A stretch of DNA of 37,532 nucleotides. Source: a virus. The translations under genes were made by a program, and so were the position numbers. The notes beneath the pieces are model-generated. The model searched no databases. It had not been told where the DNA came from and saw only the letters and a list, made by a program, of their open reading frames with translations. The stretch lies in IMG/VR virus record IMGVR_UViG_3300028840_003129, positions 1 to 37,532 of that record; one strand, written 5' to 3'. Below, in pieces: positions 1 through 37,532 of this stretch; the first letter of the stretch is position 1, and every line of letters begins with the position of its first letter.

Positions 1-984
1 AACACGATTCAAAACCGCCGCCAAACGCCCCCCCCATGCCGTCAGGATCTTCGAGATCCCAGCTCGATACTTCAGCAGAAAATCGTTTATCCGACCGAGT
101 TCTCGACGAAGAACGCGGAAAGCCGGTCCGCTGAAGGCGCGCGCGAAGAAGCCGGTGATGTCTTCGAAAGCGCTCGTGAGACCGGTCCATGTCTGACCAA
201 ACGCTTCAGCGCTTTGCCTGCCGAGACGGTCGAAAATATCAACCATGCGAGTCGCGATCACATTCGGTGTCCGCTGTGCGAGCTGGTTCCACTCCTCTGT
301 TGTCTCCGTGATCATCCCCATGGATCGGAGCATGCGGAATGTTCGGACGTCGGTTCCGGCGACGCCTGTCGCCATCATAGAGATATCGCGAGCCACCTGT
401 GGAAGGTCTATCCGGAGAGCTGACGCGACCGCGACCGCGTCACGCGAGAACGTCAGGAGCGTCTCCATTTCCGTCCCGGCGCGTCTCATCGGACCGAACG
501 CCATTGAGAAGGCGTCGGCGATGTTTGCCGCCGTCCCGGGAGATGAGATCGCGAGGAGCTCCATTTGTCTGTAGAGTCCGCTCGCCGCTCGCGTCGCTTC
601 ACCGAAGGAGCTTGTTCTCTCGATCTCGGCATAGAGTGACGCGATCGAAAGCGTCGTATCCTCGACGGATTGATTCGAGCGGATCATCGACATTGTCAGA
701 CCTTGAAACGCGCTCGAAACAAGTCTGATTCCAACATAGGTCGCGCCGATAGCGACGAGATTTCTGACCATGCTTCCGCTCGAGCGGTTCGCTCGACGCA
801 TCGATGAGCCGAGCCGACCCATGGTCGAACCGAGTCGAGAGAACGACGCTCCGGCGCTCGCTCCGATCCGCTCGAGCGAGCGGCTCATTTTCTCGAACTG
901 CTTCGAAATGCTTTTCGCGCGATCCTTGGTTTTTCGCGCGTTCTTGAGTTCGAGTTCCGCTTCTACTTTGTAGTCCGCCGCCAT
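1..984 (-). CDS. Tail tape measure protein (N-terminal part; runs off the left edge)
   Basis: An open frame of 328 codons continues past base 1, so only the amino-terminal part is present. It begins MAADYKVEAELELKNARKT, then has a basic helical stretch (residues about 10-60, KDRAKSISKQFEKMSRSLER) rich in Ser, Gly and Arg, then a hydrophobic segment near residues 72-90 (VRNLVAIGATYVGIRL), then long helical sequence typical of tape measure proteins. This protein sets tail length and is threaded through the tube during assembly. Its place directly after the frameshifted chaperone pair is the usual order in long-tailed phages. The start has no Shine-Dalgarno; an extended -10 box (991-1000) ends 6 nt before the ATG, so the mRNA may be leaderless. 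The call rests on position plus composition; no enzymatic motif is seen in the visible part. Confidence 0.8.
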   Translation of the reverse strand, partial: MAADYKVEAELELKNARKTKDRAKSISKQFEKMSRSLERIGASAGASFSRLGSTMGRLGSSMRRANRSSGSMVRNLVAIGATYVGIRLVSSAFQGLTMSMIRSNQSVEDTTLSIASLYAEIERTSSFGEATRAASGLYRQMELLAISSPGTAANIADAFSMAFGPMRRAGTEMETLLTFSRDAVAVASALRIDLPQVARDISMMATGVAGTDVRTFRMLRSMGMITETTEEWNQLAQRTPNVIATRMVDIFDRLGRQSAEAFGQTWTGLTSAFEDITGFFARAFSGPAFRVLRRELGRINDFLLKYRAGISKILTAWGGRLAAVLNRV

Positions 985-990
985 GCGACG

Positions 991-1000
991 AGAGTATCAC
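991..1000 (-). promoter_or_regulatory. Extended -10 promoter of the tape measure gene (probably leaderless)
   Basis: On the minus strand the site reads GTGATACTCT, an extended -10 (TGnTAnnnT). Six bases separate it from the tape measure ATG, so transcription should start at or next to the start codon. No clear -35 and no Shine-Dalgarno are present. Same class as the sites at 7238, 7810, 11626, 16154, 17349, 22945 and 25343. Confidence 0.6.
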
Positions 1001-1069
1001 GCGGAACGAGAGGACAACGTTACGCCATCGTTACGGCGTCGCGCTCGAGCTGGTCACGGTGAGATAACG

Positions 1070-1902
1070 CTACTGGTTTGGGTTGCTCGCTGCGTTCTCC
1101 TCGTCGATGAGATCAGCGAGCGCGTCAGCGTAGTCGTTCAGGTCGGCGACAGGCGTCGTCAGAGCTTCGGTCAAGCTGATATGGCCATACCGCGTCACGA
1201 ACGCGATCCGAGACCATATCCGTGCTCTCGTGTTCGTTTTTCGCCAGCTCTCGAGCGAGAGCGTGATCCTGATGTACCATTCAACGAAAACGAAAGGCGA
1301 CTCACGATAAGCCTTGATCAGCCGATCTCGACCGAAGCGATTGATTTTCCCAAAAGATCGGGGTCCATTCCCGTTCCGTGCGCGATAAAGACTGTCCCGG
1401 CGGCGAGACGTCCGCCCATTCCAAGCATTTCCCAAACGATCGGCTTTTCGTGAGGAGCGAGCTTCCGATCATTGATCGAATAGATCGCTTCTCTCGCGAG
1501 AGCGAGAGCGAGCGCTTGACCGGCTTGGGTCGCTTCTTCGCTTTCAGGGAGCTCGTCGCCATCGCCATCGCCGTCGCCGTCGCTCTCGTTATCCTTGCCG
1601 GGGATGACGAAGCGCCCGAGGCGTGCGAGAGCTCTCAGCTCTTGATCGGAGTCAAGCTCCATGAGTGCGAGCTTGAACGGCTCCGCGAAGGTGTCAGGGC
1701 GGCAAAGATCCGGCTCGATGACGAGCGACACGAATCGGCGTCGCAATGTCCTGTGAATGTCGCCCGAGCTCGCTGCACCGCTGTTCCGCGCAAGCGCAGC
1801 GTCAAACGCCCCCGGATTGAACTTCACGCTTTGTGATGTCGCCAGCTCCTTCGCCTTCGGTCCGGACATGACGCGTCGCTCATTGGTCTCTTCTGCTGAC
1901 AT
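1070..1902 (-). CDS. Tail assembly chaperone GT fusion made by programmed -1 frameshift
   Basis: The short frame (194 aa, 1318-1902) is followed by an overlapping -1 frame that stays open to 1070. A slippery heptamer GGGAAAA lies on the minus strand at 1351-1345, phased G GGA AAA with respect to the upstream frame. Slipping there fuses residues 1-186 of G to a 91-residue extension beginning INRFGRDRLIKAYRESPF, total about 277 aa; base 1345 is read twice, join(1070..1345,1345..1902) on the complement. Lambda G/GT and many siphoviruses and myoviruses make such a pair between tube and tape measure genes; the fusion recruits the tape measure protein and tube subunits. Position (tube upstream, tape measure downstream), heptamer phase and the lack of any start codon near the extension all agree. 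Frameshift efficiency cannot be judged from the sequence. Confidence 0.85.
1318..1902 (-). CDS. Tail assembly chaperone G (unshifted product)
   Basis: A 194-aa protein that starts MSAEETNERRVMSGPKAKE after an AGGAGA Shine-Dalgarno. It contains an acidic low-complexity stretch of alternating Asp and Gly near residue 108 (SDGDGDGDGDELPESEEA) followed by a helical carboxy-terminal part (AGQALALALAREAIYSINDRK). It terminates 27 bases after the slippery site, so most ribosomes should make this short form and a minority the GT fusion. Chaperones of this type act in the cytoplasm during tail assembly and are absent from the finished virion. Sequence similarity to known G proteins is low by nature; the call rests on gene order plus the frameshift signal. 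Confidence 0.8.
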   Translation of the reverse strand: MSAEETNERRVMSGPKAKELATSQSVKFNPGAFDAALARNSGAASSGDIHRTLRRRFVSLVIEPDLCRPDTFAEPFKLALMELDSDQELRALARLGRFVIPGKDNESDGDGDGDGDELPESEEATQAGQALALALAREAIYSINDRKLAPHEKPIVWEMLGMGGRLAAGTVFIAHGTGMDPDLLGKSIASVEIG

Positions 1903-1936
1903 TTTTTCTCAATCTCCTATCGGTGCGAAATAGGTT

Positions 1937-1996
1937 GTGTCTCGCCGTCAGGTCGCACCATGGAGTGAAGTCGCCCCATACCCAACGGCGAGACAC
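1937..1996. repeat. 12-bp inverted repeat in the leader of the chaperone gene
   Basis: GTGTCTCGCCGT at 1937-1948 pairs perfectly with ACGGCGAGACAC at 1985-1996, with 36 bases between. It lies in the 159-base gap between the tube gene stop and the G start. A smaller hairpin (CCTAT/ATAGG) follows just before the Shine-Dalgarno. There is no T-tract, so it does not look like a simple intrinsic terminator; it may tune translation or transcript ends between tube and chaperone. Confidence 0.55.
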
Positions 1997-2057
1997 GATG
2001 AGAATACACGAGAGAGCGCCTGACGGCGACGGAGAGCGACGAAGCGAAACGGGGCGA

Positions 2058-2498
2058 TTACAGGGAGGGCAGAATATTGGCGTCGTCAGAAGCGAATTCA
2101 AGCCGGAACTCGACGAAGCTCTGACGGTCGCTGACGTTGATCGGGATGTTCCCGAATTTCGCGTCAGGGACGACGACCAACCGGGAGCCACCGAGCGGAA
2201 AGCCGAGCTTCGCGACGATCTGAAAGCTCTCCCCCGGAAGCCTGCCTTTCGAGGCTTCGGTGATCCGCTGGATCAATCCAAGAGTGTCAGCAGTCCTACT
2301 GTGGAAAGTGATCGTTCCGCTGACGCCGTTGTGAATGTCGTCTTTCTGTTGTGTCGTCTGTCCGAGATATCCTTCGGAGAGGATCTCGCGGTCGAACTGC
2401 ATTTCGATGCTTCCAACATCGATAAACGATGTTTCGATCCCGCCAAACGTCGAGACCATGTTGACGGTCACTTCCTGACCTTTGAGTCTTTCCGCCAC
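2058..2498 (-). CDS. Tail tube protein (putative)
   Basis: A 146-aa protein. The GTG at 2498 is chosen because AAAGGAGGG lies just upstream; the longer open frame to 2606 would overlap the sheath gene. The protein starts VAERLKGQEVTVNMVSTFGG and is rich in short beta-prone segments (SGTITFHSRTADTLGLIQ, GSRLVVVPDAKFG, SFVEFRLEFAS). Length, all-beta look and place directly after the sheath gene match the inner tube subunit of contractile tails, which stacks in hexameric rings inside the sheath. No residue-level motif is diagnostic, so the call relies on context. Confidence 0.7.
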   Translation of the reverse strand: MAERLKGQEVTVNMVSTFGGIETSFIDVGSIEMQFDREILSEGYLGQTTQQKDDIHNGVSGTITFHSRTADTLGLIQRITEASKGRLPGESFQIVAKLGFPLGGSRLVVVPDAKFGNIPINVSDRQSFVEFRLEFASDDANILPSL

Positions 2499-2512
2499 TT
2501 CTGATCCCTCCT

Positions 2513-4618
2513 TTAGGCTTCCGTCACAACGATCACGCCTTCGCCAATTTCGGTGTCGAAGACGATCGTATCGAAGCTCGAAAGCATTCTGATCGAGACG
2601 CGCCAAACGAAGACGCCAAGTGCCTCATAGCCCGTGTATTGATCCGTCGTTTCCTCGACGGAGTAATCCGAGATTCGCTGATTTTCCGGAGCCGCGTCAG
2701 ACTTGAGACCTGACAAGAACGTATCGATCGCGCTCGTCATGCCACTTCGACGGCTATCCGTCGCAAGTTGCTTCGAATATGGGATTCCGAGTTCCGCGAG
2801 AGTGTCTTGCACGAAGTCGGCGAATTTTCGCCGTTTTTGTGTCTTGCGGCCGGCGATCTGGCTTGTCGTGACCTCGCTCTGATAGACGAGATTCCCCTGT
2901 TGGTCGACGCGAGGAGCGCAGATTCCAGCGGTCTTCAGCGCTTTGTAGAGCGTGATCGTCGAGGCTTCGCCGGTGTCCTCGAGCGACGAAATGAAGGTCA
3001 GGAGTCCGGTGTTCTGACCGGGGTTCTCTTCGGGGTTGAGGTAGCAGTTGATATATGCCAACGGACCGTCCGCCCCGATCGTGATGTTCCCGTCCGCCGT
3101 GAACCCCGTACCGCCAGCGGCTCCGAGCTCCGCGATCTCACTGACGTACATGACCCAACCGGGCCACGTGTAGAAGTGACGGTCACGTTGCCACAGCGCG
3201 ACGTCTGTGATCGCCTGAGCGCTTGAGTATCCGATCGGAGCGCGACCGTATGCGATGCGACCGCGATTCCCCTCGGAACTCGCGTCGATGGCGTTCTGCC
3301 GATTCGCTCTGATCGTTGCCTCCGAGCGGCGAGCACAGAGCACGTGATTGGCGTCTTTGCTGACGGCGTTCGGATCGAGCGTCGCATCGAAGGCGCTTTG
3401 ATAGGCGGCGTCGATTTGGTTCTCCGTCAGCGCGACGGAGAGGTTTGACGGATTCGTGACCTCAACCATCCGATCGTCCGGATAGTCGACGACGGTCGTG
3501 ACTGTGCCAGCGACGGCACCGCCGCCGCTCCCGTCGTCAGTGGCGTCTCTGACCTCGACGTCTTGCGTTCCGTCATTGACCGCCGTTGCGGTACCTTCGG
3601 GCCACGAAAGGGTGCGCATCGAGACCCATTCGTCGCCGCCGGCATTTCTGACACGTGTCCCGGCCGGAACTTCGAATGCCGCGCCGATGTTGGCGGTGAT
3701 CACCGTCGCAGTCGTGAATCCCATGTCTGTCGCCATCGCTCCGGCGACGTCGTCGATCCTTATCGTCCCGGTCGGTGATCCGGTCCGATAGACGATCACT
3801 GCGGCGGCATTGGCAACGTTCCCGGCCCCCGGCGTCGTTGCGGCAACGTGACCGATCGCGGCAAGTGTTCCGGCGTCGATGTCTCGGAGGATGACCTGGG
3901 CACCCGAGCCGGCTTGAATCGATACGATGTCGATTTCGCCAGCGTTGACGCTCGCTGCGGTGTACCCGAGGAATGAGTTGATCCTGGAAACGACCTGAAC
4001 CGCCGTTTGATCCCCAGCCTGGAAAGTCACGGTAACTTCCGCGAGAGCATCGATCGTGATCCCCATGCGCTCACCGCCGACGAAACCCGTCGGACCGGGA
4101 GCAAAACCGGCGCCTGCGACGGTGGCGACGGTCGCAGTGACCGCCGTACAGTTCGCCGGTCCACCGGCGTCGGTCGTGACGGAGAGCTGATCAGCGGCGG
4201 CGAGAGCGAAGGGACCGCGAGAGCTCCGGAGCGCAGCGGCGAGCGAGAAGCGAACGTCTCCCACGCTCGTATCAACACGGCAGATAATCTTCCGTGGCGG
4301 CTTGAGATTCAAGCCTTTCATCCATCCGTTGCCGTTCCAATCCTCTCCGAGATGGCGACGAGCGCATGGGTTTTGATAGCTCTCGTTCCCGTACGTGTAG
4401 CCGAAACCGCCGAATTTCTGGGTTTCGTCGTTCTCGCCGAAGACCTCGGTCGGCGTGTCGAAGTCGCCGTCTTCGAACTCACCCACGATCATCATCGTCC
4501 CGGTTCCGACACCGATCACCGGCGTCTTCGGAGTCCGATCGATCAGCGCGATTTGTTCGATCGACGTCAACTCCGTCAGTGACGGCAGTGTTCGAAATCG
4601 CCTGACAAATGCTGTCAT
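2513..4618 (-). CDS. Contractile tail sheath protein
   Basis: A 701-aa protein with an AGGAGA Shine-Dalgarno. Sheath features are the amino-terminal MTAFVRRFRTLPSLTEL, the conserved core at about residues 470-550 (WPGWVMYVSEIAELGAAGG, then ADGPLAYINCYLNPEE) and a carboxy-terminal domain (SYSKQ-type, ending VFVWRVSIRMLSSFDTIVFD). Sheath subunits form the outer contractile cylinder that drives the tube into the host. The protein is long for a sheath (often about 480-500 aa). The extra length is a variable insertion at about residues 140-390, including a segment near 181-260 (GGERMGITID, then TVTFQAGDQTAVQVVSRIN) that resembles a domain in the 239-aa structural protein at 10899-11618. Its stop overlaps nothing; the tube gene follows after 14 bases. 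This gene defines the virus as a myovirus type. Confidence 0.88.
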   Translation of the reverse strand: MTAFVRRFRTLPSLTELTSIEQIALIDRTPKTPVIGVGTGTMMIVGEFEDGDFDTPTEVFGENDETQKFGGFGYTYGNESYQNPCARRHLGEDWNGNGWMKGLNLKPPRKIICRVDTSVGDVRFSLAAALRSSRGPFALAAADQLSVTTDAGGPANCTAVTATVATVAGAGFAPGPTGFVGGERMGITIDALAEVTVTFQAGDQTAVQVVSRINSFLGYTAASVNAGEIDIVSIQAGSGAQVILRDIDAGTLAAIGHVAATTPGAGNVANAAAVIVYRTGSPTGTIRIDDVAGAMATDMGFTTATVITANIGAAFEVPAGTRVRNAGGDEWVSMRTLSWPEGTATAVNDGTQDVEVRDATDDGSGGGAVAGTVTTVVDYPDDRMVEVTNPSNLSVALTENQIDAAYQSAFDATLDPNAVSKDANHVLCARRSEATIRANRQNAIDASSEGNRGRIAYGRAPIGYSSAQAITDVALWQRDRHFYTWPGWVMYVSEIAELGAAGGTGFTADGNITIGADGPLAYINCYLNPEENPGQNTGLLTFISSLEDTGEASTITLYKALKTAGICAPRVDQQGNLVYQSEVTTSQIAGRKTQKRRKFADFVQDTLAELGIPYSKQLATDSRRSGMTSAIDTFLSGLKSDAAPENQRISDYSVEETTDQYTGYEALGVFVWRVSIRMLSSFDTIVFDTEIGEGVIVVTEA

Positions 4619-5331
4619 TCTTCAATCTCCTCAGTCGGTGGATCGGCCGGGTCCACGATGCTTTTGCAAATCATTGGCTTCTTCATCTCGACCGCTTCTC
4701 TAAGCGAGACAATATCACACTCGCCGATGATGACCGTTTGCAACCGACGCTCGTTCAGAGACGCCGTGACGGCGCTGTCGTCAAACCGGCCTCCCGAGGA
4801 CAGCGAAAACCGCATGCTCCGAGAATAATAGAGTTCGGGGCCTTCGAGCACGATTCCGGAGCGACTCTCTTCGATGTTGAACGCCGACGGAAGGAGCGCG
4901 GCGACAGCTTGGCGGTCGGCTTTTTTGTCAAGCCAGAAATCGACTTGAAACTCCTGCCGAGCTCCGCTCGATTTCATGAGGACCGTCGTCTTTTTCCCCT
5001 CCCCTTGGTTGCACGCGACGAGCTCGTCGAATTGCCCCCATGTCTCTTCGAGAATCGTCGGAACGAGGTTGTGAGCGACGTGCTCGATCTCTCCTGCGTC
5101 GATGATCGACGCGCAAGGGTACGGGAGATCCTGACGGCTTTCGGGCCATTCGTCGAAGACCTCGCGAAGACGAAAGACGGTGTCTCGATCATCGCCGCCG
5201 GCGATCCGGAACTGAAGTTGAAGGAGATAGACCGCAAGCGTTTCCGCGAGAGCGTCGCGAGCTCCGATCCGATTCGGGATCGCAACGCCGCGACCGATAT
5301 TCGAGACTCTGATCGGATCACCGATTGCCAT
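4615..5331 (-). CDS. Tail terminator or neck protein (putative)
   Basis: A 238-aa protein starting MAIGDPIRVSNIGRGVAIPN. Its stop overlaps the sheath start by 4 bases, so the two are translationally coupled. It has a long helix-rich first half (ALAETLAVYLLQLQFRIAGG, FRLREVFDEWPESRQDLPYP) and a mixed second half. The phrase DLPYPCASIIDAGE is similar in style to tail completion and terminator proteins, where a short Pro-Tyr-Pro segment precedes a beta strand. Position between a gp10-like protein and the sheath is where the tail terminator or neck ring usually lies. I do not recognise a specific family, so the function is inferred from gene order only. Confidence 0.5.
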   Translation of the reverse strand: MAIGDPIRVSNIGRGVAIPNRIGARDALAETLAVYLLQLQFRIAGGDDRDTVFRLREVFDEWPESRQDLPYPCASIIDAGEIEHVAHNLVPTILEETWGQFDELVACNQGEGKKTTVLMKSSGARQEFQVDFWLDKKADRQAVAALLPSAFNIEESRSGIVLEGPELYYSRSMRFSLSSGGRFDDSAVTASLNERRLQTVIIGECDIVSLREAVEMKKPMICKSIVDPADPPTEEIEE

Positions 5332-5337
5332 GATTCA

Positions 5338-6000
5338 TCACCGCGCTTTCTTCGCTCTCGCCGATTCCGCCGCTTTCGCCGCCAGGTCGCTCGAAATTCG
5401 TCGTCCTACCTTACCCTTGCCGATCGCTTCGAGTTCCGCTTGGATTTCTTTCTCTAGAATACGACGACGACTGAAACGAAGGATCGAGCGTTTCATGAAA
5501 TGTCGAGGCTCTATCCCTCGCGCCGCGATCTTCGCGATGATCAAAAGAACGACCTGCAAGGCTTCGTCGATCATCTCTTGGAGCTCTCGATCTTCATCAT
5601 CGAGCGCCATGAAAGCCTTCGAGCCGAGCCTCGAGCGGCTCAGGAATTCGTCAAGGTCGCTCTCCGTCACTTCGACATCGATCAACCCCTTGCGATAGCA
5701 CCAATCGGCCAATGGTTGAAACGGTGGCCTATGTGGTCGTGTGCCGTACTCCATGAAGGCGGCATGCGGCGCGTCAACGCCAACGATGGCGCCGCGCTTC
5801 GTCGGCGTTGTGAAATGCGAATTGACCAGCACAGCGTTGTCGATCGGGGGGTATGGTCTCGTATCGTTGATCGCTTCCGGGATGATACTCTCGAGCCGAT
5901 ACGCAGCGCTCTTGATACCCTTCAGCGTCGCTTCTTCGAGCTCGTCTCCGAGCTTCGCCACTTCCCGAGCGAACTGACGCAGATTTACTTTATAGGCCAC
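5338..6000 (-). CDS. HK97 gp10-like tail completion protein
   Basis: About 220 aa from a GTG at 6000 (VAYKVNLRQFAREVAKLGDE); the longer frame to 6084 adds only a basic low-complexity stretch that overlaps the upstream gene. The core has the gp10 pattern: an amino-terminal helix, an AIND(T)RPYPPIDNAVLVNSH segment, then GVDAPHAAFMEYGTRPHRPPF, where the family carries H/YA..vE.GTrphrp. Gp10-family proteins sit at the head-tail joint and help tail attachment or maturation. The carboxy-terminal third (LDEFLSRSRLGSKAFM onward) is helical and basic, longer than many gp10 proteins (about 130-150 aa). It overlaps the preceding gene by 16 bases. Confidence 0.72.
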   Translation of the reverse strand: MAYKVNLRQFAREVAKLGDELEEATLKGIKSAAYRLESIIPEAINDTRPYPPIDNAVLVNSHFTTPTKRGAIVGVDAPHAAFMEYGTRPHRPPFQPLADWCYRKGLIDVEVTESDLDEFLSRSRLGSKAFMALDDEDRELQEMIDEALQVVLLIIAKIAARGIEPRHFMKRSILRFSRRRILEKEIQAELEAIGKGKVGRRISSDLAAKAAESARAKKAR

Positions 6001-6581
6001 GGTCCGACCGGCGTTCGACCGTCGTCGCGAGGAGCTCCGGAGCGCAAGCGGTCGCCGTCGGCGCGCTTCAAAACGAGCAACCAATCGAAGCGGTCCGGTC
6101 GCCTGACCGGGGGTCTCGCGAGCGTGAACCGTCGGCGCTTCGTCGTTCCGTCGCGCTCGTCGATCCTGATTTCAATGAAGGCTTCTTCGGCGTCAGTGGC
6201 GCTGAAGTATCCGGCGAGTTCGTCTTCAGTGTACCGCGGGGAGACGCCTTCGAGTCTTGCGTCGCCGCGCTCGAGCACTCCGGCTTCGCGGCTTTCTCGC
6301 GACACTCCAGTCATTGATAGTTTTGGTGTCGGCAGAAGTGGAAGATCGAGCGAAACGTCAGCTTGACCGCGACCGATTTCGCCACCGGTCCAGCTCGTTC
6401 TCACTATGTGGACAGTGTATGGGCGCAGACCGAAGTCGGTCGCAAGCTGACGGAGATCGTCGGCGACTTCTCCGAGCTCCTCGACGAGCGAATCTCTCGC
6501 ACAAAATCGCTTTTCGCGAAGATCGGAATCATGGGTTGCGGGGATCGGACCGCGAGGATTTTCTGTTGTCTCACCCACCAC
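5985..6581 (-). CDS. Head-tail connector region protein, unknown family
   Basis: A 198-aa protein from a GTG start (VVGETTENPRGPIPATHDSD). It has an amino-terminal helix (SLVEELGEVADDLRQLATDFG) followed by RPYTVHIVRTSWTGGEIGRG, a beta-rich middle, and a basic end. Similar uncharacterised proteins lie between capsid and tail genes in other myoviruses, but I cannot name a family. Overlaps with both neighbours (11 and 16 bases) show it is translated as part of the connector operon. A neck or adaptor role is the likely reading. Confidence 0.5.
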   Translation of the reverse strand: MVGETTENPRGPIPATHDSDLREKRFCARDSLVEELGEVADDLRQLATDFGLRPYTVHIVRTSWTGGEIGRGQADVSLDLPLLPTPKLSMTGVSRESREAGVLERGDARLEGVSPRYTEDELAGYFSATDAEEAFIEIRIDERDGTTKRRRFTLARPPVRRPDRFDWLLVLKRADGDRLRSGAPRDDGRTPVGPWPIK

Positions 6582-6834
6582 AGATCACCGACTCATACCA
6601 TTCGCCGACAATGCGGCGAATGATGCCTTTCCAATCGTCTGATTCGACGCCGTCGCTCGTCGAGGTTTCAACCTTCAAGGTCTTCAGGTCCTCGATCTCG
6701 AGTTCGCCACGAATGAAGGATTCGATGTCGTTGCATGAAACGACGTGAGCGCTTCCGTCATAGACCTGAAGACAAATATGAGGATCGCAGCGATAATCGC
6801 TGAGCTTGATCACGTTTCCGCGATCGTCATCCAT
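6571..6834 (-). CDS. Small hypothetical protein in the connector cluster
   Basis: An 87-aa acidic protein (MDDDRGNVIKLSDYRCDPHI) with no recognisable domain or membrane segment. It overlaps the 134-aa connector gene by 8 bases and the 198-aa gene by 11 bases, so it is expressed with them. Its tight packing inside the head-tail gene block argues for a virion assembly role. Nothing further can be said from the sequence. Confidence 0.55.
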   Translation of the reverse strand: MDDDRGNVIKLSDYRCDPHICLQVYDGSAHVVSCNDIESFIRGELEIEDLKTLKVETSTSDGVESDDWKGIIRRIVGEWYESVICGG

Positions 6835-7231
6835 TTACGACCCTGGCATTGATTCCGCCGGCGAGAACATCGCTATTCGCGAACGGGTTAATCGGAGCTC
6901 CGAGATCATTCGAAAGGCGGCCGGTCCAATAGCGGAGCTCCCGACGAAGCATTGCCGTTTCATTTGGGTTCGTCGCCAGCTCTCCGATTCGGACTGCTTT
7001 CATTCTCGACCGCGCCGAATGGAGTTGACCTTCGATGTCGCGGAGTTCGCACAAGTCGCTTCGAACGCGCTCAAGCCCTTCGGCGTCGATGCGCCGGAAC
7101 GCTTCTCTGACGAGAAATTCAGGCTGTGAGGGAGCGGGGAAACCGAGCTGAAAGCTTTGGGCTAGGTCTGACCAATTGGCGTACCCGAGAAAACGGAGCG
7201 CGTCGGCTTGTTCGGATGTTGAGAGCGCCAT
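6827..7231 (-). CDS. Head-tail connector (adaptor) protein, putative
   Basis: A 134-aa, mostly helical protein (MALSTSEQADALRFLGYANW) with a long helix at about residues 45-70 (RRIDAEGLERVRSDLCELRD) and another near 90-105. Helical proteins of this size lying one or two genes after the capsid usually bind the portal ring as the first adaptor. The amino-terminal phrase ADALRFLGY is common in uncharacterised connector proteins of Proteobacteria phages. It is the first gene after a terminator hairpin and has its own extended -10 box 6 nt before the ATG, so it starts a transcription unit that includes the next several tail genes. Confidence 0.6.
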   Translation of the reverse strand: MALSTSEQADALRFLGYANWSDLAQSFQLGFPAPSQPEFLVREAFRRIDAEGLERVRSDLCELRDIEGQLHSARSRMKAVRIGELATNPNETAMLRRELRYWTGRLSNDLGAPINPFANSDVLAGGINARVVNG

Positions 7232-7237
7232 GAACAG

Positions 7238-7247
7238 AGGATAGCAC
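7238..7247 (-). promoter_or_regulatory. Extended -10 promoter for the connector-tail unit
   Basis: Minus strand GTGCTATCCT, six bases before the ATG at 7231, with no Shine-Dalgarno. It lies just downstream of the terminator at 7255-7297, so transcription is stopped and restarted here. Confidence 0.6.
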
Positions 7248-7254
7248 GACGTAC

Positions 7255-7297
7255 AAAAAGCGACGGCTCCGCGTTCGGGGGGTTACGCGGAGCCGTC
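7255..7297 (-). terminator. Intrinsic terminator of the capsid-Rho-N transcript
   Basis: GACGGCTCCGCG (7262-7273) and CGCGGAGCCGTC (7286-7297) form a perfect 12-bp stem with a 12-base loop. On the minus strand the stem is followed by a five-T run (7259-7255). It terminates leftward transcripts coming from 7381-7803 and separates the capsid unit from the connector unit. Confidence 0.8.
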
Positions 7298-7380
7298 AAG
7301 GTGACCTCACCAGCAACGTGAAGCAAGAGTAGTTATAGCACAGCGCCGCGAGCGGCGGAAAAGCGCGGAAGGTTTCGAAC

Positions 7381-7803
7381 TCAATCGACGACAGGAGCGA
7401 GGACACCGCCGCAAGATCGGACACGTTCAAGATCGTGCTCCGTCTCTTTCATCTCCCGGCCGGCTTTCAGTAGAACCGTCATCCCGTTCGCGCCGACAAG
7501 GCGAATATCGTTCATCAACTTGAAGACCTTTGGCGCCTCGGGTTCCGGACCGACGACGGATGGCGCGATCGGTTCCGGCTCGGTCGTCTCAGCGGCTTCT
7601 TCGACTTGTTCCGTCGGTGCGCCGTCAGGCGCCGGAGTTACTTCGTCTGGAAAATTGGCAAAGTTCGCCGGATCGCCTTCGGCGTCGAGCGCTTCGAGCG
7701 CCTGAACGAGTTCAGCCTTGTTCATCGTCGTCGAGCTCTTCACCCCACGATCCTTTGCCATCACTCTCAGCTCTTTGATCGTCAACGCGTCGTAGGTTTC
7801 CAT
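7381..7803 (-). CDS. Rho-N/SAP-like domain protein next to the capsid gene
   Basis: A 140-aa protein. Residues about 6-38 (ALTIKELRVMAKDRGVKSST then MNKAELVQALEAL) match the helix-extended-helix pattern of Rho N-terminal, LEM and SAP-like domains. An acidic Pro/Glu/Ala linker follows (residues 42-90), then a small carboxy-terminal domain (FKLMNDIRLVGANGMTVLLKAGREM). Such proteins are found beside capsid genes in several phages, where a head or packaging-related role is suspected. It has an extended -10 box ending 6 nt before the ATG and an operator-like palindrome just upstream, so it may be regulated separately from the capsid. Confidence 0.65.
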   Translation of the reverse strand: METYDALTIKELRVMAKDRGVKSSTTMNKAELVQALEALDAEGDPANFANFPDEVTPAPDGAPTEQVEEAAETTEPEPIAPSVVGPEPEAPKVFKLMNDIRLVGANGMTVLLKAGREMKETEHDLERVRSCGGVLAPVVD

Positions 7804-7809
7804 GGCGAC

Positions 7810-7819
7810 AGAGTATCAC
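7810..7819 (-). promoter_or_regulatory. Extended -10 promoter of the Rho-N-like gene
   Basis: Minus strand GTGATACTCT, six bases before the ATG at 7803 and without a Shine-Dalgarno. The operator at 7819-7834 directly abuts it on the upstream side, where a bound repressor would cover the -10/-35 region. Confidence 0.6.
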
Positions 7820-7834
7820 ATGCCGCAGGGCATA
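7819..7834. promoter_or_regulatory. Operator copy 1 (CATGCCGCAGGGCATA)
   Basis: Near-palindrome with half-sites ATGCC and GGCAT around a 4-base centre. It matches the 16-bp palindrome at 13291-13306 at 13 of 16 positions. It lies immediately upstream of the extended -10 box of the 7381-7803 gene. Confidence 0.5.
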
Positions 7835-7892
7835 TTCGACGGCGGTCGTTTGGTGGGTAAATGAGAGAAGAGAGGGAGACGACGACGAGCGA

Positions 7893-9272
7893 TCAGCCGA
7901 TGGCGTGTTCGATCACGATCGCGCGACCGAAGCGAGCGTCGAGGGTCGTGTGGTCCGAGGGGATCGCGAAGTCTCCGGACCAGCTCCAAGCATGGCCAAC
8001 GACTTGCTGAAGTCGATCGAGCGGAGCTCGCATCGTGTACCGAATCCGATCGGTCTCGACAGTGACGCCGTTGTTCGTGACCGAGAAATTCCCGATCTTC
8101 CCGGTGACGCCGGCTTCGGTGATGTAGTCGGATTCGGGGATGTAGCATTCGTACATCGACGCTTGTCCGGTGATGATCGTTCGCCCGATCCTGATGTTGG
8201 CGTCATTGCGAACTTCGCCACCGATCTGCGGCGAGCATTGGGCGAAGTTCGGACCGCTCGCGACGAGAGTTCCGGTGTTCGTGGTATCCGGGGATTCGCT
8301 GTTCCGGTAGTGGCGACAACCCACCTTCTCACCGATCGCGAACTGCCGATAGGCGACCGACTCGGGAAGCGAATCGTGCAACCGTTGCCAGTGGTTATCT
8401 TGAAAGAGTTGCGCTTCCGCCAGGGGTGAAAGGTGATGATGAAAGAATCCGTCGGTGTGGTTCGGGATGTTGCTGTTTCGAAGCAACGCGACCGCCGAAA
8501 TGATGTCGTCAAGCGTCAGGATATCCGCGGCGCCGATGGCGTCGACGGAGTTGCCGCCGCCCACGCGGAAGATCACCGCCCCATCGTCAGCGAGGACTGC
8601 TTCTCGCGCGGCGAGACCGACCGTGAGAGCTGCACTGATCGTCAGCGTTCCGGGCCCGAGCGGTTCGAGCGGATTCGCTGGCACCGCGGCAATCACATCT
8701 CGAGTCGGTTCCCCACCACCGAAGGTCACTGCGATCGGATTCGCGGCGCTGACGGCGGTCACGACGCCATTGACCAGACGATCGGTGAAGCCGTTCAGAG
8801 ACGCGACGTTGAATTGGGTCAGACCGATCGCCGCGGCGGCGGTCGTGACGGTGTTCCCGCTCAAATACGCTTGGAACAGGGCGTTTCGAGGCAAACGGTT
8901 AAGTGTCTGACCGGCGTTCATTCCGAGCGTCTTGACGTCGCGAAGGAGCTTCGACGCGAGCGCGGCGCGGCTCGACGGCATGTGAGTGTCGATCGCCTTG
9001 CCGTATTGGTGGGCGGTCGCAACCCATTGCTCGATCGCGTATTGCTCCGGATTCGGGTCGGTGTTCGGGTTCAGCGGCGTGACGTCGACGGGCAAAAGCC
9101 CGGTCCGCGTCATGACCTTTGTTTCGCCTTCGTGTGCTTCCCAAAGCTCCGGCATCGCATCCATGCGATAGAGGAGCGCCGGAAACGCGGCGTCGTGGAA
9201 GACCTTTTGAAGCGTATTGTCTTGCAGGATTGCCGCGATTGCGGGATTCAATCCACCGATCGAAACGGCCAT
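7893..9272 (-). CDS. Major capsid protein
   Basis: A 459-aa protein with a GGAGG Shine-Dalgarno. It starts MAVSIGGLNPAIAAILQDNT; the amino-terminal third (DAAFPALLYRMDAMPELWEA, then residues about 75-150 with YGKAIDTHMPSSRAALASKL) and the carboxy-terminal part (GQASMYECYIPESDYITEAG) have the arrangement of HK97-fold coat proteins of the larger (N4 gp56-like) type. It lies just after a scaffold gene, as expected. It would form the icosahedral shell. A middle segment of about residues 180-260 (VSAANPIAVTFGGGEPTRD) looks like an inserted domain. No HK97-type prohead protease is seen in the window, so maturation may not need one or the gene lies elsewhere. Confidence 0.82.
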   Translation of the reverse strand: MAVSIGGLNPAIAAILQDNTLQKVFHDAAFPALLYRMDAMPELWEAHEGETKVMTRTGLLPVDVTPLNPNTDPNPEQYAIEQWVATAHQYGKAIDTHMPSSRAALASKLLRDVKTLGMNAGQTLNRLPRNALFQAYLSGNTVTTAAAAIGLTQFNVASLNGFTDRLVNGVVTAVSAANPIAVTFGGGEPTRDVIAAVPANPLEPLGPGTLTISAALTVGLAAREAVLADDGAVIFRVGGGNSVDAIGAADILTLDDIISAVALLRNSNIPNHTDGFFHHHLSPLAEAQLFQDNHWQRLHDSLPESVAYRQFAIGEKVGCRHYRNSESPDTTNTGTLVASGPNFAQCSPQIGGEVRNDANIRIGRTIITGQASMYECYIPESDYITEAGVTGKIGNFSVTNNGVTVETDRIRYTMRAPLDRLQQVVGHAWSWSGDFAIPSDHTTLDARFGRAIVIEHAIG

Positions 9273-9440
9273 TTTTCTACCTCCGAAAAGTGTTTTTCTC
9301 AGTGGATCAATCGGCCATTTTCTGCCCGTTTACCGTCGGCGTCACGTATCAGGCGCGTCGATCCGTTTCGTGATCACGGTAACTTGAAAGACGAAATCGA
9401 GCAAGCGATCGGATTTGGTGGGGTGACTGAAGCGGCTTTG

Positions 9441-10169
9441 TCAACCGTGGAAGCCGATGTCCCTATATCTCTTCGCCATCTCGTCAGGGGTCGCCGTCAT
9501 CGCGTCGAAGTCGCCGTCATCACTTTTCGGTTTCGGATCTGGGCCGTCTTTCGGGGGCGTCGTGTTGGCGTTTCGTTTGTCCGGAGCGAGACCGAGCGCG
9601 GCTTTCTGGGATTCGTCAGCGACGAGCTCGTCGACGAAGGCGGCTTCATCGAGTTCCGCGCCGTCTTCGAGAGCTCCAAGCGCTTGCTCGACTCGAAACA
9701 TTGCGTATGCGGTGTTCGTGATCCCCTTGGCTGTGAACAACGAATGAAGGTGGTTTTTGACACGGAGTTCTTCAGCGGCTTGCTCCGCTTCCGCTCGAGC
9801 GACCGCCTCTTGAGAATTTTTCTCCTTCAGCGCGTCGATGTCGGCCTGAAGACGCTGGATCTCCGACATCTCGGCCCGCTCCGCTTCCGCTCTCGCTTCT
9901 TCCGCTTGCTTTGCGGCGTCGAGCGTCGCTTTCAGCTCGTCGGCGTCTTTCAGCCCGAGCGTCGTCAGGAGTTCCTTTTGACCTGACGCCTTCGCTTGTG
10001 CGAGCCGTGCTTCTAGAGCAGACCTCGGAATACTCAGGGCGTCGTCGCTCGTCGGCGGCGCCGCGTCGCCTGGCGGCGTCGGATCGACGGTCGGTGGCTG
10101 CGGATCTTGGACGCTTGGGTCCGCCGGCGGATTCGTGTTGTCCGCATTTGGGTTGATCGGTTCTGGCAT
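9441..10169 (-). CDS. Capsid scaffolding protein
   Basis: A 242-aa protein with an AGGAGA Shine-Dalgarno. It has a Pro/Asp/Asn-rich amino-terminal tail (residues 1-42), then a long charged coiled coil (about 55-130: KQAEEARAEAERAEMSEIQR, LQADIDALKEKNSQEAVARA), then a short helical part and a charged disordered end. This is the typical layout of a scaffold that lines the prohead interior and leaves before DNA packaging. It is encoded directly upstream of the capsid gene (168 bases apart, holding only a 10-bp palindrome at 9369-9378). Confidence 0.8.
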   Translation of the reverse strand: MPEPINPNADNTNPPADPSVQDPQPPTVDPTPPGDAAPPTSDDALSIPRSALEARLAQAKASGQKELLTTLGLKDADELKATLDAAKQAEEARAEAERAEMSEIQRLQADIDALKEKNSQEAVARAEAEQAAEELRVKNHLHSLFTAKGITNTAYAMFRVEQALGALEDGAELDEAAFVDELVADESQKAALGLAPDKRNANTTPPKDGPDPKPKSDDGDFDAMTATPDEMAKRYRDIGFHG

Positions 10170-10206
10170 TGGGCTTTCTCCTGTTGGTGCGTTTGGGGCT
10201 TTAATA

Positions 10207-10869
10207 TCAGGTCAAATCCACTTCGGCGTCGAGTCGATCACCGAATGGATCTTCCGTGCCTTCGCCCTCACCCGGGAAGGCGAGATAGGTGACGGTCGCG
10301 GTACACGCGGCGGCGGCTTCTGCGGCGACGAAGGCGATCGTCGTTCCGCCGGCTTGGAGTGCAGCTTCACCAGCGCCCAATGCACCGACAAGCGTTCCCC
10401 TCGCGACGAGCGTCTTCGCCCCCGGCGTTGCTGCCGGCGCGACGAGAGTCGCCGCTGTGAGCTGGATCGCTCGCCGCGTTTGCAGGAGCGTTCCGACGCC
10501 ACCGAGTGTCACGGGGATCGTCTCCGTGAATTCCTCGCCTTCGATCGGGATGTAGGTGATCTCGGCTTCGGTCACGGCGTCAGCGGCGGCGAAGACGACG
10601 TTTCCGACCGCGTTGATTGCGCAGTCACCGGCGATGACCGCGCCGTTTCGCTTGATCAGATCGAGTTCGCCGGTCGCGCCGCCGGCCGTCGCGAAGACGG
10701 CGACGAGAGAAGCCGCCGGTTGCGACAAAACGCCGACGTTCGCCGCGACGGTGACGAGCTCCGTTCTCGGAACGATCCCGAGACCGTCGCCAAGTTGCGA
10801 GAGATTCGCCATATTGGCGATCTGGTTTGGGTTCGCTCGCGAGAGCTCCGCTTTGACTGTCGATGCCAT
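10207..10869 (-). CDS. Head structural protein (putative decoration-type)
   Basis: A 220-aa, Ala/Gly/Thr/Val-rich protein with an AGGAGGG Shine-Dalgarno (MASTVKAELSRANPNQIANM). After an amino-terminal segment, the sequence is a series of beta-prone repeats (EITYIPIEGEEFTETIPVTL, TVTYLAFPGEGEGTE) without membrane segments or signal peptide. Such compositions are common in phage surface or decoration proteins. It lies between scaffold and another structural gene. The sub-function cannot be fixed from the sequence. Confidence 0.5.
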   Translation of the reverse strand: MASTVKAELSRANPNQIANMANLSQLGDGLGIVPRTELVTVAANVGVLSQPAASLVAVFATAGGATGELDLIKRNGAVIAGDCAINAVGNVVFAAADAVTEAEITYIPIEGEEFTETIPVTLGGVGTLLQTRRAIQLTAATLVAPAATPGAKTLVARGTLVGALGAGEAALQAGGTTIAFVAAEAAAACTATVTYLAFPGEGEGTEDPFGDRLDAEVDLT

Positions 10870-10898
10870 TTTTCTTCTACCCTCCTATTTCGTCGCCG

Positions 10899-11618
10899 TT
10901 AGGAGCGACCACCGGCGACGATATCGACCGTCGCGCTTCCGCTGATTTGGACCTTCGTCGGAGCTCCGCTCGAAACCGGATACTCGGCAAGATAGAGACC
11001 TGACACGTCGGTGTCCTGCCCTTGCGCCTGAGCAATGGTTGGATTCGCGCCAGCGCTGAGACCGAGCGTTGCTGCGCCGGTTCCGGCGAAGGAGAGCTCT
11101 CCGACACCGGCGGCGCCGACCTTCGTCGCGACTCCGATGATCTTGATCTGACCATTCACGACGCTCGCGAGCGGCGACACGTATCCGGCGAGAGCGAAGG
11201 CTGCGTTGATCCTCGCTGCGCATTGCGCCGCGCTCTGATCCGCGACGTCGAACGTCGTCGTCACTGCGACACCGTCGATCGTCGTGATCAGCGTCTCGCC
11301 ACCGGCGAACGCCGTCGGGAAGGTCCCTGCGACGGCTTGCGCTGACGCTGGCAACGCGTAGAGCCGGAGCGTGACATCGGCGCTCGAGCGCATGAAGAGA
11401 ACCAGGATCTCAGAGAGCGCGTCGAGCGCGTCGACGTCGATGAAATCCTGAGTGTCGATCGAGACCTGAGAGCAGACAGACGCCGCGACCGACTTCGAGC
11501 CGGAGCACGCGTCGCCGCCGCGACCCAATGAAAGATCGCGCGAGGTTTGACCAGCTCCGCTCGAGCACGTGCTGTCCTGTACCGTCAGAGTGCCGGATGA
11601 AGTGAACGTCTTGCTCAT
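10899..11618 (-). CDS. Structural protein with a sheath-like Ig/hook-IN-type domain
   Basis: A 239-aa protein; the ATG at 11618 is chosen because an extended -10 box (GTGCTATTCT) ends 7 nt upstream and the preceding 69 bases look untranslated. The amino-terminal part is Ser/Gly-rich with several Cys (residues 17, 38, 49). Residues about 107-190 (GGETLITTIDGVAVTTTFDV, then DQSAAQCAARINAAF) line up with sheath residues about 181-260 in pattern: GGE, TID, strand, DQxAxQ, RIN, NGxIxI. This motif also resembles hook-IN segments of flagellar proteins. A virion role is inferred from the head gene neighbourhood. Confidence 0.55.
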   Translation of the reverse strand: MSKTFTSSGTLTVQDSTCSSGAGQTSRDLSLGRGGDACSGSKSVAASVCSQVSIDTQDFIDVDALDALSEILVLFMRSSADVTLRLYALPASAQAVAGTFPTAFAGGETLITTIDGVAVTTTFDVADQSAAQCAARINAAFALAGYVSPLASVVNGQIKIIGVATKVGAAGVGELSFAGTGAATLGLSAGANPTIAQAQGQDTDVSGLYLAEYPVSSGAPTKVQISGSATVDIVAGGRS

Positions 11619-11625
11619 GAGGGGG

Positions 11626-11635
11626 AGAATAGCAC
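11626..11635 (-). promoter_or_regulatory. Extended -10 promoter of the 239-aa structural gene
   Basis: Minus strand GTGCTATTCT, seven bases before the ATG at 11618. The spacer is a C-run (CCCCCTC), the opposite of a Shine-Dalgarno, which supports a leaderless mRNA. Confidence 0.6.
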
Positions 11636-11665
11636 AACGCCTGAAAACGGCGTCAGGGGTGAAGA

Positions 11666-12691
11666 CTAGAGCTCTCCGACTCCACAACCATAATCTGGAT
11701 TCTCGTCGCGTTCGTTCTGCTCGATCTTCTGCTTCAGCTCTTTGACTTGCTTACAAAGCTTCGAATTCGCGCTCCTCGCCTTGACGCCGGCTTCAATCTC
11801 TTTAGTGACAACGTCGACGAATGAGGGGATCGCGTCGAATGTGAAACGGTCGAGAACGTTGATCCCTTCTGCGAGCTTGTGAAGCGCTTCCATACCGCGA
11901 TCAAACGAGCCAATGCTGACGCCGTCGAGCTCTTGACCGCTCTTCTTCAGCTCTTTGTTGTGCTTCCGAAGCGCGCGGAGTTCGTCGCGTTGCATTCCGA
12001 TCTGGATCTTCGCGGAGTCGATGACCTCCCCGATCTTCTCAGCGTCAGGGGGGGCTTCGAAGCCGAGGAGCGACGCGAGCGCCCGCGCCTTCGTCAGGGT
12101 AGGCGCGAAGCTTCCGAGCTTCATAGACCCTTCGAGGAGCTCCTGAACGCGCTTCTCAAGCCGCCGCTTCTCGCTGACGAGCGCGTCGAGCTCCTGATCA
12201 CGCTTGGCGGAAAGCGTGATCAGCGCGTCGAGTTGCTCGATGTCGGTCATAACGAGATCGACGAGATCGACAACGGTAATATTTTCGAGTCCAGATCGAT
12301 CCTCGTAATAGGAGAGGAGCTTTCTAAATGCGACAACGTCGGATTCTTCGGGGGCGTCGTCTTCGAGGTTTTGAAGCTCTTTGACGGCTTCAGCGATCGC
12401 CTGCGTCGCTTGAGTCGGAACAGGATCGGCGCCGATGGTTGAGCGCGTGACGACGGATTCCTGACGACACGGACAAGACGGTGTCATTGGCGATATGCCG
12501 CTTCCGCAAACTGGACAGATCCAACCCATGGCGCCGATCCTGCCGTCTTCGTTGACGTGGAAAACTGACGGCGTCGGCTGTGCTCCGCTCGCATGATCGA
12601 AGCCGTTTTCGACGGTGCCGCGTCGCTCTCTCATCGCGTCGAGTTCCTCTCTCATCGTTGGATCGGTTTCTTCGTTTCGGTTCGCTTCCAT
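11666..12691 (-). CDS. Coiled-coil protein with a zinc ribbon
   Basis: About 341 aa from the ATG at 12691 (MEANRNEETDPTMREELDAM); a GTG at 12700 is an alternative. Near residues 58-75 a short zinc-ribbon motif (GWICPVCGSGISP, then a CPC triplet) is clear; the same small ribbon appears in many phage proteins. The rest is long helix and coiled coil (about 125-190 and 215-340: LDALVSEKRRLEKRVQELLE, LRALRKHNKELKKSGQELDG). The role is unknown; it may bridge nucleic acid and another protein. Its leader (GAAAGGAAAGTGGAAGG) is almost the same as that of the next gene upstream. It lies among head genes, but its composition is more like a cytoplasmic factor. Confidence 0.6.
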   Translation of the reverse strand: MEANRNEETDPTMREELDAMRERRGTVENGFDHASGAQPTPSVFHVNEDGRIGAMGWICPVCGSGISPMTPSCPCRQESVVTRSTIGADPVPTQATQAIAEAVKELQNLEDDAPEESDVVAFRKLLSYYEDRSGLENITVVDLVDLVMTDIEQLDALITLSAKRDQELDALVSEKRRLEKRVQELLEGSMKLGSFAPTLTKARALASLLGFEAPPDAEKIGEVIDSAKIQIGMQRDELRALRKHNKELKKSGQELDGVSIGSFDRGMEALHKLAEGINVLDRFTFDAIPSFVDVVTKEIEAGVKARSANSKLCKQVKELKQKIEQNERDENPDYGCGVGEL

Positions 12692-12718
12692 TCCTTCCAC
12701 TTTCCTTTCTTTTTTTGA

Positions 12719-12997
12719 TCAATCCGCTGGTTCATAGGTCACCCCGAAGATGTCCGGTTTGCAGGGGTAGATCTCGCCCTCCACACCTTTGATTATGTAG
12801 TCTCCAAAATTGGCGATCATGACTCCTTCGAGCGTTTTTATTTCAACCCATGCGTCTATGGCACCGTTCTTATGTGCCTCGACAATCACTTCTACCTTTC
12901 CTGTGTTCATCGCGTCTTTGAACCACTGAGGATAATAATTCGTATCTTCAAAACAGAACGCACAGATCACAACAGGCTTTTTTCTATACCTCGGCAC
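12719..12997 (-). CDS. Small widespread phage protein (GDYIIKGV / PCKPDIF family)
   Basis: A 92-aa protein from a GTG start (VPRYRKKPVVICAFCFEDTN). The end carries the conserved signature EGVMIANFGDYIIKGVEGEI followed by YPCKPDIFGVTYEPAD, known from a family of short proteins in phages and prophages of very different bacteria; the function is unknown. The gene is clearly AT-richer than both neighbours, a sign of recent transfer. It shares an almost identical leader with the downstream gene and lies between the coiled-coil gene and an HTH regulator, so this stretch looks like a small accessory insertion among head genes. Confidence 0.8.
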   Translation of the reverse strand: MPRYRKKPVVICAFCFEDTNYYPQWFKDAMNTGKVEVIVEAHKNGAIDAWVEIKTLEGVMIANFGDYIIKGVEGEIYPCKPDIFGVTYEPAD

Positions 12998-13015
12998 CTT
13001 CCACTTTCCTTTCTT

Positions 13016-13279
13016 TCATATTTCCATTGACCACTGAGGCAACGGGTAATCCGCCGCGTCAAAGGCCGGATTGATCAGCTCATACGGTGGCACTCCAAGC
13101 GCTTCGCCGACTTCGTCGATGACGAGCGAGGACACTCGAGACGAATGACGTCGCGGATTCAAAATGCCGGATAGCCACGCTCCGGCATGACCTGTCAGGA
13201 TTGACACCTTGTAGGAGGGTAATTCGAGCAGTTCGAGCCGCGCCTTGACGTTCCGTTTGAAGATTTCATGCGACTTCAT
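13016..13279 (-). CDS. Cro/C1-type helix-turn-helix regulator, candidate global phage regulator
   Basis: An 87-aa protein. Residues about 5-70 (FKRNVKARLELLELPSYKVS, ILTGHAGAWLSGILN, then DEVGEALGVPPYELINP) fit a HTH_3 fold: helix 2 (SYKVSILTG), recognition helix (GAWLSGILN) and the usual closing ALGVPPYEL. It would bind DNA as a dimer and has no cleavage or protease domain. The only fully symmetric copy of the 16-bp operator found in the window (13291-13306) overlaps its own -10, which suggests autoregulation. Other copies sit at early, recombination, terminase and Rho-N promoters. Its position in the late region is unusual for a C1-like repressor, so it may instead be a late-phase switch. 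No integrase is visible to decide on lysogeny. Confidence 0.75.
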   Translation of the reverse strand: MKSHEIFKRNVKARLELLELPSYKVSILTGHAGAWLSGILNPRRHSSRVSSLVIDEVGEALGVPPYELINPAFDAADYPLPQWSMEI

Positions 13280-13286
13280 GACGGAT

Positions 13287-13292
13287 AGTATA
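13287..13292 (-). promoter_or_regulatory. -10 box of the HTH regulator gene
   Basis: Minus strand TATACT, seven bases before the ATG at 13279, no Shine-Dalgarno. Two bases overlap the operator 13291-13306, so binding should block initiation. Confidence 0.55.
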
Positions 13293-13306
13293 TGCCGCGC
13301 GGCATA
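13291..13306. promoter_or_regulatory. Operator copy 2, perfect palindrome TATGCCGCGCGGCATA
   Basis: A perfect 16-bp palindrome that serves as reference for the other six copies. It overlaps the -10 of the HTH gene 13016-13279. Confidence 0.7.
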
Positions 13307-13312
13307 GGGTTA

Positions 13313-14428
13313 TCAAGATTTCGTCTGGTTTGCCTGTTGGCGACGGAGTTCGCGATCTATGCGCCGCTGGCGAAGAGCTCGAGCGCGACGTCGTCGACGA
13401 GCTCGGTTCCGTTGCGCTTCGCTATTCGCTTCGGTCATGCGAGCGCGTTGCCCTGACGTCAGAGCTCGGGATCTGGGCGTCTCGCTCCAACGGTCGCGCC
13501 ACGGAATGATCGTTTCACGGTCATGCGGTCGCGCCGGCGGCCGGAGATAACGACGACCGGCTCCGTCAACGAAGTGCTCCTCTTTGCGCCGGATCTGACC
13601 ATGGACCGCGATCGAATCATGAGCGGTCCGGTTGTCCATCACCGCGAGGATCTTCCGCTTGACCTCGGTCTGCAAGACCTCTGAAGCGTGATCGATTGAA
13701 GCCTCGTTCGCCGCGTTTTGCGCTTCTGCCGTCTCCGTCCGGACGATCCGCCAGGCCCACGATCGGTGACGGATGAAGAGACCTTCGGGTATGTACTCTT
13801 CGGACAACCGGACGACCATTCCGGGCTGAACTTCGACGGCGCGCGTTGAAACCATGCCCGTCGGACCACGAATGCCCGTCAGGCGTTGCACCATTTGAAA
13901 CTGCGACGCGCCTTCAGCTAGCCCCTGGGCAAGGATCCGCTCCATTCTGTCGACCATGGCGGCGCCATACCGATCGACGCTCGTCGCATGGCGAGCGAGG
14001 AGCGACGGACGGAGACGGACGATTGCCGCTTCGTCGAGCGGTACGGGGCGAACGACACCGACGAAGGCGCGCTCGAGCTCGTTGAAAAGGTTGTTCGACA
14101 TCAACAATCCGACGCGAGCCGCTTCGATGCTTGCGGTGTTCGTGATCCCGCGAAGCCGATCTTGGACGAGCGCGATCGCCGTTTGAATTTGCTCGCGATA
14201 GACGATCAGAGAAGCCTCACTGAAGCGCATACTACCGCCGCCAAGGCGTCGTCTTGTCCAATAGGCTAAGCGTCGAGAAAGCGACTTGTCGGCGTCAGCG
14301 AGCGTCTGAAGGAGCGCTCGGGCCGCTTCGCGACCGGTTGGATCGGCGCACTGAACGATGGCGTCAGCGCGAGAAAGGAAACGCTCGATCGCGTTGTTCG
14401 CTTGATCTATTGCGACAGGCGTTACCAT
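13313..14428 (-). CDS. Minor head (head morphogenesis) protein, SPP1 gp7 / Mu F type
   Basis: A 371-aa protein starting MVTPVAIDQANNAIERFLSR. The amino-terminal two thirds are helical; residues about 225-300 carry the family core: WAWRIVRTETAEAQNAANEA, then HDSIAVHGQIRRKEEHF and a Pro/Arg stretch ending RETIIPWRDRW, matching R.E......a......D..TR..H..lhG. in gp7/F proteins. The carboxy-terminal 50 residues are extremely Arg-rich, perhaps contacting DNA. Proteins of this family enter the prohead with the portal and may be ejected with DNA. It follows the portal gene by 24 bases, the expected order. Confidence 0.8.
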   Translation of the reverse strand: MVTPVAIDQANNAIERFLSRADAIVQCADPTGREAARALLQTLADADKSLSRRLAYWTRRRLGGGSMRFSEASLIVYREQIQTAIALVQDRLRGITNTASIEAARVGLLMSNNLFNELERAFVGVVRPVPLDEAAIVRLRPSLLARHATSVDRYGAAMVDRMERILAQGLAEGASQFQMVQRLTGIRGPTGMVSTRAVEVQPGMVVRLSEEYIPEGLFIRHRSWAWRIVRTETAEAQNAANEASIDHASEVLQTEVKRKILAVMDNRTAHDSIAVHGQIRRKEEHFVDGAGRRYLRPPARPHDRETIIPWRDRWSETPRSRALTSGQRARMTEANSEAQRNRARRRRRARALRQRRIDRELRRQQANQTKS

Positions 14429-14452
14429 GAAAACCCAATGGTCATGCGAGGG

Positions 14453-16147
14453 TTATGACCGATCAGCGACGTCGTCGAAGTCACCTTCGTCGCCATCGTC
14501 ATCGTTGTCATCATCGATGGCGGCGTTGTCCCCCCCTTGAAGGTTCATCACCGGAGCGCCGCGCTCGAGCAACCCATGCGCTCGTCGATCCATTGTCTCG
14601 ACGTCTTCTTCGATGGCGTCGAGTTCGCCGTCAACGTCGGTCCCAAACAACGGCGAGAGCGTCGCGACCGCGGTCCGCTTGCTCATGACCTGTTGACCGC
14701 CGGCTCCTTCTTTCACAGACGAGACGGCTTCTTTTCGATCTTCCCACGTTGCGGCGAAGTAGGGCGGCCATGCGAGCTCGATCTGGCCGCCGGAACCTGG
14801 CGAGCGCTCCTCGACGGTGACGACGACGTCGCCGGTCTCTTCGTCTTTGTCCTCTGTGATCCGCGGCGGAAGCCTGACAGCCGACCAATATTTGACGCCG
14901 TCTTCGTCAGTCTGAACGATCCGGAGCTGACGAGCGACGGTGATCATATCGTCGAGAATATCGACGATCGCTTCGCCATACTGACCCCTAAGAAGGTCTG
15001 CTTTCGCCAACATCGGAGCGTATCGAGTTCGCATCGCCGCCGCGCTGATACCGCTCCCGGTCAAGTCGTCTGGATCGAGGAGCACGCACGACGCCTTATC
15101 GAGCTCGTACTGACGGAGACGGTCGAGAAGCCTGACGGACGCTTCGATCGCCGTTCCGGCGAGCTCGAGATAGGCGGCACCCTTCTCGGAGTAGATCGCG
15201 TGTTCCGATCCTTTGTGGATCACGCCTTCGTTGTTCATTTGGCTGTCGTGGATCACGAGAGTCGGATCGACGTTGGCAACCGTCCCCTTGTGCGTCGCCG
15301 AAAGTTGTACGTCGATCGCGTCGCAGTCGTCCTCTTGTGCTTCGAAGTCACTGACGCCGTCAGCGCTTGAGCTATCGGGGAGATTTTGAATCCAATAGAC
15401 AGGGCAGTATCCGGTCTCATGGTCGACGGTCGTCGCTTCAGCGGTCCACCATTTTGGGGTCTTCGCGAGTTCCTCGGGTATTTTGTGCCACGTGATATCG
15501 ACGTTTTGATCCCAATATCTGGCATAGTAGAAGGTGGCCTTTTCAGGCTTGCCGTCGTTCGTCCAAACCCGGTCTTCGAATGGATAGCTCTTGAGGACCT
15601 TGGCTGGCCTGCGGCGGTCGTAATCCCGCCACTCGAGCACTTCGACAAAAGCCGGTTGATGAACATCGATCAGCGGTTTCCCCTCGACGAACCCCCATGA
15701 GAGCACGGCGGTTCCGGTTGCGCCGCCGATGTTCCGAGCCTCAACCATTTTGGTCGGGAGCTTCGCCGCTTTCGCGAGCGCCTTGATGAAGTCTTCCGCG
15801 TCGGCGTCTCCGGTGACGCTGAATCCAGGGAAGTGCTCGTGACCGAAAACGAGGGTTGTGAATCGCTCGACGATAACCTTCGGAAGATCCATCCGGATCG
15901 ACGGCCGGCGGCGCTTCATCGGGATGTATCCGTCCGCTGGGATATCGACGTTTTCTTCGCCGTATTTCAGGATGTTCCCGTCGAAATCATACTGCTTCGT
16001 TTTGTGCTGCGTGCAGCGGTAATAGCTCTCTCTGCGTAGCAGATCGCGAGAGCGCGATTGGTCGATTATGTCAGTGAGAGCGACCTTTCGAACGGGGACG
16101 TCGCTCATGATCGAGGAGTTATTCGTAAATCTCGCGAGGATCGCCAT
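14453..16147 (-). CDS. Portal protein
   Basis: A 564-aa protein (MAILARFTNNSSIMSDVPVR). The layout fits a portal (SPP1 gp6 / DUF-type): a mixed amino-terminal clip and wing (residues about 40-260: RRPSIRMDLPKVIVERFTTL, GATGTAVLSWGFVEGKP), the stem and crown helices near residues 330-430 (AYLELAGTAIEASVRLLDRL, DLLRGQYGEAIVDILDDMI), and a strongly acidic, likely disordered end (NAAIDDDNDDDGDEGDFDD). It would form the 12-subunit channel at the packaging vertex. It is followed by the minor head gene and begins a transcription unit, having an extended -10 box 6 nt before an ATG that lacks a Shine-Dalgarno. Confidence 0.85.
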   Translation of the reverse strand: MAILARFTNNSSIMSDVPVRKVALTDIIDQSRSRDLLRRESYYRCTQHKTKQYDFDGNILKYGEENVDIPADGYIPMKRRRPSIRMDLPKVIVERFTTLVFGHEHFPGFSVTGDADAEDFIKALAKAAKLPTKMVEARNIGGATGTAVLSWGFVEGKPLIDVHQPAFVEVLEWRDYDRRRPAKVLKSYPFEDRVWTNDGKPEKATFYYARYWDQNVDITWHKIPEELAKTPKWWTAEATTVDHETGYCPVYWIQNLPDSSSADGVSDFEAQEDDCDAIDVQLSATHKGTVANVDPTLVIHDSQMNNEGVIHKGSEHAIYSEKGAAYLELAGTAIEASVRLLDRLRQYELDKASCVLLDPDDLTGSGISAAAMRTRYAPMLAKADLLRGQYGEAIVDILDDMITVARQLRIVQTDEDGVKYWSAVRLPPRITEDKDEETGDVVVTVEERSPGSGGQIELAWPPYFAATWEDRKEAVSSVKEGAGGQQVMSKRTAVATLSPLFGTDVDGELDAIEEDVETMDRRAHGLLERGAPVMNLQGGDNAAIDDDNDDDGDEGDFDDVADRS

Positions 16148-16153
16148 GGGGGC

Positions 16154-16163
16154 AGAATATCAC
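16154..16163 (-). promoter_or_regulatory. Extended -10 promoter of the portal gene (probably leaderless)
   Basis: Minus strand GTGATATTCT, six bases before the portal ATG; the spacer is GCCCCC, so there is no Shine-Dalgarno. Confidence 0.6.
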
Positions 16164-16184
16164 GCGGTGCCGCAGCGAACTGGA

Positions 16185-17321
16185 TCAGAGAACCGCGACC
16201 ACTCGAACGATGTCGCCGGCGACCGCGTCAGGAGCGCCGCCGCCCGGGAGAGTGATCAGAATGTCGCCGTTGTCGATCGTCCAAGAGTCTGTTCCGATCG
16301 CATGGGCGACGTTCGTTGCTGTCGAGAGCTGGACGACGGCGTCTGTGACGTCGGCTGGAAACGAAATCCGCGCTTCGCCTGCGGCGATGTGACCGGCATT
16401 GAGCGGCAGTGAACCAACGACGATTCTGGACTGTCCCGCAACTCGACCGCCCAATGTGTTCAAATTCACATTTCCACAATCGAAAATGTAATTCGTCATC
16501 GCTTCGGTCACAGCGATATTCGGATTCGCTGCGACGACGTTCCCCTGCGGAGCGTCGGCAGAACGGAGCCGGATGACCGTCGCTCCGATGGCGTCGGCGA
16601 ACAGATTTTCCGTCCCATTTGCGACGATTTCGGTGAGAAGATTCGCCATCGTTTCCGCTGGCGTGCCACCGATGACGAAATTGATATTCGCCCCAACTCC
16701 ATCGGCTTCATAGACGTCTGCGCCGATCGTCAGCGTTTCGGCGGCAACCGGTTGGCCTGCTTGGATGATCTGCGCAACGGCAACTTCGCCGGCGTCATAT
16801 TGGCCGTCGTCCAGATACTCGAGCGCCGCTTCGACGGTTGCAGCGGCGCCAAGGGTCGTTTTTGCGTCGGTGCCGACGAGCAACGCGCCCTCGCTTGCAG
16901 GGGTGACCGAGGCGAGCTCCGCAGCGCTGGCACAGTCTTGGGTATTGATGAATTCAAGCGCGGCTTCGACAGTCGTTGACGCACCGAGATTTCCTTTTGC
17001 GTCTGTCCCAACGAGCAACGCGCCTTCCGAGCCGGCCGTTATATCGGCGAGAACGCCTGTGTTCGCGGCGATGGAATAGGACATAAGCCAAGGCATCATG
17101 CTTGGTCGGTCGGCGTCTCCGTCGTGCGCTTCCAAGTATGCTGTGACCATTGCCGCCATGGTTCCGGCGACATAGGGGACGGTGGCGAGACCGAATCCCC
17201 TTAGCGCCGCAACAGGGGTGATCGGGGGGGTTGCGTCGTCGACGATTTCACCGGCTCGCAAGCGCCAATTTTGATCGTCATAAATCCCCTCAAAATCTTT
17301 CAGAACAAGATGCTGTGCCAT
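16185..17321 (-). CDS. Head fibre-like structural protein with an internal tandem repeat
   Basis: A 378-aa protein starting MAQHLVLKDFEGIYDDQNWR. Two copies of a roughly 31-residue unit lie at about 95-126 and 140-171 (EGALLVGTDAKGNLGASTTV and EGALLVGTDAKTTLGAAATV, each followed by EAALE(F/Y)), spaced by about 44 residues. Such EGALLVG...TVEAAL units occur in phage head fibres and collagen-like structural proteins. A beta-rich middle (AETLTIGADVYEADGVGANI) and a carboxy-terminal domain resembling other virion proteins follow. It has a GGAGG Shine-Dalgarno in a 27-base leader after an extended -10 box, unlike the leaderless units. It lies just upstream of the portal. Confidence 0.6.
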   Translation of the reverse strand: MAQHLVLKDFEGIYDDQNWRLRAGEIVDDATPPITPVAALRGFGLATVPYVAGTMAAMVTAYLEAHDGDADRPSMMPWLMSYSIAANTGVLADITAGSEGALLVGTDAKGNLGASTTVEAALEFINTQDCASAAELASVTPASEGALLVGTDAKTTLGAAATVEAALEYLDDGQYDAGEVAVAQIIQAGQPVAAETLTIGADVYEADGVGANINFVIGGTPAETMANLLTEIVANGTENLFADAIGATVIRLRSADAPQGNVVAANPNIAVTEAMTNYIFDCGNVNLNTLGGRVAGQSRIVVGSLPLNAGHIAAGEARISFPADVTDAVVQLSTATNVAHAIGTDSWTIDNGDILITLPGGGAPDAVAGDIVRVVAVL

Positions 17322-17348
17322 GCTTTTTTTTTGCCTCCAACCCGTCGG

Positions 17349-17358
17349 AGTGTATCAC
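17349..17358 (-). promoter_or_regulatory. Extended -10 promoter of the 378-aa structural gene (with leader)
   Basis: Minus strand GTGATACACT. Twenty-seven bases separate it from the ATG at 17321; the leader holds GGAGG and a nine-A run. It is the one member of the box set that is followed by a normal ribosome binding site. Confidence 0.55.
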
Positions 17359-17419
17359 GCCGCTCGAGCTCCAAAAGTTGGTTGAAATTTTGCGGAAGAG
17401 GACCGCGCCGTTGGCGGAT

Positions 17420-19363
17420 TTAATCCGCAAGCCACGGAATGTCATTGGGATGTCCGTAGAAGAACGGGAACGTGTGAAGTTTACTGAACTCGCAACCGAC
17501 CCATGCCGCATTAGCGACGGATGACCATATCCCGGGGCCATACATAGAGTCAGTACCAGTGATCACAAGAGTCCATGTTGAAAAAGCACCGCCCCGAATA
17601 TAGACACTCCAAGTGCCATTGGGGATATGCACAACCATCAGATCGTAATCAACATCAATTCCGAAATAACCGGCACCGCTTGTTCCAATAACATTAGCTG
17701 TCGCACCGCCAGCTATCCGATAGAGTCCGATCGTTTCAGACGCGCTTATTTGAAGCAACATGCAGTTCTGCGCAGCGTTATTATAGGGCAATGGGTGATC
17801 CGCCGTCAGGACGACATTTATTTGCGAATGGTCATGCTTTTTGTTGAAACGAAAATACTGCGCCCCGTACAACCATTTGGTTCGTCTGGAAACAAGACCC
17901 AATGCCGTACACACCAATTTGTTTTCACTGTCCCATTGCCACGATCCGGATTCAATAGACCAGGGGCCGACATTTCCTAGAGATACCGCATTGGGCACCT
18001 CTGGATACGTGTGCTGGTATCCACGATCAATAATTCGGAGAGCTGATCGTAGGTAGATCGACTTTGCTGTTTCCTGTGAGGCGAATTCACTTAAAAGCAC
18101 AAGGTCATCGACAATGCCATCTAGTTCAGAACCTCCAGAAGGTCTATCAAGTATGCGACAGACACCGGCATCCGACGTCCTGACACCTGAAGATGCAGCG
18201 TTGATTGTCATAGGTGCAAATGTCCCGCCGTTTATTGCAATGTCTGGTGGAATACCCTCGGTTCCAGCGTATCGAATTACAAAATGCACCCACTCATTGA
18301 GAATGGCCGCTCCTGTTTCGATATAAGATCCATTCGCTACTGAAAAATTATCGAACACATATATATGCCCTGCATTTGTGATGTATATGACAAGACCCAA
18401 ATTGTCCTTATCGTAGACACGACCTAGATTGGATTCACCGTTCCCCAAACGCCTAACCCAGAACGCCCAAGTTATTGGCAATACGTCATCAAGTTGAGAG
18501 TCTGTTACTTCCAGATATGCCTCGCTTCGGTCGGCTCCATGCGCAGTGTACCCGGGCTTTCCTGAAGGCGTATCAGGTTCCATCTCGACGCCGGTTGTTT
18601 TATCAAAATGGATCGCATTATCCGACTCATCATAGGCGAGTCCCTGACCAGTGCGACCATTGAGATGTACAAGAGGATTCTGGACAACGAGAGGACGAGC
18701 AGAGGTGATTTGTGGCTCAGAAGTACGAACATGAAGGCGCATAAATGAGTCATGCAGATCGCTGTGATTTCGGTCCGTCAAAGCCGACGGCCACATTGCG
18801 GCGCTCATCATCGGCCTGTTTAGTTTGGAACCGCTGCCAAGCGATCCAATGTACGTCGGCTGTCCGCTGGTATCAGGTGTGAAGTTTGCCGCCATTTCAC
18901 CGACAAACCGCCCATCGAGGAAAACCCTAGGTCTGGTTCCTGCAACGACGGTGACACCTACCGTCGTATAGATATCTGAACCGAGACCGGCAAGAGACGA
19001 CGTGCCAGATCCAGAAGAAACGAGGTAGAGTTGCCCAGTAGCGCGCCACGATAGATCGTAGTCAGTAGCAACCAAACGCTTGTCGATAATACGGTATGAG
19101 TCATACGGGCACATACCGTAAATCGCCGCGAATAGAGAAAGCGTCGTTGCCCTCGTTGGATCAGCAACCCCGGTATCCGGAATGATGAGACCTGCTATTC
19201 CAGACGCCTCAAAACCATAGCCTTGCGGACACTTCTGGAGATGGCCACCGTTTGTGGTATCCACCACTATCGACGTTGGTGCGACGTTGGCATATCGCCC
19301 CTTGAGGAACATCAACAGATAGGCCGGATTCAGCGAGAGTGCGAGTGATCTGAAATCCATCAT
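17420..19363 (-). CDS. Large LamG-like (concanavalin A fold) putative receptor-binding protein
   Basis: A 647-aa protein (MMDFRSLALSLNPAYLLMFL). It has at least two jelly-roll LamG-type domains, recognised by their strand patterns: about residues 90-200 (LYLVSSGSGTSSLAGLGSDI, PRVFLDGRFVGEMAANFTPD) and about 230-400 (ITWAFWVRRLGNGESNLGRV, INEWVHFVIRYAG style, VCRILDRPSGGSELDGIVDD). A third beta-rich domain (residues 470-640) ends the protein. These domains bind sugars or proteins, and in phages they are typical of adhesins and virion surface proteins. GC is much lower than in neighbours, so this and the next gene were probably exchanged recently. It overlaps the upstream LamG gene by 4 bases (ATGA coupling). 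Confidence 0.65.
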   Translation of the reverse strand: MMDFRSLALSLNPAYLLMFLKGRYANVAPTSIVVDTTNGGHLQKCPQGYGFEASGIAGLIIPDTGVADPTRATTLSLFAAIYGMCPYDSYRIIDKRLVATDYDLSWRATGQLYLVSSGSGTSSLAGLGSDIYTTVGVTVVAGTRPRVFLDGRFVGEMAANFTPDTSGQPTYIGSLGSGSKLNRPMMSAAMWPSALTDRNHSDLHDSFMRLHVRTSEPQITSARPLVVQNPLVHLNGRTGQGLAYDESDNAIHFDKTTGVEMEPDTPSGKPGYTAHGADRSEAYLEVTDSQLDDVLPITWAFWVRRLGNGESNLGRVYDKDNLGLVIYITNAGHIYVFDNFSVANGSYIETGAAILNEWVHFVIRYAGTEGIPPDIAINGGTFAPMTINAASSGVRTSDAGVCRILDRPSGGSELDGIVDDLVLLSEFASQETAKSIYLRSALRIIDRGYQHTYPEVPNAVSLGNVGPWSIESGSWQWDSENKLVCTALGLVSRRTKWLYGAQYFRFNKKHDHSQINVVLTADHPLPYNNAAQNCMLLQISASETIGLYRIAGGATANVIGTSGAGYFGIDVDYDLMVVHIPNGTWSVYIRGGAFSTWTLVITGTDSMYGPGIWSSVANAAWVGCEFSKLHTFPFFYGHPNDIPWLAD

Positions 19364-20712
19364 CGTACCACCTCGGCTTCCATTCGATGCGTCAGTGCTT
19401 TGACTTGCAAGGGTGAGAATGCTTCGCCCATGTACATCTCGATAGTGTCCATATCACCGAGCATCGAAGCGTGAACTCCAGCTCCAACTCTGAAATCGTC
19501 GGTTGACCTCTGGACACTTGCGAACACGTTTGAAACGGCATCAAAACCATCGATTCTCACCGCATCCTGATAGATGCGAAAACCCGAAGCGAGTGCCCCG
19601 CCATCACAGGTAAACACATAAACCGCTCGCCTGTTCGCAAGGTCTGGAACGACACAGTACCGTCCAACGTATGCGCCAGCGGCTTCGTCAATTTTTGCGA
19701 AATAGAGACGACGTGCGCCCCCAACAACGAGAAAAGAAATCCAGAACTCACCGACGTAAAGACCGGTAGCTTTCGAGCACAGCGAATAGGTATTGAACGG
19801 AGTGAGGCAGGACAGAGCGACGGTGAAAGCACGGTCACTCACACCGTCTGTAATGCTCAAGTCGGCATGATCTGGAACAGCAATGTAATCCCCGCCGTCG
19901 AAAGAATATCCATGACGACGGTGCGAGATCTTCGTCGGTACCGTAGCGCCTCCAGGGGTACCGTCGCCCATGATGGCGTGGTCTGCGACAGCCTTATGCG
20001 TGCCTTCCAGCGGAGTTGATTGAACCCCTGAGATTGCGTAGTCCCGTTCAAGAGGCAGGTTGATCAGACTCCGATCGGGGAGAATGTCGGAGATGAGCGT
20101 GTTATTGCGTAGGACCGGTTCGTCGGCATCATCAACTCCGTGGTCGATGATCATGATCTCGCGAATTGTGCCAGCAAATTGATTATTCCCTGCGTTATCA
20201 GCTCCTATATAAAGCGTCCTGGTTTGCGATCCGATAGGAAATAACCCCGCCGACATCGTAACAGCTTGACCAGACAACCACGCCTTTGACGCGCCGTAGG
20301 ACACCTTTGTGACGTAGCAGAATTCAGTACCAACCAACCAATAATCCGACCAAGTACCGACGCCCCCCAACTCATTGTGGCATACAATGCCATTGACATA
20401 AGACGTCAAACGATTTGGTGAGGATTTCTGAAACCGCAGTGTTCTATTAGCAGCCTCAGTATCCACGAATACACGGGTCGTGTTGTCATTCCATACACTT
20501 GACGGAGTAGCACGAACCAACACAGAAAGGCTGTCCGTGTTCGTCGGCGGCAACTCGATCGTTGCGTAACCCGTCGAACCGGGGTCGAGACCGTTGATAC
20601 CTATCGATGCGTCGCCATGAAGACGTCCGCCATTTCGTTGTAGCAACGCCGGGGACAGAAACCGCTCACGGTACACGATCCCAGCGGCGCGTTCGGCTCC
20701 TGTTATCTGCAT
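19360..20712 (-). CDS. Second LamG-like putative host-binding protein
   Basis: A 450-aa protein (MQITGAERAAGIVYRERFLS). A LamG-like domain at about residues 55-185 (VLVRATPSSVWNDNTTRVFV, QTRTLYIGADNAGNNQFAGT then IREIMIIDHG) is followed by a second at about 255-440 (DRAFTVALSCLTPFNTYSLC, DDFRVGAGVHASMLGDMDTI). The closing IDHGVDDADEP and MYMGEAFSPLQVKALTH phrases are typical of the edge strand and helix of these folds. Low GC and a 4-base overlap with the 647-aa gene mark them as one cassette. Role in adsorption is inferred; no depolymerase motif is seen. Confidence 0.65.
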   Translation of the reverse strand: MQITGAERAAGIVYRERFLSPALLQRNGGRLHGDASIGINGLDPGSTGYATIELPPTNTDSLSVLVRATPSSVWNDNTTRVFVDTEAANRTLRFQKSSPNRLTSYVNGIVCHNELGGVGTWSDYWLVGTEFCYVTKVSYGASKAWLSGQAVTMSAGLFPIGSQTRTLYIGADNAGNNQFAGTIREIMIIDHGVDDADEPVLRNNTLISDILPDRSLINLPLERDYAISGVQSTPLEGTHKAVADHAIMGDGTPGGATVPTKISHRRHGYSFDGGDYIAVPDHADLSITDGVSDRAFTVALSCLTPFNTYSLCSKATGLYVGEFWISFLVVGGARRLYFAKIDEAAGAYVGRYCVVPDLANRRAVYVFTCDGGALASGFRIYQDAVRIDGFDAVSNVFASVQRSTDDFRVGAGVHASMLGDMDTIEMYMGEAFSPLQVKALTHRMEAEVVR

Positions 20713-20715
20713 GGA

Positions 20716-21066
20716 TTACTCCGGTTCTGCTGGTGGGAATCGTTCGGCGCGTTCCGAAATGAAGAGCTCGAGAAGCCACTTGATTTGCTTTGGGCTGAGC
20801 TTCATTCCGACGGGAATACCGTCAGCGGTAAAATCACGGGGACCACCTTCCGGATCGTCGCGACATGCCGACATTCGCGACAATTCACGCAGATCGAATC
20901 GCTTTCCTGGCCGCCAATTGTTTTTGAAAAAATTCATGGCGAGCGTGACGTGCTTGTCGGTGATCGGGCAAACGATCGAGCCACCTTCAGGATTCGGAAC
21001 GTCGAAATTCCCATCAGGCATTCCGTCGATCTGCGCCTGGATACCTTCGGAATCGAGAATCGTCAT
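20716..21066 (-). CDS. Hypothetical protein upstream of the LamG cassette
   Basis: A 116-aa protein (MTILDSEGIQAQIDGMPDGN). A few residues (VPNPEGGSIVCPITDKHVTL) look like a small beta domain, then helices (MNFFKNNWRPGKRFDLRELS and KQIKWLLELFISERAE). No family is recognised. It overlaps the next upstream gene by 4 bases and is 3 bases from the LamG gene, so it is part of the same unit; GC is normal here, so the low-GC cassette starts after it. Confidence 0.55.
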   Translation of the reverse strand: MTILDSEGIQAQIDGMPDGNFDVPNPEGGSIVCPITDKHVTLAMNFFKNNWRPGKRFDLRELSRMSACRDDPEGGPRDFTADGIPVGMKLSPKQIKWLLELFISERAERFPPAEPE

Positions 21067-21638
21067 TTTACATACTCCTGCCGGCTTCCAGGTCGGTCTT
21101 TTTGGATGTGAAAATCAACTTCGAGTAGCAATGGAGCACCGCCACCGCCAAGACCAGCCCACGTATCGCCAGCGAGGCGATAGACGCGACCCACTAGGAC
21201 GGAGCTTAGCGTCAACGCGGAACCTGGTACGGCGACGGTAGCGTCAATAATTAGGTGTTCATCATCTGTCCCGGGGCACGTATCCGTCAGGACGTAAGTC
21301 GTGACTGCTGGGAACGCCTGACCAATTCCAGCGGCGGATAGGTCGACTCGCCAATTGACGGTATTCCCGTTTTCAGCGACGCCGTTTCCTCGAGGCGTCC
21401 AGTGGAGATGAAGATCGAGATCTGTTCCAATTTTCCAAGCGTGTTGGAGCTGAAACTGTAGACCGAGTTCGTCGCCACTGTCGAAGGCGTATAGGTACCC
21501 CCCGTTCACCGCTGGATATTGGACAAGGTTTGGGTCATTTCCGCCGCCAAGCTTGAAAGATGTGGATCCCCTGAGATCTTCGTAGTAGGTGTCAGTGTAG
21601 AGCAAATCGTTGATATGCCCGTGCGTGTTGTTTCCCAT
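21063..21638 (-). CDS. Virion protein with a beta-sandwich (PHIHW-like) core
   Basis: A 191-aa protein. The ATG at 21638 follows GGTGGGAT and lies 7 bases after the upstream stop; the longer frame would overlap that gene. The protein (MGNNTHGHINDLLYTDTYYE) contains LQHAWKIGTDLDLHLHWTPR, which fits the motif W..GtdI.pHvHW found in several phage structural proteins. The rest is beta-rich (VNWRVDLSAAGIG, EHLIIDATVAVPG, LVGRVYRLAGDTW). A location between virion genes supports a structural role, but the exact one is open. Confidence 0.6.
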   Translation of the reverse strand: MGNNTHGHINDLLYTDTYYEDLRGSTSFKLGGGNDPNLVQYPAVNGGYLYAFDSGDELGLQFQLQHAWKIGTDLDLHLHWTPRGNGVAENGNTVNWRVDLSAAGIGQAFPAVTTYVLTDTCPGTDDEHLIIDATVAVPGSALTLSSVLVGRVYRLAGDTWAGLGGGGAPLLLEVDFHIQKDRPGSRQEYVK

Positions 21639-21645
21639 ATCCCAC

Positions 21646-22938
21646 CTACCCGATGTAGCGTTGACGCTTGTAAATTGTCCAGTCCGCTGTTGCTGTCGTC
21701 GCGTCAACGATGACCTCGACATGAATCCACTTCGCCATCGCCATGATTCCAGCGGCATCGACGAGATAATCGTCGTTGGATGCGCCAGCGGCGGCGGTAA
21801 TAGTTGCTGCTCCAGTCAAGTCGTTGGTTACGTCGTCGTAGTCACAAGACTCTTTCGCTGTGCCGTCGTCCTGCGCTGTCATATGGATCGTCATGGTGAT
21901 CCCAGCGCCACCAGCGCCACCGTCGAGACGCCATGACAGATACGACTTCCCGAAATCTTCAGGCGAGAAATAGTAGTCGTAGGTAACGGCGGCGCCACCG
22001 ACACCCGAGACACCGTTCGTCACATCGACGAGAGGATCACCATCTTTTTGCGCCCATGGCGGATCTTCGTCAGTGGTGCGTGCGGCACTGTTCAGGAAAT
22101 CGAATTCCGCGTTGATGCGACGACCGTATCGATCGGCGATGTCCTCGACGATATCGTCATCGGCTGTGACTGCCACTGGTAGGGACGAGCGAGCGACGGA
22201 CCCCTGCTTATTGGGCGGACTCGCCGTCTTCGCGGCATCATGAGCGACGTCCCCTCCGACGTACAGGTTGCCTGTCGCCGCGTCAATGAGGAGCGGATAC
22301 GGATCGCCGATGCTGTCTTCGGCGGCAAGGCGAGCTCGACCGTCGCCATCGATGTACAGGGCGACGACGGTCCCCCCTGCGGTTTTCCCAGCTACCCCTT
22401 GATATCCGTCAGCGGTGAGACCGGAGTTTACGCCACGAACCTGGGTGAGATTGGTGTCGATCGTGCCGGCGGGAGGAACGGGTACTCCACCCATTTGGGC
22501 GATGTTGACGCCGCCGCCAGGTCTTGCAGCGAGTTGAACGAGACGATCCGCCGTCACCGTTTCCGCCGTTACCCGTAGGTAAAATAGACCTCCAGATTGT
22601 GGAGTAACGCCGGCGCCGGCGGCGAAATTTGAAAGCGCCACAACGCGACCGCCGGTCAGACCTGCATAGACGCACAAACGAGACCACCGCGCAGTGGCGA
22701 CAGGGGGTGGGCCGCCGTTGTCGTCGTCGTCGTCATTCAAACAGTAGAGCTCGACGTCGACTGTTTCGGCGACCGGCGCTTCGAGCGCGACGAAAATCGT
22801 GTGGTTGATCTCCTGCGAATCCTGGTTTCGACTTTTGAGCCGGAAACAGTTCGCCACAGGAACAGTGGCAGGGGTAGCTACCGGATCAGGCGTTGCGCCT
22901 GCGCCATTGACGACCGTTATATTGTGATCCCATCTCAT
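21646..22938 (-). CDS. Virion structural protein (430 aa)
   Basis: A 430-aa protein (MRWDHNITVVNGAGATPDPV). It has a beta-rich amino-terminal domain (residues about 10-130: NHTIFVALEAPVAETVDVEL, SRLCVYAGLTGGRVVALSNF), a middle of Gly/Ala/Asp-rich linker, and a beta-rich end (KSYLSWRLDGGAGGAGITMT, WIHVEVIVDATTATADWTIY). There is no signal peptide or catalytic motif. The ATG at 22938 has no Shine-Dalgarno, and an extended -10 box ends 6 nt before it. It heads the block of putative fibre genes that ends with the LamG proteins. Confidence 0.6.
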   Translation of the reverse strand: MRWDHNITVVNGAGATPDPVATPATVPVANCFRLKSRNQDSQEINHTIFVALEAPVAETVDVELYCLNDDDDDNGGPPPVATARWSRLCVYAGLTGGRVVALSNFAAGAGVTPQSGGLFYLRVTAETVTADRLVQLAARPGGGVNIAQMGGVPVPPAGTIDTNLTQVRGVNSGLTADGYQGVAGKTAGGTVVALYIDGDGRARLAAEDSIGDPYPLLIDAATGNLYVGGDVAHDAAKTASPPNKQGSVARSSLPVAVTADDDIVEDIADRYGRRINAEFDFLNSAARTTDEDPPWAQKDGDPLVDVTNGVSGVGGAAVTYDYYFSPEDFGKSYLSWRLDGGAGGAGITMTIHMTAQDDGTAKESCDYDDVTNDLTGAATITAAAGASNDDYLVDAAGIMAMAKWIHVEVIVDATTATADWTIYKRQRYIG

Positions 22939-22944
22939 GACGGC

Positions 22945-22954
22945 AGGATACCAC
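22945..22954 (-). promoter_or_regulatory. Extended -10 promoter of the 430-aa structural gene
   Basis: Minus strand GTGGTATCCT, six bases before the ATG at 22938; spacer GCCGTC has no Shine-Dalgarno. It fits the leaderless class. Confidence 0.6.
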
Positions 22955-22971
22955 GGCGGGATGAAGCGACG

Positions 22972-23166
22972 TTATTCGGAGAGTTTGGCTCTGACGGCGG
23001 CGTCTTTCGCTTCAAGCACACGACGGAGCGAAACGGTGCGCTCAGCGCAGCGCGGAAGCGTCGAGTGTATCCAGTCGGCGAGTTCGCAGAACGGCTTGCT
23101 CGTCTCCTGCAAATGTTCGGGAAGGTGCGAATAGGCGAAAAACTTCATGATCGGGTCTCGGTCCAT
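22972..23166 (-). CDS. Small helical protein resembling the Acb2-like family (putative anti-CBASS)
   Basis: A 64-aa protein with a GGAGG Shine-Dalgarno (MDRDPIMKFFAYSHLPEHLQ). The motif FxYxHLPxxLQxxSxPFxxLAxxI, then LPxxxERTxxLRxxLEAKDAAVRAKL is seen in full. I know this as a widespread short phage protein, often near terminase, structural or lysis genes. Its look (two helices joined by a short loop, ending in the AKDAAVRA helix) resembles the hairpin domain of Acb2, which sequesters cyclic nucleotides to block CBASS. I make that link from memory of the pattern; identity with proven Acb2 is not shown. It is translated just after the terminase gene (34 bases). Confidence 0.5.
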   Translation of the reverse strand: MDRDPIMKFFAYSHLPEHLQETSKPFCELADWIHSTLPRCAERTVSLRRVLEAKDAAVRAKLSE

Positions 23167-23200
23167 GGTGCCTCCATTTTGTTCCGGCGATAGTACTACG

Positions 23201-24739
23201 TCAGCGTGACGTGTGGTCCGACCGTCCAGCGCGAGGTTTCGACCATTGGCGAGCGCCTTCCCGTGCCAGCCACGACGCCATGAGACGGTCTCCGGTGTGC
23301 GACGCTGGATCGTAGTCCATGCAGTCGTTCGACCATTCAACGAGCTCCTCGGGGCGCTCCTGACCTGTCTTTCCGGACGGAGCAACCCATAGACCGTTCT
23401 TTAGCTCGATGGCGAGCGACTCGACGCCATAGATCTCCGAGAATTTATTATGCGAACCGGTGAAAAACGTCCGAGCATTGATCCCGCGCTCCTTCGCAAA
23501 TTGTTGCATCCATTTTTGGGTTGCGTTCGATTCCACGACGAGCTCTGAATCGAAAGTCGTGCAGACCTCGACGCATTGCTCGAGCAATTCCGGACCGGTC
23601 CAGCGACCGGATCGACAGTCGACAACGATCCGGCGGTTCGCATGATCGACGGCGATAGTGAACAGCGCTGAGAGCGCGTTGATATCCTTTTCTGACGCCG
23701 CTGGATCGAGACCAGTGAAGCACCGAAGCGGAACGCCGCCGCGGCCAACGGGTTGCACGCGCAAGAGCTCTCGCCCCCTGCCTTGCGCGAACATGTGATC
23801 AATCCATTCCTTTTTGAATCTGCGCTGAGACGCGTCAAGGACACGGCAAAGGTATTTCCGTGCGAATGACGCGGCGAGCATGCCAAGCCGTTTCTTCAAA
23901 AGCCTCGCAAGTGGCCACTTCTCGGGCCACTTTGGCCGCCACTGCGAAGGCGGATCGTCAGGGTTCTCGACGGCTGGTGTCTCGATCGATGCGAAGCCAG
24001 GTCGCGCCTTCAGTCGAGCCAGCAAATCGTCTGCGTGCCATGGGTTACCGATGAACCAGATCCGCCCATAGTCCTGATTTTCGTAGTCGTCAGAGACTCT
24101 GGTAAAGACGACGTCGTCGAACCACTCTTCGAGCTTGTCTCGCTGTGTCTTGGTTCTCGTATTGTCGAGCTGGAGTAGGTCGTCGATGATGACGAGATCA
24201 AGACGAGAACCGAGGATATTCCGGCTTCCGACAGACCGACTCTGGATCGTTGGATCGCGAGAGAGCGACGCTCCGGCGACACGGATATCTTCATCGCTCC
24301 ATGGGTCGCCGCGCTCTCCGGAGCGCCTGAGTTCGGGGAAAACCTCTCTGACGCGAGGGTTCCGATCGATGTGACGACGGATCGCGTTCAGCATTTTCCG
24401 AGCGGCGTCGTCGTTCGCGCCGACGAGAAGGCAGCGAAGCGACGGGTTTTTTCCGATCTCCCAAATGACGCGACCGATCCCGAGCTGGATCGATTTGCCG
24501 TGCTCGACGGCGGCGCTAATCACCCCCCAATCGTTCTCTGAACAGAATCGGTGCCATTCCTCATGAAAAGGTGCGTTCGTGATCTCTCGCTGTGTTTTTT
24601 CGTCAGGGATCGCGTATTCGACGAACGCCGCCGGATCGCGTCGAGCGAGTTCGACTCGACGCTTCTTCATGAGCTGATAGAGCTTCAGTTTCGAGGCTTT
24701 GTCTTCGGGAATGGATACTTTGAGATCGCCGGTTTTCAT
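23201..24739 (-). CDS. Terminase large subunit (TerL)
   Basis: A 512-aa ATPase-nuclease that packages DNA through the portal. A Walker A-like segment SAAVEHGKS (K82) is atypical but in place, Walker B is RLDLVIIDD (residues 179-187), and a coupling stretch IWFIGNPWHADDLL (227-240) follows. The nuclease half starts with FTGLDPAA (D345), then VVESNATQKW (E403) and a late Asp near 486 (TGDRLMASWLA). The length is typical. There is no clear Shine-Dalgarno at the ATG (24739), and the start follows the preceding gene by 11 bases, so translational coupling is likely. The name is certain at family level; headful or cos packaging cannot be told from here. Confidence 0.9.
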   Translation of the reverse strand: MKTGDLKVSIPEDKASKLKLYQLMKKRRVELARRDPAAFVEYAIPDEKTQREITNAPFHEEWHRFCSENDWGVISAAVEHGKSIQLGIGRVIWEIGKNPSLRCLLVGANDDAARKMLNAIRRHIDRNPRVREVFPELRRSGERGDPWSDEDIRVAGASLSRDPTIQSRSVGSRNILGSRLDLVIIDDLLQLDNTRTKTQRDKLEEWFDDVVFTRVSDDYENQDYGRIWFIGNPWHADDLLARLKARPGFASIETPAVENPDDPPSQWRPKWPEKWPLARLLKKRLGMLAASFARKYLCRVLDASQRRFKKEWIDHMFAQGRGRELLRVQPVGRGGVPLRCFTGLDPAASEKDINALSALFTIAVDHANRRIVVDCRSGRWTGPELLEQCVEVCTTFDSELVVESNATQKWMQQFAKERGINARTFFTGSHNKFSEIYGVESLAIELKNGLWVAPSGKTGQERPEELVEWSNDCMDYDPASHTGDRLMASWLAREGARQWSKPRAGRSDHTSR

Positions 24740-24750
24740 GGTGGGCGCTA

Positions 24751-25335
24751 TCAGTGAACGGTATCCTCCGGCTTCTTCGAAGCGACCGAAGTCGGCAAGC
24801 CGCCCTTCAGCATAAGATGCTTAATTCTCTCGTCGATCTCCTCAAGTGAGAGCTCCTCGCCTTCGCCTTCGCCTTCGTCTTGATCTTCTTCGTGGACAAT
24901 GGGCGGCGGAAGCTCGTCGACGTAGCCTTTCTCGAGGAGCCGCACGCGAAGCTTCAGGATGTTGACGAGATCGCGCCACTGTGGACTGACACCGGAGCTC
25001 GTGAGACGCTCGACGATCATTTGTTCGCGGTCATAGAGCGCTTGGTTGAGCTGGACACGACGAGCGGCTCTGACTTTGTCGTCTTCGGCAACGAGCCGCT
25101 TCTTCACTTCGGCAATGTACGAGTCGATCGTGCGATCAACGATGTTGATCCCTTGTTCCCGGAACTCGGTTTGAATCTCCCGGCGCGACGTTCGTCCGAT
25201 CGAAATGCAGTATTCGACGATCCGACATCGACGCTCTCGCTCGAGCTCGCTTGAGCGTCTCGAAAGCCCTGGCGGCGGCGGCTTGCGCTTCCGAGGTTTC
25301 CGTTTTTGCGGGGTTTTGTTGGTGTTCGATGCCAT
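24751..25335 (-). CDS. Terminase small subunit (putative)
   Basis: About 194 aa from the ATG at 25335 (MASNTNKTPQKRKPRKRKPP). After a basic amino-terminal tail, residues about 28-75 (RRSSELERERRCRIVEYCIS, SRREIQTEFREQGINIVDRT) form a likely HTH, followed by a long helix (IAEVKKRLVAEDDKVRAARR) and an acidic end (EEDQDEGEGEGEELSLEEID). A DNA-binding amino-terminal part, helical oligomer core and place directly before TerL fit a small terminase, which selects the packaging site. Its start lacks a Shine-Dalgarno; an extended -10 box lies 7 nt upstream and operator copy 3 covers the start codon. Confidence 0.65.
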   Translation of the reverse strand: MASNTNKTPQKRKPRKRKPPPPGLSRRSSELERERRCRIVEYCISIGRTSRREIQTEFREQGINIVDRTIDSYIAEVKKRLVAEDDKVRAARRVQLNQALYDREQMIVERLTSSGVSPQWRDLVNILKLRVRLLEKGYVDELPPPIVHEEDQDEGEGEGEELSLEEIDERIKHLMLKGGLPTSVASKKPEDTVH

Positions 25336-25343
25336 GCGGCATA
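25328..25343. promoter_or_regulatory. Operator copy 3 (GATGCCATGCGGCATA) at the terminase promoter
   Basis: Half-sites ATGCC and GGCAT with a 4-base centre. It lies between the -10 box and the start codon of the small terminase gene, so a bound protein would block transcription start and the leaderless start codon at once. Confidence 0.55.
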
Positions 25344-25352
25344 TTGTAGCAC
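25343..25352 (-). promoter_or_regulatory. Extended -10 promoter of the terminase operon
   Basis: Minus strand GTGCTACAAT, the closest to the TATAAT consensus in this set, seven bases before the ATG at 25335. No Shine-Dalgarno. Confidence 0.65.
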
Positions 25353-25369
25353 GTTGGAAAATGTCGAGG

Positions 25370-25936
25370 TTACGGCATGCCCCAAACGACACGACCGCGT
25401 TGATCACGAACTCGCACGACTTGGAGCGTTGATTCGAGCTTCCGGAGAGCTCGAACGGTGACGGACATTGACGCTGTCAGCGCTTTCGCGATCGAGCTCG
25501 TCGTGATCGGCTCATCGGAGCGCGAGACGACGTCCCTGACAGCGTCAACAGTTTCCTGCGTCAATTCCACCGGCCTTCGCTTTCGCGCCTTCTTGACGGG
25601 TTTTCGAGCTCTCCTGAGTTCCTCTCTCGCCTTCGCTGTCGTTCGCGTTTGGTCTCGATAGACCTCGCATGGATCTTGGGGGCGTCGATGTAGCGGTGTC
25701 CAGAAGTCACGCCATCGGATTTTCTTCCGTCGCGGTGTCGCGGTGGCGCAAAGCGGACAGAGGATGATAAACAGGAGTTCCCCCGGGAAATCGGGAGCTG
25801 GATCGAGCCGCGGTCTCAGATCCCAATTTGAGACGCTCGAGCGCGGCTTCGCGCCGCAAGACGCGCAAGCGACGGTCGTCGCGTGACGCGCCTTTGACAG
25901 CGTCATGGCGTCTTTGAGATTTTGCGGAACCGTCAT
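25370..25936 (-). CDS. Zinc-finger and winged-helix-like protein, unknown function
   Basis: A 188-aa protein (MTVPQNLKDAMTLSKARHAT). It has two Cys pairs, ACASCGAKP near residue 24 and ILCPLCATA near 58, spaced to bind one zinc ion. The end (residues 125-185: ELTQETVDAVRDVVSRSDEP, TTSSIAKALTASMSVTVRAL then RKLES) reads as a winged-helix domain. A Lys/Arg-rich linker (TAKAREELRRARKPVKKARK) lies between. It could be a DNA-binding regulator or a site-specific packaging or transcription factor; I cannot tell which. It overlaps the gene before it by 4 bases and is the last gene of the early operon before the terminase promoter. Confidence 0.55.
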   Translation of the reverse strand: MTVPQNLKDAMTLSKARHATTVACASCGAKPRSSVSNWDLRPRLDPAPDFPGELLFIILCPLCATATPRRKKIRWRDFWTPLHRRPQDPCEVYRDQTRTTAKAREELRRARKPVKKARKRRPVELTQETVDAVRDVVSRSDEPITTSSIAKALTASMSVTVRALRKLESTLQVVRVRDQRGRVVWGMP

Positions 25937-26394
25937 AGCTCGATCCCGCCTTTCCAGCGGCGCAAAGCGTTTTCATCGCTGCAACCCATGCAACGACAAC
26001 ACGTCGTGAAGGCATCGCGAAAGGCCGCAAGGTCACAGTCTTCTTCGTCGCACATGCCATGGATCGGATCGTCGCAACAGTGATAAATGCCGCCGTCATA
26101 GAAGCCTTTAAGCTCTCTCGTCACGTCTGCGAGTTCGGCTCGAAGCCGTGCGTTTCGATCGTGCTGGTCTACGAGATCCATCATGAACATATCGCGATCG
26201 CGATCGCGATATCGCTTCATCTCAGCGTAATTTGTTTTGTTTTGTTCTGCGATCTCTTCGCAGCGCTTGACCCGTGCTCGGAGACGCTTGATTTCGTCGA
26301 CGGCGTCTCTGAACATGACAAGCCAATGGCCATCTCTGGACCACGTCTTAAGCACACGAATCGAGTCTTCGAGGCGTTCGGTGATGTCTCTCAT
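25933..26394 (-). CDS. Coiled-coil protein with a Cys-rich end
   Basis: About 153 aa from the ATG at 26394 (overlap ATGA with the preceding stop). The first 100 residues are helix (RDAVDEIKRLRARVKRCEEI, DLVDQHDRNARLRAELADVT). The carboxy-terminal 50 residues have many Cys and His (YHCCDDPIHGMCDEEDCDLA, then TTCCRCMGCSDE), so a metal site is likely. There is no known family. It is 4-base coupled to both neighbours, so it is expressed with them. Confidence 0.5.
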   Translation of the reverse strand: MRDITERLEDSIRVLKTWSRDGHWLVMFRDAVDEIKRLRARVKRCEEIAEQNKTNYAEMKRYRDRDRDMFMMDLVDQHDRNARLRAELADVTRELKGFYDGGIYHCCDDPIHGMCDEEDCDLAAFRDAFTTCCRCMGCSDENALRRWKGGIEL

Positions 26395-27350
26395 GACCAC
26401 GCCCCCGCCTTCGTCTTGATGTCCGCGAGAGCAGCCTTGCAGTCGGCGAGAGCGGCGCTCGCGGCATCCCGATCTCGCTCCAGCATGTCTCGATCATGCT
26501 TCAGGCTCACGATTGTTTTGCTGACGCTGTCTTGAGGACAGTCGAGCAGAACGCAGATTCTTTGCCAGTCGTTGCGCTCACGGGTCTCGGTCTCATCGAG
26601 ACGGTCTTCTGCCCGTTCGGCGATCGCCTCGCACTGTTTCAAATCGCGTTCGTATTTTACGAGGAATTCATCCCGCTCCTTCTCGAGACGGAGGGATTCA
26701 CGGGCTGTCTTCGTCCACTCTTCTTCCACTCGCATCGCAAAGTGTGCCTCTCCACCAGAATGAGATGCGAACCACAACGCCCTCGCACGCTCATCGACCT
26801 CTTCGTCGGTGGGGTTCGAGGTGTCGCAGTCGCCACACTCCTTGCCGAATTCAAGGTGACCTCGGCATGTCGGGCACTGCTCATTCGGCGTCTCAGCGCC
26901 GCCGACCTGAGCGGGGAATTCGTGCTTTGTTTTCTTTGTTGGGATTTCGCATTCTTCGCAGAATTCGCATTCTTCGCAGAAGACGCTCCCATCGGTGTCC
27001 ATCCAGCGCTTCTGACCGCTCTCGATGACCGAGTTGCAGCCAGCGCACCTTTTCGGTTCTGGGGCTTCGAGTTTGTTCCACAGGTCAGCGAGCGCTGTCT
27101 TGAGCCGCTCCGCTTCTTTGTTCGCCGACGTCAGATGATCACGAATGACGGCGTCTCCTTCGTGATCGATTGCCAGATCGACGAGATACGTGATCAGCTC
27201 GATCCGGTCATACCGCTCGATATTGTCGTCTTCTTCGAATATGTCGGCGAGTTCGTTGCGATTCAGTGCGTCGTCAACGGCGTTGATCTCTTTGCGAAGC
27301 TGTGTCAGCTCCTCTGTCATGACCTTTAGGTGGTACAAATCGTCGTTCAT
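26391..27350 (-). CDS. Cys-rich (LIM/zinc-ribbon-like) protein with coiled coils
   Basis: A 319-aa protein; the ATG at 27350 overlaps the preceding stop (ATGA). Amino-terminal helices (LTQLRKEINAVDDALNRNEL) are followed by a Cys cluster at about residues 97-170: KRCAGCNSVIESGQKRW, FCEECEFCEECE, EQCPTCRGHLEFGKECGDCD. The spacing suggests two to three zinc ribbons in series, somewhat like LIM modules. The rest is coiled coil (SLRLEKERDEFLVKYERDLK, HDRDMLERDRDAASAALADC). Zinc and coiled-coil proteins without enzymatic motifs recur in this early region. Function unknown. Confidence 0.55.
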   Translation of the reverse strand: MNDDLYHLKVMTEELTQLRKEINAVDDALNRNELADIFEEDDNIERYDRIELITYLVDLAIDHEGDAVIRDHLTSANKEAERLKTALADLWNKLEAPEPKRCAGCNSVIESGQKRWMDTDGSVFCEECEFCEECEIPTKKTKHEFPAQVGGAETPNEQCPTCRGHLEFGKECGDCDTSNPTDEEVDERARALWFASHSGGEAHFAMRVEEEWTKTARESLRLEKERDEFLVKYERDLKQCEAIAERAEDRLDETETRERNDWQRICVLLDCPQDSVSKTIVSLKHDRDMLERDRDAASAALADCKAALADIKTKAGAWS

Positions 27351-27964
27351 GACGCACCCCACGGTTTCGAGTAGTAGTTATCGGCGATGGAATCGAGATC
27401 TAGACCTCTGTGACGCTTCAGATACGTCAGACCGACGGCGAGCGCCTGCCAGGCGTCTTTCGAGACGCCGTAAAGAGGACCTGGCGCTTTCTTCGTCCCG
27501 ACCGCAGGCTTCGCACCGCCGCCGGTTTGAGGGTACATCTCGCGGATTGCGGCGGCGATGTTGCCGTCTTTCGCTCGCTGCGAATTGCAGATCGACGACT
27601 TGACTTGATGCCGGTAGATCCGCGTCGAGCGGTTTCGGCCAAATGCCATCTCAAACCAGCCGATCACGACGCACGTTTCGAACTCCTGATTCGCGGTAGG
27701 CATACCGCGCGCTTTCGGCATTTCGATCACGAGCCGAGCGTATGAATGCATGCCGCGAGTCCAGTTCAATTCGCTCAAGATCACGTCGTTCGACACCTTT
27801 GGCCACACCCTCAAAACGTGACCAAACGTGTCTAGCAAAACGGCGCCGCTTTCCTCGTTCCCGGGATCGATCGCTGGAAAAACCAGGGGAATGGTTATCC
27901 ATGAACTCTTCATTGCCAGGCGCGTTTCTGCTTCCGCCTCTTTCATCCGTTCAGAGTGACTCAT
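27347..27964 (-). CDS. RuvC-like Holliday junction resolvase
   Basis: A 205-aa protein from the ATG at 27964, behind GGGGAGGGG. Residues 29-44 (FPAIDPGNEESGAVLL) contain the first catalytic Asp (D33) of the RNase H/RuvC fold; LVIEMPKARG has the second acid (E81), and KDAWQALAVGLTYLKR near residue 170 supplies the last Asp. That order (D-E-D) is the signature of RuvC-type resolvases, which cut four-way junctions formed in replication and recombination so that packaging gets linear DNA. The neighbours RecT-like and YqaJ nuclease genes support this role. The starting frame to 28117 would overlap the 42-aa gene and is rejected. Confidence 0.75.
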   Translation of the reverse strand: MSHSERMKEAEAETRLAMKSSWITIPLVFPAIDPGNEESGAVLLDTFGHVLRVWPKVSNDVILSELNWTRGMHSYARLVIEMPKARGMPTANQEFETCVVIGWFEMAFGRNRSTRIYRHQVKSSICNSQRAKDGNIAAAIREMYPQTGGGAKPAVGTKKAPGPLYGVSKDAWQALAVGLTYLKRHRGLDLDSIADNYYSKPWGAS

Positions 27965-28089
27965 CGCTTTCCCCTCCCCTTGATTGTCTCGATCAAACGT
28001 TTGACGTCCGATGGGAATCGAACGCACCCGAAAACGATATCGATGGCGAGGAGCGCGATCAGCAACCACAGAATCGTCATCTCGTGCAT
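27961..28089 (-). CDS. 42-residue single-pass membrane protein
   Basis: ATG at 28089 with AAAGGAAAG eight bases upstream, stop overlapping the resolvase start (ATGA). The protein begins MHEMTILWLLIALLAIDIVF and carries one hydrophobic segment (residues 5-21), then a basic end with RLIETIKGRGKR. The Shine-Dalgarno and perfect 4-base coupling are the evidence that it is real, as no conserved family is known to me. Small membrane proteins in early phage operons often act on host membranes, exclusion or lysis timing; here the role is unknown. Confidence 0.6.
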   Translation of the reverse strand: MHEMTILWLLIALLAIDIVFGCVRFPSDVKRLIETIKGRGKR

Positions 28090-28137
28090 TGGCTTTCCTT
28101 TCTCTTTCAGGTTTCAACGTCGAGAGCTCGAGCGCGC

Positions 28138-29058
28138 CTATTCGGTCGGCTCCGTCAGCTCGAAGTGTCTCGTGTCGGCGGTTTCGGCAGGGAGCGACGG
28201 CGGCGGCTCGACTTGAACCGTCGCAACGGCGTTGTCTTTCGCCTTCAGCGCGGTCGCGAGTTCGGAGAGCTCGTCGACTTGTTCAGCCCTGACGGTTTCT
28301 CTCGACGGCTTCACCGGCGGCATATCCATCGCCTCTTCAGCGACGACAATGCCGCGGAGAATGTCAGAGAAGGCGTCTCGAAGCGCCCAAGAGCGCGCTC
28401 GCATTTGGAGCATGCGTTTCGGGTATGACTGCCACGGTCCGGATTTCGTGGTCAGATTCGCCGTCATGGCGTCGCCAATGCTGAACTCGCGAGTAACGAT
28501 GTTCCCGTCGGGAAGGCGCCGGCAGGAGCATGTTGCCGTCAGCTCTCCGGTTTCGGGATCTTGCGAGAGCGTCTCGACGAAATTCGATTCATCGAAGATT
28601 CCGGAAGCGCGGCAAACAGCCAGCATAGCATCGCCCCAAACTGACGGACGACCGTTGATCACCGCGATGTTCTGGAGCGACGCCATTGGCGGCAAGCCGA
28701 GTTCTGCTCCCATCTGGAGCGCGATCAGGGCGGCTTCAGGTGTATCGATGCCTTTCGGCGCGAAGCCTGATTTGACGAAGGTCTGCGCGAACGTCCAGAC
28801 CTCTGACATTGACGTCAACTCGATCCCGCGCGACTTGAAAGGCGTTGCGGCCGTTTGCTGGATCGGAGCGGAGCGGACCGGAGCGGAGGCTTGAGCTGGC
28901 GGCGGTGCCTTCTGCGCCTTCTGCGCCGGCTCGATGGCGGCGGCCGCCGGCTTCTTCGGTGCCGTCTTTTTCGTCTGCTTCTTCGGCTTCGACGCCGTCT
29001 TCGTCTCGGTTGATCCGGTCGTCTCGGCTTGCTCGCTATTCCTCTTCTCGTCTGACAT
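28138..29058 (-). CDS. RecT-family single-strand annealing protein
   Basis: A 306-aa protein. After a Lys/Ala/Pro-rich amino-terminal linker (residues 1-70), the recognisable core is SEVWTFAQTFVKSGFAPKGI, ALIALQMGAELGLPPMASLQ, then NIAVINGRPSVWGDAML. This LGLPPMxALQNIAVINGRPxxWGDAML pattern identifies the RecT superfamily of phage. It pairs complementary single strands, working with the exonuclease encoded just upstream (6 bases away). A charged tail (VQVEPPPSLPAETADT) ends the protein. AGAGGAAAG precedes its ATG. Confidence 0.82.
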   Translation of the reverse strand: MSDEKRNSEQAETTGSTETKTASKPKKQTKKTAPKKPAAAAIEPAQKAQKAPPPAQASAPVRSAPIQQTAATPFKSRGIELTSMSEVWTFAQTFVKSGFAPKGIDTPEAALIALQMGAELGLPPMASLQNIAVINGRPSVWGDAMLAVCRASGIFDESNFVETLSQDPETGELTATCSCRRLPDGNIVTREFSIGDAMTANLTTKSGPWQSYPKRMLQMRARSWALRDAFSDILRGIVVAEEAMDMPPVKPSRETVRAEQVDELSELATALKAKDNAVATVQVEPPPSLPAETADTRHFELTEPTE

Positions 29059-29064
29059 TTTTTT

Positions 29065-29988
29065 TTACTTTCCTCTCCGGAGCGTTTTGAACGTGTTCTC
29101 TTTCACGCTGAACGCTTTTCGTGTGATCGATTTCCATGAGAAACGGCCGGCATTATTCGGGAGCTTCCCGAAAGTGGCGTCTCCGAGCATGGCCTTGATC
29201 TCGTTTTCGAGTTCCTGCTTTCGTTTGTTGAGCTTCGCCAGGTCGCTCTTGATGTCTTTCAGCTCTTCATCGATGACGACGGATTTTTCATCGAGCACGA
29301 TCTCTTTTCCGGTGTCGTCAGGATGAAGCCGCTCGAGCGCGTTCGCCGTCGCCGTCGAACCGTCGGCCGGCGGAAGCCGTCGCGGCAAAACATGGTCAAA
29401 CCAGAATCGGCTGATCTCCGGTTCGAGCTGGTCAATGAACGTTTGGTGTCGATCGACTTCGAACCAGACGAGCTTTTGACCGCCGATCAGAGTGACGACG
29501 ATTTCTCCCTCCCGATCGCAGACTGCCATTTCGTGCTGAGTTTGGACATTGACGTCGATCGGGATTCCGTCGTCCCATTTCGTTCCCGCGAAAATGTTCG
29601 ACGTCTTGACCTGGCAAAGCCGGCTCGCGTTCTCTCCGAGAATGTACGCGTCAGGCGTCGCGAACATCGGCACAACATCAAAATTACGATGCTTCAGAAT
29701 TTTGTGTTGGGGAGCACGCCGGAATTCAAGACCGGTTCTGACCGTCAGCTCGTCGAGGATAACGCGTTCGAGAATGTGACCCCATCTGAAGCGCTCGACG
29801 GTCGCGTCGTCGAACTCCTTCGAGACGTCTAGCGTTTTGTCGGCATAGACGGAGAGCGGGGAGGACCATGGCGAGACGCCCAAAACGCCAGCGGCTTCTG
29901 ACGCGCCGACACCTTCTTTCCGCGCGTCGAGCCACTGTTTTCGCTGTTCCGTGTCTTCGGCTTGAAGCTCTTGGAGTGATTTTTCCAT
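29065..29988 (-). CDS. YqaJ-family recombination exonuclease
   Basis: A 307-aa nuclease (MEKSLQELQAEDTEQRKQWL). Conserved YqaJ/lambda-exo motifs are all seen: VGASEAAGVLGVSPW (residues about 27-41), WGHILERVILDELT (69-82, with the E of motif I), MFATPDAYIL (107-116, catalytic D) and CQVKTSN (123-129, catalytic Q-x-K). It digests one strand of duplex ends, giving the 3' overhang the RecT partner uses. Helical end (DEELKDIKSDLAKLNKRKQE) contributes to oligomerisation. The gene is the first of a unit with its own promoter and operator copy 4 (30030-30061); AAAGGAAAG serves as Shine-Dalgarno. Confidence 0.85.
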   Translation of the reverse strand: MEKSLQELQAEDTEQRKQWLDARKEGVGASEAAGVLGVSPWSSPLSVYADKTLDVSKEFDDATVERFRWGHILERVILDELTVRTGLEFRRAPQHKILKHRNFDVVPMFATPDAYILGENASRLCQVKTSNIFAGTKWDDGIPIDVNVQTQHEMAVCDREGEIVVTLIGGQKLVWFEVDRHQTFIDQLEPEISRFWFDHVLPRRLPPADGSTATANALERLHPDDTGKEIVLDEKSVVIDEELKDIKSDLAKLNKRKQELENEIKAMLGDATFGKLPNNAGRFSWKSITRKAFSVKENTFKTLRRGK

Positions 29989-30029
29989 TCGGCTTTCCTT
30001 TCCCTTTCTGACGCTGTCAGAGCGTCGTA

Positions 30030-30061
30030 ATTATGCTAAGCGGCATATAGTGGTCAGTCAA
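30030..30061 (-). promoter_or_regulatory. Promoter of the exonuclease-RecT unit with operator copy 4
   Basis: Minus strand TTGACT (30061-30056) is followed after 17 bases by TAGCAT, or after 20 by CATAAT. The operator TATGCTAAGCGGCATA (30032-30047, plus-strand reading) lies in between and overlaps the -10. The same arrangement occurs in the early promoter at 34439-34467. Confidence 0.6.
30032..30047. promoter_or_regulatory. Operator copy 4 (TATGCTAAGCGGCATA)
   Basis: Identical to copy 5 at 34438-34453 and 13 of 16 matching the symmetric copy 2. It lies inside the promoter of the exonuclease gene. Confidence 0.6.
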
Positions 30062-30458
30062 CCTTTTGTTCGTTCTCGACGGCGTCAGGCGCGCTTTTTT
30101 CCGCTTCTGCGGCTTCCGCCGCGATCCTCTCTCGCTCCTCGCGCTCGAGCTCCTCTCGTGTCGTGAGATCGATCTTGATCGCCCGTCCGTCTTCGTGCGC
30201 TGACGGCGCTTCGTCGAGCGTCAGAACCCAATCACCTTCGACGTCGACGAGCTCGACGATTTGCGCCCCCTTGGTCTTGACCAGGCACCCGAGGATTTGC
30301 TGGAGATTCATGAGCTGAGCTTGATTTTGCTGGAAGCGCTGAAGAACAGCGTTGTGGATGCCGGAAGCGACGCCGCGCTGACCCGTCCCATTCGCTCGCT
30401 TCTGCGCCTTTTTCGCCGACTTGCTCTTGCTCTTCTTCTTCAGTTTTTTTCCACTCAT
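30054..30458 (-). CDS. Basic-tailed hypothetical protein of the early operon
   Basis: A 134-aa protein. The first 30 residues are nearly all Lys, Arg, Ser and Ala (MSGKKLKKKSKSKSAKKAQK), the middle has a helix (LQRFQQNQAQLMNLQQILGC) and a small beta part (LVDVEGDWVLTLDEAPSAHE), and the end is an acidic helix (EELEREERERIAAEAAEAEK). This strong charge asymmetry suggests nucleic acid contact, but no family is recognised. The stop of the preceding gene overlaps its ATG by 4 bases. Confidence 0.5.
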   Translation of the reverse strand: MSGKKLKKKSKSKSAKKAQKRANGTGQRGVASGIHNAVLQRFQQNQAQLMNLQQILGCLVKTKGAQIVELVDVEGDWVLTLDEAPSAHEDGRAIKIDLTTREELEREERERIAAEAAEAEKSAPDAVENEQKVD

Positions 30459-30787
30459 GACGAAATCCCTTCGATCGCCTTCAGTGCTCGCCGCGCCTTC
30501 GTGACGGCGACGGCGATCTCATCGTGTCCATTCGTTTGGTTTGGGATGCCGGCGGCGTCGAGCGCGTCGAGGAGCGCTGAGAGCGCAACCACGGGTGAGA
30601 TCTCGGGCCACCGGATCGTCTCGTAGTATTTGAGCGCGGTGATCGCGGCTTCAATGAAGCCGACTTCGGCTCGATCGTGCTCCAGTCCGGATTCGGTGCC
30701 GAGCCGTTTTACAACGCGCTCTCGCAAGTGGATCAAGCGTCGCTCGCCGACGCCGATCTTTGCCCTCAGTTTTTTGATCGGTTTCAC
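30455..30787 (-). CDS. Hypothetical helical protein
   Basis: A 110-aa, wholly helical protein from a GTG start (VKPIKKLRAKIGVGERRLIH) with AAAGGAAAG upstream. It has conserved-looking segments AAITALKYYETIRWPEISPV and LSALLDALDAAGIPNQ. No signal peptide or metal-binding residues. The 4-base overlap with the next gene indicates coupling. No function can be proposed. Confidence 0.55.
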   Translation of the reverse strand: MKPIKKLRAKIGVGERRLIHLRERVVKRLGTESGLEHDRAEVGFIEAAITALKYYETIRWPEISPVVALSALLDALDAAGIPNQTNGHDEIAVAVTKARRALKAIEGISS

Positions 30788-30819
30788 TATCCCTTTCCTT
30801 TCTGCTTCTGCTCTCTGAA

Positions 30820-31092
30820 TCAGGTTTCGAAGAGCGTTTCAACGATGTCGTCGACGGCGTCGGTGTCGAAGCCTTCGGCGTTGCGGAAGACGGAGACGGC
30901 GAGCGCAACGCCTTCGCGTCGAGCTTGACCAACGACGAGCTCTAATACGAGTTCGTCAGCGTCGAGCTCGTCTGAGTATTGGGCGATCAGCGCTTCGCGC
31001 TCGCCGCCGCTCATTCGCGCGTATTTGACCGGGCTGTCTCGCGTCAGGAGCCGACCATAGATCGCTTCGAGGATTGCCCTGGCGGTCGTCAT
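30820..31092 (-). CDS. Hypothetical acidic helical protein
   Basis: A 90-aa protein (MTTARAILEAIYGRLLTRDS). Two helices surround a central SGGEREALIAQYSDELDADE stretch. The ATG overlaps the stop of the gene before by 4 bases. It follows a ribbon-helix-helix gene in the operon. No family recognised. Confidence 0.5.
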   Translation of the reverse strand: MTTARAILEAIYGRLLTRDSPVKYARMSGGEREALIAQYSDELDADELVLELVVGQARREGVALAVSVFRNAEGFDTDAVDDIVETLFET

Positions 31093-31286
31093 GTTGCACG
31101 CTCGACGCCTTCGCGTAGCAAGGCCCGAACGACGTCAGCTCTTGATAGATGAGCGTCTTTTTCTTCGATCCATTCGTCTTTGAGTTCGTCGAGATCGTCT
31201 AAAAGCTTAGATTCGACACGAACATACAAGACCTCTGTTAGTCCGCCGGTCGCCTTTCTTGGAGCGCCGCCTTTTTTCATCTCCAT
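31089..31286 (-). CDS. Ribbon-helix-helix DNA-binding protein
   Basis: About 65 aa from ATG 31286 (an ATG at 31280 in the same frame is equally possible). After a basic start (MEMKKGGAPRKATGGLTEVL), VLYVRVESKLLDDLDELKDE is the beta strand plus helix, and HLSRADVVRALLREGVERA the second helix, as in Arc/CopG-type regulators. Such dimers bind DNA through the paired strand. Size and pattern fit well. It could bind the early or right control region. The ORF to 31430 is an extension without support, overlapping the transglycosylase gene. Confidence 0.65.
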   Translation of the reverse strand: MEMKKGGAPRKATGGLTEVLYVRVESKLLDDLDELKDEWIEEKDAHLSRADVVRALLREGVERAT

Positions 31287-31834
31287 TCCACACCACCAAT
31301 CTCGTCGTAGTAGGCGCGAACGATCCTGACGGATCGATGAACGGAAGCGCTTTCCTCGGTCGGACACGAGCGCATTCCGTAGGCTGCGACCCAGCGAGCC
31401 GTCGATCCTCCACAATGATCCTTGACCCACCTAAGCCAACGGGCACCCGTCCGGATCTGACACTCCGCGCTCGATAGGCGCCGGTCACAGTGGCTAGGAC
31501 GAACGCGAAGACTGACGCCATGGGTCTGCATTAGACCGCCCTCGCCAAGCGAGCCGCGGCGCTCGAGCGACTCGACGAGAGGATCAAATGAACTCTCTCG
31601 CATCGCCATCGCGACGAGCAGAAGCGGATCGATCTCGGTCTCTTCTCCGGATTCCGCGAAGTGTCTCGCGAGCCGGAGAGCTCGTACATTGTCGACCGCC
31701 GGTTGAAGCGTCACGATCGCCGCCGCGACGGTGTCGAGTTCTTCTTCGGCACATTCGGCGACACGGATGAACAGGATCGTCATGGTGAGCGTCAGCGTCA
31801 GCATCACCGCGAACAACAGGATTTTGACCTTCAT
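31277..31834 (-). CDS. Membrane-anchored lytic transglycosylase (SLT fold)
   Basis: A 185-aa protein; ATG 31834 follows GGAGG and overlaps the preceding stop (ATGA). Residues 4-24 (KILLFAVMLTLTLTMTILFI) form a signal anchor or signal peptide. The mature part has the SLT catalytic motif: AMAMRESSFDPL with the catalytic Glu at residue 80, then GEGGLMQTHGVSL and AECQIRTGARWLRWVKDHCG, closing with WVAAYGMRSCP. This cleaves the glycan strands of peptidoglycan. In phages it is either the endolysin (a signal-arrest form), a virion enzyme or part of exclusion. It is unusual that it lies within the early replication operon rather than in a late lysis cassette, with no visible holin or spanin next to it. 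Confidence 0.72.
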   Translation of the reverse strand: MKVKILLFAVMLTLTLTMTILFIRVAECAEEELDTVAAAIVTLQPAVDNVRALRLARHFAESGEETEIDPLLLVAMAMRESSFDPLVESLERRGSLGEGGLMQTHGVSLRVRPSHCDRRLSSAECQIRTGARWLRWVKDHCGGSTARWVAAYGMRSCPTEESASVHRSVRIVRAYYDEIGGVEWR

Positions 31835-32478
31835 TTTTGAGCCTCCGAGCCGGAAACCATAGCAGAATCGAGAAATAGCGCCGGTTGTCTGACGGCGTTG
31901 TCGAGTCGCGAGAGGACCGACGGATCGAAAATCGCCGCCGTTCCGTCGATCGAATCGACACCGGCGAGTGAGCACAGAGCGATTCGCTTGACGCTGTTGA
32001 CCCGTCCGACGTGCAGGTGACAACCGTGTCGTTTCGCGAGGTTTCCCCAGATCGGAAGCGTTTTAATCTTCCATTCCGTCGAGCCGCCAACAAAAAGACC
32101 GACGTCGAACAGCTCGAGTAGTGGTGTCAAATCCGCCGCCGTCATCCCGTCCTGAACTGGGATCAGCGCGTCGCCGTACCGCGAGACACGACCGATCCAT
32201 GAGACCGACAGATCGAGCGATTTCATACCGCCCTGGACAATGTCGGGAATGACGACGAAATCGGCACATTCGCCGTATTTCGATAGATACTTCTCGAACG
32301 CCGCCAGGTCGTTCTCGATGCCTTTCTGATATGCGGTCCATGCTCCGTTATCGATGAAGTATCTAAAGCCGGCCGGCGGAAAACGTGGGTCTGACGGCGT
32401 CATGACAAGCCCCCATCCATACCGCCGGAGCGCTTCGCGTCTCCGTCCCTTTCCGACCGCTGAGCAATATCCGATCAT
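31831..32478 (-). CDS. TGT-fold protein resembling DpdA (7-deazaguanine DNA modification), putative
   Basis: A 215-aa protein from ATG 32478 (overlaps the preceding stop, ATGA). The pattern follows tRNA-guanine transglycosylases: YFIDNGAWTAYQKG (D43 where TGT has SDSGGFQ), ADFVVIPDIVQGG (72-84), ALIPVQDGM (104-112; TGT has GIVQGG), GLFVGGSTEWK (127-137; TGT has AIGGLSVGE), then HVGRVNSVKRIALC and VDSIDGTAAIF. DpdA enzymes exchange guanine for a deazaguanine base in DNA and protect phage genomes from restriction. It is shorter than classic TGT (about 370 aa), and the usual CxCxxC zinc site is not apparent. No queuosine precursor genes are in the window; a phage could take the precursor from its host. 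Confidence 0.55.
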   Translation of the reverse strand: MIGYCSAVGKGRRREALRRYGWGLVMTPSDPRFPPAGFRYFIDNGAWTAYQKGIENDLAAFEKYLSKYGECADFVVIPDIVQGGMKSLDLSVSWIGRVSRYGDALIPVQDGMTAADLTPLLELFDVGLFVGGSTEWKIKTLPIWGNLAKRHGCHLHVGRVNSVKRIALCSLAGVDSIDGTAAIFDPSVLSRLDNAVRQPALFLDSAMVSGSEAQK

Positions 32479-32699
32479 CTCTTCGCGCTCCAAGCTCGAC
32501 ACCAATCGGTTGGAGCGGTCGACGGCCAAACGACAATCCCATTTGACCAAAGGTCGACGTTTGTTGATGCAACGTTTTTGAGCTCTTCAGGGATCTGGAC
32601 TGTTATCGGTCGCGGGGCAACGGCTTTGCAGTGCCCGAATGTGTCCGATTGCCGATCCCATGATTCGCAGGAATGACACTTTCCGTCGTCGTTATGCAT
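32475..32699 (-). CDS. Small Cys-rich phage protein (PxTxPTDWC family)
   Basis: A 74-aa protein starting MHNDDGKCHSCESWDRQSDT. CxxC at residues 8-11, a third Cys (GHCKAVAPRP) and a fourth near the end (TDWCRAWSAKR) make a small zinc fold. The closing WPSTAPTDWC pattern is common in a short phage protein family of unknown function. Its stop overlaps the next gene by 4 bases, and its start overlaps the gene before by 8 bases. Confidence 0.65.
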   Translation of the reverse strand: MHNDDGKCHSCESWDRQSDTFGHCKAVAPRPITVQIPEELKNVASTNVDLWSNGIVVWPSTAPTDWCRAWSAKR

Positions 32700-32997
32700 A
32701 GTCGAACGCTCCGATCTGTTCCGGCTCGCTCTCGCGTCGAGCTGGTGAGTTCCGCGGAAGCGGCTTTTCGTACCGCAAGACCTCGGAGAGCAAGTCGTAT
32801 CGCCGCGACCACATAACGGCGAGCCGCCGAATGTCGAGCTCGTCTCGCGGTCGGTCGTCTCCGAGCCGCTTTCGATACTCGTTCCCGATGAAGCGGCGGA
32901 TCTCGAACTCGTTCTCATCATCGCCGACGGCTCGGAATCGGAGGATCGCGGAAAGGAGCACGATCAGGCTCCCCTCGGATCGTTGCTCTTCAAGCAA
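32692..32997 (-). CDS. 3' part of a gene without a visible start (probably frameshifted)
   Basis: This frame (101 aa from a TTG at 32997, LLEEQRSEGSLIVLLSAILR) stays open upstream to an in-frame TGA at 33355. The stretch 32998-33150 in this frame codes plausible protein (HTITNLEKYRPPVFPDRPFE, LDRIKDSKSSKGALKEHREL). There is no ATG or GTG in the frame between 33355 and 32997. So either a TTG or rarer start is used, or the coding comes by a -1 shift from the frame of 33048-33416. No domain is recognised; the end is Arg-rich (MWSRRYDLLSEVLRYEKPLP). Downstream overlap with the next gene (8 bases) supports that this end is translated. Confidence 0.5.
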   Translation of the reverse strand: MLEEQRSEGSLIVLLSAILRFRAVGDDENEFEIRRFIGNEYRKRLGDDRPRDELDIRRLAVMWSRRYDLLSEVLRYEKPLPRNSPARRESEPEQIGAFDYA

Positions 32998-33047
32998 AAT
33001 GCCGCCGCGCCAGGATCCAAAGGTCTGAAGTAACTCTCGATGCTCCT

Positions 33048-33416
33048 TCAGCGCTCCTTTGCTGGATTTGGAGTCTTTGATCCTGTCGAGCGCTTCGTCG
33101 TCGCTCCTCGGGAGTTCGAAAGGCCGATCCGGGAAGACCGGCGGCCGATATTTTTCGAGATTCGTGATCGTATGAACGCGATGAAAGCGAGCGAGGAGCT
33201 CTTCTCGCTCGACGCCGCCTTCAATGACGTCACAGGGGACGCTGACGTCGCAGACTTCGGCGGCGGTGTCTCGGTCGTCAGCGCGGCTTCCGACGTCACA
33301 GGAGACGTGAGCGGCGCAGGATCGGGTGTTGTCGTCGGTGTCGGCGGCGCAGTCTCAGCTATCGTACTGGTCTCGCGCTCGCCGGAGCTCCGCTTGGAGC
33401 TCGTTGAAATCTTCAT
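33048..33416 (-). CDS. 5' part of the split gene: Pro/Thr-rich amino-terminal region
   Basis: ATG 33416 has a fair Shine-Dalgarno (GAGGGAAG), overlapping the end of the replication-type gene by 62 bases. The protein starts MKISTSSKRSSGERETSTIA and runs into a linker-like region rich in Pro, Thr and Ser with a repeated SPVTS unit (residues about 38 and 62). After about residue 70 the sequence becomes implausible, while the frame of 32692-32997 becomes plausible. An A5 run on the minus strand at 33155-33151 is a possible slip or indel site: one extra base there would join the two frames. I treat 33048-33416 and 32692-32997 as parts of one gene of unknown function. Confidence 0.4.
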   Translation of the reverse strand: MKISTSSKRSSGERETSTIAETAPPTPTTTPDPAPLTSPVTSEAALTTETPPPKSATSASPVTSLKAASSEKSSSLAFIAFIRSRISKNIGRRSSRIGLSNSRGATTKRSTGSKTPNPAKER

Positions 33417-33987
33417 GTCTTCCCTCTCTGAGCGCTTCTTTCGCGCTCGCTTCGAGCAACCCGAGTTGCTCTGATTCGGACTGATCGAGAAGCGAGCCGT
33501 CAGCTCTCGTCATGAGCCTGAGACGATCTCCAGCTCGTTCGACGAAGCCTTCGACGCGCTCTGTCGACGCCAAGACGCGCTCGATCTGATCCTGCCGCGC
33601 GTTCGTCCGATTTTCCTCGCCTCCCCAAAATGGGTCCGCCGCTGCTACATCGATCGCGGCTCGGAGCTGAGTGACGGAGAATTCCTTCAGCCGACTCCGG
33701 ATCTTTTTCCGTCGCCCCCCCGTCAGTCGAGCTCTTGGACGCTTCGTGACGGTAGTCCAATGATCGAAGACGGCTTTGACGTCGTCATCATCGACGTCGT
33801 CGAAAACGTCAGGCTTCGCCGTTGGCGCGGCGTCTCCGAGATCGAAGTTCCGCTCGACGATCCAATCCGCTCCGGACCGGAGCCGCTTCGCGACGGTGTC
33901 GGCGTCGATGGCGTCAGCAATGACAGCGTCGACGATCCGAAGCATGGACCGGACGAAGGCGGCTCGGTCGTTAGGCTTCAGCGCCAT
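33355..33987 (-). CDS. Phage replication protein (replisome organiser-type C-terminal region)
   Basis: A 210-aa protein from ATG 33987 (MALKPNDRAAFVRSMLRIVD); the longer frame to 34047 would overlap more of the upstream gene. Residues about 78-150 contain FDHWTTVTKRPRARLTGGRR, LKEFSVTQLRAAIDVAAADP, then FWGG and RQDQIERVLAS, the pattern W..... R.KlT..Rr..I..RLk.fsve.L..AIdg.a..PF..G found in phage replication initiators and helicase-loading partners. A helical end follows. It likely acts in initiation of phage DNA replication. It lies second in the early leftward operon. Confidence 0.6.
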   Translation of the reverse strand: MALKPNDRAAFVRSMLRIVDAVIADAIDADTVAKRLRSGADWIVERNFDLGDAAPTAKPDVFDDVDDDDVKAVFDHWTTVTKRPRARLTGGRRKKIRSRLKEFSVTQLRAAIDVAAADPFWGGEENRTNARQDQIERVLASTERVEGFVERAGDRLRLMTRADGSLLDQSESEQLGLLEASAKEALREGRHEDFNELQAELRRARDQYDS

Positions 33988-34387
33988 CGCCGTCGCCGAA
34001 GTCGAGTCGCCCCTGGCGGGAATCCTTAATCGACTTTTCGAGCGCAAGCTTGGCGTCGTCGACGACTTGCGTCGCGGCTTTCACGGCGGCGGCGTTCGTC
34101 TTCTTCGTCTCAGTGTAAGCATCCCAGCACGTGACGATGACGCCGGTCTTGTGAGGCAGATCCGCGGGGTCGCAGTTCTTCGACGCATGGATCGCGTCAG
34201 CGAGCTCGGAGAGCGCCGCTTTTGCCTCCGATAGGGCGGTCGCTCGAGCGTCTTTCAGCTCTCTCTCAGCGTTCTTCAGCGCGTCGTACGCGCCGACGAT
34301 CTCTCTGAGCGCTCGAGCGGCTTGCTTCTGATCCTTGGATGTTGCCGCGCGATTCTTCGCGACGGCGTTGACGGTTTGACCTGTCAT
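33971..34387 (-). CDS. First gene of the early leftward operon, helical protein
   Basis: A 138-aa protein from ATG 34387 (MTGQTVNAVAKNRAATSKDQ) with AAAGGAAAG as Shine-Dalgarno. It is mostly long helix (QKQAARALREIVGAYDALKN, ERELKDARATALSEAKAALS) with a central GVIVTCWDAYTETKKTNAAA. Small early helical proteins of this type have no family I recognise. It is the first gene transcribed from the promoter with operator 5 and so is the most likely immediate-early product. It overlaps the replication-type gene by 17 bases. Confidence 0.55.
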   Translation of the reverse strand: MTGQTVNAVAKNRAATSKDQKQAARALREIVGAYDALKNAERELKDARATALSEAKAALSELADAIHASKNCDPADLPHKTGVIVTCWDAYTETKKTNAAAVKAATQVVDDAKLALEKSIKDSRQGRLDFGDGDGAEA

Positions 34388-34437
34388 GGCTTTCCTTTCG
34401 CTTTCCGGCCCCAAACGCTGAGCGCCGGAGTCAACAT

Positions 34438-34453
34438 TATGCTAAGCGGCATA
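34438..34453. promoter_or_regulatory. Operator copy 5 (TATGCTAAGCGGCATA) of the early leftward promoter
   Basis: Identical to copy 4. The outer arms extend to ATTATGC and GCATAAT, so it is a 20-bp inverted repeat. It is flanked by two direct copies of GAGTCAAC (about 34428-34435 and 34461-34468). Confidence 0.65.
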
Positions 34454-34467
34454 ATGCCGGGAGTCAA
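34439..34467 (-). promoter_or_regulatory. Early leftward promoter
   Basis: Minus strand TTGACT (34467-34462), 17-base spacer, TAGCAT (34444-34439). An alternative -10, CATAAT, lies three bases on. The operator fills the spacer and -10, as at 30030-30061. It drives the operon starting with the gene at 33971-34387, whose leader has AAAGGAAAG. Confidence 0.65.
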
Positions 34468-34662
34468 CGTCTCGCTCTCTGAGCGGTGATCTCGCCGCTC
34501 CGCTTCCATTGCAAGACTGGATCGTTGTGCTCGATCGTTAGTTTCACTGATCCCCCCCCATAGTGGTTCAAGCCTGAACCGCTCTCAGCTCCCTGAACGA
34601 CCGATAGGCTTGCTGGCCCCAACCACATAACGGGGGGCAAGCCGTTTCGGTCTATACAACCC

Positions 34663-34753
34663 CCCCGTCAGATTCGCCGCTCTCCTTCGGGGGGGGGAAC
34701 GAAGGCGTGGACGTCAGCTTTTTTCGAGCTGGCAACGGTCGAATCTGACGGGG
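34663..34753. repeat. 14-bp perfect inverted repeat enclosing two hairpins
   Basis: CCCCGTCAGATTCG (34663-34676) pairs with CGAATCTGACGGGG (34740-34753). Inside are CCTTCG/CGAAGG (34684-34689, 34700-34705) around a G-run and CAGCT/AGCTG (34715-34719, 34727-34731). It is the structural core of the non-coding region. Confidence 0.75.
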
Positions 34754-35008
34754 ATGCGAACGGCCATTTCTATTACCGACGCCACCGTTGAAAGGCGTCA
34801 AAGAGGGGAGGGGATCGACTGACGCGTCGCCGCTCTGAAGCGAGCCTACCGATCGCTGTGTTCGATCCCTCGACGTCAAAGCAACGCACGACAGGCGCAA
34901 AGGTGCGCCTGAGCTCCTCTCTGCTTTGCGGGAAGGGTTGAACGGTCCCGCGTAGCGAAGACCATGTTGGCGCGAAAGCGGCGAAGGTGTCAAGCGCTTC
35001 GAAAGGAC

Positions 35009-35039
35009 AACGCCCCTGCCGGGTTGCGACAGGGGCGTT
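35009..35039. repeat. 10-bp hairpin near the right end of the non-coding region
   Basis: AACGCCCCTG (35009-35018) and CAGGGGCGTT (35030-35039) with an 11-base loop. It has terminator-like stability, but neither strand continues with a T-run, so I do not call it an intrinsic terminator. Confidence 0.6.
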
Positions 35040-35065
35040 ATGGGGACCGCTCAACTCCAAATATC

Positions 35066-35091
35066 CTGAAGAGATAGACGCCTGACGTCAA
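35066..35091 (-). promoter_or_regulatory. Possible leftward promoter into the structured region
   Basis: Minus strand TTGACG (35091-35086); the 17-base spacing points to CAGGAT, and GATATT follows a few bases further. It lies next to operator copy 6. The match is weak, and it is listed only because the structured region needs a transcription start if it is an RNA. Confidence 0.25.
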
Positions 35092-35099
35092 GAACATAA

Positions 35100-35115
35100 T
35101 GTGCGGAGCGGCATA
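35100..35115. promoter_or_regulatory. Operator copy 6 (TGTGCGGAGCGGCATA, diverged)
   Basis: Keeps the right half-site CGGCATA and TGC of the left one. It is enclosed in a wider symmetry ATAAT...ATTAT (35096-35100 and 35115-35119). A TATTAT box starts at 35114 on the plus strand. Confidence 0.4.
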
Positions 35116-35201
35116 TTATAGAGATCGCGCCGATCCCTTTTGACGCCGATGTCAAGGGACGGAACCGGACGAAACTGGACAAAACCCGTCCGAAAAAAAC
35201 C

Positions 35202-35230
35202 TTGCGGGATTATGCCGCGCCGCATATTCT
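35202..35230 (+). promoter_or_regulatory. Rightward promoter with embedded operator copy 7
   Basis: TTGCGG (35202-35207), 17-base spacer and TATTCT (35225-35230), followed by the start of the rightward operon at 35246. Operator copy 7 covers the spacer and enters the -10. Confidence 0.65.
35211..35226. promoter_or_regulatory. Operator copy 7 (TATGCCGCGCCGCATA)
   Basis: Fifteen of 16 positions match the symmetric copy 2. It lies between -35 and -10 of the rightward promoter, a classic repression position. Confidence 0.65.
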
Positions 35231-35245
35231 CAATGAGTCGGCAAC

Positions 35246-35539
35246 ATGACGCTGGCGGAAAGTGAAAGCCAAATGACAGACCACGAAATCTCCCCGGAAG
35301 AGATTTTCTACTTCCCGAAGATCCTGAAGAACGACGAGACCGTCGACAGCGACGAGAGCGGCGAATGCGCCGATTGTGGTCGTGAGGGTTACGTCAGCGA
35401 TTGGCCCGGTCACGACGTCAGCAACGCGGGGGTTACGGTCCTCGTACTGTGCGCCAGCGCTCACGGTGGCGGCGAGCTCGTCTGCGACGACTGCGAAGAG
35501 AACCGCGACGACGCCGCTGACGAGATGGCGGCTCGATGA
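35246..35539 (+). CDS. Small zinc-binding hypothetical protein, first gene of the rightward operon
   Basis: A 97-aa acidic protein (MTLAESESQMTDHEISPEEI); an ATG at 35273 in the same frame is an alternative start with a better purine stretch upstream. A CxxC pair (GECADCGREGY, about residue 40) and a second (LVCDDCEENRDD, about 80) with one Cys in between could bind zinc. No family recognised. The start lies only 15 bases from the -10 box and lacks a clear Shine-Dalgarno. The stop overlaps the next start by 4 bases. Confidence 0.6.
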   Translation: MTLAESESQMTDHEISPEEIFYFPKILKNDETVDSDESGECADCGREGYVSDWPGHDVSNAGVTVLVLCASAHGGGELVCDDCEENRDDAADEMAAR

Positions 35540-35751
35540 CTTCTGAGAAGGTCGAATCTCTCTTGGCGACGGCGAGACGCTACGACGCGCTCGCCGCGTC
35601 ATGCGACGCCGCCGGGAACCTGGCGGCGTCTATCCGAGCGACGGAAGGCGCGCTCCAATGTCGCGAAGCCGCTCGGGCGCTCCTCGTATATGGCGAGGAC
35701 TCCGGAACTCCTGACGCGTCTGGAGACGCCGTGGAAGGGAACAGCCGATGA
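35536..35751 (+). CDS. Hypothetical helical protein
   Basis: A 71-aa protein (MTSEKVESLLATARRYDALA) of two helices with small-residue composition (SCDAAGNLAASIRATEGALQ). It is coupled to both neighbours by 4-base overlaps. No recognised family or metal site. Confidence 0.6.
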   Translation: MTSEKVESLLATARRYDALAASCDAAGNLAASIRATEGALQCREAARALLVYGEDSGTPDASGDAVEGNSR

Positions 35752-36182
35752 AAAAGACCCTGCCAAAAGAACTCCGGAATCAGGCGAAGCTCATGACCCT
35801 TGATCATGGTCAAGACGACGCGCGGCGGCTCCTTCGCGACGCCGCTGACGAGCTCGAGCGCCTGAAGCTTCAGCGAGACGACGCGAGAGCGGCGGTCAAG
35901 ACGCTCGCCGACGAGCGCGACAAGCTGAGCGGTGAAGTCGACCGGCTCCGTCGTCTCCGGCCGGACCCCCGAGAAAAGGGGATTCGGATCATGGTCGAGC
36001 TGACGATCGACGGCGAGACCGTCGGATCGCCGGCTTTCATCTCGGAGTCGCTCGCGATGCACCTTCAGACCAGTCAAAATCTCGCCGCCGATTCACTCCG
36101 GCGCGAGATCTTAGATCACGCGCGGAACGCGGCGAGCAACGCGCTGACGTTCTATTTTCGGAGAAAGGCGATTCGGCGATGA
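35748..36182 (+). CDS. Coiled-coil hypothetical protein
   Basis: A 144-aa protein (MKKTLPKELRNQAKLMTLDH). Residues about 25-75 form a coiled coil (RRLLRDAADELERLKLQRDD, LADERDKLSGEVDRLRRL). A short beta part follows (GIRIMVELTIDGETVGSPAF) and the end is helical and basic (FYFRRKAIRR). The stop overlaps the 37-aa zinc ribbon gene by 4 bases. Function unknown. Confidence 0.6.
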   Translation: MKKTLPKELRNQAKLMTLDHGQDDARRLLRDAADELERLKLQRDDARAAVKTLADERDKLSGEVDRLRRLRPDPREKGIRIMVELTIDGETVGSPAFISESLAMHLQTSQNLAADSLRREILDHARNAASNALTFYFRRKAIRR

Positions 36183-36292
36183 CGGAGAAACGCGCGACTC
36201 TAAACCCGTCCAAATGCCGCTCTTGCGGCGCTGACGTCCTATGGGCGACGTGTCCTGATTCGAAGAGCTGGAAAGGGAAAGGGAAGAAATGA
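36179..36292 (+). CDS. 37-residue zinc ribbon protein
   Basis: A tiny gene with exact 4-base overlaps to both neighbours. The protein starts MTEKRATLNPSKCRSCGADV, then has LWATCPDSKSWKGKGKK: a CxxC pair plus a third Cys. Such mini-ribbons are common in phage operons; they may bind nucleic acid or partner proteins. The coupling is the main proof that it is translated. Confidence 0.65.
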   Translation: MTEKRATLNPSKCRSCGADVLWATCPDSKSWKGKGKK

Positions 36293-36885
36293 CCCCCCAA
36301 TATGATCTCGACTTCGACGCCGCCGGTGAAGAGCTCCAAGCTCCGGAGCCGCCAGCGTCAGAGCTCCTCGTTCCGCACCTTCAGCTCCCGAAGGTGTCTC
36401 GGAACCTGACAGTCAAGCGCGCTCAACAGGAGCTCGTTGAAGGCGTCAAAGAAGGCGTCAAGTGTCAATGTTGCGGGAAGCTCGCGAAGGTCTACAGGCG
36501 CAAGTTGAACGCTGGCATGGCGAAGGCGCTGATCATCCTGACGCACCTTTCGAAGCTCCCTGTCGTCTCGGATGAAGCCGGCTTCGTCGCAAGCGCAGAC
36601 CTCTTTAAGACTCTTGGCGGCCAACATCGCGATTGGTATCTGCTCGCCCATTGGGGTCTGATCGAGCGCGGCACGCCGACGCGCTCGAAAACGCGGGAAG
36701 GCGCCGGAACGTGGCGACCGACGTTCGACGGTCGGATGTTCGTCGAGAAGCACGCCAACGTGGCTCGATACGCCGTGCTCTATGACGGCGTTTTGATCGG
36801 CTACGAAGGCGAACTCGTCAGCGTCGTCGACGCGCTTGGAGACCGCTTTGATTACTCCGAGCTAATGTCATGGGGGGGGGCGTGA
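36289..36885 (+). CDS. Conserved phage protein with a Cys cluster (KCQCCGKLAKVYRRKLN family)
   Basis: A 198-aa protein (MTPQYDLDFDAAGEELQAPE). The core VKCQCCGKLAKVYRRKLNAG, then MAKALIILTHLSKLP and the later DWYLLAHWGLIERG, TWRPTFDGRMFVEKHANVAR and RFDYSELMSWGG match a conserved phage family of unknown function (WGL, WrpT..G..FV pattern). The CxCC could bind zinc. It might act in DNA replication or modification, as it is often near nuclease or methylase genes. Here it overlaps the methylase start (GTGA). Confidence 0.7.
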   Translation: MTPQYDLDFDAAGEELQAPEPPASELLVPHLQLPKVSRNLTVKRAQQELVEGVKEGVKCQCCGKLAKVYRRKLNAGMAKALIILTHLSKLPVVSDEAGFVASADLFKTLGGQHRDWYLLAHWGLIERGTPTRSKTREGAGTWRPTFDGRMFVEKHANVARYAVLYDGVLIGYEGELVSVVDALGDRFDYSELMSWGGA

Positions 36886-37532
36886 CCTGGCGATCCAGCG
36901 ACGGAACGATCGAACTCTTCAGCGGCGATTGCCGCGACGTCTTGCGAGAGCTCGACGAAGCGAGCATTGACGCCTGCGTCAGCGATCCGCCTTACGGTCT
37001 AGAATTCATGGGAAAAGGTTGGGATCATGGCGTTCCCGGCGTCGAGTATTGGACCGAGGTTTTCCGTGTCCTGAAGCCGGGAGCGCCTCTGCTCACTTTC
37101 GGCGGAACGAGGACCTACCACCGTCTTGCATGCTCGATCGAAGACGCCGGATTCCAGATCCGTGACTGTATGATGTGGCTCTATGGTTCCGGTTTTCCGA
37201 AGTCGCACAACATCCCGATCGCCATCGACAAGCGCGCCGGAGCCATGGGACACCGCGGAAAGGCGCATCATGCCTATGCTCACGGGAACGACTTCCAAGG
37301 TCGTGACCTCGCGAAGCCGGAAGCTCTCGACGAACACGAGCCGATCACCGACGGCGCGAAGCGCTTCGCCGGATACGGCACAGCGCTGAAGCCTGCCTAT
37401 GAACCGGTGATCGTTGCCATGAAACCCGTTGACGGCTCCTTCGCGGCGAACGCCGTCGAGCATGGCGTTGCTGGTCTCAATATCGACGCCTGTCGAATTA
37501 CGACGGATAGCGACACGAGAAGAAACTCGGCC
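36882..37532 (+). CDS. DNA methyltransferase (N6-A/N4-C class), runs off the right edge
   Basis: The GTG at 36882 overlaps the preceding stop (GTGA) with a run of G upstream as ribosome binding site. 217 codons are present and remain open. Residues 35-38 are DPPY, the catalytic motif of amino-methyltransferases, in the context DACVSDPPYGLEFMGKGWDH. EVFRVLKPGAPLLTFGGTRT (about 58-77) is the SAM-fold strand with the GG of the next motif; a long variable target region follows (HRGKAHHAYAHGNDFQGRDL), then LKPAYEPVIVAMKP. Order fits the beta-class. No restriction partner is visible, so it is an orphan phage methylase that may protect phage DNA. The specificity is unknown. Confidence 0.85.
   Translation, partial: MTWRSSDGTIELFSGDCRDVLRELDEASIDACVSDPPYGLEFMGKGWDHGVPGVEYWTEVFRVLKPGAPLLTFGGTRTYHRLACSIEDAGFQIRDCMMWLYGSGFPKSHNIPIAIDKRAGAMGHRGKAHHAYAHGNDFQGRDLAKPEALDEHEPITDGAKRFAGYGTALKPAYEPVIVAMKPVDGSFAANAVEHGVAGLNIDACRITTDSDTRRNSA

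Follow-up and report, generated by a model that had tools for sequence, protein, structure and literature searches.

A strongly folding noncoding block between divergent operons of an uncultured phage, possibly a structured RNA or a replication origin

The window analyzed here is the whole 37,532-base IMG/VR virus record IMGVR_UViG_3300028840_003129, which belongs to an uncultured phage for which no close relatives are known. The block under study is flanked by two outward-facing operons, one running leftwards from 34414 (the end of its first gene) and the other rightwards from 35246, with a gene-free stretch of about 620 bases between them; the divergent arrangement described in a first-pass annotation of this DNA was thereby confirmed. 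The leftward side carries the genes for a YqaJ/RecE-like exonuclease, a RecT-like annealing protein, terminase, portal and capsid, and the rightward side those for a DNA methyltransferase and small proteins without assigned function. Judging from this gene content, both operons would probably be early ones. The nearest open reading frame left of the block (33971–34414) gave no credible match, and the second (33355–34047) matched a replication-initiation family, phrog_16167, partially, over 89 residues. Further to the left, the gene at 31831–32550 matches phrog_15826 (E 2e-43). The related phage genes carry the annotation DpdA-like tRNA-guanine transglycosylase or, in Erythrobacter phage ZS04 (46% identity), DarB-like antirestriction protein, and the product possibly acts in DNA base modification or in some other role. 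A search for tRNA and tmRNA genes found none in or near the block.

As had been noted earlier for 34481–35039, there is no credible gene inside. Using a codon model trained on the genes of the phage itself, the scores per codon were negative in every one of the six frames (−0.09 to −0.16), compared to +0.14 to +0.28 for most neighbor genes in their own frame. Two TTG-start open reading frames, of 113 and 95 amino acids, scored −0.11 and −0.08 and had zero matches in PHROGs and Pfam. The negative scores in all frames and these blank searches rule out a hidden or decayed gene. What the block does contain is a series of helices, given below together with the putative initiator gene ("unstranded" marks features without an assigned strand).

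33355–34047, minus strand: putative replication initiator / DnaD-like helicase loader gene (phrog_16167, E 9e-8, residues 85–173 only)
34494–35112, unstranded: strongly folding noncoding block with an outer perfect 10-bp helix, 34494–34503/35103–35112 (z, tile rank, codon scores)
34481–34500, unstranded: hairpin GAGCGGTG-ATCT-CGCCGCTC, 8 bp on the plus strand including one G-U (folding)
34562–34583, unstranded: hairpin, 9 bp on the plus and 6 bp on the minus strand (pair probability 0.96 on plus, 0.78 on minus)
34599–34652, unstranded: long hairpin of three stacked helices of 6, 7–8 and 4–5 bp (pair probabilities 0.94–1.00 on both strands)
34663–34753, unstranded: perfect 14-bp stem, 34663–34676/34740–34753, closing a branched domain (stem search, pair probabilities)
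34778–34799, unstranded: 6-bp hairpin (pair probability 0.92–1.00)
34892–34911, unstranded: perfect 8-bp hairpin with a loop of 4 nt (stem search, pair probabilities)
34937–35055, unstranded: helix 34937–34949/35043–35055, enclosing the next hairpin (repeat search, pair probabilities)
35009–35039, unstranded: perfect 10-bp hairpin, which G-U pairs lengthen to as many as 15 bp on the minus strand (stem search, pair probabilities)

Thus, the three helices that had been singled out by name at first reading, i.e., the 14-bp stem, the 8-bp hairpin and the 10-bp hairpin, all exist, and the 14-bp stem is the longest perfect stem of the record with a loop of ≤70. The strands of the outer 10-bp helix are GCCGCTCCGC and GCGGAGCGGC, and the hairpin at 34481–34500 is in competition with this closing helix. 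The helix at 34937–35055 reaches 13 bp on the minus strand with one G-U, where the plus strand has an A-C mismatch.

Folded as RNA, 34481–35039 had z-scores of −4.9 (plus strand) and −5.9 (minus strand) against dinucleotide shuffles, whose mean it exceeded in stability by 36–40 kcal/mol, and none of the 100 shuffles per strand reached its stability. The foldable block widens to 34494–35112, with RNA z-scores of −8.0 (plus) and −6.3 (minus) calculated from 20 shuffles of each strand. The excess over dinucleotide shuffles on which the first-pass annotation had staked its proposal is hence present, with z of about −5 to −8. Among 67 tiles of 560 nt covering the whole record, the region ranked first, with an energy excess of −40 kcal/mol vs. 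a mean of −6.4 (sd 9.5) over the tiles. Of 107 long noncoding gaps taken from phage and genome loci elsewhere, one folded more strongly and another about equally, and neither of these two had Rfam matches. The region contains six perfect stems of at least 8 bp, a maximum that other tiles also reach, and at a resolution of 150 nt it is no outlier in the record; the folding excess belongs to the block of about 600 nt as a whole. The earlier description of the helices as too many and too regular therefore holds for the total folding energy, which is extreme, and not for the count of perfect stems, which other tiles equal.

The fold is nearly the same on both strands. With DNA parameters, the z-scores of 34481–35039 were −5.3 / −5.9, the same excess as with RNA, and 134 of the 199 predicted pairs were common to both strands, compared to about 50 in shuffles. 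G-U pairs were scarcer in the fold of the block (7–8%) than in shuffles (11–12%), a low share that is partly expected in any very stable fold. The helices at 35009–35039 and 34937–35055 favor the minus strand, gaining G-U where the plus strand has A-C, and the hairpins at 34481–34500 and 34562–34583 favor the plus strand. Since the fold is nearly strand-symmetric and the excess appears with DNA parameters too, folding cannot separate RNA from DNA, and with helices leaning both ways, it picks neither strand nor molecule.

Promoter candidates were obtained with an approximate E. coli sigma-70 matrix, from which the promoter rules of the host may differ. They are given below with the operator-like palindromes.

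34439–34467, minus strand: leftward promoter candidate TTGACT-17-TAGCAT (rank 2 on the minus strand, whole record)
35115–35143, minus strand: candidate promoter TCAAAA-17-TATAAT, which would transcribe the block leftwards (rank 5 on the minus strand, whole record)
35091–35119, plus strand: candidate rightward promoter AGAACA-17-TATTAT (promoter scan)
35202–35230, plus strand: rightward promoter candidate TTGCGG-17-TATTCT (promoter scan)
34437–34454, unstranded: operator-like palindrome TTATGC-N6-GCATAA over the leftward promoter candidate (palindrome search)
35099–35116, unstranded: degenerate copy of the operator-like palindrome (repeat/pattern search)
35210–35227, unstranded: operator-like palindrome inside the rightward promoter candidate (palindrome search)
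13290–13307 and 30031–30048, unstranded: further copies of TTATGC-N6-GCATAA, in short gaps before two other genes (pattern search)

The candidate at 35115–35143 would start transcription near 35108, a predicted start that falls inside the outermost helix. A third minus-strand match at the block (34993–34964) ranked 12 in the sigma-70-like scan, in which the best plus-strand match there had only rank 45. The −10 element TATTAT of the rightward candidate at 35091–35119 overlaps the −10 element TATAAT of the leftward one at 35143–35115, which would leave about 18 bp between the two start sites, and a start-site spacing of this size is usual for bidirectional bacterial promoters (PMC10268837). The 35091–35119 candidate has the same spacing to its operator-like site as the promoter at 35202 has to its own. 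The copies of the palindrome carry small deviations across the five sites, and most of them overlap the −35 and −10 elements or sit in the space separating these, in the fashion of operators. Because the degenerate search pattern was derived from the same sites, the low number of matches that it predicts by chance is in part a circular figure; the intergenic position of the good matches, at promoter-like sequences, is independent of this. These sites are candidate members of a phage-wide regulon. Between two of the operator-like sites, at 35157–35186, there are three 10-bp repeats of exact period (GGACGGAACC, GGACGAAACT, GGACAAAACC), which may form a binding array in phase with the DNA helix. 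An intrinsic terminator with a T-run was not found at the end of the block.

Overall, the block is a real statistical outlier in a sensible regulatory setting, and it is most likely either an RNA or a replication start site. The reading preferred here, with a probability of about 40%, is a leftward, operator-controlled structured RNA or leader of roughly 600 nt, the preference being due to the promoter arrangement and the missing hallmarks of an origin. Accordingly worded, the block would be a phage-specific structured noncoding element working as RNA. RNA polymerase would start leftwards at 35143–35115 and copy the minus strand of the block, using a promoter that overlaps an operator-like palindrome as well as, in head-to-head orientation, the rightward promoter. 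The resulting transcript of about 600 nt would fold into a closed multi-branched structure, its 5' bases pairing with 34494–34503, and might be either a separate noncoding RNA or the untranslated leader of the leftward operon. We infer that the promoter fires, that a transcript spans the block, that a repressor controls it and that the RNA has a function. The strong minus-strand promoter candidate leans towards RNA. On the opposite side, the same candidate (35143–35115) has a poor −35 element and may be a mere complement of the rightward TATTAT, whose position relative to its operator-like site is the one seen at the 35202 promoter. The folding excess is no smaller when DNA parameters or the plus strand are used, many pairs are shared between the strands, and neither a T-run terminator nor an Rfam family was found, all of which also speak against the RNA reading.

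The main rival, in our opinion a doubtful one, is that the block is the replication origin of the phage and acts as DNA, whereby its hairpins in single-stranded or supercoiled DNA would load the initiator, helicase loader or primase of the leftward operon. The strand symmetry of the fold and its equal excess under DNA parameters suit an origin, and so does the position upstream of both operon promoters, a frequent place for DNA elements. The putative initiator/DnaD-like loader gene begins about 440 bp left of the block, although its match to phrog_16167 spans 89 residues only, and the minimum of the cumulative GC skew is located at about 34.5–35 kb, although the switch in skew coincides with the switch in gene direction and is hence confounded. 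In phage origins beside initiator genes (lambda O / DnaD-type), to which the adjoining putative initiator and the many inverted repeats bear a likeness, iterons and an AT-rich element would be expected, whereas the block has neither: its direct repeats are few and short, with only the 3 × 10 bp repeat outside it (35157–35186), and the AT content in 60-nt windows is 0.35–0.47 nearly throughout, compared to 0.58 for the 99th percentile of the record. The missing iterons and AT-rich segment lean slightly against an origin; if it is one, it would be an unusual one, with many hairpins and no iterons.

It is quite unlikely that the block is a spacer or regulatory region whose folding results from chance palindromes and inverted duplications, with no selected structure and only the flanking operators and promoters being of importance. 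Other tiles have as many perfect stems, the 150-nt pieces behave in an ordinary way and two gaps elsewhere fold more strongly or about equally, all of which would fit such a spacer, but the total energy excess is far beyond the tile distribution of the record, and 100 shuffles per strand of the same composition were never as stable. An antisense or immunity RNA that acts in trans by pairing with phage operon leaders, in the manner of P4 cI / P1 c4 / N15, is very improbable and was weakened further, since for all the closeness of this noncoding region to early promoters and the presence of TCGCCGCT three times in the block plus one complementary copy, the words of at least 11 nt exactly complementary to the rest of the phage numbered 16 vs. 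a tile mean of 27 and were no longer than those of other tiles; complementarity is thus not in excess.

Returning to the structured RNA, a more far-reaching claim is that the block represents the first known member of a new large structured phage RNA family, whose leftward transcription would begin at a bidirectional promoter under operator control, located at the operon divide. This is unlikely; the long noncoding region and the excess folding are both present. To our knowledge, large structured phage RNAs are few and their function is mostly unknown. If the block is a true RNA, it would share operators with the divergent operons on the main regulatory divide and would offer an entry to the role of such RNAs. 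GOLLD and ROOL are large structured noncoding RNAs of hundreds of nucleotides found in phages and prophages (PMC12286853). The block is similarly noncoding, hundreds of nucleotides long, highly structured by prediction and phage-borne, but it differs in having no Rfam match, no nearby tRNA genes and no conserved homologues. In vibriophage ICP1, a very abundant noncoding transcript of about 800 nt was measured, likewise in a long ORF-less phage space away from tRNAs (PMC7567579), whereas the block described here is known from sequence alone.

No Rfam family matched the block, either at gathering score or in a permissive search. The minus strand at 34654–34735 resembled CyVA-1 RNA (RF02965) in a conserved-looking loop, CGAAGGAGA-CG-CG, between C and G runs, but reached 16.8 bits vs. 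the gathering score of 41.4 (E 1.2), with the outer helix unformed; this sub-threshold match is most likely due to chance. DNA searches of phages and plasmids (blastn in the phage collection) gave no match to the region. No similar intergenic region was found in viral_contigs with the flanking proteins, TerL, two RecT alignments, the DpdA-like protein and the operator 17-mer as queries. Likewise, none was found in genome_contigs searched with RecT or in the sets of 385 genomes each searched with portal and TerL, which were drawn from the classes of two genomes reached via RecT. The relatives recovered were distant for the structural genes (25–31%) and single-gene only for the recombination genes; phages with homologous flanking genes were not found in the collections searched, which may omit records very near. 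Single-sequence covariance models of two sub-domains gave nothing credible in phage and genome loci totaling about 3.2 Mb, and model R1 had no credible match in 289 genomes; weak matches in loci L149 (E 0.008), L237 (E 0.058) and L027 (E 0.066) were taken as chance. Strong excess folding was also observed in long noncoding gaps at L135:16852–17403, L105:5402–5876 and L280:13755–14957 (z −6.9, −5.3 and −5.1, respectively), which have no Rfam matches and the last of which is also located between divergent open reading frames.
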